A stretch of DNA of 64,000 nucleotides from Sulfitobacter maritimus (GTDB lineage Bacteria > Pseudomonadota > Alphaproteobacteria > Rhodobacterales > Rhodobacteraceae): NCBI RefSeq assembly GCF_013346665.1, contig NZ_JABVBB010000034.1:672663-736662 (forward strand). The letters are read 5' to 3'. The translations under genes were made by a program, and so were the position numbers. This document shows, piece after piece, positions 1-64,000 of this stretch. The notes beneath the pieces were generated by a model, which saw only the letters and a program-made list of their open reading frames with translations, did no database searches and was not told the DNA's origin. Position 1 is the stretch's first letter. Each line of letters begins with the position of its first letter.

Positions 1-598
1 AATCGGCCACGTCTGACGTCGCCCAATAGGCCAAGGGATTCACCTTGATGCGCGGGGCGGTGCCGTCTTCGGGGGTTTCGACTTCAAAGAACTCCAACGC
101 CGCACGGCTGCCGGATTGAAAGCGCTTGCGCCCGGTGATCCAGCCGTCGTGGCCTGCTAACGCGTTTTGCAAGGGCCGCGTTTTGCGCAGGGCGCAGCAG
201 GCGTCGGTGTCATATTGATGCAGGGTGCCATCCGGATCCTGCGCAGCGATTTCTGCGCTGCGCAGAGTAGTGACATTGCGCAGGCCGAGGCGTTCGCAAA
301 GTTCTTGTTGGTACACCAGCGTTTCCGCAAACAGCATTTCAGTGTCGATGAAGAGCACCGGGATATCGCGCGAGACCATCGCTGCGAGGTGCAACAGCGC
401 CACGGACTCCGCGCCGAAGCTGGAGACGAGCGTGAGGCGATCGATCTCGTCATAGGCGCGGCGAATCACATCCGTTGCGCCGTGATGGCGTAGGGCGGTG
501 TTGAGATGCTTCACCTTTTCCTCGACCGCGTGCAGCGCCTCGGAGGGCGGTGCAGCGGTATTTGAGAAAGGATGAAGTTCAGGGGTATCAAGCGGCAT
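1..598 (-). CDS. cysH: Phosphoadenylyl/adenylyl-sulfate reductase, 3' end cut off by window edge
   Basis: Reduces activated sulfate (APS or PAPS) to sulfite with thioredoxin in assimilatory sulfate reduction, in the cytoplasm. I translated the reverse strand from the ATG at 596-598 and obtained 199 residues with no stop before the window edge. Visible family features are the nucleotide-binding stretch LVSSFGAESVALLH, then VLFIDTEMLF, and a Cys-Cys pair in TDACCALRK. That CC pair is typical of the [4Fe-4S]-containing APS reductases (EC 1.8.4.10) and is absent from the cluster-free PAPS enzymes, so APS is the more likely substrate. The second Cys pair near the C-terminus lies outside the window. 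The start overlaps the end of cysI by 11 bases, so the two are probably translationally coupled. It is the last visible gene of the cysG-DUF2849-cysI-cysH operon. Confidence 0.93.
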   Translation of the reverse strand, partial: MPLDTPELHPFSNTAAPPSEALHAVEEKVKHLNTALRHHGATDVIRRAYDEIDRLTLVSSFGAESVALLHLAAMVSRDIPVLFIDTEMLFAETLVYQQELCERLGLRNVTTLRSAEIAAQDPDGTLHQYDTDACCALRKTRPLQNALAGHDGWITGRKRFQSGSRAALEFFEVETPEDGTAPRIKVNPLAYWATSDVAD

Positions 599-2264
599 CG
601 GCCCGATCCTTCTCCGCCGCTTCGGGGTAGAGCACCGCTTTGAACGGCGCGGGGCCGAGGCGGCGGTAGGTTTGCAAGAAGGTCTCGGATGGGTCGTTGC
701 GCAGGTTGAGATACCCTAGCACCAGCCGTTCGATGGCCGGCACGATGGCATCGGCGGAAAAGCCGGGGCCAGTGCGGGTGCCCAGGGTGGCGTCTTCGGT
801 GCCGTCGCCGCCGAGGGTGATCTGGTAGTTTTCCACGCCCGCGCGGTCGAGACCGAGAATGCCGATATGTCCCACATGGTGGTGGCCGCAGGCGTTGATG
901 CAGCCGGAGATTTTAATTTTGAGCGGGCCGACGTCATGCTCCAGCTTCAGCTCGTCGAAGCGGGTGGCGATCTCTTGCGCGATGGGGATGGAACGCGCCG
1001 TGGCCAGCGCGCAATAGTCCATGCCGGGGCAGGCGATGATGTCCGAGATCAGGCCGATGTTGGCGGTGGCGAGTTTGGCCTCTTTCAGAGCCGCGTGCAA
1101 TTCGGGCAGGTCGCTGCGGTGAACATGGGGCAGGATCACGTTCTGCTCGTGGCTGATGCGCAGCTCGTCATGGCCAAAGCGGCGGGCGAGGTCGGCCATC
1201 ACGCGCATCTGGTCTGCCGTCGCGTCGCCCGGCGTGGCGCCGTGGGCTTTGAGGCTGATTGAGACGATGGCGTAGCCCGGCGCGCGGTGCTGGGCGAGGT
1301 TGGTGTCGGCCCAGGCGCGGAAGACAGGGTCGTTCGTGTAAGCGGATTCGTAGGCCGCGAGGGAGGCGGTCTTGAACTCAGGTGCTGCGAAATCGGCTTC
1401 AATGCGAGACAGCATTTGCTGGTCGACACCGGTGAACTGGCTGCGGATCAGGGCGTATTGCGCGTCGACGCGGGCGCGGATGTCTTCGATGCCGTTTTCG
1501 TGGACGGTGATCTTGATCCGCGCTTTGTATTTATTGTCGCGGCGGCCCAGCACGTTGTAGACGCTGACGATGGCTTCGAGCGTGGGCAGCAGGTCTTCGG
1601 CGCTGACGAAGTCGTAGAGCACCTTGCCGATCATGGGCGTGCGGCCGAGGCCGCCGCCGACGATGACTTCGGACCCCTGTTGGCCGTCACGCTCAACGAT
1701 GCGCAGCCCGATGTCATGGGCCTTGATCACCGCACGGTCGGCGGCGGCGCCGGTGACGGCGACCTTGAACTTGCGCGGCAGGAACTGGAATTCCGGGTGG
1801 TCGGTGGACCATTGGCGGATCAGCTCGGCCACGGGGCGGGGGTCTGCGACCTCATCGGCGGCGGCCCCGGCGAAATGGTCCGCCGTCACGTTGCGGATCG
1901 TGTTGCCGGAGGTCTGGATCGCATGCAGCTTCACCTCCGCCAGCGCGTCGAGCATATCGGGCACGTCGCGCAGCTCGGGCCAGTTGTACTGGATGTTCTG
2001 ACGCGTGGTGAAGTGGCCGTAGCCCTTGTCCCACCGCTCGGCGATATAGGCGAGTTGGTCCATCTGGGCGCTGTTGAGCGTGCCATAGGGGATCGCCACC
2101 CGCAGCATATAGGCGTGCAGTTGCAGGTAGAGGCCGTTCATCAGGCGCAGGGGTTTGAACTCATCCTCGGTGAGCGAGCCGTCGATGCGGCGCTCGACTT
2201 GGGCGCGGAACTGGGCGTTGCGCTCGGCGAGGAATTTGTCGTCGAATTCGGTGTAGCTGTACAT
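588..2264 (-). CDS. cysI: Nitrite/sulfite reductase, siroheme hemoprotein
   Basis: Six-electron reduction of sulfite to sulfide in the cytoplasm, using siroheme coupled to a [4Fe-4S] cluster. The protein is 558 residues, the usual length of the single-polypeptide NirA/CysI-like enzymes. It shows the cluster/siroheme ligand pattern C-x5-C (CPGMDYC, about residue 411) followed by C-x3-C (CINAC, about residue 454), and an N-terminal ferredoxin-like half with FTTRQNIQ. The operon with cysG (siroheme synthesis) and cysH argues for sulfite over nitrite as substrate; sequence alone does not separate the two. The electron donor is likely ferredoxin because no CysJ flavoprotein gene is present in the window. 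Its ATG shares one base with the stop of the upstream DUF2849 gene (TGATG), indicating translational coupling. Confidence 0.93.
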   Translation of the reverse strand: MYSYTEFDDKFLAERNAQFRAQVERRIDGSLTEDEFKPLRLMNGLYLQLHAYMLRVAIPYGTLNSAQMDQLAYIAERWDKGYGHFTTRQNIQYNWPELRDVPDMLDALAEVKLHAIQTSGNTIRNVTADHFAGAAADEVADPRPVAELIRQWSTDHPEFQFLPRKFKVAVTGAAADRAVIKAHDIGLRIVERDGQQGSEVIVGGGLGRTPMIGKVLYDFVSAEDLLPTLEAIVSVYNVLGRRDNKYKARIKITVHENGIEDIRARVDAQYALIRSQFTGVDQQMLSRIEADFAAPEFKTASLAAYESAYTNDPVFRAWADTNLAQHRAPGYAIVSISLKAHGATPGDATADQMRVMADLARRFGHDELRISHEQNVILPHVHRSDLPELHAALKEAKLATANIGLISDIIACPGMDYCALATARSIPIAQEIATRFDELKLEHDVGPLKIKISGCINACGHHHVGHIGILGLDRAGVENYQITLGGDGTEDATLGTRTGPGFSADAIVPAIERLVLGYLNLRNDPSETFLQTYRRLGPAPFKAVLYPEAAEKDRADAA

Positions 2265-2560
2265 CAGACGGTCTCCTGTTTGCCGTGGGCGTAGTTCGAC
2301 GGGCCTTTGGCGCGGAACTCTTCGCGGAAGTGGGTGGGGCGGGGGCCACCCGCGTCGGGGGCCACATCGGCGAGGTAGACGCCTACGACCAAATCCTGCT
2401 GGGTCAGCGCGTCGATCAGGCGCAGATCGGCGTCGGCTTCATCAGTGAGGACTTCGGCTTCAGCGAGGTGACGGGTCCAGCCTGTGGCAGTTTGATAGAC
2501 GACATCGCCTTCGAGCAGCGCGTTGGCGGTGATGACCTTGGGGGTGAAAGGCTTGGGCAT
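2264..2560 (-). CDS. DUF2849 domain protein of the cys operon
   Basis: A 98-residue soluble protein matching the DUF2849 family, a small alphaproteobacterial family regularly found between cysG and cysI. There is no signal peptide, membrane segment or cysteine. Recognisable parts are the start PKVITANALLEGDVVYQT and a C-terminal region rich in charged residues. Its stop overlaps the cysI start by one base and its start lies one base from the end of cysG, so it is embedded in a tightly coupled operon. That context suggests a role in sulfite reduction or cofactor delivery, but no biochemical function is established and I infer none from residues. Confidence 0.88.
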   Translation of the reverse strand: MPKPFTPKVITANALLEGDVVYQTATGWTRHLAEAEVLTDEADADLRLIDALTQQDLVVGVYLADVAPDAGGPRPTHFREEFRAKGPSNYAHGKQETV

Positions 2561-2561
2561 G

Positions 2562-3956
2562 TCAGGCCAGCTCCTCTAGCGGGGTTTCATTGGCAGCTTG
2601 TGCGGCAGCGCGGGGGGCGAGGCCGTAGAAGGTGAGCGCGGGGCCGGTCATCTCGGCATCGGCCAGATCGCGCGGCAAGGTGTCGAGCGTGGTGGACAGC
2701 ACCCGTTGATTGGGGCGGGAGGCGTTCTCGATCACGGTGACGGGCGTGTGGCGGTCGGCGCCATGCATCAGCAGGCGGCCTTGGACGAAACGGGCGGATT
2801 TCTTGCCCATGTAGATCGCAGCAACTTCCCCGGGACGGGCAAGCGCGGCCCAGTCGTGATCGGCAAAGCCTTTCATGTCGTGGCCTGTCAGGAAGCGCAC
2901 AGAGGTGTTGCGGTCGCGCTTGGTCAGGCTTTGGCCGATGCTTGCGACAGCGGCGGAGGCCGCCGTAATGCCCGGTACGATGTGCCAGCCGATATTATGG
3001 GCATTCACCGCGTCGATCTCTTCGTCGAGGCGGCCAAAGACGGTGGCGTCACCGGATTTCAGTCGCACGACCTGAGCGCCGGCTTGCGCATGTTCGACCA
3101 AGAGCGCGTTGATATGGTCTTGGCTGGTGGAGGGGCCGAAACCCTCTTTGCCGACGTCGATCATCAGCGCTTCGCGGCGGGCGAGTTCGAGGATCGCAGG
3201 GGTGATCAGACGGTCGTAGATCACTACATCGGCTTCATCCAGCGCACGGCGGGCCTTGAGGGTCAGCAGCTCCGGGTCGCCCGGCCCACCGCCGACAAAG
3301 GCGACATGGCCGGGGCGGGCCTCGCGGGTCAGGTGGGTGTGGAGCAGATCATCGAGCGCGGGACGCAGCGCTTCAGTGCCTTCGGCCATGGCGCGGGGTC
3401 CGGTGGTGAAATAGTAGTCGCGCCAGAAATCACGGCGGGGGCGGCCCATCGGCAGGGCGTCCGCCAGCTTGCGAAAACCTTTGCCGATGCGGGTGAGCGG
3501 GCCGAGAGTGGCAGGCAGGCGCTCTTCGAGGTCGGCTTTGATGGCGCGGGCGAGGACGGGGGCGGCGCCTTCGGTGCCGATGGCCACGGTGACGGGGTCG
3601 CGGTCCACGATCGCGGGGGTGATAAAGGCGCTGTCGTGCAGGTTGTCCACGATGTTGACCAGCGCGCCATCGGCCTCTGCCAAGGCGGCGGTCTGGGCGT
3701 CCGTCCGCGCATTCTCATCAGCAGCATAGAAGAGCTTGGCGCCCTGTGCATCGCCGGCTGTCATGGGGCGGCGGTGCAGGGTCAAACGGCCCTCCGCAGC
3801 CCAGTGTTCGATCTGGGGATCAGGGGCGGTGGCAAAAACCACCAGTTCGGCCGAGGTCTTGAGCAGGAGGCGCAGCTTGGCCAATGCGGCTTCACCGCCG
3901 CCGGAAAGGACGATCCGTTGGCCACGGGTGGCGAGGAAGATGGGGAAATGGTCCAT
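2562..3956 (-). CDS. cysG: Siroheme synthase (multifunctional CysG)
   Basis: Makes siroheme from uroporphyrinogen III, the prosthetic group of the sulfite reductase two genes downstream. The 464-residue protein has the full CysG layout. An N-terminal NAD-binding precorrin-2 dehydrogenase/ferrochelatase part (IVLSGGGEAALAKLRLL, about residues 15-32) is followed by a linker and a C-terminal SAM-dependent uroporphyrinogen methyltransferase domain that begins at VGGGPGDPELLTLKA (about residue 220). LKSGDATVFGR and VPGITAASAA are further methyltransferase signatures. It is the first gene of the minus-strand cys operon and is divergent from an Lrp/AsnC regulator. The 144-base gap between them carries two CTATATAG palindromes and so probably holds both promoters. 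Confidence 0.95.
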   Translation of the reverse strand: MDHFPIFLATRGQRIVLSGGGEAALAKLRLLLKTSAELVVFATAPDPQIEHWAAEGRLTLHRRPMTAGDAQGAKLFYAADENARTDAQTAALAEADGALVNIVDNLHDSAFITPAIVDRDPVTVAIGTEGAAPVLARAIKADLEERLPATLGPLTRIGKGFRKLADALPMGRPRRDFWRDYYFTTGPRAMAEGTEALRPALDDLLHTHLTREARPGHVAFVGGGPGDPELLTLKARRALDEADVVIYDRLITPAILELARREALMIDVGKEGFGPSTSQDHINALLVEHAQAGAQVVRLKSGDATVFGRLDEEIDAVNAHNIGWHIVPGITAASAAVASIGQSLTKRDRNTSVRFLTGHDMKGFADHDWAALARPGEVAAIYMGKKSARFVQGRLLMHGADRHTPVTVIENASRPNQRVLSTTLDTLPRDLADAEMTGPALTFYGLAPRAAAQAANETPLEELA

Positions 3957-3988
3957 GGGGCGCCCTGTTTCTGATTTGACTTGCCCCT

Positions 3989-4024
3989 CTATATAGGAAA
4001 TATTCCCCGTAAATGGCTATATAG
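3989..4024. promoter_or_regulatory. Paired CTATATAG palindromes in the cysG / Lrp divergent promoter region
   Basis: The 8-base perfect palindrome CTATATAG occurs twice, at 3989-3996 and 4017-4024, 28 bases apart from start to start in an AT-rich stretch between the divergent cysG and Lrp/AsnC genes. Lrp-family proteins bind multiple spaced AT-rich dyads near their own gene, so these are candidate operators. The palindromes could also simply be TATA-like promoter elements. No TTGACA-type hexamer with ideal spacing was found. Confidence 0.45.
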
Positions 4025-4100
4025 CGGTGGATATAAGGACGTTTGTTCTGTTCGGCACGATTGGCGAAACAGACGTCCCATGAGGGTAAGAGAGAGTAGA

Positions 4101-4562
4101 ATGACTGTCCGAATAGATGAGACTGACCGGAAGATTTTAGCGCAGCTGCAACGCGATGCGAGCCAGTCGCTGGACGATATTGCGCGTGAAGTGGGGTCAT
4201 CAAAGACCCCGGTGTGGAATCGCATTCGCAAACTGCGCGAGGCCGGTGTGATCGGTCAGCAGACCGTGGTGCTGGATTCCGAAGCGCTTGGTTTTGAGGC
4301 CTGCTTCTTTGTTTTGATCCGCACGTCAGAGCATGAGGCGGCTTGGCAGGCGGCGTTCTTGAAGGCGCTACAGGATCGCCCAGAGGTGCAAGAGGCGCAC
4401 CGTCTGGCGGGGGATATTGATTATATTCTCAAGGTACGGGTCAAAAATGCGCGGGCCTATGATGTGTTCTACCAGGCGCTGATTTCAGAGGTGAAGGTGC
4501 ACAATGTTACGGCATTGTTGTCGATGGAAGAGATCAAGTCGACGACGATGCTGCCGCTTTAA
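4101..4562 (+). CDS. Lrp/AsnC family transcriptional regulator
   Basis: A 153-residue one-domain-pair regulator. The N-terminal HTH (IDETDRKILAQLQRDASQSLDDIAREVG...WNRIRKL, about residues 5-50) is followed by an AsnC/RAM ligand-binding domain with the usual LAGDIDYILKVRV segment. Upstream in-frame codons reach 3981, but the ATG at 4101 follows a purine-rich GAGAG ribosome site and gives the family length, so I chose it. It is transcribed away from cysG. By position it is likely to control the sulfate-reduction operon, perhaps in response to cysteine or a precursor. The ligand is inferred from context only. Confidence 0.9.
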   Translation: MTVRIDETDRKILAQLQRDASQSLDDIAREVGSSKTPVWNRIRKLREAGVIGQQTVVLDSEALGFEACFFVLIRTSEHEAAWQAAFLKALQDRPEVQEAHRLAGDIDYILKVRVKNARAYDVFYQALISEVKVHNVTALLSMEEIKSTTMLPL

Positions 4563-4609
4563 GGGGGGGCAGGCCATGGCAGTTGGCCCGCGCCTTGCTG
4601 AAGAAGGGT

Positions 4610-5359
4610 TTAGCTCTGCGCGAGGGCTGTGAGGATGGGCGCGAAATCATCGGCCTTGAGGCTCGCGCCACCGACGAGCGCACCATCGACATTCTCGACC
4701 GCGAAAATCTCAGCAGCGTTGGCAGCTTTCACCGAGCCACCGTAAAGCAGAGGCAGGGCATCACTGATCTCGGCGCCAAAGCGAGCGGCCAGCCGCTCGC
4801 GGATGAAGTCGTGGACCTCAGTGATTTGTGCGATGCTTGGTACCTTGCCCGTGCCGATGGCCCAGATCGGTTCATAGGCGATGACGGTGTTTTCGGCAGT
4901 CGCACCGTCGGGCAGTGACCCGTCGAGTTGGGCGCCGATAACTTGGAGTGTTTCGCCAGCCTCTCGCTGGGCGTCGCTCTCGCCAATGCAGATGATGGCG
5001 GTAAGGCCCGCGCCCCATGCGGCTTGGGCTTTGGCCCGCACATCGGCGTCAGTCTCGCGATAAGCGTCGCGGCGCTCGGAATGGCCGAGGATGACATGGG
5101 TGGCACCGGTGTCAGCAATCATGGTCGCCGAGATGTCGCCGGTGTGCGCGCCAGATGCTTCGGCATGGCAGTCCTGTGCACCGATCTGGATGGGGCAGCC
5201 ATGGACTGCGTCGGTCGCGCGAAAGAGCAGCGGGCTGGGGGGGCAAATCACCACCTGCGGCGGGTTTTCGGGCAGCGCCCTGCTCAAAGCGTCGAGTTCA
5301 CTGAGGGCGGCGGCGGTGCCGTTCATCTTCCAGTTGCCGGCGGCGATTTTAGGGCGCAT
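4610..5359 (-). CDS. tpiA: Triose-phosphate isomerase
   Basis: Interconverts dihydroxyacetone phosphate and glyceraldehyde 3-phosphate in central carbon metabolism. The 249-residue TIM barrel has all the signature residues. The substrate-binding Asn and Lys lie in AAGNWKMNG (residues 6-14), the electrophile His in GHSERR (about residue 90), the catalytic Glu in AYEPIWAIGTGK (about residue 161, with the flexible loop following), and the phosphate-binding GGSVKAANA near the C-terminus. It is convergent with the Lrp gene (47 bases apart) and 75 bases downstream of the A-type Fe-S carrier. There is no sign of truncation. Confidence 0.97.
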   Translation of the reverse strand: MRPKIAAGNWKMNGTAAALSELDALSRALPENPPQVVICPPSPLLFRATDAVHGCPIQIGAQDCHAEASGAHTGDISATMIADTGATHVILGHSERRDAYRETDADVRAKAQAAWGAGLTAIICIGESDAQREAGETLQVIGAQLDGSLPDGATAENTVIAYEPIWAIGTGKVPSIAQITEVHDFIRERLAARFGAEISDALPLLYGGSVKAANAAEIFAVENVDGALVGGASLKADDFAPILTALAQS

Positions 5360-5434
5360 CGGGTCCGTCCTGATCTGTTAAACCTTACAAGGGGTTCGCA
5401 GGACCGGCGGCTTTCGTCAAGGCCGCCGCCACGA

Positions 5435-5797
5435 TCACTTCGCGCCGAGGCTTTCGTCAAACTTGATGGATTCGCCGCAGCCGCAAGCCTCGGTCACATT
5501 GGGGTTGCGGAACTTGAAGCCGGATTCGAGCAGCGTGGTCTCATAGTCGATCTCGGTCCCAAAGAGGAACATCTGCGCCATGGGCGCGATCATCACGCGC
5601 GCGCCGTCTTGTTCGACGACTTCGTCGTTGGGATCGGTCTCTTCCACATAGTCCATGGTATATTCCATGCCGGCGCAGCCACCCTTCTTCACGCCGATGC
5701 GCAGGCCAGCATGGCCCGCAGATTGCATAAGCTTTGCAATCTGGGCTGCGGCTTTTGGGGTCAGGTTAACGGCTTGCTTACCGGGAATGCCAAACAT
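5435..5797 (-). CDS. A-type iron-sulfur cluster carrier (HesB/IscA/ErpA family)
   Basis: A scaffold or carrier protein that hands Fe-S clusters to apoproteins. The 120-residue protein carries the three cluster-ligand cysteines of the family: Cys41 in KKGGCAGMEY and Cys105/Cys107 in ACGCGES. The start ATG at 5795-5797 has an upstream GGAGATTA ribosome site. No suf or isc operon is adjacent, so it is a stand-alone gene; several Fe-S clients (CysI, probable CysH cluster, IspG) are encoded in the same window. Whether it should be named IscA, SufA or ErpA cannot be decided without phylogeny. Confidence 0.93.
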   Translation of the reverse strand: MFGIPGKQAVNLTPKAAAQIAKLMQSAGHAGLRIGVKKGGCAGMEYTMDYVEETDPNDEVVEQDGARVMIAPMAQMFLFGTEIDYETTLLESGFKFRNPNVTEACGCGESIKFDESLGAK

Positions 5798-5862
5798 GAG
5801 TAATCTCCTATGGCTGCAAGATAGGGGGCGGAGGCGTCGATCTCAAGCGGGTTGGAGAAATA

Positions 5863-6576
5863 TCAGAGCAAAGTGATCAGGGATTGCGTGGCAAAGGCTA
5901 TGGTAAGCGCCCAGCCAAAGGAGGCGAGCGTGCCGATAATCACATATTCGCTGATCTCGCGGCTTTGCGAGGCCGTGTCGAACCTCAGAATGGATTTGGC
6001 AGCAATCAAAAAGCCGATGCCGATGGGGTCACCCACCATCACCATGAGATAGATCAATGCGCGTTCGAGCAGGCCAATGATCCGGCCCGCATTGTCCAAC
6101 CCGTCTGGCTGCGCCTGCGCTTTGTAGCGGGCCATCAATCCGCCCACGGCGGGGCCACCGGCAAAAGTGGCGGCAATCAAGCCGATTAACAGCGCCATCG
6201 GGGTAAGGAGGTCTTGCGTATGTTCGGCCCAGACCCCGCGAGAAAACGCTTCCGGCATGAGGTAGGCCGCGAGGGCGATGGTAATTAAGTGTGCGCTTTG
6301 ATCGCCAAGATAGGGCCAAAGCCGGTCGCGGTGGCTAGGCGGCGTCGCATAGACCTTGACGGCATCGATGGTCAAATGGGCAAGCCCGACTGCGGCGGCG
6401 AGCATGAGGCTACCGCCCAAAGCGATGGCGGTAAGGACAAAGACGATGATCGCGTGCAGCAGAAGGATGCCGGGGCGGCGTTTTTGAGCAACCATCCAAT
6501 CAGGCTGAAAGATGAAATCCGCAAGCATATGGGCCGTGAGGCAGGCGAGGCCAGTGGCGATAAACGGATCAGACAT
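5863..6576 (-). CDS. DUF3307 integral membrane protein
   Basis: A 237-residue polytopic protein with about five to six hydrophobic segments and an N-terminal conserved LTAHMLADFIFQ motif (His and Asp on one helix) typical of DUF3307. The ATG at 6574-6576 is preferred over an in-frame GTG 18 bases upstream, though neither has a strong ribosome site. The gene follows a SatD-like gene on the same strand. DUF3307 and SatD genes are often neighbours in bacteria (the Streptococcus sat genes are the named example), so the pair is probably functional. The role is unknown. Two direct repeats directly upstream (6601-6647) look like a dedicated operator. Confidence 0.85.
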   Translation of the reverse strand: MSDPFIATGLACLTAHMLADFIFQPDWMVAQKRRPGILLLHAIIVFVLTAIALGGSLMLAAAVGLAHLTIDAVKVYATPPSHRDRLWPYLGDQSAHLITIALAAYLMPEAFSRGVWAEHTQDLLTPMALLIGLIAATFAGGPAVGGLMARYKAQAQPDGLDNAGRIIGLLERALIYLMVMVGDPIGIGFLIAAKSILRFDTASQSREISEYVIIGTLASFGWALTIAFATQSLITLL

Positions 6577-6600
6577 AGCTGCAATCCACGCCACTCGTAT

Positions 6601-6647
6601 ACAGGTTAAATTGGCTGTAATTCGCTATTACAGGTTTCATTGGCTGT
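6601..6647. promoter_or_regulatory. Two 18-base direct repeats, candidate operator of the DUF3307 gene
   Basis: ACAGGTTAAATTGGCTGT at 6601-6618 and ACAGGTTTCATTGGCTGT at 6630-6647 match at 16 of 18 positions and start 29 bases apart. Each copy is itself bounded by an inverted ACAG...CTGT. They occupy the short gap between the SatD-like stop and the DUF3307 start. SatD-like proteins end in an HTH-like segment, so autogenous or local binding is a reasonable inference. Confidence 0.55.
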
Positions 6648-6678
6648 TTTGTAAAATGGGGGAATGTCATAGGGTATC

Positions 6679-7284
6679 CTACGTGCTTTCCAGCATTTCA
6701 CAAATTTCCAGCACTTCGTCTACGCCTGCTGCCTCGACATGGCCCTGAACACTCTGCTGGGTGAGGGCTAAGCGTTCGGCCAAGGCGGTCTGAACGGGCC
6801 GGTCGGGGGCGAGCATATAATAGGTGACTTCAGCCTGACGCTGGGTCCAACCTGTCGCGAGCCTGTCGGCCAAGGGCAGGGCGCAACGCAGGGCGAGAGG
6901 TGCTGCGGGGGCGCTGAAGCGGCGGTTGCGCGGCATGGTGTCGAGCGCATGGCCAGAGGCCACCAGCGCGTCACCGTCCGCATCGGCGAGGGTGCTGCCC
7001 GCGAGATGCGCTTGCCCGATGCCTATGGCGATGCGGGTGTCGGCAGTCTTGTCTCCCCGGCGCACAGCAGCGCGTAGGGTGAGCGCGGCGCGAAAGGTCA
7101 AACCGGGGCGGACCGCCAATTGCCAGCCATCGCCGCGAAACCGGGTTAGATAAGCGGGCGCATCCTGCCACTGGGCAATTGCTTCTGCAGCGTCTTGCAA
7201 ACGGTCAAAGACCGCGTTGAGCCCGGCCCGGGTCATGGCGCTGGATTTTACGATGTCGCCTGTGAAAATCGCCCAGTCTTGCAT
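6679..7284 (-). CDS. SatD family protein (cyclase-like fold plus C-terminal HTH)
   Basis: A 201-residue cytoplasmic protein. The N-terminus FTGDIVKSSAMTRAGL and the later FRGDGWQL resemble the metal-binding core of class III nucleotide cyclases, which is characteristic of the SatD family. The C-terminal part (ALAERLALTQQSVQGHVEAAGVDEVLEICEML) looks like a helix-turn-helix. It is encoded just upstream of the DUF3307 membrane protein, the usual partner. A regulator-plus-membrane-protein pair is likely, but neither substrate nor signal is known. Only one Asp of a catalytic metal pair is evident to me, so enzymatic activity is uncertain. Confidence 0.8.
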   Translation of the reverse strand: MQDWAIFTGDIVKSSAMTRAGLNAVFDRLQDAAEAIAQWQDAPAYLTRFRGDGWQLAVRPGLTFRAALTLRAAVRRGDKTADTRIAIGIGQAHLAGSTLADADGDALVASGHALDTMPRNRRFSAPAAPLALRCALPLADRLATGWTQRQAEVTYYMLAPDRPVQTALAERLALTQQSVQGHVEAAGVDEVLEICEMLEST

Positions 7285-7340
7285 GCAACGCCCTTTGTTT
7301 TTCGCAATGTTGCAGGATGGGCAAACCCATGCAAGGCAAA

Positions 7341-7364
7341 GGGCCGCTCGAAATCGAGCGGCCC
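7341..7364 (-). terminator. Rho-independent terminator after the glycerophosphodiesterase gene
   Basis: A perfect 10-base-pair stem GGGCCGCTCG / CGAGCGGCCC with a 4-base loop. On the minus strand it is followed by TTTGCCTT. It sits 26 bases beyond the stop of the 7391-8602 gene and before the SatD-like start. The T-run is short, but the stem is very strong. Confidence 0.75.
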
Positions 7365-7390
7365 TGAGGTTCGTCCTACGCTAGGGGCGA

Positions 7391-8602
7391 TCAGAGGCCC
7401 ATGCAGTTGGCGTAGAATGTCGTGGTCGCTGGCCAGTCGGAGAACACCCCGACCACGCCTGCATCCTGTGCCAATACGTCAAGCGCCACGAGGTAATCAC
7501 TGTCGTCCTTGATCACATCGCTGACCGATTGGAAGTACCAGCCGCCACCCGACGCCAGTGGGCCGGAGCGTTCCAATGTCCATGCGATCAGTTCCAGTCC
7601 CGCTTCCTTGGCGGCTTTCGCATAGTCCGACGCAGCCAATGCGCCGTCTTTGCTAGTCAGGAGCATATTGAGCGAGGGGGCAAGGTAGTTCACGCCCTGC
7701 TCTTTAAGGCTGGCGAAATCCTCTTTCCATGTCTCAGGGTTCTGTTCGTCGAAGCCATCGCTCCATTCCACCAGATAGACCGCTTGTTTGCCGAATTCCG
7801 GTTCAGCTTTGATCCAATACAGCACGTCATCAAGGTTGAAGGACTGTGCCCAGACATCCGAGGCGGGGACACCGGCTTCCTTATACTCATCAACAAGCTT
7901 CTGCGCGTAGTCTTCCTGCGAGAAGCCATCGTGGGGCATCTCAACGGAGGGGGATTTCAGCTCAGGTGTGAACTTGGCGCCGAGCGATTTGAACAGTTCG
8001 ATCGACTCTTTGTGAGTCATCAGATCGGCCTTGTCCGAATAAAGCTGGGTGCGGAAGGGGGCTACGCCGCCTTGATAGTCTTCGGCGGTGGTGGCGGTCT
8101 TGTCCGCACTGTCCATTTTAGGCGTCAGCGTACGGAATTCTGCAAGCGTCAGGTCAGAGGTGCGGCATTCGGCGCTGGCGGGTGTGTCGCCCGATGCCGG
8201 GGTAAAGCCGGTGGTGCATTTCTCGGCCAGATCAGAGACCAGAATATTGGTCGTCGTGTGCAGATCGTTCTGTGCGTGGCGGCAGACCAATTCGTGGTCA
8301 GCGGTAAAGGTCACGTCACATTCCAAAATGCCAGCGCCCATACGCGCGGCAGCCACGTTGGATTTCTTTGTATGCTCGGGAAACATCAGCGGGGCGCCGC
8401 GGTGACCGATGGAAAAGTCGGTCTTTAAGGCATCTTGGCCGATACAACTGGCCAATTTGGTCTTCAAATCACCGTCGGGCAGTTTATCCACCAGATAGGC
8501 CGGGCGCGGGCCGTATTCGACCGGGGTCGCGGAGGCATGGCTTTCGGCAAGGGCCAATGTGGGCGCGAGCGCCAAGGCGGTAAGAGATACGAGTCTGCGC
8601 AT
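7391..8602 (-). CDS. Secreted glycerophosphodiester phosphodiesterase
   Basis: Hydrolyses glycerophosphodiesters to glycerol 3-phosphate and an alcohol, here in the periplasm: residues 1-19 ([19 protein letters not shown]) form a signal peptide. The 403-residue protein shows the GDPD TIM-barrel landmarks. These are [14 protein letters not shown] (about residue 64, catalytic HRG...PE), [19 protein letters not shown] (about residue 92, E/D metal ligands and second catalytic His) and TPELKSP (metal Glu). Spacing between blocks is larger than in GlpQ of E. coli, so the symbol is left open. Several cysteines may form disulfides. It is monocistronic, with a terminator behind it. Confidence 0.9.
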
Positions 8603-8703
8603 AGTTCAATCCATTCGTGAAAGATATTCCGTTGCCTTGATGGCGACACTGCGTAACGGTTTCACGACAGATTGATTTCAGTCAAATGAAGACTGGTCTG
8701 TTA

Positions 8704-8733
8704 GCGCAATCGGCGGAAAGGCGCCGATTGCGC
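8704..8733 (-). terminator. Strong hairpin downstream of sufT
   Basis: GCGCAATCGGCG (8704-8715) pairs perfectly with CGCCGATTGCGC (8722-8733) around a 6-base loop. It is followed on the minus strand by TAACAGACC, so there is no real U-tract and the terminator call is tentative. A second small dyad, TCAGCAA-G-TTGCTGA, lies at 8738-8752, between this hairpin and sufT. Confidence 0.45.
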
Positions 8734-8801
8734 GGGGTCAGCAAGTTGCTGATCTCCAAGCATTTTTCTGCAATGCAGCATTGGTAAATAAGCCTGCGAG
8801 C

Positions 8802-9164
8802 TTACATGAACCCCAGTTCAAGCCGGGCCTCGTCAGACATCATGTCCATGCCCCAGGGCGGCTCCCACACCAGCGCTACATTGACCTGTTTGACCCCGGC
8901 GATGGGCTCTACTGCATCGGCAACCCAACCCGGCATTTCACCAGCAACGGGGCAGCCCGGTGCAGTGAGCGACATCTTGATGTCGACTTCATTCTCGGCG
9001 TTGATGTCGATGGTGTAGATCAAGCCAAGCTCATAAATATTCACCGGAATCTCCGGGTCATAAACCGAGCGACAAGCCTCGACGACCTGCTCATACAGCG
9101 GATGATCGGTGGTAGAGGGCGCAATCAAAGGCGTCCCCTCAAGCGGTTGGGTCTGGTCGGTCAT
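8802..9164 (-). CDS. sufT: SufT-like Fe-S maturation factor (DUF59/MIP18)
   Basis: A 120-residue MIP18/DUF59 protein implicated in cytosolic Fe-S cluster assembly or trafficking. The conserved core SVYDPEIPVNIYELGLIYTIDI is followed by MSLTAPGCPVAGEMPGWV, which carries the single conserved Cys of the family, and the C-terminal WEPPWGMDMMSDEARLELGFM matches SufT closely. It has no adjacent suf genes, as is common for stand-alone copies. The start ATG at 9162-9164 follows a GGCAAGAG purine stretch. A TATATAAAA stretch about 30 bases upstream may be the -10 region. Confidence 0.93.
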   Translation of the reverse strand: MTDQTQPLEGTPLIAPSTTDHPLYEQVVEACRSVYDPEIPVNIYELGLIYTIDINAENEVDIKMSLTAPGCPVAGEMPGWVADAVEPIAGVKQVNVALVWEPPWGMDMMSDEARLELGFM

Positions 9165-9555
9165 CTCTTGCCTCGCATCATTCTCGACGTTTTATATAGG
9201 GATTGCGGGCGCGGGCGTAAAGTGGCGGTCGGCGACAGCAGTCAGGTGCGACACCGTTGCGGTCCTCGGCTTTGAAGCGCTCAGGATACGCGCCCTGTTC
9301 GTAGGAGACGATTCCATCATCCACGGCAAGTTAGGAGAAGTCACCTCGCATCAGTACCACGATGTGTGCGCCGCAGATGTAGCAACAGTCGGCTCGCGTG
9401 GATCGCTGCGCAGCCCTTTGTAAGTAGTCCAGCGCAACAATAAAACCGCGAAAGACACGCCTTCAGCCGGAGCAAACGTCACCGGCCCGCGTTCAGCTTG
9501 CGGGCAGGTGGTATCTATACGGAGCCGGGACAGACCGCACAGCCGGCGAACCGCT
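9165..9555. other. Gene-free stretch of about 390 bases
   Basis: Only short, overlapping open frames with no recognisable domain occur here, and they run across the ends of real genes. I searched by eye for tmRNA, RNase P and 6S landmarks and saw none. The first 50 bases probably contain the sufT promoter. A GAACCG...CGGTTC hairpin at about 9549-9567 overlaps the end of the rimK-like gene and may aid its termination. The rest may be a decayed gene. Confidence 0.4.
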
Positions 9556-10938
9556 TCAGCCGGTTCTGCGTCGCCGGGCGGGTTGCGGTTTGACGCGGGC
9601 TTCGATCTCGTCATAGACCTTGCCGACGATGTCCTTGCCGGTGGCTTTCTCGATCCCTTCAAACCCCGGTGAAGAGTTCACCTCAAGCACCTTTGGCCCG
9701 CTTTCCGAGCGCAGCAGATCAACGCCGCTGATGCCCAGCCCAAAGGCGCGCGCGGCCCGAACAGCGGTGTCACGTTCCTCTTTGGAGATGCGCACGACCT
9801 TGGCCGACCCGCCCCGGTGCAGGTTGGATCGGAAGTCTCCCTCCGCCCCGGTGCGCTTCATGGAGGCGACGACTTTGCCCGCCACCACAAGGCAGCGAAT
9901 GTCCTCGCCCGCCGCTTCTTTCACAAAATCCTGCACGAGAAAGTTGGCCCGCAGGCCGCGGAAGGCGTCAATGACACTTTCGGCAGCCTTTTTGGTTTCG
10001 GCCAAGACGACGCCCTTGCCTTGCGTCGATTCCAGCAGTTTCACAATCAGCGGCGCGGTGCCCACCAATGCCATGAGGTTGCTGGTGTCCTTGGGCGAGG
10101 CCGCGAAAGCGGTGGTGGGCATGCCGATCTTCTTGGCCGCCAGCACCTGATGCGCGTGCAGCTTGTCGCGGCTGGCGGTGATTCCGGCAGAGCCGTTAAC
10201 GCAATAGGTGCCGATGGTCTCAAACTGGCGGATCACGGCGGTGCCATAAGGGGTGATCGACGCGCCAATGCGAGGGATTACGGCGTCATAGCGAGGCAGG
10301 CGTTTGCCGTCGTAATGCACTTCGGGCGCCAGTTGGTTGATCGCCATATAGCAGCGCGTGGTGTCGATGACCTCAACGACATGGCCACGCGCTTCGCCAA
10401 CCTCGACCAAGCGGCGGGTTGAATAGTTATCCTCCCGGCTCAGCACCGCGATCCGCAGGGCACGTTGAGGCGCTTTGGAGCGCAGGCTCGCGGTGTGGTA
10501 AACGTCATAGTTCAGATCAGGCTGCAAACGCCGCTCAGTGGCAGAGATGTTAATATGTTCCGTCAGCGCTTGGCGACCCAGCAACATGCGGCTGGTCATG
10601 CCGGCGCGATTGGTCAGCGTCACGTCAATGGGCCAGCTTTGGCCGCCGACTTCCAATGTGGTGGTAATAACAAACCGCTGTTCGGATTCGCCGTTGGACG
10701 AAGTCACTTCGCGGCGGTCAACGATGGGGGCAGAGCAGGTGATGGCAATGTCTTCGCGCCCGGCGATGGGATGCACGTTAAAGCGCACCTTGGGTTTTGA
10801 CGCGGGGCCAAAGACCTCAATGTCATGGGCATGCAGTGCGGAAGTGCGCGCGCCGGTGTCGACTTTGGCCTTGATCGCGGGCAGGCCCAGATCGGGCAGG
10901 GCGATCCATTCTTCCCAGCCAAATGTCAGTTTATCCAT
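9556..10938 (-). CDS. Fusion of retropepsin-like ATP-dependent zinc protease domain (RimB-like) and RimK ATP-grasp ligase
   Basis: A 460-residue two-domain protein. Residues about 1-150 match the ATP-dependent zinc protease/DUF785 family, with the aspartic-protease-like [13 protein letters not shown] (about residues 25-37) and MLLGRQAL. Residues about 160-455 match RimK-type glutamate ligases, with [18 protein letters not shown] (ATP-grasp lysine and glycine loop), [18 protein letters not shown] and [12 protein letters not shown] (Mg-binding Glu/Asn). In other bacteria RimK adds glutamates to ribosomal protein S6 and RimB trims them, so both opposing activities may sit in one chain here. It is 61 bases downstream of the mechanosensitive channel gene and possibly co-transcribed. 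Confidence 0.88.
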
Positions 10939-10999
10939 TGCCCGCTCCTTTTGATTGTTCTCGTGCCTACCCTGCGCGCCGCAGCGCTACAAGCGGCGC

Positions 11000-12739
11000 T
11001 TAGCCCGGTTTGCCCATATCCGCAGGGACGGGGGGCAACATGCGCTTGCCCTCTTCTTCCATCTTGGCGGCGGCGGCCAAAAGCCCTTCGCGCACGCGGC
11101 ATTCGATGTCCCAGAAGGTGGCCGCATTGTCTGTTGGCACTTCAAACCGGACCTTAATGCCAAAGGCGTCTTGCTCCAACACATGCACTTTGGCCTTGCT
11201 CATCGGGGTGACATCATCGGGGTCTTCTTTGGCGAGCAGGTTGAAGAACTCATGACGCAGCGCTTGCACATCGGCAGTCTGCGCGAGCGTCAAGATGATG
11301 GGCCGCACCATGGCATGATCCTCAATCGACCAGTTCTCAAAAGCGTCAGAGACGAAATAAGCGACCGGCACAATGAGGCGCGTGCCATCCCAGTTCATCA
11401 GCTGAACATAGGTGAAATGGATACGCTCAACCGTGCAGAAATGCCCCTCAAAGATCAGCTGATCGCCAATCCGTGCCGAGCGGTTCAGTGCGATCTGTAC
11501 CGAGGCGAGGATATTGCCCAACACCTCCCGCGCGGCGAAACCCAGGATGATCGTCAGCGCCCCGGCAGAGGCGAGGATCGACAGGCCAAGGGAGTTGTCA
11601 GCGTTGATCGAGACAAGGATCACACCCGAGGCCACCAGCACCGCAATCACGATCACCCCTTTGCGGGCGGCCGCGATGGTGGTGGCGATGGAGCGCATAT
11701 GCGCATTCATCGGGTCGGCCAGTTCATAGGCGTTGTTGGGGCTGATCCGGTCAAAGATTTCGTCAAAGGTAAAGACGATGGCCAGCGTAGCGGCGGTCAC
11801 ATAGGCGATGAGCAAAATCGGGCTAAGCACCGCATCAATCAGGCCAGACACCACCAGCACGCGACTGGTCGCAATGCCGATAATTGCCGCACAAAGGACG
11901 ATGGCGGCAGGCCAGCGGAAGGACCGCAGCATAAAGCGCAGCCAGCGGGGTTTCACAGCTTCGCCCAAACGGCGCATGAAGCCAAAGGCGAACCAGCCCG
12001 CAATCAACGCCCCGGTCAGTAGGATCGGCAGAAACAGCACTTCCCAAAGATACATGCCCCAAAAGGCCCGTCCGCGCAGCCATTCAGGCAGGACGGTTTC
12101 GATATCAGTCGGCCCGTATTTTGCGTGGAGCGGCGGGATGTTGTCCACGCTCTGGCGCGAGAATACCCAGACGGGTTCTGCATCTTTGCCCGGTTTTACC
12201 CGGTTGAGCCGCAAAGGCACGTCATGCCCGCCAAGTTCCAACCTGTCGATCAACACCGAACGGCGCACGCGCCCGGTATCGTTGTCTTCAGAAGAGCCGG
12301 ACAGCCAGCCATCGGGACGGTCGGCCAGTTTGCTCCAAGGCACGACCACCTTGCGCTCCATCAGAACGGCGAGTTGAAAGGCCCGTTCGGCCCCAAGGGC
12401 GGCTTGGTTGCCTTGCGGCAGATCAGAGAGATCAAGGATATGCGCCGCATCGCTATAGTGGCCCTTGCTGGTCAGGTACATAAAGCTCTCTACGGCGGCC
12501 ATAGGCGTGCCACGGTCGAGCGTGTTTGGCGCAGGCGGCAGGCCGGGGTTCAACTCAGTGGTCTCGAACCATTTCTCCTGTGCCTGTCCAACGGCGGCGC
12601 CGATGAGCAGGGAGACGGCCAGCAGCATCACGCCCAGCAATCGGGAAAAAAGCGCTAAGGGGCGCGGGAGGGCAGACAGGCGCAACATGGTCTGCCGAAT
12701 GTAGCGGGGGTTCAGAGAGGTCAAGGCTACGCGCGTCAT
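11000..12739 (-). CDS. MscS family mechanosensitive ion channel
   Basis: A 579-residue inner-membrane protein with a signal-like N-terminus (LFSRLLGVMLLAVSLLIGAAVGQAQ), a periplasmic domain of about 180 residues, and about five transmembrane helices. The MscS pore and beta domain follow: SAGALTIILGFAAREVLGNILA with the Gly/Ala-rich pore helix, then RIGDQLIFEG...VERIHFTYVQLMNWDGTRLIVP. This is the large periplasmic-domain subfamily. The frame is open upstream to 12991, but that part is antisense-like sequence within nfeD; ATG 12739 or ATG 12688 are the realistic starts and neither has a strong ribosome site. It is 28 bases behind the NfeD gene, so it is likely in that operon. Confidence 0.87.
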   Translation of the reverse strand: MTRVALTSLNPRYIRQTMLRLSALPRPLALFSRLLGVMLLAVSLLIGAAVGQAQEKWFETTELNPGLPPAPNTLDRGTPMAAVESFMYLTSKGHYSDAAHILDLSDLPQGNQAALGAERAFQLAVLMERKVVVPWSKLADRPDGWLSGSSEDNDTGRVRRSVLIDRLELGGHDVPLRLNRVKPGKDAEPVWVFSRQSVDNIPPLHAKYGPTDIETVLPEWLRGRAFWGMYLWEVLFLPILLTGALIAGWFAFGFMRRLGEAVKPRWLRFMLRSFRWPAAIVLCAAIIGIATSRVLVVSGLIDAVLSPILLIAYVTAATLAIVFTFDEIFDRISPNNAYELADPMNAHMRSIATTIAAARKGVIVIAVLVASGVILVSINADNSLGLSILASAGALTIILGFAAREVLGNILASVQIALNRSARIGDQLIFEGHFCTVERIHFTYVQLMNWDGTRLIVPVAYFVSDAFENWSIEDHAMVRPIILTLAQTADVQALRHEFFNLLAKEDPDDVTPMSKAKVHVLEQDAFGIKVRFEVPTDNAATFWDIECRVREGLLAAAAKMEEEGKRMLPPVPADMGKPG

Positions 12740-12767
12740 CTTGGAGCGGTTCAGCGCCAAGGCCACA

Positions 12768-13046
12768 TCAGTTCTCGTTAATGTCGCGCGTGACGATCCG
12801 CGCCCCGCTGGACTGGCGGCGAAAGGCAAGGCGCAGGCCAATCCATGCGACCAGTGACAGCACCGCAAAAAGCGCGAGCAGGCCCGCCACATGCATCGGC
12901 GCGAACAACGCGACAACCACAGCCATCGCAAAAGCGCCCAAAGCGAAGCCGAGAAAGATCGAACCGGGCAGCAGCAGTTCGACCACGCCAAGCAGTAAAG
13001 CGGCGCAGAGCCAAACCCACCAAAGTGTCAGCCACCCCGCCATCAT
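12768..13046 (-). CDS. NfeD family membrane protein (short form)
   Basis: A 92-residue protein with three to four hydrophobic helices (WLTLWWVWLCAALLLGVVELLLPGSIFLGFALGAFAMAVVVALF...). The LLPGSIFLGFALGA motif is typical of NfeD/YbbK partners of SPFH proteins. The C-terminus is short, so the OB-fold domain of longer NfeD proteins is missing or minimal. The start overlaps the SPFH gene by four bases (ATGA), the usual arrangement for NfeD-stomatin pairs. It probably stabilises or anchors the SPFH oligomer. Confidence 0.9.
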   Translation of the reverse strand: MMAGWLTLWWVWLCAALLLGVVELLLPGSIFLGFALGAFAMAVVVALFAPMHVAGLLALFAVLSLVAWIGLRLAFRRQSSGARIVTRDINEN

Positions 13047-13945
13047 CCTTTGCCTTTCAACAGTTTAAAGGCATCGCCAAAGGCCTCAAGCGCTTGTGCT
13101 GGGACGACGATCGTCTGGTTGCCCGACCCTTTGCCCATCGCGTTAAGCGCATCGACCTGTTTCAACGCAATTTGATACTGCGCCGCGGCCAACCCGTTTT
13201 CATTGATCGCCGTGGCGACAACCTGTGTGGCGTAGGCTTCAGCATCCGCAAGCACCCGCCGCGCTTTGGCTGTTTGTTCCGAGGCATAAAGCTCGGCCTC
13301 GGCCGCGAGTTCCACAGCGCGTTTGCTGCCCTCGGCTTCGGTTACCTGTGCGCGTCGGGCGCGTTCGGCGTTTAGTTGCTGCATCATGGCCGCGCGCGTG
13401 GCGGCGTCGAGGTTCACGTCAAGGATTTCCGCGCGAGTCACTTCGATGCCCCAAGAGTCCACCGCATCCTCGACGCTCGCTTTGATCGTGGTGATGAGTT
13501 GGCTGCGGTTGGCCTGCACTTCATCAAGATCCATCTTGCCGATCTCGGCCCGGACGATGCCGGCCACGGTGGTGGAGATCGCACTGTCCACATCGCGGAT
13601 GCGATAAACAGTCTTTTCCGGCTCAGTGATGCGGTAAAAGACCGAGGTATCCACTTGCACCAGCACGTTGTCGCGGGTGATGGCGTCTTGGCTCGCAGTA
13701 GGCAACTGCCGCTCAAGGATTGAGATTTTATGCGCAACATTGTCGATGAAGGGCACGATCATATTGATCCCCGGCCCCAAGACCGCGCGCAACCGGCCAA
13801 AGCGTTCGATCACATGCTGTTCGGACTGTGGGACGATCTTGACCGATTTGAGGATCAAGATCACGACCAACAGTGCCAGTAGCAGCAACGCCAAATTGTG
13901 TTCCAGCAGGCCGATCAATATGGTTTCGATGTCCAAGACATTCAT
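13043..13945 (-). CDS. SPFH/band 7 (stomatin-like, QmcA-type) membrane protein
   Basis: A 300-residue protein with one N-terminal transmembrane helix (HNLALLLLALLVVILILKSV). A band 7 domain (VPQSEQHVIERFGRLRAVLGPGINMIVPFIDNVAHKISILE) and a long Ala/Glu-rich coiled coil (AERARRAQVTEAEGSKRAVELAAEAELYASEQTAKARR) follow. Such proteins form large rings organising inner-membrane microdomains. The operon with NfeD is diagnostic, and the MscS gene follows. The promoter must lie in the 102 bases shared with the divergent tgt gene. Confidence 0.93.
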   Translation of the reverse strand: MNVLDIETILIGLLEHNLALLLLALLVVILILKSVKIVPQSEQHVIERFGRLRAVLGPGINMIVPFIDNVAHKISILERQLPTASQDAITRDNVLVQVDTSVFYRITEPEKTVYRIRDVDSAISTTVAGIVRAEIGKMDLDEVQANRSQLITTIKASVEDAVDSWGIEVTRAEILDVNLDAATRAAMMQQLNAERARRAQVTEAEGSKRAVELAAEAELYASEQTAKARRVLADAEAYATQVVATAINENGLAAAQYQIALKQVDALNAMGKGSGNQTIVVPAQALEAFGDAFKLLKGKG

Positions 13946-14047
13946 CCTTTAAGGGTATAACTTCGTGCAATTCCCCGTATTTTACCTTTATTGCATGTTT
14001 CACGCCACTGGTTTATCGCCCCAGTCGCAGCCAGAGAGGGCCAGACT

Positions 14048-15175
14048 ATGACCAGCACCGGATTCACCAAACACGCGCAGGACGGCAAGGCACGCAGCGG
14101 CGTCATTACGACCCCGCGTGGCGAGATCCGCACGCCTGCCTTTATGCCCGTTGGCACAGCGGCCACCGTGAAGGCGATGATGCCGGAAAGCGTCGCCTCG
14201 ACCGGTGCGGATATTCTGCTGGGGAATACTTACCATCTGATGCTGCGCCCCACGGCGGAGCGTGTGGCGAAGCTTGGTGGGCTGCACAAGTTTATGAATT
14301 GGGAAAAGCCAATTCTGACGGACTCGGGCGGCTTTCAGGTGATGAGCCTTGCCGGGTTGCGCAAGCTGACCGAGCGCGGCGTGACGTTCAAAAGCCATAT
14401 CGACGGGTCCAAACACGAGATCACCCCTGAACGCTCGATGGAAATTCAAGAGCTACTGGGCTCTGACATCGTCATGTGTTTCGACGAATGTCCCGCACTG
14501 CCTGCCGACCGCGCCCGCATTGCGGAGAGCATGCGCCTGTCGATGCGCTGGGCGAAACGCAGCCGCGAGGCTTTTGGCGACCGTCCGGGGCATATGCTCT
14601 TTGGCATCCAGCAGGGCGGGCTGGAGCAAGACTTCCGTGCCGAGAGCGCCGAGGCGCTGCGCGAGATTGGCTTTGATGGCTATGCCGTGGGCGGGCTCGC
14701 AGTAGGCGAGGGGCAGGAGGCGATGTTCTCCACGCTCGATTTCTCGACCGATATGCTGCCCGAGGATAAACCTCGCTACCTGATGGGGGTCGGCAAGCCG
14801 GACGACATCGTCGGCGCTGTGGCGCGGGGCATCGATATGATGGATTGTGTACTGCCGTCCCGCTCCGGCCGCACGGGGCAGGTCTTTACCCGCCTGGGCG
14901 TGCTCAATATCAAGAACGCGCGACATCAGGACGATCCGCGCCCGCTGGATGAGAATTGCAGTTGCCCGGCCTGCCAGAACTACTCCCGCGCCTATCTGCA
15001 CCATGTCTTCCGCAGCCAAGAGATCATCTCGTCCATGCTGCTGACATGGCACAACCTGCAATACTATCAGGATATCATGGCCGGCATGCGCGAAGCCATC
15101 GCGACGGGGCGGTTCACCCAATGGCAGGCAGATTTCCACGCCGGGCGCGAACAGGGCGATATCGACCCGCTCTAG
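14048..15175 (+). CDS. tgt: tRNA-guanine transglycosylase
   Basis: Exchanges guanine-34 for preQ1 in GUN-anticodon tRNAs during queuosine synthesis; tRNA-Asp(GTC), encoded twice in this window, is a substrate. The protein is 375 residues from the ATG at 14048, which follows GAGAGGGCC. Signatures are [11 protein letters not shown] (catalytic Asp region, about residue 95), [16 protein letters not shown] and the C-terminal zinc site [16 protein letters not shown]. The open frame extends 57 bases upstream, but that start lacks a ribosome site and lengthens the protein beyond the family. queA is not in the window. Confidence 0.96.
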
Positions 15176-15270
15176 CGGATTCTCACGCGGAATTGTGTCA
15201 GACGATCCTTGCTGCAACCCGGCAGGGTCTTAGGTGCTTTCTACAGAACAAAGCAACGAAAGGCCCAGAT

Positions 15271-16365
15271 ATGACCGAAAAGCTATTTACCCCTTTTACC
15301 GCCGGTGAGATTGAAGCCGACAACCGTTTGGTCATGGCACCGCTGACGCGCAACCGGGCGGACAACGACACCGGCGAAGTGGCTGAGATGCACGTCGACT
15401 ATTACCGCCAGCGGGCAGGGGCGGGGATCATAATCACCGAGGCGACCCAGATCAGCCCAGAGGGCAAAGGCTATTTCCAGACGCCGGGCATCCATACTGA
15501 GGGCCAAGTCGCGGCTTGGCGCAAAGTGACAGACGCGGTACATAAAGAGGGTGGCAAGATTGTCCTGCAACTCTGGCACGTGGGGCGGATCAGCCATACA
15601 TCTTTGCAACCGGGTAACGCCCAGCCCGTGGCCCCTTCAGCCATTGCGGCGGAGGTAAAGACCTTTACCACCAACGGGTTCGAGGACACGTCTGAGCCGC
15701 GTGCGCTGAAACTGGACGAGCTGCCCCGCGTGGTCGCGGACTTTGTTCATGCGGCAAAGATGGCCAAGAAAGCGGGCTTTGATGGGGTCGAGGTACATGG
15801 CGCCAATGGCTACCTGCTGGACCAATTCCTCAAGACCGGCAGCAACCACCGCGACGATGCCTATGGCGGCAGTGTGGAAAATCGCGCGCGCCTGTTGTTT
15901 GAGGTGCTTGATGCTGTGACCGAGGTCTGGGGCGGCCCCCGCGTGGGCCTGCGCCTTTCGCCCTTCTCTCCCGCCAATGGCATTAGCGACGCCAACCCGC
16001 AAGAGACCTTTGAATATGTCGTCAAAGGGCTGAACCGCTATGATCTGGCCTATCTGCACCTTGTCGAAGGGGCCACCGGCGGATCGCGTGAATTGGCCGA
16101 AAATGAGAGCATCAAGGCGCTGCGCAAGCTCTTTGGCGGGCCTTACATGGCGAACAATGGTTATGACCGCGATATGGCGATTGAAGCTGTGGCGAAGGGT
16201 GAAGCCGACCTCATCGCTGTCGGACGTCCCTTTATCGCCAACCCCGATCTGCCGCGCCGCTGGCAGATGAACGGGCCGCTGAATGAGGGCGATAGCAGCA
16301 CCTACTACGGCGGTGGTCGCGAAGGCTTCACTGACTATCCAGCACTGGAAACCACGACCGCATAA
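15271..16365 (+). CDS. NADH:flavin oxidoreductase, Old Yellow Enzyme / alkene reductase
   Basis: A 364-residue FMN enzyme that reduces activated C=C bonds with NAD(P)H. It has the OYE barrel landmarks LFTPFTAGEIEADNRLVMAPLTRNRA at the N-terminus, LQLWHVGRISH with the substrate-binding His, FDGVEVHGANGYLLDQFLK with the conserved HxAN active-site pair, and DLIAVGRPFIANPDLPRR for phosphate binding. It starts at ATG 15271. The physiological substrate is unknown; family members act on maleimides, nitro esters and 2-cyclohexenone. It sits between tgt and lon with gaps on both sides, so it is probably monocistronic. Confidence 0.93.
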   Translation: MTEKLFTPFTAGEIEADNRLVMAPLTRNRADNDTGEVAEMHVDYYRQRAGAGIIITEATQISPEGKGYFQTPGIHTEGQVAAWRKVTDAVHKEGGKIVLQLWHVGRISHTSLQPGNAQPVAPSAIAAEVKTFTTNGFEDTSEPRALKLDELPRVVADFVHAAKMAKKAGFDGVEVHGANGYLLDQFLKTGSNHRDDAYGGSVENRARLLFEVLDAVTEVWGGPRVGLRLSPFSPANGISDANPQETFEYVVKGLNRYDLAYLHLVEGATGGSRELAENESIKALRKLFGGPYMANNGYDRDMAIEAVAKGEADLIAVGRPFIANPDLPRRWQMNGPLNEGDSSTYYGGGREGFTDYPALETTTA

Positions 16366-16577
16366 GCGAGACGTTAACAAAGAGCGCTGGGAATGGTATA
16401 AAATGGGCCAATCCCGCGCTTGCCTCTACCGTGCTGAAGCGCGATGATAGCGACCTTAAACCCGCAAGGGGATTGAAACAGGCGGGCGGGATGCACACAT
16501 ATCCTGTCCAGAAAAGGAGACATCAAGGGCTGCCTAGAACAGGGGCCGGAATGTCTTGCTAAGATAAGGAATTGAGC

Positions 16578-18989
16578 ATGTTAGAGCCACTGAACGCATC
16601 CTACCCGGTGCTTCCGCTGCGCGACATCGTCGTGTTTCCCCATATGATCGTGCCGCTTTTCGTCGGACGCGATAAATCCGTCCGCGCGTTGGAAGAGGTC
16701 ATGGCCGACGACAAGCAGATTCTGCTGTCGAGCCAAGTGGACCCCGGCGAGGATGATCCCGATACCTCTGGTATCTTTAAGGCTGGCGTGCTGGCCAATG
16801 TTCTGCAACTGCTGAAACTGCCCGACGGCACGGTCAAAGTGCTGGTCGAAGGTCAAGCACGCGTGCGCATCACTGAATACCTCGACAACGACAGCTTCTT
16901 TGAAGCGCGTGCCGAGTATCTGACCGAAATGCCGGGCGATGCCGCCACCACGCAAGCACTGCTGCGCACTGTGGCGGATGAGTTTGAGCGTTATGCCAAG
17001 GTCAAGAAAAACGTCCCCGAAGAAGCGCTCGCTGCCGTAGGCGAAAGCGCCGAGCCTGCGCGTCTGGCCGACCTCGTGGCAGGCCACCTCGGCATTGAAG
17101 TCGAGCAAAAGCAGGACTTGCTGGAAACGCTGAGCATTTCCGAGCGTCTTGAGAAGGTCTACGGCCTGATGCAGGGCGAAATGTCCGTCTTGCAGGTCGA
17201 GAAGAAGATCAAGACCCGCGTCAAATCCCAGATGGAGCGCACGCAGCGCGAGTACTATCTGAATGAGCAGATGAAGGCCATTCAGCACGAGTTGGGCGAC
17301 GGCGAAGACGGCAAGAACGAAGTGGCCGAGCTTGAAGCCCGCGTGGCCGAGACCAAACTAAGCAAGGAAGCGCGTGAGAAGGCCGAGGCTGAGATCAAAA
17401 AGCTCAAGAACATGAGCCCGATGTCTGCCGAAGCCACTGTTGTGCGCAACTACCTCGACTGGATGCTGTCGATCCCGTGGGGCGTGAAGTCGCGCGTTAA
17501 GAAAGACTTGGGCAAGGCGCAGAAGGTGCTTGATGACGACCACTATGGCCTCGAAAAGGTCAAGGAGCGGATTGTTGAGTATCTCGCCGTGCAGCAGCGC
17601 TCGACCAAGATGAAAGGCCCGATCATGTGTCTCGTCGGCCCTCCGGGCGTCGGTAAGACATCTTTGGGCAAATCAGTCGCCAAGGCCACGGGGCGCGAGT
17701 TCATTCGCATCTCGCTCGGCGGCGTACGTGATGAGAGCGAGATTCGCGGCCACCGCCGGACCTATATCGGCTCCATGCCCGGCAAGATCATCCAGGCGCT
17801 GAAAAAGGCCAAAACCACGAACCCGCTCATCCTGCTCGACGAGATCGACAAGATGGGGCAGGACTTCCGTGGTGATCCGGCTTCGGCCATGCTCGAAGTG
17901 CTTGATCCGGAACAGAACGGCACCTTCGTGGACCACTACTTGGAGGTGGAATACGATCTGTCGAACGTGATGTTCCTGACCACCTCGAACAGCTACAACA
18001 TGCCCGGACCGCTTCTGGACCGGATGGAGATCATCCCGCTTTCCGGCTACACCGAGGATGAAAAGCGCGAGATCGCCAAGCATCATCTGGTGGCCAAACA
18101 GATCAAGAACCACGGCCTGAAGGAGAAGGAGTTCAAGATCGAGGACTCCGCCCTGACTGGTATGATCCGTTACTACACCCGCGAGGCTGGCGTGCGGAAT
18201 CTTGAGCGTGAGATCGCCAAGGTGGCGCGTAAGTCGCTGACCAAGATCGTGAAAAAGGAAGCCGAAAGTGTCACCGTTACTGGCGACAACCTTGAGGAGT
18301 TCCTTGGTGTTCGGAAGCACCGCTACGGCCTGGCGGAAGAGAAGGATCAGATCGGTGTTGTGACCGGGCTGGCCTATACCTCCGTCGGTGGTGAGCTGTT
18401 GCAGATCGAAGCCCTGCGTCTGCCAGGTAAGGGTCGGATGAAGACGACGGGTAAGCTCGGCGATGTGATGAAAGAAAGCATCGACGCGGCAAGCTCTTAC
18501 GTGCGTTCGATCAGCCCTCAGATCGGGATCAAGCCGCCGAAGTTTGACACGTTGGACATTCACGTTCACGTGCCGGACGGGGCCACACCCAAGGACGGCC
18601 CTTCGGCCGGTTTGGCGATGGTGACCTCGATCGTGTCGGTGCTGACGCAGATCCCGGTGCGGCGTGACATTGCCATGACGGGCGAGGTCTCTCTGCGCGG
18701 CAACGCCATGCCGATTGGCGGGCTGAAAGAGAAACTACTCGCAGCTCTACGCGGCGGCATCACCACGGTGCTGATCCCCAAGGAGAACGAGAAGGACCTG
18801 CCGGAGATTCCGGACAACGTGAAAGAAGGGCTGACCATCATCCCGGTCGATCACGTCTCGGAAGTGCTGGAACATGCGCTCGTGAGCAAACCCAAGGCGA
18901 TCGATTGGGACGAAGCCGCCCAAGAAGCCGCCGAGGCTGCCGCGATGAAAGCCCGCGCTGGCGCTGCCGATGCAGCTACGACGCACTAA
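16578..18989 (+). CDS. lon: ATP-dependent protease Lon
   Basis: A cytoplasmic AAA+ serine protease for misfolded and regulatory proteins. It is 803 residues from the ATG at 16578, which sits 7 bases after AAGGA; an in-frame TTG six bases upstream is less likely. The domain order is an N-terminal Lon substrate domain (YPVLPLRDIVVFPHMIVPLFVGR), a coiled-coil linker, the AAA module with Walker A GPPGVGKTS (about residue 354) and Walker B PLILLDEIDKM, and the S16 protease domain with the catalytic Ser in KDGPSAGLAM (about residue 676) and Lys in GGLKEKLLAA (about residue 717). A strong UUCG-loop terminator follows. I could not convincingly identify a heat-shock promoter in the 212-base upstream gap. 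Confidence 0.97.
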   Translation: MLEPLNASYPVLPLRDIVVFPHMIVPLFVGRDKSVRALEEVMADDKQILLSSQVDPGEDDPDTSGIFKAGVLANVLQLLKLPDGTVKVLVEGQARVRITEYLDNDSFFEARAEYLTEMPGDAATTQALLRTVADEFERYAKVKKNVPEEALAAVGESAEPARLADLVAGHLGIEVEQKQDLLETLSISERLEKVYGLMQGEMSVLQVEKKIKTRVKSQMERTQREYYLNEQMKAIQHELGDGEDGKNEVAELEARVAETKLSKEAREKAEAEIKKLKNMSPMSAEATVVRNYLDWMLSIPWGVKSRVKKDLGKAQKVLDDDHYGLEKVKERIVEYLAVQQRSTKMKGPIMCLVGPPGVGKTSLGKSVAKATGREFIRISLGGVRDESEIRGHRRTYIGSMPGKIIQALKKAKTTNPLILLDEIDKMGQDFRGDPASAMLEVLDPEQNGTFVDHYLEVEYDLSNVMFLTTSNSYNMPGPLLDRMEIIPLSGYTEDEKREIAKHHLVAKQIKNHGLKEKEFKIEDSALTGMIRYYTREAGVRNLEREIAKVARKSLTKIVKKEAESVTVTGDNLEEFLGVRKHRYGLAEEKDQIGVVTGLAYTSVGGELLQIEALRLPGKGRMKTTGKLGDVMKESIDAASSYVRSISPQIGIKPPKFDTLDIHVHVPDGATPKDGPSAGLAMVTSIVSVLTQIPVRRDIAMTGEVSLRGNAMPIGGLKEKLLAALRGGITTVLIPKENEKDLPEIPDNVKEGLTIIPVDHVSEVLEHALVSKPKAIDWDEAAQEAAEAAAMKARAGAADAATTH

Positions 18990-19013
18990 AGCTGGCCCAT
19001 CTTTACACTCGAC

Positions 19014-19041
19014 AACGCGCGCTCTTCGGAGCGCGCGTTTT
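19014..19041 (+). terminator. Rho-independent terminator of lon
   Basis: AACGCGCGCTC and GAGCGCGCGTT form a perfect 11-base-pair stem closed by the stable TTCG tetraloop, followed by TT. It lies 25 bases after the lon stop and about 85 bases before tRNA-Val. Confidence 0.9.
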
Positions 19042-19124
19042 GCGTTTCTGGGCATGGTCCCACGGTGGTTTTTGACGGAAACCCTCTTGCGCGCGCTGCC
19101 GCAATTGGCTACTTCGCCCCGCAA

Positions 19125-19199
19125 GGGTGATTAGCTCAGTGGTAGAGCGCTTCGTTCACATCGAAGATGTCAGGAGTTCAAATCTCTTATCACCCACCA
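19125..19199 (+). tRNA. tRNA-Val, anticodon CAC
   Basis: A complete cloverleaf. The acceptor GGGTGAT pairs with ATCACCC, the D arm is TAGCTCAGTGGTAGAGC, the anticodon arm is CTTCG-TTCACAT-CGAAG with anticodon CAC, and the T arm is GGAGTTCAAATCTCT. The 3' CCA is encoded (19197-19199). It reads GUG codons. No poly-T terminator follows; instead the 3' half is repeated three more times downstream. Confidence 0.97.
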
Positions 19200-19533
19200 C
19201 TCCTTTTCCGTTTAGTTTGATTTGACCGGGTGTCATATTGATAGCCTGACCGACGCCCATCCGCTGCACGGCCAGTCTGGGTCAGGAGTTCACTCTCTCA
19301 TCACCAACCATTCTTCTTCCGTTTGGTCTGATTTGACCGGGTGTCATATTGAGAGCCTGACCGACGCCCGTCCGCTGCGCGGCCAGTCTGGGTCAGGAGT
19401 TCACTCTCTTATCACCCACCATCCTTCTTCCGTTTGGTTTGACTTGACCGGGTGTCATATTGATAGCCAGACCGATGCCCGTCCGCAGCGCGGTTAATCT
19501 GGGTCAGGAGTTCAATCTCTTATCACCTACCGT
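19169..19533 (+). repeat. Tandem array of tRNA-Val(CAC) 3'-half copies, period 111-112 bases
   Basis: The segment beginning GTCAGGAGTTCA, which covers the variable loop, T arm, acceptor strand and CCA of tRNA-Val, recurs at 19281, 19392 and 19503 after the genuine tRNA copy at 19169. The steps are 112, 111 and 111 bases. The spacers are also near-identical (TTGACCGGGTGTCATATTGA... in each unit). The last copy is partial and the similarity ends near 19533. All pseudo-copies have lost one base in the T-loop and lack the 5' half, so none can fold as a tRNA. The first two spacers contain CCTGACC pairing with GGTCAGG (first at 19245-19251 with 19280-19286). The third has CCAGACC, so the stem is weakened there. 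The organisation recalls the repeats after E. coli tyrT (rtT RNA). Confidence 0.9.
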
Positions 19534-19648
19534 TTTCCAACCACATGACCCGCTGAGTATCTAAGCGAGACCCGCGCATATTTCCGGTTGGAGCGCGCCT
19601 GAGATTTCTGCCATCCTGAGTAGAAAATCGCGCAACGGAAGGCATCGC

Positions 19649-20215
19649 ATGACCAACTATCCACCTCTCTATATCCTGCGACATGGGGAGACCGAGTGGA
19701 ATGTCGAAGGTCGGCTTCAGGGTCGCCATGATTCCCCGCTAACCGCGCAGGGGCGGGCGCAGGCGCGAGCGCAGAACGCGATTCTAAAGCGCTGCGACCT
19801 CACCGGCTTCACAGCCCTCACCAGCCCGCAGAAACGCGCACAGGACACCGCGACAATCGCATTGGAGGGGCTGTTGCCCTTTGCGGCGGACGAAGGTCTT
19901 GCCGAGATCGGCCTTGGCGCATGGGCAGGGCGCGAGCGGGCGGCGTTGTTAGCGAATTGCCCGCGGGCCCGGGATTCTTTCGACCTCTACGAAGAAGCGC
20001 CCGGCGGGGAGGGGTTTGCCGCGCTCTACAAGCGGTGTCAGGCGTTTTTGGGCCGACTGGACGGACCGCATGTGTTGATCACACATGGAATTACGTCGCG
20101 GATGCTGCGTCTTATCCTGACGGGGCGGGACATCGATCAGCTACGCCGCATACAAGGCGGGCAGGGGGTTGTTTTCGAGATAATCGACGGTCAGCAAAGA
20201 AGGCTGAAATTATAG
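19649..20215 (+). CDS. Histidine phosphatase superfamily protein (phosphoglycerate mutase-like)
   Basis: A 188-residue protein of the branch-1 histidine phosphatase superfamily. The catalytic RHGETEWN sits at residues 11-18, with LTSPQKRAQDTA, GLGAWAGRERA and the second catalytic His in VLITHGITSRMLRLIL. Its size and lack of the longer insertions of true PGAMs suggest a small phosphatase (sugar phosphate, alpha-ribazole phosphate or similar); the substrate cannot be called. It is encoded between the tRNA-Val array and tRNA-Val(TAC), with tRNA-Val starting 41 bases after its stop. Confidence 0.9.
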   Translation: MTNYPPLYILRHGETEWNVEGRLQGRHDSPLTAQGRAQARAQNAILKRCDLTGFTALTSPQKRAQDTATIALEGLLPFAADEGLAEIGLGAWAGRERAALLANCPRARDSFDLYEEAPGGEGFAALYKRCQAFLGRLDGPHVLITHGITSRMLRLILTGRDIDQLRRIQGGQGVVFEIIDGQQRRLKL

Positions 20216-20255
20216 GGTTGAAGCCCGCCGAATCCTTGGCTAAGAGAGCCACATC

Positions 20256-20331
<76 letters not shown>

Positions 20332-20527
20332 TCCCCCTTCCACAAAAGTCAGTATTTGATAACGGATCGCCTTTCGACGGTCGAGATTTGCGCTGTCCCG
20401 CCCATAGCGCAGAACCGCGAACGCCTATGTCGAAATTTTTCAATTTTCCGCCAAACCGCGCTTGACGGCGCAGAGCCCCCACCATAGAACACCCCAACGC
20501 TTCGGGCTTACCCGGAACGTGCAGCGG

Positions 20528-20604
20528 GCGGTTGTAGCTCAGTTGGTTAGAGTACCGGCCTGTCACGCCGGGGGTCGCGGGTTCGAGCCCCGTCAACCGC
20601 GCCA
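20528..20604 (+). tRNA. tRNA-Asp, anticodon GTC, copy 1
   Basis: The acceptor GCGGTTG pairs with CAACCGC, the anticodon arm is CGGCC-TGTCACG-CCGGG with anticodon GTC (one C-G-rich stem mismatch as usual), and the T arm is GCGGGTTCGAGCCCCGT. CCA is encoded at 20602-20604. It is followed 11 bases later by a clear terminator. It is identical in sequence to the second copy at 20742. Confidence 0.97.
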
Positions 20605-20614
20605 CTGCTGCTTG

Positions 20615-20642
20615 AAAAGGGACCTCTTTGAGGTCCCTTTTT
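20615..20642 (+). terminator. Rho-independent terminator after tRNA-Asp copy 1
   Basis: AAAAGGGACCTC and AGGTCCCTTTTT form a stem around a TTTG loop with the U-run built into the 3' arm. This is a textbook intrinsic terminator. Confidence 0.92.
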
Positions 20643-20741
20643 GCATTCTGACGCTTCTCATTTTTCTTTTATGAAAGCTACGTTTTCTGGTGCAAATGCG
20701 CTTGACGCCTCCCGCGCCTTGGCCTATTCCGCCCACATCGC

Positions 20742-20818
20742 GCGGTTGTAGCTCAGTTGGTTAGAGTACCGGCCTGTCACGCCGGGGGTCGCGGGTTCGA
20801 GCCCCGTCAACCGCGCCA
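20742..20818 (+). tRNA. tRNA-Asp, anticodon GTC, copy 2
   Basis: Every base of the 77-base gene, including the encoded CCA, matches copy 1 at 20528; the two start 214 bases apart. The intervening DNA contains the terminator and therefore probably a separate promoter for this copy. The downstream 117 bases before the convergent peptidase gene show no clear poly-T terminator. Confidence 0.97.
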
Positions 20819-20935
20819 CTTTATTCCCTGTTTTCAGTAAGATCAGAATGCCCTCTGGGGCTCTTGGCGTTGCTGCATCTGGGTCGCCCGGCCTGCGGGA
20901 GTGGGGTGACCGGGGCTGCCCGATCACCCGAATAG

Positions 20936-22306
20936 TTAGGTCAAAGCGTCAAGAATACGCGCCCAGGAGCGGATGCCTTTGTGGAAGCTCTCCATGTCGT
21001 ATTTCTCGTTGGGCGAATGGATCTGATCGTCGTCCTTGCCAAAGCCCACCAACATCGGCTCTGTCCCCAGAATCGTCTGGAAATAACCAGCAATCGGGAT
21101 CGATCCGCCGCAACCGATATAGGCCGCTGGCACCTGCCATTCATCGCTGAGCGCCTGACGGGCAGGCTCGAACATGGGGTTGTCCGTCTCAACCCCGGAG
21201 GCCGGGCCGGCGCTGTGGTCCTTAAATTCGACGGTGCAGTCTTCGGGCATCATCTCGCGCACCATTGTGCGGAAGCTTTCGCGGATGGCAAAGGGGTCTT
21301 GCGTGCCGACAAGGCGGAAGCTGATCTTGGCATGGGCCTGGCTTGGCAAAACGGTCTTAAACCCGTCGCCGGTATAGCCGCCCCAAATGCCGTTCACGTC
21401 GCAGGTGGGGCGCGACCAGATCATCTCAAGCGGGGTACGGTCCTGCTCGCCTGCGGGCTGGCTGAGACCCACATCGCCAAGGAAGCTGGCGTGGTCAAAG
21501 GCCAAACCCTGCCACTGGGCCTCCAGCTCTTCGGACAGTTCTGGCACGCCGTCGTAGAAGCCCGGCACGGTAATGCGACCTGTGTCGTCATGCAGCGAGG
21601 CGACGACTTTGCTAAGCACGCGGATGGGGTTCATCGCAATGCCGCCGAACATGCCGGAATGCAGGTCTTTGTTGGCTGCCGTGATGGTCAGTTCTTCGCC
21701 CAAAAGCCCGCGCAGCATGGTGACGATTGCGGGGGTTTTGGATTCGAAAAGCCCAGTGTCGCAGATCATCGCCACATCGGCTTTTAACTCCTCCGCGTTC
21801 TCTTTCATAAAGGGGATCAGCGAGGGTGAACCGCTTTCCTCTTCACCCTCAAGGAAGAAGGTGATGCGGCAGGGCCAATCGCCCTTGACCTCTTTCCAAG
21901 CGCGCAGGGCTTCGATGATCGTCATCAACTGGCCCTTGTCGTCCGCCGCGCCACGGCCCCGGATCACGCGGCCCTTGTCGGTGTCCTGCACTTCGGGGTC
22001 AAAGGGGTCGCGGTCCCACAGGTCCAGCGGATCGACGGGCTGTACATCGTAGTGGCCGTAAAACAGCAGATGTGGTTTGCCTTCGCCCACATGGCCCACG
22101 ACCATCGGATGACCCGGTGTGGCGCGTTTTTCCGCCTCGACACCCATGGAATTCAGATCGGCAACCAGCCAATCGGCCGCGCGGTCGCAGTCCTCTTTAT
22201 AGGCCGGATCGGTCGAGATCGACGGGATGCGCAGCAGCTCCAGCAGGCGGTCGGTGGCGGCGGGCAGATTATCGTCGATCCGGGCGAGAACATCATCAAG
22301 AGACAT
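20936..22306 (-). CDS. M20 family metallopeptidase (dipeptidase-like)
   Basis: A 456-residue di-zinc aminoacylase/dipeptidase family enzyme. Metal and catalytic motifs are in order: LLFYGHYDVQPVDP (His/Asp, about residue 80), RGAADDKGQLM (bridging Asp), FLEGEEESGS (catalytic Glu pair), a dimerisation (lid) domain, and the late HSPNEKYDMESFHKG His ligand. It lacks a signal peptide, so it is probably a cytosolic peptidase acting on imported dipeptides. The start ATG at 22304-22306 follows AAGGAAG. It is convergent with the tRNA-Asp genes and 77 bases downstream of the histidine kinase gene. Confidence 0.93.
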   Translation of the reverse strand: MSLDDVLARIDDNLPAATDRLLELLRIPSISTDPAYKEDCDRAADWLVADLNSMGVEAEKRATPGHPMVVGHVGEGKPHLLFYGHYDVQPVDPLDLWDRDPFDPEVQDTDKGRVIRGRGAADDKGQLMTIIEALRAWKEVKGDWPCRITFFLEGEEESGSPSLIPFMKENAEELKADVAMICDTGLFESKTPAIVTMLRGLLGEELTITAANKDLHSGMFGGIAMNPIRVLSKVVASLHDDTGRITVPGFYDGVPELSEELEAQWQGLAFDHASFLGDVGLSQPAGEQDRTPLEMIWSRPTCDVNGIWGGYTGDGFKTVLPSQAHAKISFRLVGTQDPFAIRESFRTMVREMMPEDCTVEFKDHSAGPASGVETDNPMFEPARQALSDEWQVPAAYIGCGGSIPIAGYFQTILGTEPMLVGFGKDDDQIHSPNEKYDMESFHKGIRSWARILDALT

Positions 22307-22383
22307 GCAAAGACTTCCTTACGCTATGAATTTGCGCGAAGGTATCAGGCCCGCGAGGCATGTCCAGTGGGCGGGGAGGCCCG

Positions 22384-23460
22384 TCAGAAAGTAAGCGTAA
22401 GGCGGCTGCCCTCTGGCGTAAGATCGGTGTCGAGCGTCCCATCAAGCTGCGAAGCGGCGGCGGACATAAGCGTCTGACCAAGGCTGCCCGGGCGCGACAG
22501 GCCACCACTTTGCGAGCCGATGCCATCGTCTTTGCAAATCAGGTGATAGGCGCCATCAACGAGCGACAGATCAACATCGATCCTGCCTGCAGTGTTGTTC
22601 GGAAAACCGTGTTTGATGGAATTTGCAGCGAACTCGCTAACGATCAACCCGATGGCAGAGGCCGCACTTGCGTTCAGTGATATCGCGTCACTGCGGTGGC
22701 TGATTGTGATATGGCTGGGGGCGGTATCTTGCAGCAGTTCAACGACCTGACCGAGAAAGGCGGCGGTATCCACCTCATCGTTGCCCGCGCTATGTTGCAA
22801 TTCACCGTGCAGCGAAGCCACGGCCTGCACCCGGCGTTGAATGGCCTCCATCACTTCAAGGCTGCTCTCGTCCTTTAGGTCGCGTGCGTGCAGGCGGATC
22901 ATCGCGCTGAGCGTCTGCAGTGAGTTCTTTACCCGGTGGTCTGCTTCGCTCATCAGGACGGCCTGCCGGCGCAGGGCAAGGCGTAGATCAAGCTGTTTCA
23001 TCACCTGCCGAGACAGGACCGCGACGGCGTTGCGCTGTTCTTCGGTCAAACGGCGGGGTTTGTTATCCAAGATGCACAGCGTGCCAAGGGGCAGACCGTT
23101 CGGTGCCACCAGCAAAGCCCCTGCATAAAAGCGAAGCCCGTCTTCGCCCGCGCAAAGTGGATTGTCGGCCATGCGCCTGTCGCGCAGCGTGTCGGGAATC
23201 TCAACAAAGGGCGCGTCAAGAATGGCGTGCGAGCAGAGCGAGGTGTCCAACGGAGTCTCGCGTGCGCCCAGCCCAACTTCGGCCTTAAACCACTGCCGGT
23301 CTTTGTCGATCAGGTTGATCACTGAAATCGGTGCATCACAAATCTGCGCGGCGAGGGCTACGATCTCGTCAAAATCGGCCTCTCGCGGCGTATCGAGGAT
23401 GTCGTAGTCGTAAAGGGTGCGCAGGCGTTGTGCCTGCTTTGGGTGCGGATCGGCGAGCAA
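22384..23460 (-). CDS. GAF-domain sensor histidine kinase of the HisKA_2/HWE class
   Basis: A 358-residue soluble kinase. An N-terminal GAF domain (about residues 20-160, LAAQICDAPISVINLIDKDRQWFKAEVGLGARETPLDTSLCSHAI) is followed by the HisKA_2 phosphoacceptor box EADHRVKNSLQTLSAMIRLH (about residue 190, His in DHRVKN). The C-terminal HATPase has EFAANSIKHGF and GIGSQSGGL. No response regulator or transmembrane helix is encoded nearby. Kinases of this type often feed the general stress response or light/redox signalling in alphaproteobacteria. The GAF ligand is unknown. Confidence 0.92.
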   Translation of the reverse strand: MLADPHPKQAQRLRTLYDYDILDTPREADFDEIVALAAQICDAPISVINLIDKDRQWFKAEVGLGARETPLDTSLCSHAILDAPFVEIPDTLRDRRMADNPLCAGEDGLRFYAGALLVAPNGLPLGTLCILDNKPRRLTEEQRNAVAVLSRQVMKQLDLRLALRRQAVLMSEADHRVKNSLQTLSAMIRLHARDLKDESSLEVMEAIQRRVQAVASLHGELQHSAGNDEVDTAAFLGQVVELLQDTAPSHITISHRSDAISLNASAASAIGLIVSEFAANSIKHGFPNNTAGRIDVDLSLVDGAYHLICKDDGIGSQSGGLSRPGSLGQTLMSAAASQLDGTLDTDLTPEGSRLTLTF

Positions 23461-23698
23461 ATGCAGTATCTTTCGTGGTTAAGGGTTCTTAAGACAGGAA
23501 ATACCAGCGACTGACAAGCAAACAGTAGACCACGCAGCACAGCTTAGCCCATTGCCGCCTACCTGCCTGCGACAGTTCGCCCCCCGCCCGCGCGGCGATA
23601 AGACGTTGATGCGCCCGGCGTGAGCCTGTAATCATTCTAAAAAGTGAATATGGGTATGCGGCCCTATCGCTTGCTTGTCGATCAGATGGAGATGCGCG

Positions 23699-24922
23699 AT
23701 GGATTATTCGGAAAAGCTCGACGCGGCGATTGCGCGGCTGCATGACGAAGGCCGCTACCGCACCTTTATCGACATTGAGCGCCGCAATGGCCAATTCCCC
23801 CACGCGGTCTGGACCAAACCTGACGGGAGCCAGCAGGACATCACCGTCTGGTGCGGCAATGACTATCTTGGCATGGGGCAGCACGCTGTGGTGATCGAAG
23901 CGATGGAAGAGGCACTGCGCGCCACCGGCGCAGGCTCTGGCGGAACGCGCAACATTTCCGGCACGACCGTTTATCACAAGCGGCTTGAAGCAGAGCTGGC
24001 CGATTTGCATGGCAAGGAAGCAGCCCTGCTGTTTACCTCGGCCTATATCGCCAATGACGCGACGCTCTCGACACTGCCAAAGCTCTTTCCGGGTCTGATC
24101 ATCTATTCGGACGCCTTGAACCATGCGAGCATGATCGAAGGCGTGCGGCGCAATGGTGGGGCCAAGCGTATCTTCCGCCACAACGACGTCGCTCACCTGC
24201 GCGAGTTGATGGAAGCAGACGATCCCGCCGCGCCCAAGCTAATTGCTTTCGAATCGATTTATTCCATGGACGGCGATTTTGGCCCCATCGAAGAGATTTG
24301 CGATCTTGCCGATGAGTTCGGCGCGCTGACCTATATCGACGAAGTGCATGCGGTTGGCATGTACGGCCCGCGCGGGGCAGGGGTGGCAGAGCGTGACCGT
24401 CTGATGCACCGGCTCGACATTATCAATGGCACGCTGGCTAAGGCTTACGGCGTGATGGGTGGCTATATCGCGGCCTCGGCCAAGATGTGTGACGCCATCC
24501 GCTCCTATGCGCCCGGCTTCATTTTTACCACCTCGCTGCCGCCCGCTGTGGCCGCGGGCGCGGCGGCCTCTGTAGCCTATCTGAAGCGTGCGCCAGAACT
24601 GCGCGAAAAGCACCAACAGCAAGCTAAGGCGTTGAAACTGCGGCTCAAAGGCTTGGGCCTGCCGATTATTGACCATGGCAGCCACATCGTGCCGGTGATG
24701 GTGGGCAACCCGGTCCATACCAAGCTATTGTCGGACATGCTGCTCGAAGATCACGGCATCTACGTCCAGCCCATCAACTTCCCCACAGTGCCACGCGGCA
24801 CCGAGCGACTGCGCTTCACACCGTCCCCGGTGCACGGTCCCAAAGAGATGGACGCGCTGGTGCGTGGGATGGACCTGCTCTGGTCGCATTGTGCGCTAAA
24901 TCGTGCCGAAGCGGCGGGATAA
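23699..24922 (+). CDS. hemA: 5-aminolevulinate synthase
   Basis: Condenses glycine and succinyl-CoA to 5-aminolevulinate, the first step of the alphaproteobacterial (Shemin) tetrapyrrole pathway. It would also feed the siroheme made by CysG in this window. The protein is 407 residues from the ATG at 23699, with GGAG upstream. Landmarks are [27 protein letters not shown], the PLP-binding [19 protein letters not shown] and the Schiff-base lysine in [14 protein letters not shown] (about residue 247). The 238-base divergent region with the GAF kinase gene should hold its promoter. Confidence 0.97.
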
Positions 24923-25045
24923 AACACAGCCTTGTTCGTATTTTTCGTTGTCTTGTGCTAGCCTTGACGAAAGAAAAGGCTAAATCCGAATCGTTGGGGC
25001 GCTTGCGGATCAAAGCTACAGGCAGACTAGGGACAGGGCATATTG

Positions 25046-26332
25046 ATGATCGGGCGTTGGGCCTCCAGAACTGCTGAGGATGAAATCGTCGAACCCAAAG
25101 GGTTTGACGCATTCGAATTGCGGCTGGGGGATGTCATGCGTGGAGAGCGTGCAACCCTTGGCAAATCCCTCCTCGATGTGCAGCGCGAACTGCGGATCAA
25201 AGCCTCCTATATCGCCGCGATTGAGAACTGCGATCCCGATGCCTTTGACACGCCCGGCTTTATTGCGGGCTATGTGCGTTCCTATGCCCGCTATCTGAAC
25301 ATGGACCCGGACAAGGCGTTTACCGCCTTTTGTAAAGAATCGGGCTTTGCCGTGGCGCATGGCATGTCTGCCGAAGCCTCTGTCGTTAAAAAGCCCAATT
25401 TTGAAGAGCGCCGTAGGTCTCCGAAAGAAGACGACCTTTTCGCCCGCCCAAACACACCATTCGTGCCAGTGGGGGACGGTTTCCTCAGCCGGATTGAGCC
25501 GGGCGCAGTCGGGTCATCGCTGGTCTTGATCGCATTGATCTCAGCCATCGGTTTCGGCGGCTGGACGGTGTTGAAAGAAGTGCAACGCGTTCAGGTTACC
25601 CCGGTGGATAAGACACCAATCGTCCTATCTGATCTCGACCCGCTCGAAGGTGCGCTTGCCAGCGCGCCTGATGCAGAAGACGATCCCGCCGTTCCCCGCA
25701 GCACCGAGCGTCCCCGTGCCGATGCGCTGGACCGGCTTTATCGTCCGCAGGCGCTCGACGTGCCGGTCCTTGTCGCCCGCGACGCACCGATTGCATCGAT
25801 TGATCCCCGTTCGGTGAGCAATTTTCCGATCCCCGAACGGCCTGAGCCGACAGGCCCGATGACCGCAGGCGCAGAGAACAGCACGATCTCGGATGCCATC
25901 GACGAAGCCGTGATGTTGGCCAATGCCGATACAGAACTGCCCAAGCCGCAGGTCGTCGAGCCCGCAACGCAGGGCGTGCGTATGGTTGCAGCCTATCCTT
26001 CGTGGGTGCGTGTCCGGGCAGCAGACGGCACGGTGATCTTCGAAGGTGTCATGAACAAAGGCGATACATACGATGTGCCTGTGACTGAGGAACCTGCGAC
26101 TCTGCGCACCGGCGAATCCGGCGCGTTGTACTTTGCCATGGCCGATGGTTGTTTCGGCCCCGTAGGACCGCGCGGTGCTGTGACGTCGAATGTCCCGTTG
26201 AACCAGCAGGCCTTGGCCGAGCGGTACGAGCCCGTCGACCCTTCTGCAGAGCAGTCGCTGAACCGCATGTTTGCTGATCTTGAAGGCGCGATTGACCCTT
26301 CGGCGCTGGCCGCTATGCCCTGCAAAAGCTAA
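25046..26332 (+). CDS. RodZ-like HTH membrane protein with DUF4115 domain
   Basis: A 428-residue protein. An N-terminal RodZ-type HTH_25 (LGDVMRGERATLGKSLLDVQRELRIKASYIAAIENCDPDAFDTPGFIAGYVRSYARYL, about residues 28-85) precedes one transmembrane helix (VGSSLVLIALISAIGFGGWTVL, about residue 155), a Pro-rich linker and a C-terminal beta-rich DUF4115 domain (WVRVRAADGTVIFEGVMNKGDTYDVP). This is the RodZ architecture, associated with MreB and cell shape. ATG 25046 directly follows a TTG that also fits the frame. It precedes ispG, the usual neighbour of rodZ in many proteobacteria, which supports the call. Confidence 0.9.
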   Translation: MIGRWASRTAEDEIVEPKGFDAFELRLGDVMRGERATLGKSLLDVQRELRIKASYIAAIENCDPDAFDTPGFIAGYVRSYARYLNMDPDKAFTAFCKESGFAVAHGMSAEASVVKKPNFEERRRSPKEDDLFARPNTPFVPVGDGFLSRIEPGAVGSSLVLIALISAIGFGGWTVLKEVQRVQVTPVDKTPIVLSDLDPLEGALASAPDAEDDPAVPRSTERPRADALDRLYRPQALDVPVLVARDAPIASIDPRSVSNFPIPERPEPTGPMTAGAENSTISDAIDEAVMLANADTELPKPQVVEPATQGVRMVAAYPSWVRVRAADGTVIFEGVMNKGDTYDVPVTEEPATLRTGESGALYFAMADGCFGPVGPRGAVTSNVPLNQQALAERYEPVDPSAEQSLNRMFADLEGAIDPSALAAMPCKS

Positions 26333-26422
26333 CGGCCGCTTGTCGGTCTGAACCTCCCATTGCACATGCGATCTGGCCCCACTAGGTAGAGGCCACTGCC
26401 CTTGATCCGCGAAAGGTGTCTT

Positions 26423-27550
26423 ATGTCGCTTCATTCCATCCGTCCTTGGCGCGAAATTCCACGTCGCAAATCGCGGCAGATCATGGTGGGAAATGTGCCG
26501 GTGGGGGGCGATGCACCGATCACTGTGCAGACGATGACCAACACACTCACCACTGATGTGGCCGCGACCATCGCGCAGGTGCAGGCCGCCGCTGATGCGG
26601 GCGCGGATATCGTGCGGGTATCTGTACCGGATGAAGCCTCATCGAAAGCGCTGCGGCAGATCGTCCCCGAGGTCAGCGTCCCCATCGTCGCTGACATCCA
26701 TTTTCATTACAAACGTGGGATCGAAGCTGCCGAAGCAGGGGCCGCTTGCCTGCGGATCAATCCGGGCAACATTGGCGATGAAAAACGCGTGCGCGAGGTG
26801 ATCAAGGCCGCGCGGGACCACAATTGCTCCATCCGCATTGGGGTCAACGCAGGTTCGCTGGAACGGCACCTGCTGGAGAAATACGGCGAGCCTTGTCCTG
26901 CTGCGATGGTTGAAAGCGGTCTCGATCACATCAAAATCCTGGAAGACAACGATTTTCATGAGTTCAAAATCAGTTGCAAAGCCTCTGACGTCTTCATGGC
27001 CGCCGCTGCCTATCAGCAGCTAGCTGATGCCACCGACGCCCCCATTCACCTCGGCATTACCGAGGCCGGGGGGCTGATGTCCGGCACCATCAAGTCGGCC
27101 ATCGGTCTGGGCAATCTGCTGTGGAGCGGGATTGGCGATACGGTCCGCGTGTCACTTTCGGCGGACCCCGTCGAGGAGGTGAAGGTCGGTTATGAAATCC
27201 TCAAATCGTTGGGCCTGCGGCATCGCGGCGTGAACATCATTTCCTGCCCGTCCTGCGCACGGCAAGGGTTTGACGTAATCAAGACGGTTGAGACACTTGA
27301 AAAGCGGCTAGAGCATATCAAGACGCCGATGAGCCTGAGCATCATCGGCTGCGTCGTGAACGGCCCCGGCGAAGCGCTGATGACCGATGTCGGGTTTACC
27401 GGGGGCGGCGCCGGGTCTGGTATGGTGTATCTCGCGGGTAAGCAGAGCCACAAACTGGGCAACGACGGTATGATTGATCACATCGTTGAACAGGTCGAGG
27501 AACGCGCAGCACAGATCGAAGCGGGCGAGGCGAAAACTGCGGCAGAGTAA
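26423..27550 (+). CDS. ispG: 4-hydroxy-3-methylbut-2-enyl diphosphate synthase (flavodoxin)
   Basis: The penultimate step of the MEP isoprenoid pathway, a [4Fe-4S] enzyme. It is 375 residues from the ATG at 26423 (AAAGGTG upstream). Recognisable segments are [49 protein letters not shown], the Cys pair in [12 protein letters not shown] (about residue 275) and the third cluster cysteine in [12 protein letters not shown]. It follows the RodZ-like gene by 90 bases and is convergent with the periplasmic thioredoxin-like gene. Confidence 0.97.
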
Positions 27551-27580
27551 GGCTTTAGCGGAAGTAGCTAATCTATCGCT

Positions 27581-28069
27581 TTAAGGCTTTGCTAGGTATT
27601 TTTGCAAAACCACCGCAGGCATATGCCCACGCAGGATCATGTTCGGCAAGACGTAGAAGGGCGCCTCGTCTAATCCAAGCTGCGCTGCCCAAGCGGCAGC
27701 CTGCGGCGTGCTTAGGTCGTGTTGGATGAATGTCAGGCCGTAAGTATCTGTCAAATCTTTCAATTCTCGCGCGGCCGCCATACATTCAGCGCAGTCGTCG
27801 GCGGTGAAAAGCGCCAAATCTCGCCCTGCCAGTAACTCAGGTGTCAGGCTCTCAAGCAGGCTCAGATCATCCTCAATATACTGCTGCATCTCTGATTTTG
27901 CGGGCTGCGGTCCGGCCAAGGCATCGGCAATCACATCGCCATTGGCCAGAATGGCAGCACGCAGTTCCGCTTCGAAAGCGGCACGGTTTGAGATGGGAAA
28001 TTCGGCCTGCTCACTAGCCCCGGCAGGCGTGGCCAGTGCGAGCGCTATAACAAGGCCGACGGCCCGCAT
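27581..28069 (-). CDS. Periplasmic thioredoxin-like protein with a CAEC motif
   Basis: A 162-residue protein with a signal peptide (MRAVGLVIALALATPAGAS) and a thioredoxin-like second half. That half has DLALFTADDCAECMAAARELKDL, a CxxC at about residues 92-95, followed by LTFIQHDLS and a cis-proline candidate in DEAPFYVLP. The N-terminal half is helical and unrecognised. It begins two bases after the stop of the DsbA-like gene, so the two are co-expressed. A disulfide exchange partner of that DsbA-like protein is the natural inference. It is not a standard DsbC, DsbD or TlpA. Confidence 0.85.
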   Translation of the reverse strand: MRAVGLVIALALATPAGASEQAEFPISNRAAFEAELRAAILANGDVIADALAGPQPAKSEMQQYIEDDLSLLESLTPELLAGRDLALFTADDCAECMAAARELKDLTDTYGLTFIQHDLSTPQAAAWAAQLGLDEAPFYVLPNMILRGHMPAVVLQKYLAKP

Positions 28070-28071
28070 GA

Positions 28072-28821
28072 TCAGCCGCGCTTTTCTTTCACGAACGCCA
28101 TCATCTGATCATAGGGCAGGTAGCCGCGCAGCATTTCGTCCTTCATGACGAAGGTCGGCGTGCCGGTGATCTGGAGTTTCTGCGCCAGTGCGCGGGTCTC
28201 GGCAATCTCTTGGGTGACTGCGTCGCTGCCCATCTTCGCCTCAATCGCATCGGCGTCTAGACCAAGGCCTTCTGCCAAACGGCGCAGGGCGGCCATGGTC
28301 ACATCCCCGTTGAACGCCATCAGCGCATCATTCAACTGTTTGTATTCATCGTCCCCGGCAACCTGTTTGGTCGCCACGGCAAAGCGCGAAGCCAGCATGG
28401 ACTGCTCGCCCAAAATCGGGAATTCTTTCACGATCAGTTTGATATTGCCGTCGGTTTCCAACAGCTTGGCCACTTCGTCATGGGCGCGTTTGCAATAGCC
28501 GCAACGGTAGTCAAGGAACTCAACCAGCGTAATGTCGCCCTCAGGGTTGCCACCGACCCAAGAGTAACCGTCATTGAAAATTTCATCCGCATGGGCTTCG
28601 ACAAGGTCAAAATCCGCCTGCATCTGGGCTTCGGCTTGTTGGGTCTGCATCTGCTCCACGGCCTGTAGGATCACCTCGGGGTTTTCCATCAGATAGGCGC
28701 GAACCTCGGCGCGGAACTGGGCGCGTTCTGCATCGGTCAATTCGGTCAGATCCATCGCCTGAACAGGGGCAGCAAGAGCCAATGCGCTGACAAAGGCGGG
28801 GGCGATCAGACGGGCAAACAT
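28072..28821 (-). CDS. DsbA family thiol:disulfide oxidoreductase
   Basis: A 249-residue periplasmic protein with a signal peptide (MFARLIAPAFVSALALAAPVQA). An N-terminal helical extension (LTELTDAERAQFRAEVRAYLMENPEVILQAVEQMQTQQAEAQ) is typical of Com1/ScsC-like DsbA proteins. The thioredoxin fold with active site CGYC in FLDYRCGYCKRAHDE lies at about residue 96, and the cis-Pro loop is GTPTFVM. The N-terminal extension often mediates oligomerisation, so it may be an isomerase-type enzyme rather than a simple oxidase. The frame is open further upstream, but the ATG at 28821 with GAAAGG is the right start. DsbB is encoded at 57454. Confidence 0.92.
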   Translation of the reverse strand: MFARLIAPAFVSALALAAPVQAMDLTELTDAERAQFRAEVRAYLMENPEVILQAVEQMQTQQAEAQMQADFDLVEAHADEIFNDGYSWVGGNPEGDITLVEFLDYRCGYCKRAHDEVAKLLETDGNIKLIVKEFPILGEQSMLASRFAVATKQVAGDDEYKQLNDALMAFNGDVTMAALRRLAEGLGLDADAIEAKMGSDAVTQEIAETRALAQKLQITGTPTFVMKDEMLRGYLPYDQMMAFVKEKRG

Positions 28822-28918
28822 GGGCGGACCTTTCGGTAAGAACTGCGAAATAGGAGCCAAGGGTTGACGCCCGGCATCAGGCGGGGTGAAAGCACATGCC
28901 GAGACTAGGAGCAAGCCC

Positions 28919-30061
28919 ATGCGAAATTCAACCCGATCCGCCGTCGATCCCTTTATTGTGATGGACGTGATGCAGGCCGCCACCGCCGCCGAAGCCGAAG
29001 GCCGCCACATCATCCATATGGAGGTGGGCCAGCCCAGCACAGGCGCCCCAAAAGCAGCGGCAGAGGCGCTGACAAAGGCCATGCAGGACGGGCCTTTGGG
29101 CTATACCGTGGCGCTTGGGTTGCCTGCTTTGCGGGCACGTATCGCGCAGATGTATGGCGAATGGTACAACGTCGATCTTGATCCGGCGCGGGTGGTGATC
29201 ACCCCCGGCTCATCAGGCGGGTTTCTGCTCGCGTTCACCGCGCTTTTCGACACGGGCGATCGCGTGGGCATCGGCGCACCGGGCTATCCCAGCTACCGCC
29301 AAATTCTGAGCGCTTTGGGGATGCAACCGGTCGATCTGCCCGCAGCACCTGAAAACCGTTATCAGCCCGTTGCGGCGGATTTCGCGGATGAAAACCTGCG
29401 CGGCTTGCTTGTCGCTTCTCCGGCGAACCCCTCCGGCACCATGCTCGACCGACCTGCGCTTAGCGCTTTGACGGATGCCTGTGCGGCCAATGATATGTCG
29501 TTTATCTCAGATGAAATTTATCACGGCATCGAATACGACAAAAAGGCCGTCACCGCGCTTGAGGTGACAGATGATTGCTATGTGATTAACTCCTTTTCCA
29601 AGTATTTCTCCATGACTGGATGGCGCATCGGCTGGATGGTGGTGCCAGACGATCAGGTGCGCGTGGTTGAGCGGATTGCGCAGAACATGTTCATCTGCGC
29701 CCCCCATGCCAGCCAGATTGCGGCGCTCGCGGCGATGGATTGTGACGACGAATTACAGGCGAACCTTGCGGTCTACCGCCGTAACAGAGATTTGGTGATC
29801 GATGGTTTGAAAGAGGCCGGGTTCACCGACATCGCGCCCCCCGATGGCGCGTTCTACGTCTATGCGGATGTGTCGCGCTTTACCGATGACAGCCGCGCCT
29901 TTGCCGCTGAAATTCTCGACAAGGCCGGCGTCGCCGTCACACCGGGGCTCGACTTTGACCCGGTGCGGGGCCATAAAACCCTGCGCTTTTCCTATGCACG
30001 CAGCACTGCGGATATGGAGGAAGGCATCGCCCGGCTTAAAGCCTTTATGGCCGCACGCTGA
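28919..30061 (+). CDS. PLP-dependent class I/II aminotransferase
   Basis: A 380-residue fold-type I aminotransferase. It has the PLP lysine in NSFSKYFSMTGWRIGWMV (about residue 230), the cofactor Asp/Tyr in FISDEIYHGIEYD, ASPANPSGTMLDR, and the substrate-carboxylate Arg in TLRFSYARS. It is closest in look to the aspartate/aromatic aminotransferase (AspC/PatA-like) group; substrate is undetermined. It is divergent from the DsbA gene and upstream of the amidase gene by 61 bases, with which it may be co-transcribed. Confidence 0.93.
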   Translation: MRNSTRSAVDPFIVMDVMQAATAAEAEGRHIIHMEVGQPSTGAPKAAAEALTKAMQDGPLGYTVALGLPALRARIAQMYGEWYNVDLDPARVVITPGSSGGFLLAFTALFDTGDRVGIGAPGYPSYRQILSALGMQPVDLPAAPENRYQPVAADFADENLRGLLVASPANPSGTMLDRPALSALTDACAANDMSFISDEIYHGIEYDKKAVTALEVTDDCYVINSFSKYFSMTGWRIGWMVVPDDQVRVVERIAQNMFICAPHASQIAALAAMDCDDELQANLAVYRRNRDLVIDGLKEAGFTDIAPPDGAFYVYADVSRFTDDSRAFAAEILDKAGVAVTPGLDFDPVRGHKTLRFSYARSTADMEEGIARLKAFMAAR

Positions 30062-30122
30062 CCGCTGGTTTGCCCGCTGCGTGGATGCTAGAAGGGCAAA
30101 AACGAGCAGGGCAGGGTACGTG

Positions 30123-31346
30123 ATGATGCAGTCTATCATAAAGGCTTTGGCGGTTGCGCTGGCAGTGACCGCCCCTTTGCCGCTTTCGGCGCAGGAGTTA
30201 ACCGCGCTGGCGCGGGTTGATCCGGAAGCAAGCGCTGTCAAAGATGGCTGGTTCGGCAAGACCGATCTGACAGTGGCGTTAAGCCAAGGCGTGCCGTTCC
30301 GTGTCTTCCTGCTCGATGATCCGGCAAGGTTGATCGTTGATTTCCGCGAAGCGGATTGGAGCTATGTGCAGGCCGAGGATCTGCTGGCCAAATCCGGACG
30401 GATCAGCGCTCTGCGCTTTGGCGCTTTTCAACCCGGCTGGTCGCGGCTGGTGGCGGATTTGGCCGCGCCGATGGTGCCTGAGGAGATCGGTATGCCGATC
30501 GACCCGGTCAGCGGCACGGCGCGGTTGGAAGTGACGCTCAAGGAGGTCGAGGCCGAGGTCTTTGCCAAAGCCGCCGGGGCGCCGGTGGACCCTGATTGGA
30601 CCGCAGCCCTTACCGCGCCGCCGAAGATCGCCAAGGTCGACAAAGACAGTTTCACCGTCGTGCTGGACCCTGGTCACGGCGGGATTGATCCCGGCGCACA
30701 GCGGGCCGGCTTGGACGAAAAAGACCTGATGTTAAGCTTTGCCCGCGACCTGCGTGATGCCCTGCGCCGCAAGGGGATCGATGTGCTGCTGACCCGTGAT
30801 GACGATGTTTTCGTAGCGCTAGAGCACCGTGTCGCCATCGCACATCAGGCCGAGGCTGATCTTTTCATCTCGCTTCATGCCGACAGCCTGTCGCAAGGCG
30901 GCGCGACCGGGGCGACCATCTATACACTGTCAGAGGACGCCAGCGACGCCGCGACAGAGCAGCTCGCCGCGCGGCATGATCGCTCTGACATTATCGCGGG
31001 GGCCGATCTGACGGGCTCGGATGATCAGGTTGCTGGCATCCTGCTTGATCTTGCGCGACAGGAAACCGAGCCGCGTTCAGAAGCGCTGGCCAGAGTGTTG
31101 GTAGAGGGCATGACAGAGGCAGGCGGGCCGATGAACAGCCGCCCCCTGCGCCGCGCTGGATTTTCGGTGCTCAAGTCAGCGGATATCCCATCGGTCCTGA
31201 TCGAGATCGGCTTTCTCAGTTCCAAACGCGATCTGACCAATCTGCGCGATCCGGTTTGGCGTGCGGGGATGGTAGCGGCAATGGCGGATGCGGTTGTCGC
31301 GTGGAGGGACAGTGACGCAGCGCTCAAGCCGTTGATCCGCAAATAA
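30123..31346 (+). CDS. N-acetylmuramoyl-L-alanine amidase (AmiC-like)
   Basis: A periplasmic zinc amidase that cleaves septal peptidoglycan for daughter-cell separation. The 407-residue protein has a signal peptide (residues 1-24, IIKALAVALAVTAPLPLSAQ), an AMIN domain (about 30-160) and an Amidase_3 catalytic domain. The latter has VVLDPGHGGIDPGAQ (first zinc His, about residue 182), LTRDDDVFVALEHRVAIAHQAEADLFISLHADS (second and third zinc ligands) and SVLIEIGFLSSKRD (catalytic Glu). Tandem ATGs at 30123 and 30126 are both possible. It sits upstream of PBP1A, a coherent cell-wall pair. Confidence 0.94.
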   Translation: MMQSIIKALAVALAVTAPLPLSAQELTALARVDPEASAVKDGWFGKTDLTVALSQGVPFRVFLLDDPARLIVDFREADWSYVQAEDLLAKSGRISALRFGAFQPGWSRLVADLAAPMVPEEIGMPIDPVSGTARLEVTLKEVEAEVFAKAAGAPVDPDWTAALTAPPKIAKVDKDSFTVVLDPGHGGIDPGAQRAGLDEKDLMLSFARDLRDALRRKGIDVLLTRDDDVFVALEHRVAIAHQAEADLFISLHADSLSQGGATGATIYTLSEDASDAATEQLAARHDRSDIIAGADLTGSDDQVAGILLDLARQETEPRSEALARVLVEGMTEAGGPMNSRPLRRAGFSVLKSADIPSVLIEIGFLSSKRDLTNLRDPVWRAGMVAAMADAVVAWRDSDAALKPLIRK

Positions 31347-31475
31347 AAATAGCGCGGTTCTACCGCCGCGTCATGCGCGGTAATTCGCCCTTTGCTGGCG
31401 GCCATGTGTTTTGACCCCGCGCAGCGCATCCTGTATAGGCTGGGAGCATTCCCTAGCCAATGGTGGTCCGCGCGC

Positions 31476-34040
31476 GTGTTTCGTTTTATCCTGTCCTTTT
31501 TCGGCGGTATCTTTACCACCATCACCCTGAGCGTCGGCATGGTGGCTTTGACCATCGGTGCGGTGTTCTGGATGTATGGCCGCGATCTGCCCAGCCATGA
31601 GTCCTTGGCGCAATATACGCCACCGACGATCAGCCGGATTTACTCCGGTCAGGGGCGGTTGATCGACGAATTTGCCAAGGAACGGCGGCTTTTCACCCCG
31701 GCGGAGACGATCCCCGATCTGGTGAAACAGGCGTTTATTTCGGCCGAAGACAAGAACTTCTACACCCACGAAGGCTATGATCTGCGCGGCATCGGTGCGG
31801 CGGCGGTGGATGCGGTGAAATCGCGGGGGCGTGACGTGCGCGGTGCCTCCACGATCACCCAGCAGGTGATGAAGAACTTCCTGCTGTCGGGCGACCGCCG
31901 GGCGGAGCGTAAGATCAAGGAAATCATCCTCGCCTCGCGGCTAGAGGAAACGCTGAGCAAAGAGAAAATCCTTGAGCTTTACCTTAACGAGATTTTCCTT
32001 GGCCAGAACTCCTATGGTGTGGCGGCAGCCAGCCAGACCTATTTCAACAAGACCTTGAGCGAGCTGGCCCCGCATGAGGCGGCGTTCCTTGCGTCCTTGC
32101 CCAAAGCGCCCTCGGATTATCACCCGGTCCGCCGCAAGGAACGGCTGCTGTCGCGCCGTAACTTTGTCCTGCGCGAGATGAAGGAGAACGGCTATATCTC
32201 TGAAGAGGTCTATGAGCATGAGGTCGCGCTGCCGCTGCGCTCGGTGCAGAACGGGGACTTTCAGAGCTTCAAGGCCGAACTGCCGCCGCGCGATTATTTC
32301 ACCGATGAAATCCGCCGCCAGCTCAGCGAAGACTTCGGGGAGGGGGAATTCTTCACCGGTGGTCTGACGGTGCGCGCCACCATCGACAACGAGATGCAGC
32401 CCATCGCCGCCAATGCCCTGCGCCGCCAGTTGGAGCAATACGATCGCGGGCGCGGCATCTGGCGCGGCACACGGTTTGAAATCCCTGAGGCCGAGCTTGC
32501 CACAGAAGAGAAATGGCGCGCGGCCTTGGCTGATCTGCGGGTACCACGGGACATTGATCTTGAAAATCAGTGGTATCCGGCTGTCGTGCTCGAAGTTGGC
32601 AGCAACGACGCCCGCATCGGCATCGAAGGGGTCGAGGAGGATGAGGACGGTCACTGGATTCCGGCCAAGGACGTGCAATGGGCGCGTAAACGGTTGGACG
32701 ATGGCAAACTTGGCCCTAAGGCCAAAGTCGCGGGTGATCTGCTGGATGTGGGCGAGGTCGTGCTGGTCCGTCGCATGACCTCTGACAGCGACGGGTCTTT
32801 CATCCGCTGGACCCTGCGCCAAGTGCCTGAGGTGCAAGGCGGCTTTGTCGCGATGGATGTGCATACAGGCCGCGTGATCGCCATGCAGGGCGGCTTCTCT
32901 TACCAAGCCAGCGTGTTTAATCGCGCGACCCAAGCCAAACGCCAGCCGGGGTCGAGCTTTAAGCCCTTCGTCTATGCCTCGGCGCTCGACAGTGGCTACA
33001 GCCCCGCGACCATCGTGGTCGATGCACCGATTGAGATCAACACGCCGCAGGGTGTCTGGCGGCCGCAGAACGCGTCCCACAAATTCTACGGCCCAACCCC
33101 GCTGCGGACCGGGATTGAGCAGTCGCGTAACCTAATGACCATTCGTCTGGCTCAAGAAGTCGGCATGGATGTGGTCGGCAGCTATGCGGAGCGTTTCGGC
33201 GTTTATGACGACCTTGCGCCCTTGCTTTCCAACGCACTCGGCAGTCAGGAAACCACGCTTTACCAAATGGTCTCGGCCTATGCGATGTTCGCCAATGGCG
33301 GCGAGCGGGTGCAGCCAACGTTGGTGGACCGAGTGCAAGACCGCTATGGCCGCACGGTCTATCAGCATGATGAACGCAAGTGCTATGACTGCGAACAGGT
33401 CAATTTGGCCCCCGGGCAAGCGCCCAAGATTATCTCGAACCGGGATCGTGTGATGGACCCTGTCACCGCCTATCAGCTCACCTCCATGATGCGCGGCGTT
33501 GTGGAGCGTGGCACTGCACGTAAGGCGATTAACCTGCCGGTGCCAATCGCAGGCAAGACCGGCACCACCAATGACGAAAAAGACGCGTGGTTCGTGGGCT
33601 TTTCGTCCAATGTCGTGGCGGGCTGCTATATTGGGTATGACACGCCGCGCCCCATGGGCCGGGGGGCTGGCGGCGGGCGGCTTTGCGCACCGGTATTCCA
33701 GCGTTTCATGTCGGAGGCGATCAAGAAATACGGCGGGGGTGAATTCAAGGTGCCGGAAGCCTGTCGCTTCATCAAGATTGACCGTTTTTCCGGCGCCCGC
33801 TTGAGCGACAGCGCGTCGGGGGCCAATGTGGTGTCCGAATGTTTCCGCGATGGCGAAGAGCCGCTCTTTGGCATCTCCTTTGACGGTGGTTTTGCCATGG
33901 GCGCGGATCTGCCGCTGGTCGAAGAACTGGGCGGGTCGAACGCGAATGCAGGCCGTCAGGTCACCACCTCAACCGGCAAAAAAGCCACCGTTGGCCCCAA
34001 AGCCAGCTTTGGCACGCTCAGCTCGGGCGGTCTTTACTAA
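31476..34040 (+). CDS. mrcA: Penicillin-binding protein 1A, bifunctional transglycosylase/transpeptidase
   Basis: The class A PBP that polymerises and cross-links peptidoglycan. It has an N-terminal membrane anchor (FRFILSFFGGIFTTITLSVGMVALTIGAVFWMYG) and a GT51 transglycosylase domain with FISAEDKNFYTHEGYDLRGIGAA (catalytic Glu) and GASTITQQVMKNFLL. An OB-like PBP1A insert follows, then the transpeptidase with SSFK-type PGSSFKPF, SRN in EQSRNLMT, and KTGTTN. I place the start at GTG 31476, giving 854 residues, just before the membrane helix. An in-frame ATG at 31404 would add 24 residues without a better ribosome site. It follows the amidase gene by about 130 bases. Confidence 0.93.
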   Translation: MFRFILSFFGGIFTTITLSVGMVALTIGAVFWMYGRDLPSHESLAQYTPPTISRIYSGQGRLIDEFAKERRLFTPAETIPDLVKQAFISAEDKNFYTHEGYDLRGIGAAAVDAVKSRGRDVRGASTITQQVMKNFLLSGDRRAERKIKEIILASRLEETLSKEKILELYLNEIFLGQNSYGVAAASQTYFNKTLSELAPHEAAFLASLPKAPSDYHPVRRKERLLSRRNFVLREMKENGYISEEVYEHEVALPLRSVQNGDFQSFKAELPPRDYFTDEIRRQLSEDFGEGEFFTGGLTVRATIDNEMQPIAANALRRQLEQYDRGRGIWRGTRFEIPEAELATEEKWRAALADLRVPRDIDLENQWYPAVVLEVGSNDARIGIEGVEEDEDGHWIPAKDVQWARKRLDDGKLGPKAKVAGDLLDVGEVVLVRRMTSDSDGSFIRWTLRQVPEVQGGFVAMDVHTGRVIAMQGGFSYQASVFNRATQAKRQPGSSFKPFVYASALDSGYSPATIVVDAPIEINTPQGVWRPQNASHKFYGPTPLRTGIEQSRNLMTIRLAQEVGMDVVGSYAERFGVYDDLAPLLSNALGSQETTLYQMVSAYAMFANGGERVQPTLVDRVQDRYGRTVYQHDERKCYDCEQVNLAPGQAPKIISNRDRVMDPVTAYQLTSMMRGVVERGTARKAINLPVPIAGKTGTTNDEKDAWFVGFSSNVVAGCYIGYDTPRPMGRGAGGGRLCAPVFQRFMSEAIKKYGGGEFKVPEACRFIKIDRFSGARLSDSASGANVVSECFRDGEEPLFGISFDGGFAMGADLPLVEELGGSNANAGRQVTTSTGKKATVGPKASFGTLSSGGLY

Positions 34041-34152
34041 CGCGTCAGGGCCGGGTTCCCCCGCAGCCCCACTTGTCGCCACTGGCGTGCTGGTCTATCT
34101 CTCATGCGGCTCCGGTTTTCGGGGCCGCTATACTTATTAAAGGCAGACACAG

Positions 34153-35277
34153 ATGCGCGCAGAGGCACAGAATACCGCGGACCAGATCAGCAAATCGCTG
34201 GAATTGCTGGCTCAGCGACTGGATGTGGAAACCGCGCCTTACCGGCTGGAGGAATTCAACGCGCGCGTCGAAGATCCGAATCTGTGGGACAACCCTGAGG
34301 CTGCTCAAAAGCTGATGCGCGAACGGCAGTCGCTGGTCGATGCCATGGACACTTATGAGAGCATCAAACAAGAACTTGCTGACAATCTCGAACTGATCGA
34401 ATTGGGCGAGATGGAAGAGGACGAGGAGGTCATCTCTGACGCCGAGGCCGCGTTAAAGGCGCTGGCTGAAAAGGCGGCACAGAAAGAGCTTGAAGCCCTG
34501 TTGAACGGCGAGGCGGACAGCAACGACACCTTCCTTGAAATCAACTCCGGCGCGGGCGGCACCGAAAGCTGCGACTGGGCCAGCATGCTGGCGCGGATGT
34601 ATGTCCGCTGGGCTGAGAAGAAAGGCTATAAGGTCGAGCTTCAGGCCGAAAGCCCCGGCGAAGAGGCGGGCATCAAATCCGCCACCTACAAGATCGCCGG
34701 GCATAACGCCTATGGTTGGCTGAAATCTGAGAGCGGCGTGCATCGTCTGGTGCGGATTTCGCCCTTCGACAGCGCGGCCAAGCGGCACACGTCTTTCACC
34801 TCGGTCAAGGTCTACCCGGTGGTGGATGACAATATCGAGATCGAAGTGAACCCTGCCGACATTCGCATCGATACCTACCGCTCATCCGGCGCAGGTGGCC
34901 AGCACGTGAACACCACCGACTCGGCAGTGCGGATTACCCACCATCCCACCGGGATCGTCGTGACCTCTTCGGAAAAGTCGCAGCACCAGAACCGTGATAT
35001 CGCCATGAAAGCGCTGAAGTCTCGGCTCTATCAGATGGAGTTGGACAAGCGTTCGGCGCTGGTTAACGAGGCGCATGAGAACGCAGGCGATGCGGGCTGG
35101 GGCAATCAAATTCGCTCCTATGTATTGCAGCCCTATCAGATGGTGAAAGACCTGCGGACGAATTACGAGACCTCGGACACGAAAGGCGTGCTCGATGGGG
35201 ATTTGGACGGTTTGATGGGGGCCACGCTGGCGTTGGCCGTGTCTGGCAAAAGCCGGGCTGAAGCGCAGGGCGACTGA
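34153..35277 (+). CDS. prfB: Peptide chain release factor 2
   Basis: Releases peptides at UGA and UAA. The 374-residue protein has an N-terminal helical domain, the anticodon-like tripeptide SPF in RISPFDS (about residue 200) and the GGQ catalytic motif in [19 protein letters not shown] (about residue 248). The gene has a single uninterrupted frame from the ATG, so the programmed +1 frameshift at an internal UGA known from E. coli prfB is absent, as in other alphaproteobacteria. A TATACT -10-like hexamer lies at 34129-34134, about 20 bases before the start codon. Confidence 0.97.
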
Positions 35278-35363
35278 CACAAGCCGTTTCACGGTCTGTG
35301 CAGTTCGGGGGCCATCTCCCGGACCCCCTTGAAGTATCTCGAGTCAGAAAGAAGGGGAGCAGC

Positions 35364-36773
35364 GTGGAATTTCTTGAGTGGGACGCGGTAGATGTGTCCG
35401 AAGCGCTGACTGCAGGGCGGCTTTCCGCGGTTGAGCTAATGCAGGCGACATTGGCCCGTATCAACGGGGTCAACGGGGCGGTGAATGCCGTGCTCTCTTT
35501 GCGCGACGAAGAGGAACTGCTCGCCGAAGCCCGCGCCGCCGATGCCGCACCGCGACGGGGGTGGTTGCATGGGATTCCGATGGCAATCAAGGATTTGGCC
35601 GATGCCAAAGGATTGCCAACCTCGCAGGGATCGCCGCTTTTTGCCGGACAAATTGCACAGGAGGATGATCCAGCCGTGGCCCGGTTGCGGGCGGCGGGCG
35701 CATTGATCATCGGCAAAACCAATACGCCTGAGTTCGGCCTTGGCAGCCATACATTTAACCCGGTGCATGGGGCGACGCACAATCCCTATAATCTGACCCG
35801 TTCGGCGGGTGGCTCCTCTGGCGGGGCGGCGGCGGCTTTGGCCGCGCGGATGCTCCTCGTGGCAGATGGTTCTGACATGATGGGATCACTGCGCAATCCG
35901 GCAGGGTGGAACAACGTCTACGGCATGCGCCCGACATGGGGGGCGGTGCCGGGCGATCCGGCGGGCGATCTTTTCATGCATCAGCTGTCGACATTGGGTC
36001 CCATGGCGCGCAGCCCGCGTGATTTGGCCGCGCTCTATGACGTGATGCGCGGCAGCGATGCGCGTTTGCCCCTCAGCGTCGAAGGCGCGGATTGTGCATC
36101 CGTTTTGATTGGCGACTTACCAAAACAGCGGATTGGCTGGCTTGGCGATTGGGGAGGGGCGTTTCCCTGCGCGTCTGGAATTCTGGACCTAAGCGAAGCG
36201 GCATTGCAGCAGATGGCGGGGCTGGGCCATGATGTGACATCTATTGCAGCGCCCTTTGATGCCGATGCGATGTGGTACAGTTGGACCACGCTGCGTTCCT
36301 TTGCCGTGGCGGCATCGCTCGGGGCGATCTACGACGATCCGAACCGCCGTGAACACCTGAAACCAGCGGCGCAGTGGGAAGTGGCACGCGGGCAGGGGTT
36401 CTCGGGCATAGAAATTCAGCGGGCCAGCAGCATCCGTTCGGATTGGTTTCGCGCGGCGATGAAGGCCTTTGAGGATGTGGACGTTCTGGTGCTTCCGTCG
36501 GCGCAGGTCTGGCCGTTCGATGTGACCGAGGTGCATCCGACAGAGATCAACGGAGTGGCGATGGACAGCTATCACCGCTGGATGCAGGTGGTGGTGCCCG
36601 CCAGTTTGATCGGCCTGCCGGTGGTGAATATTCCTGCAGGATTTGACGACCGCGGGTTGCCACATGGTCTGCAACTGATTGGCAAACGCGGCAGCGATGC
36701 GCGGCTTTTGCAATTGGCCGAAGACTGGCACCGCGCCACTGGTTTGCCGCAGGCTGTCCCGCCTAAGCTCTGA
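35364..36773 (+). CDS. Amidase signature family amidase
   Basis: A 469-residue hydrolase of the amidase signature family. The Ser-cisSer-Lys triad can be placed at Lys in GIPMAIKDLADAKG (about residue 80) and the serines in TRSAGGSSGGAAAALAA (about residues 148-155). The GTG at 35364 follows a strong GAAGGGGAG site, whereas the longer frame from 35298 does not. No tRNA-amidation partners (gatB/C) are nearby and the C-terminus is not GatA-like, so this is a catabolic amidase of unknown substrate. It is convergent with the XRE regulator, only six bases apart. Confidence 0.92.
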   Translation: MEFLEWDAVDVSEALTAGRLSAVELMQATLARINGVNGAVNAVLSLRDEEELLAEARAADAAPRRGWLHGIPMAIKDLADAKGLPTSQGSPLFAGQIAQEDDPAVARLRAAGALIIGKTNTPEFGLGSHTFNPVHGATHNPYNLTRSAGGSSGGAAAALAARMLLVADGSDMMGSLRNPAGWNNVYGMRPTWGAVPGDPAGDLFMHQLSTLGPMARSPRDLAALYDVMRGSDARLPLSVEGADCASVLIGDLPKQRIGWLGDWGGAFPCASGILDLSEAALQQMAGLGHDVTSIAAPFDADAMWYSWTTLRSFAVAASLGAIYDDPNRREHLKPAAQWEVARGQGFSGIEIQRASSIRSDWFRAAMKAFEDVDVLVLPSAQVWPFDVTEVHPTEINGVAMDSYHRWMQVVVPASLIGLPVVNIPAGFDDRGLPHGLQLIGKRGSDARLLQLAEDWHRATGLPQAVPPKL

Positions 36774-36779
36774 CAAGGA

Positions 36780-37577
36780 TCAGAGAAAAGGCGCCTCCGG
36801 TTGCAGCAGTTGCCGATGATAGGGCGCCAGACTGTCTTTGTCCGCAAACCCTGACGCCCGCGCGGCGGGCAATACCACCGACAGATCACGGCCCAAATGC
36901 TCATAGCTTAGCCGGGTTACCCGAATGCCCGCGCTGCTCTCCGGCGCGGTGCGGGTCACATAACCAACCCAAAAATTATTCTCAAAAGAGGCCACGCGGG
37001 TAAGATAGTTGAACGAACCGGTCAGCGCATTGCGCCGGGTAACCACCATTGTGACGCCGTTTTCCTGCCGCGACACGATCCCGCGATATTCACGCGCGGC
37101 CGGACTGGTAGGCAGACCTTGAAGCCGCAGAGACTTCGCGTGCTCGAAACCGCGCAGGAAGGTATTCTCCCCCTCACGGCTGATGTAGACAACGCCGGTC
37201 ACGAATTTATCCCGTTCAAGAAATGAATGGCGCGCAAAGCGGTAGAACCCGCTGGGAAAATCCGCTTCGGGGACGTTTCGTATCCCCGTGCCCAGAAACT
37301 CACGCAGAAAGCTGTTGTTGATGGGGTCGGGGCCGCTGTTGATCTGGCTCACGGGCTCTAGTAGAACCCGCGCATCGACACCGAAAAAGTGACAGATGCG
37401 CGCGAGCACGTCGGGCCGGGGGAAACTATCGCCTGCAAGGTAGCGGTTAAACTGCGTGCGGTTGATCCCCAGTTGGCGTGATAGGTCAGAAATTGAGACA
37501 TAGTTTTCGGCAAGCTTGCGCAGATTAGCACCAAACATGCTACGAAGTTCTGCCGGAGATCGCATAGGGGGAGTCAT
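36780..37577 (-). CDS. XRE-type HTH transcriptional regulator with long C-terminal domain
   Basis: A 265-residue protein. An N-terminal Cro/C1-type HTH (FGANLRKLAENYVSISDLSRQLGINRTQFNRYLAGDSFPRPDVLARICHFFGVD, about residues 13-65) is followed by about 190 residues with no recognised sensor domain and no cysteine cluster or membrane helix. ATG 37577 matches the HTH start; the upstream open frame to 37646 lies in intergenic DNA. It is divergent from the cold-shock-like gene, and an inverted TTGTGTC/GACACAA sits between them, making autoregulation and control of that neighbour plausible. Confidence 0.88.
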   Translation of the reverse strand: MTPPMRSPAELRSMFGANLRKLAENYVSISDLSRQLGINRTQFNRYLAGDSFPRPDVLARICHFFGVDARVLLEPVSQINSGPDPINNSFLREFLGTGIRNVPEADFPSGFYRFARHSFLERDKFVTGVVYISREGENTFLRGFEHAKSLRLQGLPTSPAAREYRGIVSRQENGVTMVVTRRNALTGSFNYLTRVASFENNFWVGYVTRTAPESSAGIRVTRLSYEHLGRDLSVVLPAARASGFADKDSLAPYHRQLLQPEAPFL

Positions 37578-37676
37578 GGTGGCCTCGTTCAACTTGACCG
37601 GGAGTGTGGAACGGACTGGCGCGAAAACCAAGGACCTTTCATCCACTGACGCTAAGGAGCATCAATTGTAGACCGG

Positions 37677-37711
37677 AATTGTGTCTGATCCTAAAGATGC
37701 CGACACAAATT
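37677..37711. promoter_or_regulatory. Inverted repeat between XRE regulator and cold-shock-like gene
   Basis: AATTGTGTC (37677-37685) and GACACAAATT (37702-37711) form an imperfect dyad with a perfect TTGTGTC/GACACAA core and a 16-base spacer, in the middle of the 220-base divergent region. It is a candidate operator for the XRE regulator. A GATTATAG stretch 25 bases before the plus-strand gene may be its -10 region. Confidence 0.4.
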
Positions 37712-37797
37712 GCAAGCGGACGGTGCGTGATAGCGCGTGTCGCTCGCGGAATTATTACTGCAAAGTAAAGGGATTATAGTGAGCGCGGAGTGTACTC

Positions 37798-38175
37798 ATG
37801 ATTGGTGTAGTTCTGTGGAGCGACGATAACGCTGGTAAGGCTGTCTTTTGGTGCGAGGACCAGGGTGATCTGGCTTATTATGAAAAGACAACATTAAAAG
37901 GTCAGGGGAATTGTCCTTTTGATATTGGCGATATGGTGCAATTTGACATCTCCGTGCACCGACGTCTCCGGATCGCGGGCAACCCGCGTGTGCTGCAGGA
38001 AAAGACGGGCAGTGCACTTCCCGATGCGCTTCGAAAAGAAGTGGGATGTGATAGGGCTGGTGTCGCAACTGCAAAGCAGGATGCAGCCCCGACCACAGCG
38101 CAAATCATCCCATTTGCGCCGCGCCGCGTGGCGGCGTGGCCTGCGTCAGCAAAGCTGAAAGCCTGTGATCGGTAG
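37798..38175 (+). CDS. Uncharacterised protein with a degenerate cold-shock-like fold
   Basis: A 125-residue protein. The first 70 residues follow the cold-shock domain pattern: a strand IGVVLWSDDNAGKAVFWCED, then GDLAYYEKTTL, then FDIGDMVQFDISVHRRLRIAGNPRVL, as in CspA-type GxVKWF...GD.V.FD. The aromatic RNA-binding motifs (KGFGFI and VFVH) are replaced, so nucleic-acid binding is not assured. The remaining 55 residues are low complexity, Ala/Pro-rich. GGAG precedes the ATG. It probably belongs to a Roseobacter-restricted family. Function is unknown; assignment to the fold is by eye only. Confidence 0.7.
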   Translation: MIGVVLWSDDNAGKAVFWCEDQGDLAYYEKTTLKGQGNCPFDIGDMVQFDISVHRRLRIAGNPRVLQEKTGSALPDALRKEVGCDRAGVATAKQDAAPTTAQIIPFAPRRVAAWPASAKLKACDR

Positions 38176-38184
38176 CGCTCGGGA

Positions 38185-38745
38185 TTAAGCGCCGCGCGCC
38201 AAGGCGGCAACGCCAGTGCGCGCGACTTCCACAAGGCCCAGTGGGCGCATGAGTTCTGCGAAGGCGTCGATTTTTTCCGGCGCGCCGGTGATCTCGAAAA
38301 CGAAGCTTTCCAGCGTGCTGTCCACCACATTGGCGCGGAAGATATCTGCCAAACGCAGGGCTTCGACACGTTGCTCGCCCTTGCCGGCGACTTTAAACAT
38401 GGCCAGTTCGCGCTCCACGCTCGCGCCCTCGACGGTGAGGTCATGGACCTCATGCACCGGCACAATCCGACCTACCTGCGCTTTGATCTGCTCGATCACC
38501 TGTGGCGTTCCGCTGGTCACGATGGTGATGCGGCTCAGATGTCCGGTGTGGTCCACTTCGGCCACGGTCAGGCTGTCGATGTTATAGCCGCGCCCAGAGA
38601 ACAGACCGATCACCCGCGCCAGCGCACCCGGCTCGTTCTCGACCAGCACGGCGAGGGTGTGTTTTTCGATCACATCCGAAAAGTTGGGCCGCAGATTATA
38701 GGCGGAATGGGAGGTTGCTCCCTTTTTGATCTTCAAGGCTGCCAT
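38185..38745 (-). CDS. ilvN: Acetolactate synthase small (regulatory) subunit
   Basis: The valine-sensing regulatory subunit of acetohydroxyacid synthase. The 186-residue protein starts with an ACT domain (HTLAVLVENEPGALARVIGLFSGRGYNIDSLTVAEVDHTGHLSRITIV, about residues 29-75) and has the ALS_ss C-terminal domain. It sits 71 bases downstream of ilvB, with a CGTTTTCT/AGAAAACG hairpin (38794-38814) and a smaller GGAAT/ATTCC dyad in the gap, perhaps for mRNA processing or stoichiometry control. It is convergent with the cold-shock-like gene, nine bases apart. Confidence 0.96.
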   Translation of the reverse strand: MAALKIKKGATSHSAYNLRPNFSDVIEKHTLAVLVENEPGALARVIGLFSGRGYNIDSLTVAEVDHTGHLSRITIVTSGTPQVIEQIKAQVGRIVPVHEVHDLTVEGASVERELAMFKVAGKGEQRVEALRLADIFRANVVDSTLESFVFEITGAPEKIDAFAELMRPLGLVEVARTGVAALARGA

Positions 38746-38816
38746 GTCATTGTCCTTCTTATCTTTTGCCGGAATCTCTCAGAAATTCCGTTCCGTTTTC
38801 TCTGACAGAAAACGTG

Positions 38817-40571
<1,755 letters not shown>

Positions 40572-40610
40572 CTTAGGTGCTCCGTAAGGCAGGTTATTGG
40601 CGTTTGGCAT

Positions 40611-40635
40611 AAAAAAACCCCCGGTCTGACGGGGG
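40611..40635 (-). terminator. Attenuator terminator in the ilvBN leader
   Basis: On the minus strand CCCCCG (from 40635) and CGGGGG form a 6-base-pair stem with a 6-base loop followed by seven Ts (40611-40617), 40 bases before the ilvB start. Just upstream, CCCATGCGC can pair with GCGCATGGG inside the end of the leader reading frame. This alternative helix shares one C with the terminator stem and would be blocked when a ribosome reaches the leader stop codon. Confidence 0.85.
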
Positions 40636-40661
40636 CGCATGGGAAGGAGTATGGTTTACCG

Positions 40662-40709
40662 TTACCGGCCCATGCGCGTGTGTCCTACGATAATGACTAG
40701 CTTTGTCAT
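40662..40709 (-). CDS. ilvL: ilvBN leader peptide
   Basis: A 15-residue reading frame MTKLVIIVGHTRMGR with its own ribosome site (GAAAGGACC upstream). Five consecutive codons specify branched-chain amino acids (Leu-Val-Ile-Ile-Val), the products of the pathway it precedes. A Leu/Val/Ile starvation stall there would leave the following GCGCATGGG free to pair with CCCATGCGC. A rho-independent terminator follows 27 bases after the stop. This is classic transcription attenuation as known for enterobacterial ilv and leu operons; here it is read directly from the sequence. Confidence 0.88.
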   Translation of the reverse strand: MTKLVIIVGHTRMGR

Positions 40710-40734
40710 GTCTGGGTCCTTTCAGCGTGCGGTG

Positions 40735-40763
40735 AGATTATGTGCCTGTTGAAGGAGGGTCAA
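40735..40763 (-). promoter_or_regulatory. Sigma-70-type promoter of the ilvL-ilvB-ilvN operon
   Basis: On the minus strand -35 TTGACC (40758-40763) and -10 TAATCT (40735-40740) are separated by exactly 17 bases. The expected transcription start near 40728 lies about 20 bases before the leader peptide ATG. The other 200 bases up to the bpt stop (40972) are AT-rich and hold nothing else I recognise. Confidence 0.75.
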
Positions 40764-40971
40764 CAGGGAAAGGGTGAAAAAGTGACGCAAAACGGGTCGT
40801 GGAGTGAACTTTTGTTGCGCAGGCAGTCAAGCTGGCGACATATCGCGCAAGAATTTGAGGGCTTAGCGTAGCTTTTTATCAGTCGTGGGCTTTTGGTTTG
40901 AATTAAAACAACATTTCTATGGACTAAAGGCGCCTGAATCAGACCAGAGGAAATCTCTAAAAACCAAAGGC

Positions 40972-41799
40972 TTAACGGCGGTGGCCAGATGAGACATCGG
41001 GCAAGTTGATATTTGCCACCTGCTCTGCAATCGGATCGGTGCTCAGCGGATGTTGGTCCGGCTCAAAGCGCTCTGGGTCGCGCAGCTTTTGCCAAGTGCC
41101 GCCCATATAGACCTCAAGGCCGGAAAACTTGGCTTTATATCCCATCTTGCTGCTGCCGGGGACCCAGTAGCCGAGATAGACATAGGGCAGACCGGCGGCG
41201 CGGGCGATCTCGATGTGGTCAAGGATCATGTAGTTGCCCAGACCGTTGCGCGGACGATCAGGGGTGTAAAAGGAATAGACCATGCTCACGCCGTCGCTCA
41301 GCACATCTGTCAGGCAGACCCCAACCAGTGCGTTTCGCGCTTCGGGATCGGTATATTCGATCACCCGGCTTCGGATCGGGGTCTCTTCGATCATGGCGGC
41401 AAATTCGAACACATCCATATCCGCCATGCCGCCATCTGCGTGACGGCTATCAAGGTAGGTGCGAAACAGGTCGTATTGCTCTTCTGTCGCCCAAGGGGAC
41501 GTGGCGCGGCGCTCTAGCCCTGCGTTGCGCTTTTGAATCCGACGCTGGCTCTTGCCGGGGCGAAAGGCGGCCACGTCAATCCGTGCCGAAAGACAGGCCG
41601 CGCAATCGGTGCAAGAGGGCCGGTACAGGACGTTTTGCGAGCGGCGGAACCCTTGGCTCGACAGGCTGTCGTTCAGCCGTGCGGCATTCTCGCCCTGCAA
41701 AGCGGTAAACAGCTTCCGCTCCATCCGCCCCTCAAGGTAGGGGCAGGGCTGCGGGGCTGTGACATAGAATTGCGGTGTTAAAGGCAGTGTATGTCGCAT
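40972..41799 (-). CDS. bpt: Aspartate/glutamate leucyltransferase
   Basis: An N-end rule enzyme that transfers leucine to N-terminal Asp or Glu of proteins, marking them for ClpS/ClpAP. The 275-residue protein has the family hallmarks: the N-terminal cysteine-containing [32 protein letters not shown] (Cys cluster) and [45 protein letters not shown]. The bacterial Bpt type (not the eukaryote-like arginyl Ate) is inferred from length and motif spacing. It is the last gene of a minus-strand run that includes RDD and DUF2852. Confidence 0.94.
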
Positions 41800-41870
41800 G
41801 GGATTCCGGGCCGTTGTCGCGGGGATGCTACCAACCCCCCTTCACTACGCCAAGAGCAAAGTTCTTGGGC

Positions 41871-42323
41871 CTATCGGGTCAAGCGGCAGTTCACCGGGGC
41901 GGTGCCAAGCACCATATCAGTCAAGCTTTGGCAACGGGCTGTGGTGCAGATCAAGACGATCGAGACCAGTTGCACTGGTGTTACCGAGATCGACAGCGAA
42001 TACCCAATCGTATGCAGCAGCGCCGTCATGAAATCAAACGGCGCATCCTGCCTGTCGCGCAACTCCATCCCCATCAGGCGCATCCCCCAAGTGGCCGAAC
42101 CATTGGTCAGCGTGGCTACCCGGTAAACGAACCCTACGATCAACATCATAAAGGGAAAGAAAAACAGCCCCGTAAAGGCGGTGAAGGGCAGAATAACGAC
42201 ACAGAACAGAATGACCAGCAGCGCATCCATGACCCAAGCCAAGAAACGCTTGACCGGGATGTCAGTGTAGAACTGCGGGTGCAGATCGGGATCGGGTGTC
42301 GAGGGGGGGTAAGAAGATATCAT
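41871..42323 (-). CDS. RDD family membrane protein
   Basis: A 150-residue protein with the RDD domain: VKRFLAWVMDALLVILFCVVILPF (the Arg and Asp-Asp region of TM1), ATWGMRLMGMELRD between helices, and a third hydrophobic segment. The start ATG at 42321-42323 is close behind the terminator of the DUF2852 gene, with AGGACC as ribosome site. Molecular role is unknown; some family members are ion antiporters, others small-molecule transport accessories. It precedes bpt by 71 bases. Confidence 0.9.
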   Translation of the reverse strand: MISSYPPSTPDPDLHPQFYTDIPVKRFLAWVMDALLVILFCVVILPFTAFTGLFFFPFMMLIVGFVYRVATLTNGSATWGMRLMGMELRDRQDAPFDFMTALLHTIGYSLSISVTPVQLVSIVLICTTARCQSLTDMVLGTAPVNCRLTR

Positions 42324-42334
42324 GGTCGGTCCTG

Positions 42335-42362
42335 AAAAAGCTCCCCGGTGGACCGGGGAGCT
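42335..42362 (-). terminator. Rho-independent terminator of the DUF2852 gene
   Basis: AGCTCCCCGGT and ACCGGGGAGCT form an 11-base-pair stem with a 2-base core loop, followed on the minus strand by TTTTT. It lies between the DUF2852 stop and the RDD start and ends only 12 bases before that start, so the RDD gene needs readthrough or a promoter inside it. Confidence 0.88.
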
Positions 42363-42369
42363 GGGGGGA

Positions 42370-42777
42370 TTAAGCACTCGTAGCGCTGTCGTCGCGGGTG
42401 GCGCGCTCGTTCATGAACTGGTCGAACTCGGCTTTGTCCTTGGCCTCGCGCAGACGCTCAAGGAAGGCCTCGAAGTTGCTTTGTTCTTCTTCGAGCCGGC
42501 GCAGGGTGTCGGCCTTGTAAGCGTCGAAAGCCTTGTTGCCAGTGCTGCGCGACATCATCATGCGGTTGGACTTCATGCTGCAGGATTTAGAAGAGAACAT
42601 GCGTTTGCTCCAGATCATATAGGCCAGAAGGGCGAGGCCCGCAGGCCAGAAAAAGATGAAGCCAAGTACCATGGCGGCAATCCATGCGCCTTTGCCACGG
42701 GCGTCCATCCAAGTTTCAGCGCGCGCGAACCAGTTGTTGCGGGTGCCATAGGTCGGGTCGGTGGTCACTGTTGTCAT
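42370..42777 (-). CDS. DUF2852 domain protein
   Basis: A 135-residue protein with one hydrophobic helix (GAWIAAMVLGFIFFWPAGLALLAYMIW, about residues 30-56). A Ser/Met-rich stretch and a charged helical C-terminus (FDAYKADTLRRLEEEQSNFEAFLERLREAKDKAEFDQFMNE), likely coiled coil, follow. This matches DUF2852, confined mainly to alphaproteobacteria, of unknown function. An AAAGG ribosome site precedes the ATG. Two copies of a 19-base dyad (42831 and 42889) lie upstream, so expression is probably tightly regulated. It is monocistronic to judge from the terminator. Confidence 0.9.
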   Translation of the reverse strand: MTTVTTDPTYGTRNNWFARAETWMDARGKGAWIAAMVLGFIFFWPAGLALLAYMIWSKRMFSSKSCSMKSNRMMMSRSTGNKAFDAYKADTLRRLEEEQSNFEAFLERLREAKDKAEFDQFMNERATRDDSATSA

Positions 42778-42830
42778 TGTTGAGCCTTTCGGTCGTGACG
42801 GGCCTGTCGCCGGCCCGGGCGTTTCGAATG

Positions 42831-42907
42831 ATGTGAATGTCTTTCACATTGAATAGTTGGGCGTGCCGGGACCGTTTCGCAAGATGCTATGTGAATGTTT
42901 TTTACAT
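42831..42907. promoter_or_regulatory. Two copies of a 19-base dyad upstream of the DUF2852 gene
   Basis: ATGTGAATGTCTTTCACAT at 42831-42849 and ATGTGAATGTTTTTTACAT at 42889-42907 share 17 of 19 bases and start 58 bases apart. The first has perfect 7-base arms (ATGTGAA/TTCACAT). They lie 54 and 112 bases upstream of the DUF2852 start codon. They resemble CRP-like half-sites but with 7-base rather than 6-base spacing, so the cognate regulator is not evident. Confidence 0.6.
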
Positions 42908-42910
42908 TGC

Positions 42911-43384
42911 TCAGGAAGTGACCGAGAAATCAGAGGTTTGCGCTCCCGAAAGCTGCGCGATCTTGGCTGGGGCAAGGCCAAAGACGTGGTGCGGCGTGCC
43001 TGCTGCGGCCCAGACCAGCGGAAATTCCAGCAGGCTGCGGTCAAACCATGCGCGGGGCGGGGTGAGGTGACCCAAGGGCGCAACCCCGCCAATGGCAAAG
43101 CCCGTCTGCGCTCGGATCAAGGCCGCATCTGCCTTGCCCAGTGGCTCTCCGGACAGTTCTGCCGCGCGGTCCAGATCAACCTGCCGCGCCCCGGCGGTGA
43201 TGAACAAGACAGCCGTGCCGCTGTTTTCGCCCCGCAGAACGATGGACTTCGCGATCTGGTTCACCTCACAACCAAGCGCCGCTGCGGCATCCTGCGCAGT
43301 GCGGGCCAGCGCGGTCTCGCGGATGTCGGGGCGTACCCCAGCGGCCTCTAACGTTGCACGTACCCGTTTTAGACTTTTGCTCAT
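42911..43384 (-). CDS. YbaK/EbsC (ProX-like) aminoacyl-tRNA deacylase
   Basis: A 157-residue stand-alone editing-domain protein, likely hydrolysing mischarged tRNA (Cys-tRNA-Pro or similar). Family features are QIAKSIVLRGENSGTAVLFITAGARQVD (the substrate-pocket Lys in IAKS), FAIGGVAPLGH and ARTAQDAAAALGCEV. The ATG at 43384 (MSKSLKRV) is favoured over one 12 bases upstream because GGGGCAG fits its spacing. It is divergent from glnE; its 3' end is four bases from one of the DUF2852 operator-like dyads. Confidence 0.9.
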   Translation of the reverse strand: MSKSLKRVRATLEAAGVRPDIRETALARTAQDAAAALGCEVNQIAKSIVLRGENSGTAVLFITAGARQVDLDRAAELSGEPLGKADAALIRAQTGFAIGGVAPLGHLTPPRAWFDRSLLEFPLVWAAAGTPHHVFGLAPAKIAQLSGAQTSDFSVTS

Positions 43385-43501
43385 CTTCTGCCCCATTCAG
43401 TCGCGCCACAGCAGCGCATTGATCGGGCAAAGTCCTAACAAGCAGGCGGCGCACCGCAACCCCCATTGACGGCGTGGAGATCAGCCCGCAAAGCTGGCCT
43501 C

Positions 43502-46306
43502 ATGACTGACCAATCGCTCGCCTCCCGGATCACCCGCTGCCCGCGCATCTACCACCAAGAACGCGCCAAAGACGCGGCGGCTTTGGTGCCGGATCTCGCC
43601 TCGGAACTGCGCGACCTTGTCGCGGCAGCCGCCTCCACCGCGCCCTATCTCATGGCGTTGCTGGAAAAAGAAGCCGCATGGCTCTGCGAAGCGGTGGCAA
43701 ACCCCGAAGAGGCGTTGCGGGCGAATTGCGCTGCGGCGGCGGATTCTGCCCCCGATGTGCTTGCCGATGGGCTGCGACAGGGCAAAAGGCGCATGGCGCT
43801 GATGACCGCGCTGGCCGATCTTGGCGGTGCGTGGTCGCTGGAGGATGTCACCAGCGCCCTGACCAACTATGCCGATGCCGCCTGTGGTGCCGCCCTGCGG
43901 GCCGGATTGGCCGCCCAGATCAAACGCGGCAAACTGCCCGGCATGGGTATGGACGATCTGGTCGATTGCGCGGGGATGGTTGTCTTTGCCATGGGCAAGA
44001 TGGGCGCGCGAGAGCTGAACTACTCCTCTGACATCGACCTGATCTGCCTCTTTGACGAAACCCGGTTCGATCCGGATGATTTCCACGCCGCCCGCAGCGC
44101 CTTTATCAAGGCCACGCGGGCAATGAGCGGCACGCTCAGTGATATCACCGCCCAGGGCTATGTCTTTCGCACCGATCTGCGCCTGCGGCCTGACCCAGCC
44201 GTCACTCCCGTCTGCATCGCGATGGAGGCCGCCGAGCGCTATTACGAAAGCCTTGGCCGGACATGGGAACGCGCGGCCTATATCAAAGCGCGTCCGGCGG
44301 TGGGCGATATTCAGGCGGGCGAGCAGTTCTTGCAGGCTCTGCGGCCCTTCGTCTGGCGGCGACATCTGGATTTCGCGGCCATCCAAGACGCCCATGACAT
44401 GCGTCTGGCGATCCGTGAACATAAGGGTCTGGGCGGGCCGATCACCCTGCCGGGCCATGATATGAAATTGGGCCGGGGCGGCATCCGCGAGATTGAGTTT
44501 TTCACCCAGACCCGCCAGCTCATCGCCGGGGGGCGTGATCCTGAACTGAGGACTCGCAAGACATTGACCGGGCTTCAGGTGCTGTCGGAAAAGAACTGGA
44601 TCGCCGCCGACGCGGCTGCCACGCTTGCCGATCACTACCGCGCGCATCGCACGGTGGAGCATCGCCTTCAGATGGTGCAAGACGCGCAGACCCACACGCT
44701 GCCGCGCAGCGAGACGGATTTCGACCGGCTGGCCTGTATGATGGACATGGACACCCAAGACCTGAAGGACGATCTGCACAGCCGGTTGCAGACAGTCCAT
44801 GACCTGATCGAGAGCTTTTTTGCCGCCACCCGCGAGGAGCCAGAGACGACCTCAGCGGCCCATGAATTTGACACCTCCGTGCTGGACCGCTGGCCCAGCT
44901 ATCCCGCGCTGCGCTCTGAACGGGGCGCGGATATCTTTGGGCGGTTGAAGCCTCTGCTGCTCGACCGTCTGGCGCAGTCCGCGAAACCTGATGAGGGGCT
45001 TTTGGCCTTTGACGGGTTCTTGGCTGGCCTGCCTGCCGGGGTGCAGCTTTTCTCGCTGCTGCGGGCCAATCCGCAACTGGGCGATCTGCTGGTCGATATT
45101 GTGGCCACTTCACCCGCTTTGGCGGCCCATCTGTCGCAGAACTCTGGCGTGTTTGACGCGGTGATCGGCGGCGATTTCTTTTCCGAATGGCCGGGGCAGG
45201 ACAAGCTGACAGAGTTGCTGCACGCCCATCTCGCGCAGGAGGCTGATTACGAGTTGCGCCTTGATGGCACCCGTCGCTGGGCGCGCGAATGGCATTTTCG
45301 CATCGGCGTCCATCTGCTGCGCGGGCTGATCGATGCGGCCACGGCTTCTGTCCAATACGCCGAACTGGCCCGCGCCGTGTTGCAAGCGCTTTGGCCCGTG
45401 GTGGTGGATCAATTCGCGACCCGGCACGGTCCGCCGCCGGGACGCGGGGCGGTGATCCTTGGCATGGGATCGCTGGGGGCAGGGCGGCTGACGCCCACCT
45501 CTGATCTCGACATGCTGGTAATCTATGACGCCGATGGGATTGAAACCTCCGAGGGCCGCAGGCCGCTTGCCACGCGGACCTATTATGCGCGGCTGACGCA
45601 GGCGATGATAACCGCAATGACCGCGCCCATGTCGCAGGGCAAACTTTATGACATCGACATGCGCCTGCGGCCTTCGGGCAATCAAGGGCCAGTGGCCACC
45701 AGCCTCGCCAGTTTTGAAAGCTACCAAAAGGAACAGGCCTGGGTCTGGGAGCATCTCGCCCTGACCCGTGCGCAGGTGATCGTTGGGCCAGCGGACCTCG
45801 CCCGCGCTGTCGAGACGATACGCGACGACATTCTCGGCACCTCGGCCCCGCGCGACAAGGTGCTGAGCGAAGTCACCCGGATGCGCGAACGCATCGCTGC
45901 GGCACGCAGCCCGGCAGGACCGCTGGATGCCAAAACCGGGGCCGGGCGCTTGCAGGACATTGAGCTTTTCGCTCAAGCGGGTGCATTGATCGGCGGCACA
46001 GGGGCGCGGGAAATCGATGCGGGCCTTGCCGCTGCGCGTGCGGCGGGCATCATCACCTCGCCAGAGGAACAAACCCTCTCGGCCACCTACACAAGCGCCT
46101 TTACCTTGGTCTGCGCCGCTCGGCTCTTGACCGCCAAGAAGCTGGATGCCGAGACAATGGGGCAGGCGGGAGCGCAGTTTCTTTGCCGTGTCATGGGGTG
46201 TGACGACCTGCCAACGCTGGAATCCCAGCTGCACAATGCCTATGACGCAGCGGCCAAGATTATCACCAAAGCCTTGCCCGCTCTGCCCGCAAAGGAAGCG
46301 GAATGA
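43502..46306 (+). CDS. glnE: Bifunctional glutamine synthetase adenylyltransferase/adenylyl-removing enzyme
   Basis: Controls glutamine synthetase by adding or removing AMP in response to PII. It is 934 residues from the ATG at 43502, with two nucleotidyltransferase domains. The first (removing domain) has MGKMGARELNYSSDIDLICLF (about residue 162), and the second (adenylylating domain) has LGMGSLGAGRLTPTSDLDMLVIYD (about residue 655). Each has the metal-binding Asp pair, and a helical PII-responsive linker lies between. The frame is open to 43466 upstream. Its stop overlaps the next gene by four bases (ATGA). Confidence 0.96.
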   Translation: MTDQSLASRITRCPRIYHQERAKDAAALVPDLASELRDLVAAAASTAPYLMALLEKEAAWLCEAVANPEEALRANCAAAADSAPDVLADGLRQGKRRMALMTALADLGGAWSLEDVTSALTNYADAACGAALRAGLAAQIKRGKLPGMGMDDLVDCAGMVVFAMGKMGARELNYSSDIDLICLFDETRFDPDDFHAARSAFIKATRAMSGTLSDITAQGYVFRTDLRLRPDPAVTPVCIAMEAAERYYESLGRTWERAAYIKARPAVGDIQAGEQFLQALRPFVWRRHLDFAAIQDAHDMRLAIREHKGLGGPITLPGHDMKLGRGGIREIEFFTQTRQLIAGGRDPELRTRKTLTGLQVLSEKNWIAADAAATLADHYRAHRTVEHRLQMVQDAQTHTLPRSETDFDRLACMMDMDTQDLKDDLHSRLQTVHDLIESFFAATREEPETTSAAHEFDTSVLDRWPSYPALRSERGADIFGRLKPLLLDRLAQSAKPDEGLLAFDGFLAGLPAGVQLFSLLRANPQLGDLLVDIVATSPALAAHLSQNSGVFDAVIGGDFFSEWPGQDKLTELLHAHLAQEADYELRLDGTRRWAREWHFRIGVHLLRGLIDAATASVQYAELARAVLQALWPVVVDQFATRHGPPPGRGAVILGMGSLGAGRLTPTSDLDMLVIYDADGIETSEGRRPLATRTYYARLTQAMITAMTAPMSQGKLYDIDMRLRPSGNQGPVATSLASFESYQKEQAWVWEHLALTRAQVIVGPADLARAVETIRDDILGTSAPRDKVLSEVTRMRERIAAARSPAGPLDAKTGAGRLQDIELFAQAGALIGGTGAREIDAGLAAARAAGIITSPEEQTLSATYTSAFTLVCAARLLTAKKLDAETMGQAGAQFLCRVMGCDDLPTLESQLHNAYDAAAKIITKALPALPAKEAE

Positions 46307-46575
46307 CCCAAAAAGACCCCGACGACCCCAAACGCCTGATCTACGAGTCCTACCGGATCGAGGGTATTACGCCCGCGGAATGTCGCAGCATATTCCTCGA
46401 CTGGGCGCTGAGCCTGCCGCTGGAGCATGACAGCACGCAAGCGCTGCCGCGCCTGCTGGCGCTTTATGAAAAGACAGCCCCCGATCATCCGATGACACAG
46501 GTGTTGCGTGACGGGCAAACCACGCTCTGCGCCCCGCGCCGCCAAGGCGGCTGGCGCAGCCGCCCGCGCAACTGA
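46303..46575 (+). CDS. Conserved hypothetical protein coupled to glnE
   Basis: A 90-residue soluble protein starting with an ATGA overlap on the glnE stop. It contains a recognisable central segment (LIYESYRIEGITPAECRSIFLDWALSLP...ALPRLLALYEKTAPDHPMTQVLRDG) that looks helical. There is no signal peptide, membrane helix or metal motif. The tight coupling implies co-translation with GlnE, but the function is unknown. I believe it is a real gene because the overlap is exact and codon use is like that of its neighbours. Confidence 0.75.
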   Translation: MTQKDPDDPKRLIYESYRIEGITPAECRSIFLDWALSLPLEHDSTQALPRLLALYEKTAPDHPMTQVLRDGQTTLCAPRRQGGWRSRPRN

Positions 46576-46637
46576 CGCAGCTTCGAGTTGTGCAAAAAAC
46601 CTTTCCCAAAGCGCTCGAACGCAGTACGAAGGGTACT

Positions 46638-47864
46638 ATGACAGCGCCTCAAACCCCCTCCGCCCCGCAGCCCGCCACGCTTCCCGTGGTGCGCCTTCTG
46701 CCCAAAGCGAACGACCGTGCCATCCGCCACGGCTTTCCTTGGGTCTATGCCAATGAACTGGTGGTAGACCGCCGCACACGAGGTCTTGCCCCCGGCGCAC
46801 TGGCACAACTGGAGGATGCCGAGCGCAGGCCCATGGGGCTGGTTGCCGTCAACGCGTCATCCAAGATCATCGCTCGGATGATCGACCGAGACCCGGATGC
46901 GCAAGTGAACCAAGCGTGGTTCGAAGCCCACATCGCCCGCGCTCTTGCTCTGCGCAATCAGCTTTACGATCAGCCTTATTACCGTCTGGTCCACGCCGAA
47001 GCCGATGGCTTGCCCGGTGTCATTATCGACCGTTTCGGTGATACATGTGTGGTCCAACCCAACGCGGCTTGGGCCGATACCTTGCTCGACGTGCTTGTGG
47101 CCGCGCTGCAATCGGTGACCGGAGTAAAGAATGTGTTGAAAAACGCCTCTGGTCGGACCCGCAAGCTGGAAGGGCTTGATGATGTCTCCTCCACGCTTGT
47201 TGGTGACTTGCCCGAAGGTCCGCTGCCCGTGCCGATGAATGGGGCCACCTATATGGCCGATCTTACCGGCGGGCAGAAAACCGGCCTGTTTTACGACCAG
47301 CGACCTAACCACGCCTTTGCCGCGAACCTTGCGCACAATGGCGCGCGGGTGCTGGATGTTTTCTCTCATGTAGGGGGCTTCTCTCTCGCGGCGCTGGCCA
47401 AGGGTGCCTCGTCGGCGCTCGCGGTTGACGGCTCTGCTGCTGCACTCGAACTGGCGGAGGCCGGCGCGGCGGCGATGAACATGCAAGACCGTTTCGCCAC
47501 CCGCCAAGGTGACGCCTTTGAAGTGCTTTTGGCCCTGCGGAATGAGGGCCAGACCTTTGATGTGGTGATCTGCGATCCCCCGGCCTTTGCGCCCTCGCGC
47601 CAAGCCGTCGACGCGGGGCTGCGCGCCTATGAACGTGTTGCACGTCTTTCCGCGCAACTGGTCGCGGAGAATGGTATTTTGGGGCTTTGCTCTTGCTCGC
47701 ACGCGGCGGACCTGAGCCAATTCCGCACCACCTCTGTGCGCGGTATTGGCCGAGCCGGGCGCCGCGCAATTTTGCTGCACACGGGCTTTGCCGGGCCGGA
47801 CCACCCACAACTGCCGCAGCTTGCGGAAAGCGGCTATCTCAAGTCCCTGTTCTTTCGCCTGTAG
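46638..47864 (+). CDS. Class I SAM-dependent rRNA methyltransferase, RlmI-like
   Basis: A 408-residue protein. An N-terminal PUA-like domain (AIRHGFPWVYANELVVDR, about residues 25-90) is followed by a central EEHEE region. The Rossmann methyltransferase domain has RVLDVFSHVGGFSLAALAKGASSALAVDGS (SAM-binding motif I) and VVICDPPAFAPSRQAVDAG (catalytic motif IV DPP), with CSCSHAAD near the C-terminus as in RNA m5C enzymes. This is the RlmI architecture, a 23S rRNA m5C methyltransferase. The start at 46638 is chosen over the 46590 frame start because the 46590 extension matches no family sequence. The PIN gene starts directly at its stop. Confidence 0.9.
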   Translation: MTAPQTPSAPQPATLPVVRLLPKANDRAIRHGFPWVYANELVVDRRTRGLAPGALAQLEDAERRPMGLVAVNASSKIIARMIDRDPDAQVNQAWFEAHIARALALRNQLYDQPYYRLVHAEADGLPGVIIDRFGDTCVVQPNAAWADTLLDVLVAALQSVTGVKNVLKNASGRTRKLEGLDDVSSTLVGDLPEGPLPVPMNGATYMADLTGGQKTGLFYDQRPNHAFAANLAHNGARVLDVFSHVGGFSLAALAKGASSALAVDGSAAALELAEAGAAAMNMQDRFATRQGDAFEVLLALRNEGQTFDVVICDPPAFAPSRQAVDAGLRAYERVARLSAQLVAENGILGLCSCSHAADLSQFRTTSVRGIGRAGRRAILLHTGFAGPDHPQLPQLAESGYLKSLFFRL

Positions 47865-48413
47865 ATGACGCGGCCCCGCGTCTTGATCGACACCTGCGTG
47901 CTTTACCCGACCGTCATGCGCGAGATGGTGTTGGGCGTGGCCGCGGGCGGCGCGTTCGAGCCGATTTGGTCGGCGCGTATTCTGGAGGAATGGGCCCGCG
48001 CGGCGGTCAAACTCGGCCCCGCGGGCGAAGCACAGGCGCGGGCCGAAATCGCGCTCCTCCGCGGTAAGTGGCCGGGGGCCGAACGCGAGGCCTCACCCGG
48101 CTTGCAAGCGCGGCTTTGGCTGCCGGATGCCAACGACATTCACGTCTTGGCCGTTGCGGTGGCGAGCAGTGCCGACATGATCCTGACGCTGAATGCCAAA
48201 GATTTCCCTCGTCAGATCCTTGCCGAAGAAGGGCTCAGCCGCGCCGATCCGGACAGCTACCTACATGGCATCTGGCAAGCGACGCCGGAACTGGTGACGC
48301 CGGTGGCCGAGGCCGTGTTGCAAGAGGCGCGGCGGCTGTCGGCGGAGGGTTGGGAAATGCGGGCGCTGCTGAAAAAGGCGCGGCTGCCACGGTTGGCAAA
48401 GGCGCTCGGTTAG
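47865..48413 (+). CDS. PIN domain protein
   Basis: A 182-residue protein with a PIN nuclease fold: VLIDTCVLYPTVMREM at the start (first acidic residue Asp9), WSARILEEWARA (Glu), and WLPDANDIHVLAVAVASSADMILTLNAKDFP (late Asp residues and the typical TLNAKDF). The C-terminal 45 residues are an extension. It begins immediately after the RlmI-like stop (TAG-ATG). No antitoxin gene is adjacent, so it is either an orphan toxin homologue or an RNA-processing nuclease. It overlaps the convergent M48 gene by four bases. Confidence 0.88.
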   Translation: MTRPRVLIDTCVLYPTVMREMVLGVAAGGAFEPIWSARILEEWARAAVKLGPAGEAQARAEIALLRGKWPGAEREASPGLQARLWLPDANDIHVLAVAVASSADMILTLNAKDFPRQILAEEGLSRADPDSYLHGIWQATPELVTPVAEAVLQEARRLSAEGWEMRALLKKARLPRLAKALG

Positions 48414-49093
48414 CCCTCCCACCGCAACTGCATTTGACGCAGTTTTTCGATGCGTTCTTCGGTCTTGGGGTGGCTCAGCAACCAAGCAGGGGGGCGATTG
48501 CCGCCTGTTTGGCTCAATGCATCCAATTTCTCGAACAGAGAAATCTGGGGGCCGATCCCGATGCCTGCCTTGGTGAGCAATGCGGCGGCGTAGGCGTCGG
48601 CCTCATACTCATCGTTGCGCGACAGACGGGCGGCAAGCAGGCTGGTCAGCCCGCTGGCGATCAACACGCCAATGCCGGGAATAATTCGCCCAAGCACCAT
48701 CGCCAGCGCCGTGCGGAGCGCATTCTGCCCTGAAAAATCAATCATCCGCCGGCGCGAATGGCCAAGGGCGACATGACCCAGTTCATGGGCGATGACGCTG
48801 GCCAATTCTTCCGCCGATACAGCCCCTTGGCGGAACTTGTTATAGAACCCGCGGGTGATGAAAATACGCCCATCGGGGGCTGCCAGCCCGTTGACCGGTT
48901 CGATCTCATACAGATGCACTTTGATGCGCGGCAGGTCTAACGCCTTGGCCATCTTCGCGCTCATATCGTTGAGTTTTGGGTCCACCAAAGGGGTCGATTT
49001 CGCATCCAACTCCCGCGCCGTGCGCCAGGCTGAAAAACGATACATGGCCAGCGCATAGAGGATGGCAAGCAGGATGGGAAGAAAGCGGATCAT
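48410..49093 (-). CDS. M48 family metalloprotease
   Basis: A 227-residue membrane-anchored zinc protease. An N-terminal helix (IRFLPILLAILYALAMYRFSAWR) precedes the HEXXH zinc site SVIAHELGHVALGH (about residue 113), another hydrophobic stretch (LIASGLTSLLAARL) and the third ligand Glu in RNDEYEADAYAAALL. The size fits compact HtpX/Oma1-like M48 enzymes rather than BepA. ATG 49093 is preferred over an upstream in-frame start in the intergenic region. It probably acts in membrane protein quality control. Confidence 0.92.
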   Translation of the reverse strand: MIRFLPILLAILYALAMYRFSAWRTARELDAKSTPLVDPKLNDMSAKMAKALDLPRIKVHLYEIEPVNGLAAPDGRIFITRGFYNKFRQGAVSAEELASVIAHELGHVALGHSRRRMIDFSGQNALRTALAMVLGRIIPGIGVLIASGLTSLLAARLSRNDEYEADAYAAALLTKAGIGIGPQISLFEKLDALSQTGGNRPPAWLLSHPKTEERIEKLRQMQLRWEG

Positions 49094-49118
49094 GCGCTCA
49101 ATATGGGTGGCGCAGGGG

Positions 49119-49151
49119 CCGGGGGCAAGCGGCACAGGGCCGCGCCCCCGG
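49119..49151 (-). terminator. Hairpin after the OsmC-like gene
   Basis: CCGGGGGC (49119-49126) pairs with GCCCCCGG (49144-49151), with a smaller GCGGC/GCCGC helix in the loop. It is located 14 bases after the OsmC stop. There is no strong U-tract on the minus strand, so it is a probable but not certain terminator. Confidence 0.5.
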
Positions 49152-49164
49152 TTCAGTCAGGCGA

Positions 49165-49596
49165 TTAGACGAGTTTCGCGTCCATCGTGATCTCAGCGGT
49201 CAACAGCTTGGAGATCGGGCAGTTTTCCTTGGCGGTTTTTGCGGCCTTGTCGAAGTCGTCCTGCGACGCGCCGGGGATACTGGCCTCGACCGTCAGATGC
49301 ACTTTCGGCACGTGAAAGCCACCGTCTTTCTCTTCCAGATGCACCTCTGCCTTGGTCTCGATGCTGTCAGGGGTCAGATCGCTCTGCCCGAGGATCATCG
49401 ACAGTGCCATGGAAAAGCAGGAGGCATGGGCCGCGCCGATCAACTCTTCGGGGTTGGTGCCTTGCTTGCCCTCAAAACGGGTGTTGAAGCCGTAAGGCTG
49501 GTCGGACAACACACCGCTTTCGGTAGAGACATGGCCGTTGCCCTCTTTCAAGGAGCCTTCCCATTTTGCGCTGCCGGATTTGATGATGGGGGACAT
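49165..49596 (-). CDS. OsmC family peroxiredoxin
   Basis: A 143-residue thiol-dependent hydroperoxide reductase. The family cysteines are not in the usual two-Cys wording, but GAAHASCFSMALSMIL (first Cys, about residue 60) and AKTAKENCPISKLLTAEITMDA (second Cys, about residue 127) match OsmC, as does TNPEELIGAAHA. The ATG at 49594-49596 has an AAAGGAAC ribosome site. It stands alone between the M48 and VWA genes. Confidence 0.94.
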   Translation of the reverse strand: MSPIIKSGSAKWEGSLKEGNGHVSTESGVLSDQPYGFNTRFEGKQGTNPEELIGAAHASCFSMALSMILGQSDLTPDSIETKAEVHLEEKDGGFHVPKVHLTVEASIPGASQDDFDKAAKTAKENCPISKLLTAEITMDAKLV

Positions 49597-49665
49597 GATA
49601 GTTCCTTTCATTTTGCTTGCCGTCGCTTCCTGAGGTGGCGCGGGGCAGCATTGTGTCAAGGAAAC

Positions 49666-50853
49666 CTAGCGGGTCATCGCCTTGATGCCACGGCTCAACC
49701 CCTCAAGCGTCATCGGCACCATGGCCTCGGGGCCGAAGATCTCTTGGATCATCGCGATCGATTGGGTGTAGCCCCACTGCCGTTCCGGGACAGGGTTGAT
49801 CCACAGGTTGCTCGGCCACTGGTCCCGCGCGCGGGCCAGCCAAGTCGCGCCCGCCTCCGGGTTCCAATGCTCATTCGCGCCGCCGGGGTAGGCGATCTCA
49901 TAGGGCGACATCGACGCGTCCCCGACAAAGATGCATTTGTAGTCAGAGCCGTAGCTGCGCAGCACCTCGTGGGTTGGGATCTGCGCATCCCAACGGCGGC
50001 GGTTGTCGCGCCACACGCCCTCATAAAGGCAGTTGTGAAAGTAGAAATGCTCAAGATGTTTGAACTCGCCCCGCGCGGCGCTGAACAACTCCTCCACCAC
50101 CTTGATATGCGGGTCCATCGAGCCGCCCACGTCAAGAAACAGCAACACTTTCACCGCATTGCGCCGTTCGGGCCGGGTTTTCACATCCAGATAGCCGTGT
50201 TCCGCCGTGGCGCGGATCGTGCCATTGAGGTCGAACTCTTCCGCCGCCCCGTCACGCGCCCAGCGGCGCAGGCGTTTCAGCGCCAGTTTGATGTTGCGGG
50301 TGCCGATCTCGACGTTGTCATCGAGATTGCGAAACTCCCGCTTGTCCCAGACCTTGACCGCTCGCTTGTGGCGGCTTTCCTTCTGGCCGATGCGCACCCC
50401 CTCGGGGTTGTAGCCGTAAGCGCCAAAGGGCGAGGTGCCTGCCGTGCCGACCCATTTCGAGCCACCCTGATGTCGGCCCTTTTGCTCCTCAAGCCGCTTT
50501 TTCAGCGTCTCCATCAGCTTGTCGAAACCGCCCATGGCTTCGATCTCGGCCTTTTCCTCATCGCTCAGATGTTTCTCGGCCATCTTGCGCAGCCAGTCTT
50601 CGGGCAGGTCCACGGCGTCGAGCACATCATCAAGGCTAATGTTCTCCAGCCCTTTGAACGTCGCCGCAAAGGCCCGGTCGAACTTGTCGATATTGCGCTC
50701 GTCTTTGACGATCGACAGGCGGGCGAGGTAGTAGAACCCCTCCACGTCATAGGTGGCCAGCCCCGCTTTCATCCCTTCCAGAAAGGCCAGAAACTCGCGC
50801 AGCGAGACCGGCACGGAATGGCGGCGGAGTTGATCGAAGAACGGCAGAAACAT
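49666..50853 (-). CDS. VWA domain protein of the CoxE-like family, MoxR partner
   Basis: A 395-residue cytoplasmic protein. A helical N-terminal half is followed by a von Willebrand A domain with a MIDAS-type DVGGSMDPHIK (about residue 246). C-terminal blocks are YGSDYKCIFVGDASMSPYEI and SNLWINPVPERQWGYTQSIAMIQEIFG. CoxE-like VWA proteins work with MoxR AAA+ ATPases as metal or cofactor insertion chaperones; the ATPase lies at 52621, upstream of the DUF2927 gene. It shares one base with the small membrane protein gene before it. No CO dehydrogenase gene is present, so the client is unknown. Confidence 0.9.
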   Translation of the reverse strand: MFLPFFDQLRRHSVPVSLREFLAFLEGMKAGLATYDVEGFYYLARLSIVKDERNIDKFDRAFAATFKGLENISLDDVLDAVDLPEDWLRKMAEKHLSDEEKAEIEAMGGFDKLMETLKKRLEEQKGRHQGGSKWVGTAGTSPFGAYGYNPEGVRIGQKESRHKRAVKVWDKREFRNLDDNVEIGTRNIKLALKRLRRWARDGAAEEFDLNGTIRATAEHGYLDVKTRPERRNAVKVLLFLDVGGSMDPHIKVVEELFSAARGEFKHLEHFYFHNCLYEGVWRDNRRRWDAQIPTHEVLRSYGSDYKCIFVGDASMSPYEIAYPGGANEHWNPEAGATWLARARDQWPSNLWINPVPERQWGYTQSIAMIQEIFGPEAMVPMTLEGLSRGIKAMTR

Positions 50854-51023
50854 CAGAGGCTCAGCATACGGTCCAGCATGACCGTGGCAATCATGCCAAC
50901 GACCAAAAACGCCATGCCATAGCCTGTGGCATATTGCGCGATATCCTTGCGGTTGCCGCCGCGCTTGCGGGCGGTAAGCCCGCCGATCACCGCCCCGAGC
51001 AGTGCCAATCCGATTGCTATCAT
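50853..51023 (-). CDS. 56-residue small membrane protein
   Basis: A short reverse-strand frame starting at ATG 51021-51023 encodes 56 residues. Two hydrophobic segments (MIAIGLALLGAVIGG and YGMAFLVVGMIATVML) flank a basic loop (TARKRGGNRKDIAQ). Its stop overlaps the VWA start by one base (TGATG), and the start lies six bases after the DUF2927 gene. Both signs support a real, coupled gene despite its length. It is unrecognised; the hairpin-like topology suggests a small inner-membrane protein that might tether the VWA protein. Confidence 0.72.
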   Translation of the reverse strand: MIAIGLALLGAVIGGLTARKRGGNRKDIAQYATGYGMAFLVVGMIATVMLDRMLSL

Positions 51024-51029
51024 AGTCTT

Positions 51030-52421
51030 TTACCCGCCTAAATTGCTGGCCGATCCTTGCTGCGGGTTCAGGCTTGCGATCTCGCGCAGCTTGGCCCGCA
51101 CGGCCCAGTCAGGGCCAAAGCCGTATCGCGCCCAGCCGATGCTGTCCAGCCTGACCCGGCGTGCCTCACTGTCGCGGCCTTGCATCTGGAGGGCCTCGGC
51201 TTTCAACAGCAAAAGGGTGGCAAGGAGCGCTGCGTTTTCGCTGGCTTCGGCGGTGGCGAGATGCGGCTCGATCACGGCCAAGGCGGTGGCCCCGTCACCT
51301 TGGGTTACCGCATAACCCGCCCGCTGTGTCGCCACATAGGTGCGGTGCAGAGCGGTGTTGGGCGTGCGGCTGTAAAAGCGATCTGCGGCGGTGTAATGGG
51401 TCTGCGCGGCCGCGGGGTCGGTCATCTGTATCACGCGCCCCATGGCATAATGTGAAAATGCTCGGCGGTTGTCTTCCCAGCCTTGGGCTTGGGCGATGCG
51501 CAGCGCGTCTTGCGCCGCTGCGAGCCGTGTGTCGCGGCTCACATCGCGGCCTAAAGCTGTCTGTATCGCATGGCCCCAGACCTGTGGCGTGGCACGGATG
51601 TCCTGTGCCATGACCGGCCCGCCTTTAGGATTGATCCGAGCCAGCACATCAGGCAGAGCCGCGGCCACTTGCTCGCGCGTCATGCCAGAGCGCAGCGCCG
51701 GATCATAATAAGCCCGCAGAATCAGCATATCAAAACCGGTTAACACCGTATGCACATTGTCGTCGTTGAACACCGAATCCGGCAGGCGGTAGAGGTCATT
51801 GAGCGGTCCAAGCGCTTGAGCCAGTTCCTCATGCAGACAGTCGCGGGTTTCGTGCGGGCTGACATCATTGGGCAGAAAGATCGCCAGCTTGCGCCGCTCG
51901 GTCAGCCGCGTCCAATCGGTGCTGGGCGAGCGGCGCGCGCGGCGGTATTCATCAAGGGTGCTGACATTCGGCACCACGAAGCAAGCGGCTTGGGGTAGTA
52001 GTTGTTGTATCTGGTTCCGGCTGATCGCCTGAATGGTGATATTGGCGCCCTTGTTGCGCACTTGCCGCAGCTCGATGCCCGCCTCTTCGCGCAGACGCGC
52101 CAGCAGGCGGGCCAGGTCAGGGGCCAATGTGGCGGGTGGTTTGCCCGCCACATGCAGGGTGATCGGTCCTTCAAAGCGGGTCAGCACTGGCAGGGCGCGG
52201 CCGCTCTCCATCCGAAAGGCGAGGTCGAGGAAATCCTGCGCTAAGCGCGCATTCGACAAAGGCGGCGTTGCCGGGCGCGTGCCGCTGAATTGCTTCATCG
52301 GGGGCAGGGTGCTGTCGGCAATCACCGCACGGCTGGCGACCTCGGAATGGGACGCAGGCACACAGGCGTTCAGCATCATCACCATCGGCAGGATCAGGCG
52401 GGCTTTGACGCTGCGCCTCAT
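51030..52421 (-). CDS. DUF2927 family lipoprotein with TPR-like C-terminus
   Basis: A 463-residue lipoprotein. The signal peptide ends in a lipobox LNAC (MRRSVKARLILPMVMMLNAC). The central DUF2927 domain contains the metalloprotease-like CLHEELAQALGPLNDLYRLPDSVFNDD (about residues 195-222). A repeat-rich helical C-terminal region (DALRIAQAQGWEDNRRAFSHYAMGRV...AAADRFYSRTPNTALHRTYVA) looks like tetratricopeptide repeats. The HEE..Q pattern could be a zinc site but no catalysis is documented. It is encoded between the MoxR ATPase (200 bases upstream) and the small membrane/VWA genes. Confidence 0.85.
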   Translation of the reverse strand: MRRSVKARLILPMVMMLNACVPASHSEVASRAVIADSTLPPMKQFSGTRPATPPLSNARLAQDFLDLAFRMESGRALPVLTRFEGPITLHVAGKPPATLAPDLARLLARLREEAGIELRQVRNKGANITIQAISRNQIQQLLPQAACFVVPNVSTLDEYRRARRSPSTDWTRLTERRKLAIFLPNDVSPHETRDCLHEELAQALGPLNDLYRLPDSVFNDDNVHTVLTGFDMLILRAYYDPALRSGMTREQVAAALPDVLARINPKGGPVMAQDIRATPQVWGHAIQTALGRDVSRDTRLAAAQDALRIAQAQGWEDNRRAFSHYAMGRVIQMTDPAAAQTHYTAADRFYSRTPNTALHRTYVATQRAGYAVTQGDGATALAVIEPHLATAEASENAALLATLLLLKAEALQMQGRDSEARRVRLDSIGWARYGFGPDWAVRAKLREIASLNPQQGSASNLGG

Positions 52422-52620
52422 CTGACTGCCTGCCGCGCAGGCCCTGCGTTTACGTCAAAAAATGCGCGCGGTTTGTCCGCTATCGGTTCCTGCATCTGCC
52501 TGCCCCATGATCGCGATGCGGGTCTTGTTGCCCGTCATTGGGATCAGATTAGGCAGACATATTGCCAAAAGCGAGGCAAATCCCGCGCCTTTGGTTCAAA
52601 GTTGCGCGGGTGTTGCGGCG

Positions 52621-53460
52621 CTACCGCTGACGCCGCGCCATAAAGGCCAGCCGCTCAAACAGATGCACGTCCTGCTCGTTCTTCAGCAGCGCCCCATGCA
52701 GTTTGGGCAGCGCGTTGGTGCCGTCTTTGGCAAGATCTTCGGCGTCCATATCCTCGGCCAAGAGCAGTTTCAGCCAGTCCAGTACCTCGGAAGTCGAAGG
52801 TTTCTTCTTCAGCCCTTGCTGGTCGCGGATTTCGTAGAACTGCGTCAGCGCCGTGGTCAGCAACTGCTGTTTGATGCCCGGATGATGCACTTCGACGATC
52901 TGTTTCAGCGTCTCCATCTCTGGGAACTGGATGTAATGGAAGAAACAGCGGCGCAGAAAGGCGTCAGGCAGTTCTTTTTCGTTGTTCGAGGTGATGATCA
53001 CGATGGGACGTTGCTTGGCGCGGATCGTCTCGCCGGTCTCATAGACAAAGAATTCCATCTTATCGAGTTCCTGCAACAGGTCGTTGGGAAACTCGATGTC
53101 GGCCTTGTCGATCTCGTCGATCAGCAGCACGACCTTCTCATCAGCCTCAAACGCCTGCCACAGCTTGCCCTTGCGAATGTAGTTCTTCACATCATGCACG
53201 CGTTCATCGCCCAACTGGCTGTCGCGCAATCGGCTTACGGCGTCATACTCATAAAGCCCCTGTTGCGCGCGCGTGGTGGATTTGATGTTCCACTCAATCA
53301 TGCGCAGTCCCAAAGCGTCGCTGACCTGCCGCGCCAACTCGGTTTTTCCCGTGCCGGGCTCACCCTTAACGAGCAGGGGCCGTTCCAGCGTAACCGCAGC
53401 GTTAACCGCGATTTTCAGATCGTCGGTGGCCACGTAATCTTTGGTGCCTTGGAATTTCAT
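52621..53460 (-). CDS. MoxR family AAA+ ATPase
   Basis: A 279-residue ATPase with Walker A GEPGTGKTELAR (about residue 37), Walker B VVLLIDEIDKADIEFPNDLLQELDKMEF (about residue 104), sensor 1 IITSNNEKELPDAFLRRCFFHY with the Arg finger, and the C-terminal lid. MoxR proteins pair with VWA proteins to remodel or load client complexes; the CoxE-like VWA partner is three genes downstream. The start ATG at 53460 lies 169 bases from dksA, so a divergent promoter region is likely. Confidence 0.94.
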   Translation of the reverse strand: MKFQGTKDYVATDDLKIAVNAAVTLERPLLVKGEPGTGKTELARQVSDALGLRMIEWNIKSTTRAQQGLYEYDAVSRLRDSQLGDERVHDVKNYIRKGKLWQAFEADEKVVLLIDEIDKADIEFPNDLLQELDKMEFFVYETGETIRAKQRPIVIITSNNEKELPDAFLRRCFFHYIQFPEMETLKQIVEVHHPGIKQQLLTTALTQFYEIRDQQGLKKKPSTSEVLDWLKLLLAEDMDAEDLAKDGTNALPKLHGALLKNEQDVHLFERLAFMARRQR

Positions 53461-53629
53461 CGTTTTTTCAACCTCGTCTGACGCGCGCTTAATCCAAGGT
53501 CTTTAACCAAAAATCAAAGTCTTTGTGTAGTGACAATTGTTAATCGCTAAGATAGATGCAGCCGCAGGGGAAAATGTCGGGAGACAGGCCTTTTTAATGT
53601 CTGAGTTAAGAACCGCCGGGGAAAAACAG

Positions 53630-54052
53630 ATGAAGCAGGAAATCTTCCTGTCGGACGACTATCGTCCGGCTGAGGACGAGCCATTCATGAATGACCGTCA
53701 GCTTGAGTACTTTCGTCGCAAATTGCTGAACTGGAAAGCGGAGCTGTTGGCTGGCAGCCGTGACACCATCGAAGCCTTGCAGGACGGCACCCGGAACATT
53801 CCGGATGTGACCGACCGCGCATCAGAAGAGACAGACCGCGCGCTTGAGTTGCGCACACGTGACCGCGCCCGCAAGCTCGTTGGCAAGATCGACGCCGCGC
53901 TGCGCCGAATTGATGAGGGAGAGTTCGGCTACTGCATGAAAACCGGCGATCCGATCTCGCTCAAGCGGCTTGACGCACGGCCCATCGCCACCATGACGCT
54001 GGAAGCGCAAGAGCGTCACGAGCGGCGCGAGAAGGTGCATCGGGACGACTGA
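53630..54052 (+). CDS. dksA: DksA-like RNA polymerase regulator lacking the zinc cysteines
   Basis: A 140-residue coiled-coil secondary-channel factor that works with ppGpp. The coiled coil (NDRQLEYFRRKLLNWKAELLAGSRDTIEALQDGTRNIPDVTDRASEETDRALELRTRDRARKLVGKIDAALRRI) carries the acidic tip around DVTDRASEETD. The zinc-finger region reads DEGEFGYCMKTGDPISLKRLDARPIATM and has only one cysteine instead of four, so zinc binding is improbable. The start is taken at ATG 53630 (GGGGAAAA upstream). An alternative ATG at 53597 would add 11 residues. It is divergent from MoxR. Confidence 0.9.
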   Translation: MKQEIFLSDDYRPAEDEPFMNDRQLEYFRRKLLNWKAELLAGSRDTIEALQDGTRNIPDVTDRASEETDRALELRTRDRARKLVGKIDAALRRIDEGEFGYCMKTGDPISLKRLDARPIATMTLEAQERHERREKVHRDD

Positions 54053-54127
54053 AATGTCTGACAAGATCAAACGCCGGGGCAACTGCTCCGGCGTTCTTCT
54101 ATGTGCGGTTGCCATGCGGCGGGCCGG

Positions 54128-55318
54128 ATGAGCGGGGCTAACGCGCCGCGCAACGGCGTGTCCAATGCCATCGTTATCGGCGGTGGCATCGGCGGTCTGG
54201 CCTGCGCTACGGCACTCGCGCGGCAGGGCGTGGCCGTCACGCTGCTGGAACAAGCCCCTGACTTTTCCGAGGTTGGTGCAGGTTTGCAGATCAGTCCCAA
54301 CGGCCTCGCCGTCCTGCGCGGCTTGGGGCTTGAAGGCGGGCTGAAGGCACGCGGTGCGGTGCGCGGGCAGGCGGTGCGGCTGTGTGACTATGCCAAAGGC
54401 GCGCAAGTCGCTCGGCTGGATCTGACCCGCTTGCCCGAGACGCAACGCTATTACTTCGTCCACCGCGCCGACTTGATTGATCTGCTGCGGGGGGCGGCAC
54501 AGCAAGCCAATGTGAGTTTTGAGACCAGCGCCCAAGCCGCCAGCCTGCACCCCGGCGCTCTGCCACAGGTGCAGATGGCCAACGGTGGGCGGCGGCGGGC
54601 TGAATTGGTGGTCGCCGCCGATGGCATCCATTCCGTCGGGCGGGTGCAGTTGAACGGCGCCGACAAAGCCGCCTTCTCTGGCCAAGTCGCATGGCGGGCG
54701 CTGATCCCAAATGACATTAACCACGGGCCAGAGGCGCGGGTGACGATGGGACCGGGGCGGCATCTGGTGAGCTATCCACTGCGCGATGGGCGTCTGATCA
54801 ACCTCGTCGCTGTCGAAGAACGCAGCGACTGGGCCGCCGAAGGCTGGCATCACGCCGACAACCCCGCCAACCTGCGCCGCGCTTTTGCGGGCTTTGGCGG
54901 CGAGGCGGCGCAGATGATCGAAACGGTGAAGAATGTCACCCTCTGGGGGCTGCACCATCATCCTGTCGCGGCCAATTGGCACGGCGAAGGCGTGGCTCTG
55001 CTTGGCGATGCCGCCCATCCAACGCTGCCGTTTTTGGCGCAGGGCGCGAATATGGCGCTGGAGGATGCTTGGGTCTTGGCCGATTGCCTGCGCCGCCAGC
55101 CGCGCGACGCAGCGCTCGCAGCCTATCAGGCCAAGCGGATCAACCGAACGCGGCGCATCGTCAAAACGTCAGAAGGCAACGCCGCACGCTACCACATGAC
55201 GCCCGGCCCGCTGCGACTGGTGGCCCATTCTGGTCTGCGGCTGGCGTCAAGATTGGCGCCAAGCGTGATGCTCGGCGCCTATGATTGGCTCTATGGTCAC
55301 GACGTCACCAAGGGGTAG
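54128..55318 (+). CDS. FAD-dependent monooxygenase (salicylate hydroxylase-like)
   Basis: A 396-residue flavoprotein. It has an N-terminal Rossmann GxGxxG in AIVIGGGIGGLACATALARQGVAVTLLEQ, the DG motif LVVAADGIHSVGR (about residue 170), and the GD motif VALLGDAAHPTLPFLAQGANMALEDAWVLADCL (about residue 290). This is the class A aromatic hydroxylase layout (PHBH fold), acting with NAD(P)H and O2. Substrate is not predictable; related proteins act on salicylate, 3-hydroxybenzoate or kynurenine. It follows dksA by 75 bases and is convergent with ocd, sharing a hairpin terminator. Confidence 0.92.
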   Translation: MSGANAPRNGVSNAIVIGGGIGGLACATALARQGVAVTLLEQAPDFSEVGAGLQISPNGLAVLRGLGLEGGLKARGAVRGQAVRLCDYAKGAQVARLDLTRLPETQRYYFVHRADLIDLLRGAAQQANVSFETSAQAASLHPGALPQVQMANGGRRRAELVVAADGIHSVGRVQLNGADKAAFSGQVAWRALIPNDINHGPEARVTMGPGRHLVSYPLRDGRLINLVAVEERSDWAAEGWHHADNPANLRRAFAGFGGEAAQMIETVKNVTLWGLHHHPVAANWHGEGVALLGDAAHPTLPFLAQGANMALEDAWVLADCLRRQPRDAALAAYQAKRINRTRRIVKTSEGNAARYHMTPGPLRLVAHSGLRLASRLAPSVMLGAYDWLYGHDVTKG

Positions 55319-55319
55319 G

Positions 55320-55339
55320 CCACCGACCAAGGTCGGTGG
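55320..55339. terminator. Bidirectional hairpin terminator between monooxygenase and ocd genes
   Basis: CCACCGACC and GGTCGGTGG form a perfect 9-base-pair stem with a 2-base loop, placed two bases after the monooxygenase stop and ten before the end of ocd. Its symmetry suits termination from both sides, though U-tracts are absent. Confidence 0.6.
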
Positions 55340-55348
55340 TCGCTCATA

Positions 55349-56398
55349 TCAGCCCGCGCGTTGCAACATGCCAAAGAGGTCACGCGGATCGTCCGGGTCG
55401 GCCAGCAGGTCGAGCGGCTGGAACAGGCCTGTTTCAGCGATCTGGTCGCGCACGTAGCGCAGGGCCGAGAAATCCTCAATCGCGAAGCCGACGGAGTCGA
55501 AAAGCGTGATCTGACGGTCATCGCGGCGGCCCTTGGCTTGGCCGGTCAGAACCTGCCAAATCTCAGTGACCTCATGGTCGGCTTCCAACTGCTGAATCTC
55601 CCCCTCAATGCGCGTCTGCTCAGGGAATTCCACAAAGATATCAGAGCGATGTAGGATCGCGGGCGCCAGTTCCGTCTTGCCCGGGCAGTCGCCGCCGATC
55701 GCATTGATATGCACGCCGGAGCCGACCATATTGTCGGTCAGGATCGTGGCATATTGCTTGTCGGCGGTGCAGGTGGTGATGATCTGCGCGCCAAGGATCG
55801 CGTCCTCTGCCGTGTCACATTCCACCACTTTGATCCCGTGTCCCGCCAGATTGCGTGCGCATTTCGCGGTTGCTGCGCGGTCGATGTCGTAGAGCCGTAC
55901 CTCGTCCACGCCACAGATAGCCTTCATCGCAAGGCTCTGAAACTCGGACTGTGCGCCATTGCCGATCATCGCCATCACATGGCTGCCCTTCGGTGCCAGC
56001 AGCCGCGCCACCACGGCGGACGTCGCTGCCGTGCGCAGGGCGGTGAGGATCGTCATCTCGGTCAGCAGCACCGGATAGCCATTGGCCACGTTCGCCAGCA
56101 GGCCAAAAGCGGTGACGGTCTGAAAGCCGTCCTTTGTGTTGTCCGGATGGCCGTTCACGTATTTGAAGCCGTACACATCGCCGTCCGAGGTGGGCATCAA
56201 TTCGATCACGCCTTTCTCAGAATGGCTCGCCACGCGCGGGGTCTTGTCGAACAACTCCCAGCGTTTGAAATCGGCCTCAATGTACTCCGCCAACCCGCGC
56301 AGCATCTCTTCAACGCCGATATGGTGGATCAGCTTCATCATCTGATCGACAGAAACAAAAGGCACCAGCGCCTTATCGGAAGGGTTCAGATTGGTCAT
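55349..56398 (-). CDS. ocd: Ornithine cyclodeaminase
   Basis: Converts ornithine to proline and ammonia with bound NAD. The 349-residue protein of the OCD/mu-crystallin family shows VNGHPDNTKDGFQTVTAFG (substrate-binding), TALRTAATSAVVARLLAPKGSHVMAMIGNGAQSEFQSLA (NAD-binding GNGAQSEFQ, about residue 139) and VGSGVHINAIGGDCPGKTEL (catalytic Asp). It starts 14 bases after the arginase stop, so arginine degradation to proline is encoded as one unit. ATG 56398 is chosen over the open frame to 56416. Confidence 0.95.
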   Translation of the reverse strand: MTNLNPSDKALVPFVSVDQMMKLIHHIGVEEMLRGLAEYIEADFKRWELFDKTPRVASHSEKGVIELMPTSDGDVYGFKYVNGHPDNTKDGFQTVTAFGLLANVANGYPVLLTEMTILTALRTAATSAVVARLLAPKGSHVMAMIGNGAQSEFQSLAMKAICGVDEVRLYDIDRAATAKCARNLAGHGIKVVECDTAEDAILGAQIITTCTADKQYATILTDNMVGSGVHINAIGGDCPGKTELAPAILHRSDIFVEFPEQTRIEGEIQQLEADHEVTEIWQVLTGQAKGRRDDRQITLFDSVGFAIEDFSALRYVRDQIAETGLFQPLDLLADPDDPRDLFGMLQRAG

Positions 56399-56412
56399 GT
56401 CAGGTCTTTCTA

Positions 56413-57336
56413 TCAATAGGCTCGGGTAGGGCGGTCAAACACGCGGCGGCCAAAGGCCGAGGCGGTGAGGTCCACCATCAATTGCGCGGTGCGGCCACGC
56501 TCATCAAGGAAGGGGTTCAATTCGACCAGATCAAGCGAAGTCATCAGCCCGCTGTCATGCAGCATCTCCATCACCAGATGCCCCTCGCGCACGGTGGCAC
56601 CGCCCGGCACGGTGGTGCCGACAGCAGGGGCAACCGAAGGATCAAGGAAATCGACATCCAGCGAGACATGCAGCATCCCGTCCGCCGCTGCGACCTTATC
56701 GAGGAACCGCTGCAAGGGTTTGGCAATGCCGCTCTCGTCAATCTCGCGCATGTCGACATAGGTCACGGTGGTGTCCTGCAACGCCGCGCGTTCAGCCGCA
56801 TCGACGGAACGCAGCCCGATCATGGCGATATTATCATGGGGCAAGGGCTTTAACACTTCGGGGAAACCATCAAACCCTTTGCGCCCGGTCACATAGCCCA
56901 AGGGGGTGCCGTGAAGATTGCCGCTGTCGCTGGTTTGCGGGGTGTGAAAATCCGTATGCGCATCCAGCCAAAGGACGAAAAGCGGGCGCTCGGCTTTCTC
57001 GGCATGGCGCATCGCGCCCAAAACGGTGCCGAGTGCCAAAGCATGATCGCCGCCCATAAAGATCGGCAACCCGTCATCCATCGCTGCATCCGCAGCGGCG
57101 GCAAGGCTCTCTGTCCAAGCAATGGTCTCTTCCAACGCGTGGAGCTTTTCGTGCTCTTTGGCATGATAGGGCGCTGGCGCGATATTGCCGCGATCCACAA
57201 CATTATGGCCGAGGTCGCGCAGCGCAGGCTCTAACCCGGCGGTGCGAAAGGCATCCGGCCCCATCAAACATCCCCGGCGGCGTTTGCCACTGTCCAGTGG
57301 CACGCCAAGCAAGATGCAATTCTGTTCATGTGACAT
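56413..57336 (-). CDS. rocF: Arginase
   Basis: Hydrolyses arginine to ornithine and urea. The 307-residue binuclear manganese enzyme has all ureohydrolase motifs: GGDHALALG (about residue 97), LWLDAHTDFHTP (about residue 122) and SLDVDFLDPSVAPAVGTTVPGGAT (about residue 225). A basic start (LDSGKRRRGCLMGPDAFR) is typical of arginase rather than agmatinase. The ATG at 57334-57336 follows AAAGGAG. It is co-transcribed with ocd. A palindromic TTGATATATCAA lies 41 bases upstream of its start codon in a candidate promoter. Confidence 0.96.
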   Translation of the reverse strand: MSHEQNCILLGVPLDSGKRRRGCLMGPDAFRTAGLEPALRDLGHNVVDRGNIAPAPYHAKEHEKLHALEETIAWTESLAAAADAAMDDGLPIFMGGDHALALGTVLGAMRHAEKAERPLFVLWLDAHTDFHTPQTSDSGNLHGTPLGYVTGRKGFDGFPEVLKPLPHDNIAMIGLRSVDAAERAALQDTTVTYVDMREIDESGIAKPLQRFLDKVAAADGMLHVSLDVDFLDPSVAPAVGTTVPGGATVREGHLVMEMLHDSGLMTSLDLVELNPFLDERGRTAQLMVDLTASAFGRRVFDRPTRAY

Positions 57337-57376
57337 CGGGAACTCCTTTGGTGTTTCAAACCAAATAGAGTACCTT

Positions 57377-57388
57377 TTGATATATCAA
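57377..57388. promoter_or_regulatory. TTGATATATCAA palindrome upstream of the arginase operon
   Basis: A perfect 12-base palindrome in the 117-base gap between the arginase start and the dsbB stop. It resembles an FNR box but has a 2-base rather than 4-base centre. The overlapping AT-rich sequence could equally be the -10 region of the arginase promoter. Confidence 0.35.
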
Positions 57389-57453
57389 CAAGCTGTCAAA
57401 CTGCACAATTCGGGTAGGTTTTGCGCAAATGGTAAGCGTAAATGTCCAATTTG

Positions 57454-57921
57454 TTACTCAGTGCGCTTTGCCGCCATGATCCACAGCACAACCAGCACCG
57501 CAGAGAAGATCGCGTTCCATCCTGCCATCGACAGACCGAACAACTGCCAAACGATCTCGTCGCACATCACCAGCCCGACAGGACCGTCGGTCGACAAAAG
57601 CGCCCCACCATCAAGGCTGCCCATGTCGAGCCCACCGCCGGTGCAAGAGCTTGGCCCCGGCCACCAACCCCATTCAACGCCAGCATGATACGCCCCGATC
57701 CCCGCCGTCAGCGCCGCCGCCGCCGCGCCGAACCACGCCAAGACACGCGTCCCGCCCATGAGCAACGCCGCCCCAATCAACACCGCTGCGGCATGAGGCC
57801 AGCGCTGCCACAGGCACATCTTACAAGGCGCATAGCCCCCCAGATGCTGAAACCCAAACGCCCCGAGCAGCAACGCGGCAGAGCCGAAGGTCGCCAATGT
57901 AATCAATGTCTTGCGTGTCAT
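57454..57921 (-). CDS. dsbB: Disulfide bond formation protein B
   Basis: An inner-membrane quinone-linked oxidase that re-oxidises DsbA. The 155-residue protein has four hydrophobic helices and both redox pairs: the first periplasmic loop CKMC (about residues 33-36) and the second-loop cysteines in GPSSCTGGG and GLVMCDEIVW. The Arg of the quinone site region is not obvious. It overlaps the upstream YqaA-type gene by four bases. The DsbA-like protein at 28072 is a possible redox partner. Confidence 0.92.
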   Translation of the reverse strand: MTRKTLITLATFGSAALLLGAFGFQHLGGYAPCKMCLWQRWPHAAAVLIGAALLMGGTRVLAWFGAAAAALTAGIGAYHAGVEWGWWPGPSSCTGGGLDMGSLDGGALLSTDGPVGLVMCDEIVWQLFGLSMAGWNAIFSAVLVVLWIMAAKRTE

Positions 57922-58496
57922 AGAACCTTTACCACCATAAAGCCGCCGATCAGCAGAGCCACCGCGAGGGTAAACATCATGCCCAAACGGCGTTCAATGA
58001 AATCCCGGATCGGCGGACCGAACTGCCACAGCAGCCCTGCCACAATGAAAAACCGCAGCCCCCGCGCGAGGATCGAAGTCGTGATAAAGGTGGCAAGCGG
58101 CATCCCAGTCCAGCCGGACATGATGGTGATGACCTTATAAGGAAAGGGCGTCACCCCCGCGATCAGCACCGCCCAAAAGCCCATGTCATTGAACCGGGTG
58201 GAGAATTCGGCCATCGCGTCAGCTTTCCCAAGGCTCGCAAGGATCGGCTGGCCGATGCTTTCAAACGCCAAGGCCCCAATGGCATAGCCCAGTAACCCGC
58301 CCAGCACCGATGCCAACAGCGCCACCCCGGCAATCAACCACGCCCGCCGAGGCTGGGCAATGATCATCGGGATCATCAAAATATCCGGGGGGATCGGGAA
58401 GAACGAACTTTCCACAAAGGCCACAATGGCCAGCGCCCAGAGCGCGTGGCGGTGCTGGGCCAAGCCCAAGGTCCAATCATAAAGGCGGCGGATCAT
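57918..58496 (-). CDS. YqaA family (VTT/DedA-like) membrane protein
   Basis: A 192-residue polytopic protein. The pattern ESSFFPIPPDILMIPMIIAQPRRAW near the N-terminus and GWTGMPLATFITTSILARGLRFFIVAGLLW later is characteristic of YqaA/VTT proteins, distantly related to DedA flippases. The start ATG at 58496 follows GGAGCC; the open frame to 58532 is less likely. It is coupled to dsbB by an ATGA-type overlap, a recurrent arrangement, but a shared function is not established. Confidence 0.9.
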   Translation of the reverse strand: MIRRLYDWTLGLAQHRHALWALAIVAFVESSFFPIPPDILMIPMIIAQPRRAWLIAGVALLASVLGGLLGYAIGALAFESIGQPILASLGKADAMAEFSTRFNDMGFWAVLIAGVTPFPYKVITIMSGWTGMPLATFITTSILARGLRFFIVAGLLWQFGPPIRDFIERRLGMMFTLAVALLIGGFMVVKVL

Positions 58497-58619
58497 GCGT
58501 CGGGCTCCGGTCTGTTTTGACTGCATCACCACGTGCGGAGCGCAAGGTCAAGGCAAGCGAACGTCTTTGCAGAAAATCCGCTTGCCCGTCTGCGCAAGTC
58601 ACGCTAAATGACCCCCAGT

Positions 58620-58703
58620 GCCCAAGTGGCGGAATGGTAGACGCAGGGGATTCAAAATCCCCCGCCGCGAGGCGTGCCGGTTCGAGTCCGGCCTTGGGTA
58701 CCA
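58620..58703 (+). tRNA. tRNA-Leu, anticodon CAA
   Basis: A class II tRNA. The acceptor GCCCAAG pairs with CTTGGGT (one G-U), the D arm is TGGCGGAATGGTAGACGC, the anticodon stem-loop is GGGGA-TTCAAAA-TCCCC with anticodon CAA, a variable arm CGCCGCGAGGCGT follows, and the T arm is GCCGGTTCGAGTCCGGC. CCA is encoded at 58701-58703. It reads UUG codons. Confidence 0.97.
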
Positions 58704-58786
58704 ATGGCTTACGCCATTCTCCGCATCCCCCGATATGCTCCACCCACAGTTTCCCGTTCTGGGCCTGTTCTGTTCTGAGATGTTTA

Positions 58787-59191
58787 TTAGAGGCATGGCA
58801 GGTCAAGCAGTGCCGCAGTTTCGCGCTCTCTTTGCTTCTTAGTACGCGGCATATATCCGTAGCACACAAGGTAATCACGGCGGGCTGCCTGCCATGCTTT
58901 ATGTACTCGGTTCACGTATTGCGCTAATGGCAGGCAGGCCGACTTGTTAGCGGTTTTTGACAGTGATGCGCTGGCTGGTCGTTCACGGGTATCTTCTTCA
59001 ATGATTACAACCGCGTTCTGCCCGTAAGCTCTAAGTCTTACCTCCATTCTCATCGCCGGCGCAGCGTCGAAGGAATTGCCGCAGTGCAAGCGTTCGACGA
59101 CTACGTTTTGCGCGCAACCGGCCTTTACCGCGACGATCGTAAGACACAGGCTAACAAATAAGCTGCGAATGACCGACCTAACATCTTTCAA
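58787..59191 (-). CDS. Orphan secreted protein
   Basis: A 134-residue frame beginning at a TTG (59189-59191) with no convincing ribosome site. It has a plausible signal peptide (MKDVRSVIRSLFVSLCLTIVAVKAGCAQ, TTG read as Met), four further cysteines and a basic middle. The predicted lipobox (VKAGC) is weak. It recognises no family I know. It lies beside tRNA-Leu in a stretch of visibly lower GC than the flanking genes, which suggests a recent acquisition or a decaying remnant. Downstream DNA to 59234 holds nothing else. Coding status is uncertain. Confidence 0.4.
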   Translation of the reverse strand: MKDVRSVIRSLFVSLCLTIVAVKAGCAQNVVVERLHCGNSFDAAPAMRMEVRLRAYGQNAVVIIEEDTRERPASASLSKTANKSACLPLAQYVNRVHKAWQAARRDYLVCYGYMPRTKKQRERETAALLDLPCL

Positions 59192-59234
59192 GGGGACTGC
59201 CGCAACAATACTGGCGCCAAAGCTGGCATGACCC

Positions 59235-60314
59235 CTAAAAACTGGCGGGACAAGAAGACAGCTCCAACTGGACCGCCATCGGCCCCGCGAGGATCAGCGC
59301 CACGAGGTCGATCTGCCGGTTCGTGCCGGTTTTCTGAAACAGATTGCGCATGTGGAAAGACACGGTCGTCGTCGAAATCCCAAGGGCGTCGGCCACATCG
59401 GAGGGGCGTGCGCCGCTGGTGAGGAGGGCTGCGACCCGTGCTTCAGTTGGGGTGAGGCCGAACAGATCGATCAACAGCCGCTCCGACACCTTTTTGTCAT
59501 GTGTCGGTGCGGATAGGAACACGGCGAGTTCTGCTTGGACTTTTTGCGTCGCCGTTGAAGGTCCCAATGCGCCGATCAGCGCTGACATTGCGCTATCAGC
59601 GCCTTGCAACATGATACCGCCGACCCGTTCACCGCGCCGGGCGGCGGCTTTGACCTTGTCGAGTGCCTGTTGCAGCGCCGTGTCACTGACCGGATCCGTC
59701 GCCGCAATCCTGTTCCTGCGAAAGCTGAAATGCGCGGCGTCTCGCGCCATATTTCGCGCCGCTTTATTCGCGTGGACGACATTCCCATCGCGATCCAACA
59801 GCACGATCCCAAGGGCGATCAAATCCAGCACCGGATGGGGTCCGCCGCTGGCGAGGTCGGCCAACGCGGCTTGCAGGCTGGCGACGTCCCGCTCGATCTG
59901 GCCCTTGATACGTGACACCTGACGCAGTCTGGCGGATACGGTGGCCAAGAGCAGATCATAGTCGACGGGCTTTATCAGATAGTCGTCCGCACCGCGCAGC
60001 TTGCCTTCGATCACCTCGCGCGGCTCTGACATGGCGGTGAGAAAGACAAAGGGTGTGCTGGCAAGCTCAGGACGGTTCTGGCGCATGGCAGAAAGCAGCC
60101 CGTAGCCGTCGAGCTTGGGCATGGTGATATCGCAAAGCACAAGGTCAGGCGTGGCGTTTTCCATGAGCCGGTCGGCCTCTTCCCCATGGGCGGCAGCGAG
60201 GGCGCGATAGCCTGCCTCCTCAAGCTCTTCGACAATGTCGCGGCGCAAAGCGGGCTCATCTTCCACCACAAGGATAAGCGGGGCGGGGGTGTTTATTGCT
60301 GTATCTGTCATCAT
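59235..60314 (-). CDS. Response regulator with receiver, PAS-like linker and LuxR-type HTH
   Basis: A 359-residue regulator. The N-terminal receiver domain has acidic residues in VVEDEPALRR, phospho-Asp in VLCDITMPKLDG (about residue 62), a conserved Thr/Ser and Lys in YLIKPVD. A central 150-residue region (DLIALGIVLLDRDGNVVHANKAARNMARD) resembles PAS, and a C-terminal GerE/LuxR HTH (LTPTEARVAALLTSGARPSDVADALGISTTTVSFHMRNLFQKTGT) follows. The start overlaps the histidine kinase stop by four bases, so the two are a cognate pair. Targets are unknown. Confidence 0.92.
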   Translation of the reverse strand: MMTDTAINTPAPLILVVEDEPALRRDIVEELEEAGYRALAAAHGEEADRLMENATPDLVLCDITMPKLDGYGLLSAMRQNRPELASTPFVFLTAMSEPREVIEGKLRGADDYLIKPVDYDLLLATVSARLRQVSRIKGQIERDVASLQAALADLASGGPHPVLDLIALGIVLLDRDGNVVHANKAARNMARDAAHFSFRRNRIAATDPVSDTALQQALDKVKAAARRGERVGGIMLQGADSAMSALIGALGPSTATQKVQAELAVFLSAPTHDKKVSERLLIDLFGLTPTEARVAALLTSGARPSDVADALGISTTTVSFHMRNLFQKTGTNRQIDLVALILAGPMAVQLELSSCPASF

Positions 60315-62080
60315 TTTTCCCCTTCATAGCGGGGCAGGGTGAAGCGAAAGGAGGTGCCTCTATCGGTGTCGCGCAATTGCAGATCCCCGCCCTGCATGCG
60401 TGCCAGACTGCGGGCGATGAACAGTCCAACCCCGGTGCCTCGTGTGCCGACACTGTTCTGGCCGCGAAAGTTTGCGTCAAACAATTGCGCGCGGTCCGCT
60501 TCTGCGATCTTTGGCCCGTCGTTCGTGACATCGCAGTGAAGCTCCGTTGCGTTCCCATGCAGATGTACGGTGATTGCAGAGCCCTTAGGCGCATATTTTA
60601 CGGCGTTCGACATGAGGTTTTCCAGCACCTGTTCCGCGTGCGCGGGGTCGCAAAGGGCGACGGCATTCAGATTGGCAGGGTGATCTGTCTCAATCCGCGC
60701 TTCGGGAGCCATCGCCTGTTGTCTGGCACGGACCCCTTCAAGCAAATTGCTCAGATCGCAGGCGACCCGGCGCGCGCCCACCTGACCGGTTTGAAGCCGT
60801 GTGGCGTCCATCGTGCTGGCCACCAGCCGGGTCAGCCCGGCAATGGCATCCCGCGCCCCGCGCGCGCGGTCCACGATCTCTGCTGTGCTGGCGCGGCCGC
60901 CCCGGCGGATCAGACGTTGCAATGCGGAATCGGCCACCGCCAGAGGTGTGCGGAATTGATGCGAGATCATCCCTGCGAAATTGCGGTAAAGATCCGCAGC
61001 AGAGCGCTCTCGCAACAGCGCCTCATCGAGCTCGCGGGTGCGTTCCGCCACAAGTTGTTCCAGATGCCCGCGGGTTTGCGCGGCCCGTTGGCGTGCGGCG
61101 TAGCGGTCGCTTGCGTCATGCATAAACACAATGGCTCCGACGACGCGCCCCTCGTCCAACATGGGCGAAAAGCGCAGGTCGACATAAAGCGCGGGTTCCT
61201 CCGCATCGCGGTAATAGGGCTGCAAGGCAATGCTGCGGTCCTTCCCAGCGAGCGATGCCTTAAGCGCCGTTTGGACATGGGCAGTGCCAAAGAAACCTGT
61301 GATATCAGACAGTTTTCGCCCCACGGCTCGCTCTGCCGGTTGGCCGGTCATGGTGGCCATGGCGTCGTTCCAGATCGTGCAGCGCCCGGCCGCGTCGATC
61401 GCCAAAATCCCGTCACCGCTGGAAGACACCAACAGCGCCGAGAAATCCCGCTCGCGCCGCAGCATGTTGGTCCGCTGGCGCGACAGGCGCAGCGCGAAAA
61501 AGAGCGTCAGGATCAAGACAGCGCCGGTCACGGTGATCCCAAAGAGCGAGGCGATGATCTGGCGCAACTGCGCGCGTGCGGTTTCGAGCCGCCCGCCCAG
61601 GTCGTCCCATTCGCGGATCATGGTTTTGTTGGCCGCGCGGGAAAAGAACCGCGTGAACGGCGCAAGCGCCTCGCGCAAGTCCTGCGCCGTGGAAGGAGAG
61701 ATCGGGGCAGACGGAGGCGCGATGCTCTGCAAAGTCTGGTTCAGCGTTGAAAGCTGCTCGCGCATCCCGATCTCTTCCATGAAGCGCCGTTGCGGTCCTT
61801 CGTGCAGCAGCGCAAAGCGGCTGCGCAACAGGTCAAGACGCAGCGCGATCTCCGCCGCATCTGCCTCCCCCAACTCCGCCCTCAAAGTGGTCTCGACAAG
61901 ACGCCGTGCGGCAATCTCGCTTTGGTGCATGACCCAGAGCATATTATGCTCCGCATTGACGCGAATATCATCCGCGACCCGGACCATGCGGTTCAGCGCA
62001 AAGGCCAGAAGCACCGCAAAGACAAAAATGGCGATCAGCGGCAGGATCAGAGCAAGACCGGGCCGACCGAGGGGTCTCAT
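60311..62080 (-). CDS. PAS-domain sensor histidine kinase
   Basis: A 589-residue inner-membrane kinase. TM1 (ALILPLIAIFVFAVLLAFAL, about residue 15) is followed by a periplasmic helical domain of about 150 residues with no recognised family, TM2 (LFGITVTGAVLILTLFFAL), and a PAS domain (LLVSSSGDGILAIDAAGRCTIWNDAMATMTG, about residue 235). The HisKA box is MISHQFRTPLAVADSA (about residue 375). The HATPase N-box is ENLMSNAVKYAPKG, with GTRGTGVGLFIARSLARMQGG. The signal may come through the SUOX-like secreted protein encoded just upstream, with which it overlaps by four bases. Confidence 0.93.
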   Translation of the reverse strand: MRPLGRPGLALILPLIAIFVFAVLLAFALNRMVRVADDIRVNAEHNMLWVMHQSEIAARRLVETTLRAELGEADAAEIALRLDLLRSRFALLHEGPQRRFMEEIGMREQLSTLNQTLQSIAPPSAPISPSTAQDLREALAPFTRFFSRAANKTMIREWDDLGGRLETARAQLRQIIASLFGITVTGAVLILTLFFALRLSRQRTNMLRRERDFSALLVSSSGDGILAIDAAGRCTIWNDAMATMTGQPAERAVGRKLSDITGFFGTAHVQTALKASLAGKDRSIALQPYYRDAEEPALYVDLRFSPMLDEGRVVGAIVFMHDASDRYAARQRAAQTRGHLEQLVAERTRELDEALLRERSAADLYRNFAGMISHQFRTPLAVADSALQRLIRRGGRASTAEIVDRARGARDAIAGLTRLVASTMDATRLQTGQVGARRVACDLSNLLEGVRARQQAMAPEARIETDHPANLNAVALCDPAHAEQVLENLMSNAVKYAPKGSAITVHLHGNATELHCDVTNDGPKIAEADRAQLFDANFRGQNSVGTRGTGVGLFIARSLARMQGGDLQLRDTDRGTSFRFTLPRYEGEK

Positions 62081-62550
62081 CTGATTTCAAGCTCCGACAG
62101 TTGCCAGACCCAGCGGTAGTCATAGCGGATGTCTTGCAATGCCTCATGCCCGTCACGCGGATAGACGATCCAAAGCGGGCCCTTGTCGGCCCGGTCCAGT
62201 TCCGCGCCATTCATACTGTAGCCAACGATCACGTCGTATTGCTCAACATCCGCGCGGGGGATGTCGACCACATAGTCGTTGAGCGCGGTAGCCGTGATCA
62301 CATCCCCCGTCGCATCCAATTGGGCAAGCAGATCGCGCAGCAGCACACCGGTAAAGTTGTGTACCCCATCGGTCACCACTGTCGATGTCTCTAACGTGGT
62401 GGTGGGCAGGGCGCGCAGATCGGCCATGGTGAAATGCGCAGGTGCGTCGTCAATCAGGCCAGTGACCTTTAGTATCACCGGTTCTTCAGCGGCCAGAGCG
62501 GCCCCGGCAAGCGCGATGCAGGTCGAGATTGATATAGCCGCGTAACGCAT
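62077..62550 (-). CDS. Secreted SUOX-fold (molybdopterin-binding domain-like) protein
   Basis: A 157-residue periplasmic protein with a signal peptide (MRYAAISISTCIALAGAALA). The mature part follows the SUOX/YedY-like fold seen in oxidoreductase molybdopterin-binding proteins: VTGLIDDAPAHFTMADLRALPTTTLETSTVVTDGVHNFTGVLLRDLLAQL...TALNDYVVDIP, then GPLWIVYPRD. The cofactor-ligand cysteine of true enzymes is not seen, so it is likely a non-catalytic sensor or binding module. It is the first gene of the operon with the histidine kinase and response regulator; the ATG at 62550 is 150 bases from the divergent lipoprotein. Confidence 0.87.
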   Translation of the reverse strand: MRYAAISISTCIALAGAALAAEEPVILKVTGLIDDAPAHFTMADLRALPTTTLETSTVVTDGVHNFTGVLLRDLLAQLDATGDVITATALNDYVVDIPRADVEQYDVIVGYSMNGAELDRADKGPLWIVYPRDGHEALQDIRYDYRWVWQLSELEIR

Positions 62551-62701
62551 AAGACCCTCATTTCTTTTCGGCAGTTCAACAGTCTGGCGGTCAGCATGCA
62601 ATCATAACGTGAAAAGTTTCGCTTTTCCCCGTCCAAACGAAGGGGGCGGCTTGGCGGTTTAGCGATTATGCGAAGGGGGTGTCGAAAAGGATCACCGCGC
62701 T

Positions 62702-63061
62702 ATGCGTCTTGCTAATACTGTCTCTGTCCTCATTGGCCTGTTGGTCCTGCAATCTTGCGGCACGCCGGAGTATCGCACCGAGCGGACCCATTGCGAGGCG
62801 GAGTGGCTGCTCAAGATCCCACCCGTCTATCGCCATGAACCGGTCACCAAATACCGCAGCGTTGAGCGCCCGAGTGGGGAGACCGTTTGTGAGACCGCAG
62901 GCACCACCACCACCTGCAAGCCGGTGATGAAGGCGATCTCAGTGCCTTACACCACGGTTGAGCGGGTCGATATTCGCAAGGCGCAGCGGGACCCGCAGAT
63001 CGCCTCCTGCGCGGCGCGGGCCTGTGCGGCGAAATACGGCAATAGCAAATGTGAGATCTAA
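62702..63061 (+). CDS. Small Cys-rich lipoprotein
   Basis: A 119-residue lipoprotein with signal peptide and lipobox (MRLANTVSVLIGLLVLQSC, Cys19 lipidated). The mature sequence is basic and polar with six more cysteines (HCEAEW, VCETAG, TCKPV, SCAARACAAKYGNSKCEI) that could form disulfides. It is unrecognised, but I believe it is a real gene from its signal and codon pattern. It is divergent from the SUOX-like gene. A hairpin follows its stop, and a membrane-protein gene begins 47 bases downstream. Confidence 0.78.
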   Translation: MRLANTVSVLIGLLVLQSCGTPEYRTERTHCEAEWLLKIPPVYRHEPVTKYRSVERPSGETVCETAGTTTTCKPVMKAISVPYTTVERVDIRKAQRDPQIASCAARACAAKYGNSKCEI

Positions 63062-63086
63062 CCCGCCGCGCAGCTGTCCGGCGGGT
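63061..63086 (+). terminator. Hairpin after the lipoprotein gene
   Basis: ACCCGCCG (63061-63068) pairs with CGGCGGGT (63079-63086) directly behind the stop codon. There is no poly-T, so it may be a weak terminator or mRNA 3' stabiliser. The next gene starts 22 bases later with a GGGAGGGG site. Confidence 0.45.
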
Positions 63087-63107
63087 CGATAAGGGAGGGG
63101 AACAACC

Positions 63108-64000
63108 ATGTGGAATTTCAGCATCGGCGGAGCGCTTAGGCTGATGGGGCGCACCTTGCCTTTCATCCTTTTGCGCATGGCGGTCTACTTCGGGATTACG
63201 CTGGGCTATATCCTCGTCACCGGCATGGGGGCGGGGGTCGGCTGGGGCATCGGCGGCTTTGGCGATGCGGAGTTCCGCGCCACGACCACCGCATGGGGCG
63301 GTTTTGCGGGCTTCGGCATTTTCGGGGCGCTGATGTACTGGGCGCGTGAATATATCCTCTACATCGTCAAAGCCGGCCATATCGCCGTGTTGGTCGAACT
63401 GATCGACGGCAAGCCGATGCCGGAGGGCCGCAGTCAGGTCGCCCATGCGACCACCGTGGTCAAAGAGCGTTTTCCACAGGCCAGCACCCTTTTCGTCATG
63501 GACCAACTGATCAAAGGCGTGGTCCGCGCCATCGCCGGGCTTTTGCGCGGCATCCTCACAATCCTGCCCGTGCCGGGGGTGCAACAGCTTGCCAGCATCC
63601 TGTCGGCCTTTTTGCGCATCGCAGTGGGCTTTGTGGATGAGGTGATCCTTGCCTATGCGATCCGCACGCGGTCCGACAACGCGTGGATGTCCGCGCGGGA
63701 GGCTTTGGTGCTCTATGGGCAGAACTACAAAGTGATGCTTAAAAACGCGGCATGGCTGGCGCTGATCGTCTATGGTCTGAGCTTTCTGGTCTTTGTGGTG
63801 ATGCTCGCCCCCGCGGCCTTGGTCGTTTATCTGATGCCGGGGGCATGGGCCGCCGGGGGCGTGGTCTTTGCACTGCTCTTTGCTTGGAGCGTCAAGGCCG
63901 CCTTGCTCGAACCCTTTGCCATCACCTGCATGATGCAGGTCTATTTCAAAACCATCGAGGGCCAAGAGCCGAACCCCGAATGGGATGCCAAGCTGGAGCA
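63108..64000 (+). CDS. Polytopic membrane protein, 3' end cut off by window edge
   Basis: A frame open from ATG 63108 (GGGAGGGGAACAACC upstream) to the window edge, 297 residues visible. It begins with MWNFSIGGALRLMGRTLPFILLRMAVYFGITLGY. There are at least four hydrophobic segments, including a Gly-rich one (VTGMGAGVGWGIGGFGDAEF) and the pair YGLSFLVFVVMLAPAALVVYL / AGGVVFALLFAWSVKAALL. An amphipathic middle (QVAHATTVVKERFPQASTLFVMDQLIKGVVRAIAG) separates them. I do not recognise the family. It is probably an inner-membrane protein; whether it is co-transcribed with the lipoprotein is unclear. Confidence 0.82.
   Translation, partial: MWNFSIGGALRLMGRTLPFILLRMAVYFGITLGYILVTGMGAGVGWGIGGFGDAEFRATTTAWGGFAGFGIFGALMYWAREYILYIVKAGHIAVLVELIDGKPMPEGRSQVAHATTVVKERFPQASTLFVMDQLIKGVVRAIAGLLRGILTILPVPGVQQLASILSAFLRIAVGFVDEVILAYAIRTRSDNAWMSAREALVLYGQNYKVMLKNAAWLALIVYGLSFLVFVVMLAPAALVVYLMPGAWAAGGVVFALLFAWSVKAALLEPFAITCMMQVYFKTIEGQEPNPEWDAKLE

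Follow-up and report, generated by a model that had tools for sequence, protein, structure and literature searches.

Tandem units with a copied tRNA 3' end and a host-fitted hairpin behind tRNA-Val(CAC) and other genes of Sulfitobacter

Behind the tRNA-Val(CAC) gene of a Sulfitobacter genome, the 3' half of the gene is repeated three more times. What are these repeats, and how did they come about? An earlier note, made from the sequence alone, had likened them to the repeats behind E. coli tyrT and offered two origins, namely processing of a co-transcribed array into small RNAs and recombination at an attachment site. Here, we analysed the window (the whole 64 kb stretch of DNA that contains the array) together with 62 Sulfitobacter genomes and 394 genomes of the bacterial family, the Rhodobacteraceae.

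The array behind tRNA-Val(CAC)

The array consists of three units that are laid out in the window as follows.

19125..19199, plus strand: tRNA-Val(CAC), the host gene (ARAGORN; Rfam tRNA, 70 bits)
19169..19199, plus strand: host tail, i.e., variable-loop GTC, T-arm, acceptor 3' strand and CCA; the part that is copied in each unit
19200..19244, plus strand: spacer of unit 1, 45 bases with a pyrimidine-rich start
19245..19286, plus strand: hairpin core 1, arms CCTGACC and GGTCAGG, the right arm overlapping tail copy 1 (model match G000:C28:691907-691948, window offset 672662)
19281..19310, plus strand: tail copy 1, T-loop short by one base, ends ACCA
19311..19355, plus strand: spacer of unit 2
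19356..19397, plus strand: hairpin core 2 (71.4 bits with model R1, the top match of the family jointly with a core of G076)
19392..19421, plus strand: tail copy 2
19422..19466, plus strand: spacer of unit 3
19467..19508, plus strand: hairpin core 3, partly decayed, with a CCAGACC arm and inner changes (model match, 54.5 bits)
19503..19532, plus strand: tail copy 3, the last, ends ACCG

The order within a unit is a spacer of about 45 bases, the left arm CCTGAC(C), the core and a 30-base copy of the tRNA 3' half that runs from GTC to the CCA end. Tandem Repeats Finder places the array at 19169-19531 (period 111, 3.3 copies, 89% matches, score 570), as the stronger of the two arrays it finds in the 64 kb and far beyond chance. 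The repetition reported in the earlier note is real: the GTCAGGAGTTCA motif occurs at 19169, 19281, 19392 and 19503, positions that bear out the claimed steps of 112, 111 and 111 bases and the coordinates given for them. The described one-base deletion is likewise present, as a 6-base T-loop in all three copies. The length of 30 bases holds for the copies but not for the gene's own tail, which has 31, and the CCA end holds for the first two copies (the first reads CAACCA) but not for the third, which ends CCG. The CCTGACC/GGTCAGG hairpin is found in units 1 and 2 as described, and the disruption of the third stem consists of one mismatch, in the arm CCAGACC. The core inside the arms is conserved too, with three pattern matches at no more than three mismatches versus none in 100 shuffles.

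A 91-aa open frame at 19222-19497 runs through the array. We rejected it as coding, because the frame stays open across the array as a consequence of a period that is a multiple of three (111 = 3 x 37). No Rfam family was found over the array, so a known RNA family was rejected as well, and the RtT covariance model (RF00391) had no match in 19200-19560 up to E 1. The tRNA gene is preceded by a lon-like gene and followed by a histidine-phosphatase-like gene, both named from a reading of the open reading frames only. Elsewhere in the window, a 26-base tandem repeat in two copies (81% matches) lies at 41561-41612.

Units of the same kind at six host genes

When the window's own genome was searched with the array, a single match was returned. 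A covariance model built from 17 distinct cores gave 78 matches in 28 of the 62 Sulfitobacter genomes (a count in which stricter filters may miss weak matches), which rules out a one-off local duplication. Inspection of the surroundings of matches in all 28 genomes led us to judge three of the 78 as chance (two in rRNA spacers of G070 and one partial match in G024). The hosts are tRNA-Val(CAC), Val(TAC), Ala(GGC), Thr(GGT) and Met(CAT); a further host is a superoxide dismutase gene, with the units behind its stop codon. The exceptions are one copy in G015 that has no tRNA gene and copies in G077 and G076 that lie beside tRNA fragments. The window's own genome has units in three places, with three at Val(CAC), one at Ala(GGC) and at least three at Thr(GGT), the last in a minus-strand array of period 116 (C31:87000-91500) in which a run of Ns masks part of a unit. 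The dismutase matched the Fe-type model with 209.5 bits in G267 and 222.5 bits in G077, below the equivalog cut-off of 348, and was named by eye from the same C-terminal sequence in G063, G007 and G076. Similar arrays do exist behind tRNA-Val in relatives, so the lack of any in close relatives, which the earlier note had named as counter-evidence, did not arise. At the Val(CAC) site, the core starts 47 or 48 bases past the CCA in the six genomes that keep a tail copy and 43 bases past it in a tail-less relic of G030.

The units extend beyond the genus. A second covariance model, made from 74 matches and run on the 394 family genomes (about one per genus), matched 18 of them at E <= 0.01, the window's genome included. 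The matches are convincing in five further genera, where the hosts are Val CAC and TAC (G150), Met and Thr (G320), Val TAC (G458), Val TAC with two units (G130) and the dismutase (G267). The weak matches of the other 12 genomes have no tRNA gene or repeated tail within 300 bases upstream and were judged to be chance. An exact scan of contigs returned ten stretches, four of them true and from Sulfitobacter; the six in unrelated bacteria had no tRNA gene within 1.5 kb and were also put down to chance. Searches of open-licence papers brought up no description of such arrays in Alphaproteobacteria, nor of the fitted arm described below. Among chosen cores, the mean edit distance is 6.0 when the site is shared but not the genome, 6.6 when the genome is shared but not the site, and 8.1 otherwise, so that the cores appear to cluster in a mixed manner by site and by genome.

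Some loci deserve mention in their own right. In G015, the tRNA-Val(CAC) at the usual place (1501-1574 of the locus) looks decayed, and the hairpin unit sits on another contig than the tRNA-Val, with a tail that occurs nowhere else in that genome. The array on contig C42 of G077 follows a tRNA-Val piece that starts at the anticodon loop and the array on contig C2 of G076 follows one that starts in the T-arm, each as if an island had split the gene. Several relatives have other hairpin-rich sequence directly past the CCA of tRNA-Ala, for example AGCCTTTTGCAAAGCAAAAGGCG followed by a CTTCG..CGAAG stem, which by eye is like rRNA-spacer sequence.

The left arm is fitted to the host gene

At most sites, the left arm of the hairpin is complementary to the host's own sequence. 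In 38 of 46 genome-sites, all three bases outside GAC are complementary to positions 4-6 of the host tail; the count is 42 if one skipped host base is allowed, which adds the four Sulfitobacter dismutase sites. When the hosts were shuffled 10,000 times, full complementarity was seen at 8.8 sites on average and at 20 at most. The 46 rows were hand-picked for a readable arm; because they are mutually related, this figure is no probability. Decayed copies such as that of G005 and the hostless copy of G015 were left out of these rows, and G070 (beside the similar G013) and the Val(TAC) sites of G003 and G071 were among those not entered. We therefore consider the arm to be tuned to each host. Exceptions are the Ala units of G004 and G024, with two of the three bases complementary, and the Met units of G474 and G010, with none. 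The arm of these Met units is the Ala one, as if they had moved from Ala to Met, and the Met unit of G474 is duplicated despite this arm. The tails of the hosts have little in common past the initial GT and no simple site rule was found; a target set by exact sequence was therefore rejected.

The core is paired, with conserved mismatches

Across 54 distinct cores, 89.8% of the cells are paired and 10 of the 16 pairs show changes on both sides. Changes on both sides outnumber those on one side by 117 cells to 8, in an alignment that leans to structure; an ungapped MAFFT alignment of 17 cores gave 33 and 2, respectively. None of 500 shuffles reached the observed number of paired cells, of double changes or the covariation score, whereas 68 of the 500 reached the number of pair types. 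Over the 16 modelled pairs, Watson-Crick pairs number 752 and other combinations 69, and wobble pairs are few on either strand (11 top, 18 bottom), which we take as a sign that the core probably pairs at the level of DNA.

The bottom strand is the better folder in 47 of the 54 cores with DNA energies and in 49 with RNA energies. Since the bias is equal under RNA energies, it names a strand and not a molecule. Some mismatches are themselves conserved, namely C.A at columns 14/30 (51 of the 54 cores), C.T at 12/32 (43) and G.G at 8/35 (40), and the C.A mismatch becomes a G.T wobble on the bottom strand. These mismatches point to recognition of a folded core rather than of a mere palindrome. In energy, seven of eight single hairpin strands are unexceptional against shuffles (z -0.45 to -1.78), and only that of the dismutase hairpin is clearly exceptional among the eight (z -3.2).

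Whole units are present or absent

The tRNA-Ala site keeps an intact tail copy in 13 of 60 genomes, and here the difference between an occupied genome and its empty relatives amounts to one whole unit. The 120 bases past the last tail copy of G024 match those right behind the CCA of the empty G003 and G009 at 112 of 120 positions each, and those of G026 match the empty G071 equally well (112/120). The match is weaker for G030, whose flank follows that of the empty G063 from base 25 on, and weaker still for G000; for G013, G029, G070, G072 and G073 there was no clear empty relative among the best matches. The flank of G060 matches G022, which holds a relic, and relics about 48 bases past the CCA occur in several other genomes, such as G022 and G023 at Ala. 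As clean loss by recombination between the direct tail repeats would give the same empty sites, these fit loss as well as gain. In G001, G004 and G474, the spacer within the unit resembles the native Ala flank of empty relatives; this suggests that these units may have been born on the spot rather than have arrived.

In 11 of 19 arrays, the divergence of the last tail copy exceeds the mean of the other copies; in two it is lower and in six equal (p 0.011; hand-chosen arrays that exclude superoxide dismutase). Decay at the array edge accounts for this equally as well as a direction of growth.

RtT repeats of Enterobacterales have the same build

The parallel with tyrT that the earlier note had drawn stood up: RtT repeats of E. 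coli, Klebsiella and Salmonella share the part order and have an arm complementary to the tRNA tail that they carry. The tyrV repeats of E. coli K-12 (period 178) read tail AATCCTTCCCCCACCACCA, spacer, GGGGAAGGAT, a core of about 90 bases and the tail again, and the arm is the reverse complement of the tail. Units behind tRNA-Pro of Salmonella and E. coli have the arm GAGGAT versus the tail ATCCTC, units behind tRNA-Arg of K. aerogenes have GGGAGGAT versus ATCCTCCC in two of three, and an Arsenophonus unit behind tRNA-Lys has GTACAGGAT versus ATCCTGTAC. Counting the first five arm bases, which the search pattern fixed, the match spans 9-10 bases in 10 of 12 Tyr units (the arm is broken in the other two), six in all three Pro units, eight in two of three Arg units and nine in the sole Arsenophonus Lys unit; for the 10 tRNA-Lys units from E. 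coli and Klebsiella, the match does not go beyond the five required bases. The complementarity can be read in the outer stem of the RtT model.

Whole units also come and go in this group. The lys operon region of K-12 has five RtT matches. Comparison of K-12 (780300-782200), KE47 and RHB23 shows that some have and others lack a unit of 98-100 bases in each of three tRNA-Lys spacers, with otherwise nearly identical flanks. The empty spacers are lysT-valT in RHB23, lysW-valZ in KE47 and lysZ-lysQ in both.

In short, the units of both families stand behind a tRNA gene, often in tandem, and combine a copy of its 3' end with a spacer, a folded core rich in GC and a left arm that is complementary to this tail. 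The RtT core, however, is unrelated to that of Sulfitobacter and mostly longer (the alpha model R2 scored the E. coli repeats at 6.9 bits at most), and the RtT tail begins in the T-loop whereas the Sulfitobacter tail begins in the variable loop. The better folder is the top strand in all 27 distinct RtT hairpins, unlike the Sulfitobacter units with their preference for the bottom strand (47/54), and this opposite preference counts against one shared mechanism. Passages of PMC4986893 report RtT as an RNA that is released from tyrT and other tRNA operons, and passages of that paper and of PMC2965389 already note that several tRNA operons have RtT units and that RtT-like elements lie near protein genes.

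Comparison with integrons and other elements

Like integron cassettes, the Sulfitobacter units form a direct array, end in an imperfect hairpin whose outer arm matches the start of the unit, conserve structure above sequence and fold better on the bottom strand, which in attC sites is the strand that is recombined, according to a passage of PMC8946536. The part of PMC3053210 that describes attC gives core sites of RYYYAAC and GTTRRRY and a length of 57-141 bp. The hairpin of the units has about 40-50 bases (42 model positions and a few arm bases), the host tails start with GTC or GTG in all 46 rows and never with GTT, and the cargo is the tail of a gene instead of a gene. A standard integron was rejected, as no IntI integrase exceeded the TIGR02249 cut-off in any of the 62 genomes; weaker tyrosine-recombinase matches occurred in all 62 and in all 14 control genomes.

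REP and BIME elements are short repeated hairpins at gene ends. The Sulfitobacter units differ in that they carry the tail of the host gene and are tuned to it. A RAYT (Y1) transposase as partner was rejected, because Y1_Tnp genes (E <= 1e-5) are rarer in genomes with cores (3 of 28) than in those without (10 of 34).

How the units may arise

We tentatively propose that the 111-base cassettes of tail, spacer and hairpin may move and multiply as folded single-stranded DNA, which a putative recombinase would join to the 3' end of a gene. This is plausible, though we hold it short of probable. What it sets out to explain is observed: the part order, the tuning of the arm at tRNA and superoxide dismutase genes, the paired and covarying core and the presence or absence of whole units. 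An incoming unit would enter at GTC, where the tail begins, and would supply the gene with a new tail and displace the old one downstream; the hairpin would be the site that is read by the enzyme, which would act in trans. The best reading, by analogy, is that the cassette works like an integron cassette and yet is no integron. Its spread agrees with this, over six host genes, 28 of the 62 genomes and five further genera, with the tRNA-less copy of G015. Against it stand the search of the 62 genomes, in which no integron integrase exceeded the cut-off and no enzyme was tied to the units, the top-strand bias of RtT and an alpha strand bias that is the same with RNA energies, the duplicated Met unit of G474 with its Ala-like arm, the spacers like local flank in G001, G004 and G474, and the ordinary energies of seven of the eight hairpin strands.

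The serious rival is duplication borne by replication, without a dedicated enzyme. Template switching at a hairpin would copy the tail both inverted, as the arm, and directly, as the tail copy, and arrays would then expand, contract and decay through slippage and unequal crossing-over. Repeats of about 30 bases, such as the tail copies, are good substrates for slippage. The local-flank spacers just named speak for such an origin, as do the last copy being more diverged than the rest in 11 of the 13 informative arrays (19 tested), as expected at an array edge, the several arrays that stop inside the core hairpin (G001, G060, G013, G077, G072 and G320) and the emergence of the same build from unrelated cores in Enterobacterales. 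However, homologous cores occur at six host genes and in six genera, so the core must have been carried from site to site, and the conserved C.A mismatch points to recognition of the folded core. We consider this explanation somewhat unlikely. The folded-DNA cassette best accounts for the tuning, the structure, the orientation and the change by whole units.

The second rival is that of the earlier note, in which one transcript spans the tRNA and the array and is cleaved at every tail copy, the hairpins serving as regulatory RNAs or as decoys of tRNA-maturation enzymes. It draws on the shared build with RtT, a reported RNA (passages of PMC4986893), on a simple scan that found no plus-strand terminator-like site from the tRNA to 19700, and on the T-loop, which lacks one base in all three copies of the window and has lost one through a different deletion in G077 (two of four copies) and G064 (both copies). 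Yet the sense strand folds better than shuffles in just one of the three window units, the core mismatches suit the bottom strand, a unit also stands behind the superoxide dismutase gene, and relics and empty sites are common. Small-RNA processing is thus not favoured, and we regard it as distinctly improbable. Recombination, the note's other suggestion, comes nearer to the evidence in that whole units are present or absent, although the search tied no enzyme to them.

The specific form of attachment-site remnants, left by integrative elements that use the 3' ends of tRNA and superoxide dismutase genes, is very improbable. Such elements keep the 3' end of the gene intact and duplicate it. The tRNA pieces beside the G077 and G076 arrays are as expected of attR ends, and apparent starts of integrase genes lie, by eye, right behind tRNA-Ala in G034 and G020. 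The units, however, are gene-free, tandem and about 111 bases in length, and attachment scars are not known to us to share a single core among six host genes while the arm is re-tuned. The array of the window had no match among phage or plasmid records, and such an origin was rejected on this ground. Among the ORFs near the array, no integrative element or integrase was seen by eye.

To return to the folded-DNA cassette, RtT of Enterobacterales is its counterpart of the same build with an unrelated core. It is conceivable, if rather doubtful, that a single process, so far unrecognised, has two unrelated versions in the Sulfitobacter and the RtT units. In this process, tiny hairpin cassettes would capture gene tails and re-tune their arm, and a recombinase that is no integron integrase would add, multiply and remove them in the form of folded DNA. 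The RtT 'small RNAs' would then be a by-product of a mobile element.

Implications

The array in the window is a member of a widespread alphaproteobacterial family that is built like the RtT repeats. Any explanation has to account for a second, unrelated family in another class of bacteria that has the same build, stands behind a protein gene as well and re-tunes its arm per host. RtT is recorded as a small RNA from tRNA operons of Gammaproteobacteria, and the finding of the second family makes the question testable in E. coli K-12, because other strains lack single units of its tRNA-Lys operon. Should the units prove to be DNA cassettes, they would in our judgement be among the smallest elements that capture host sequence, and would bear on how integron cassettes are born.
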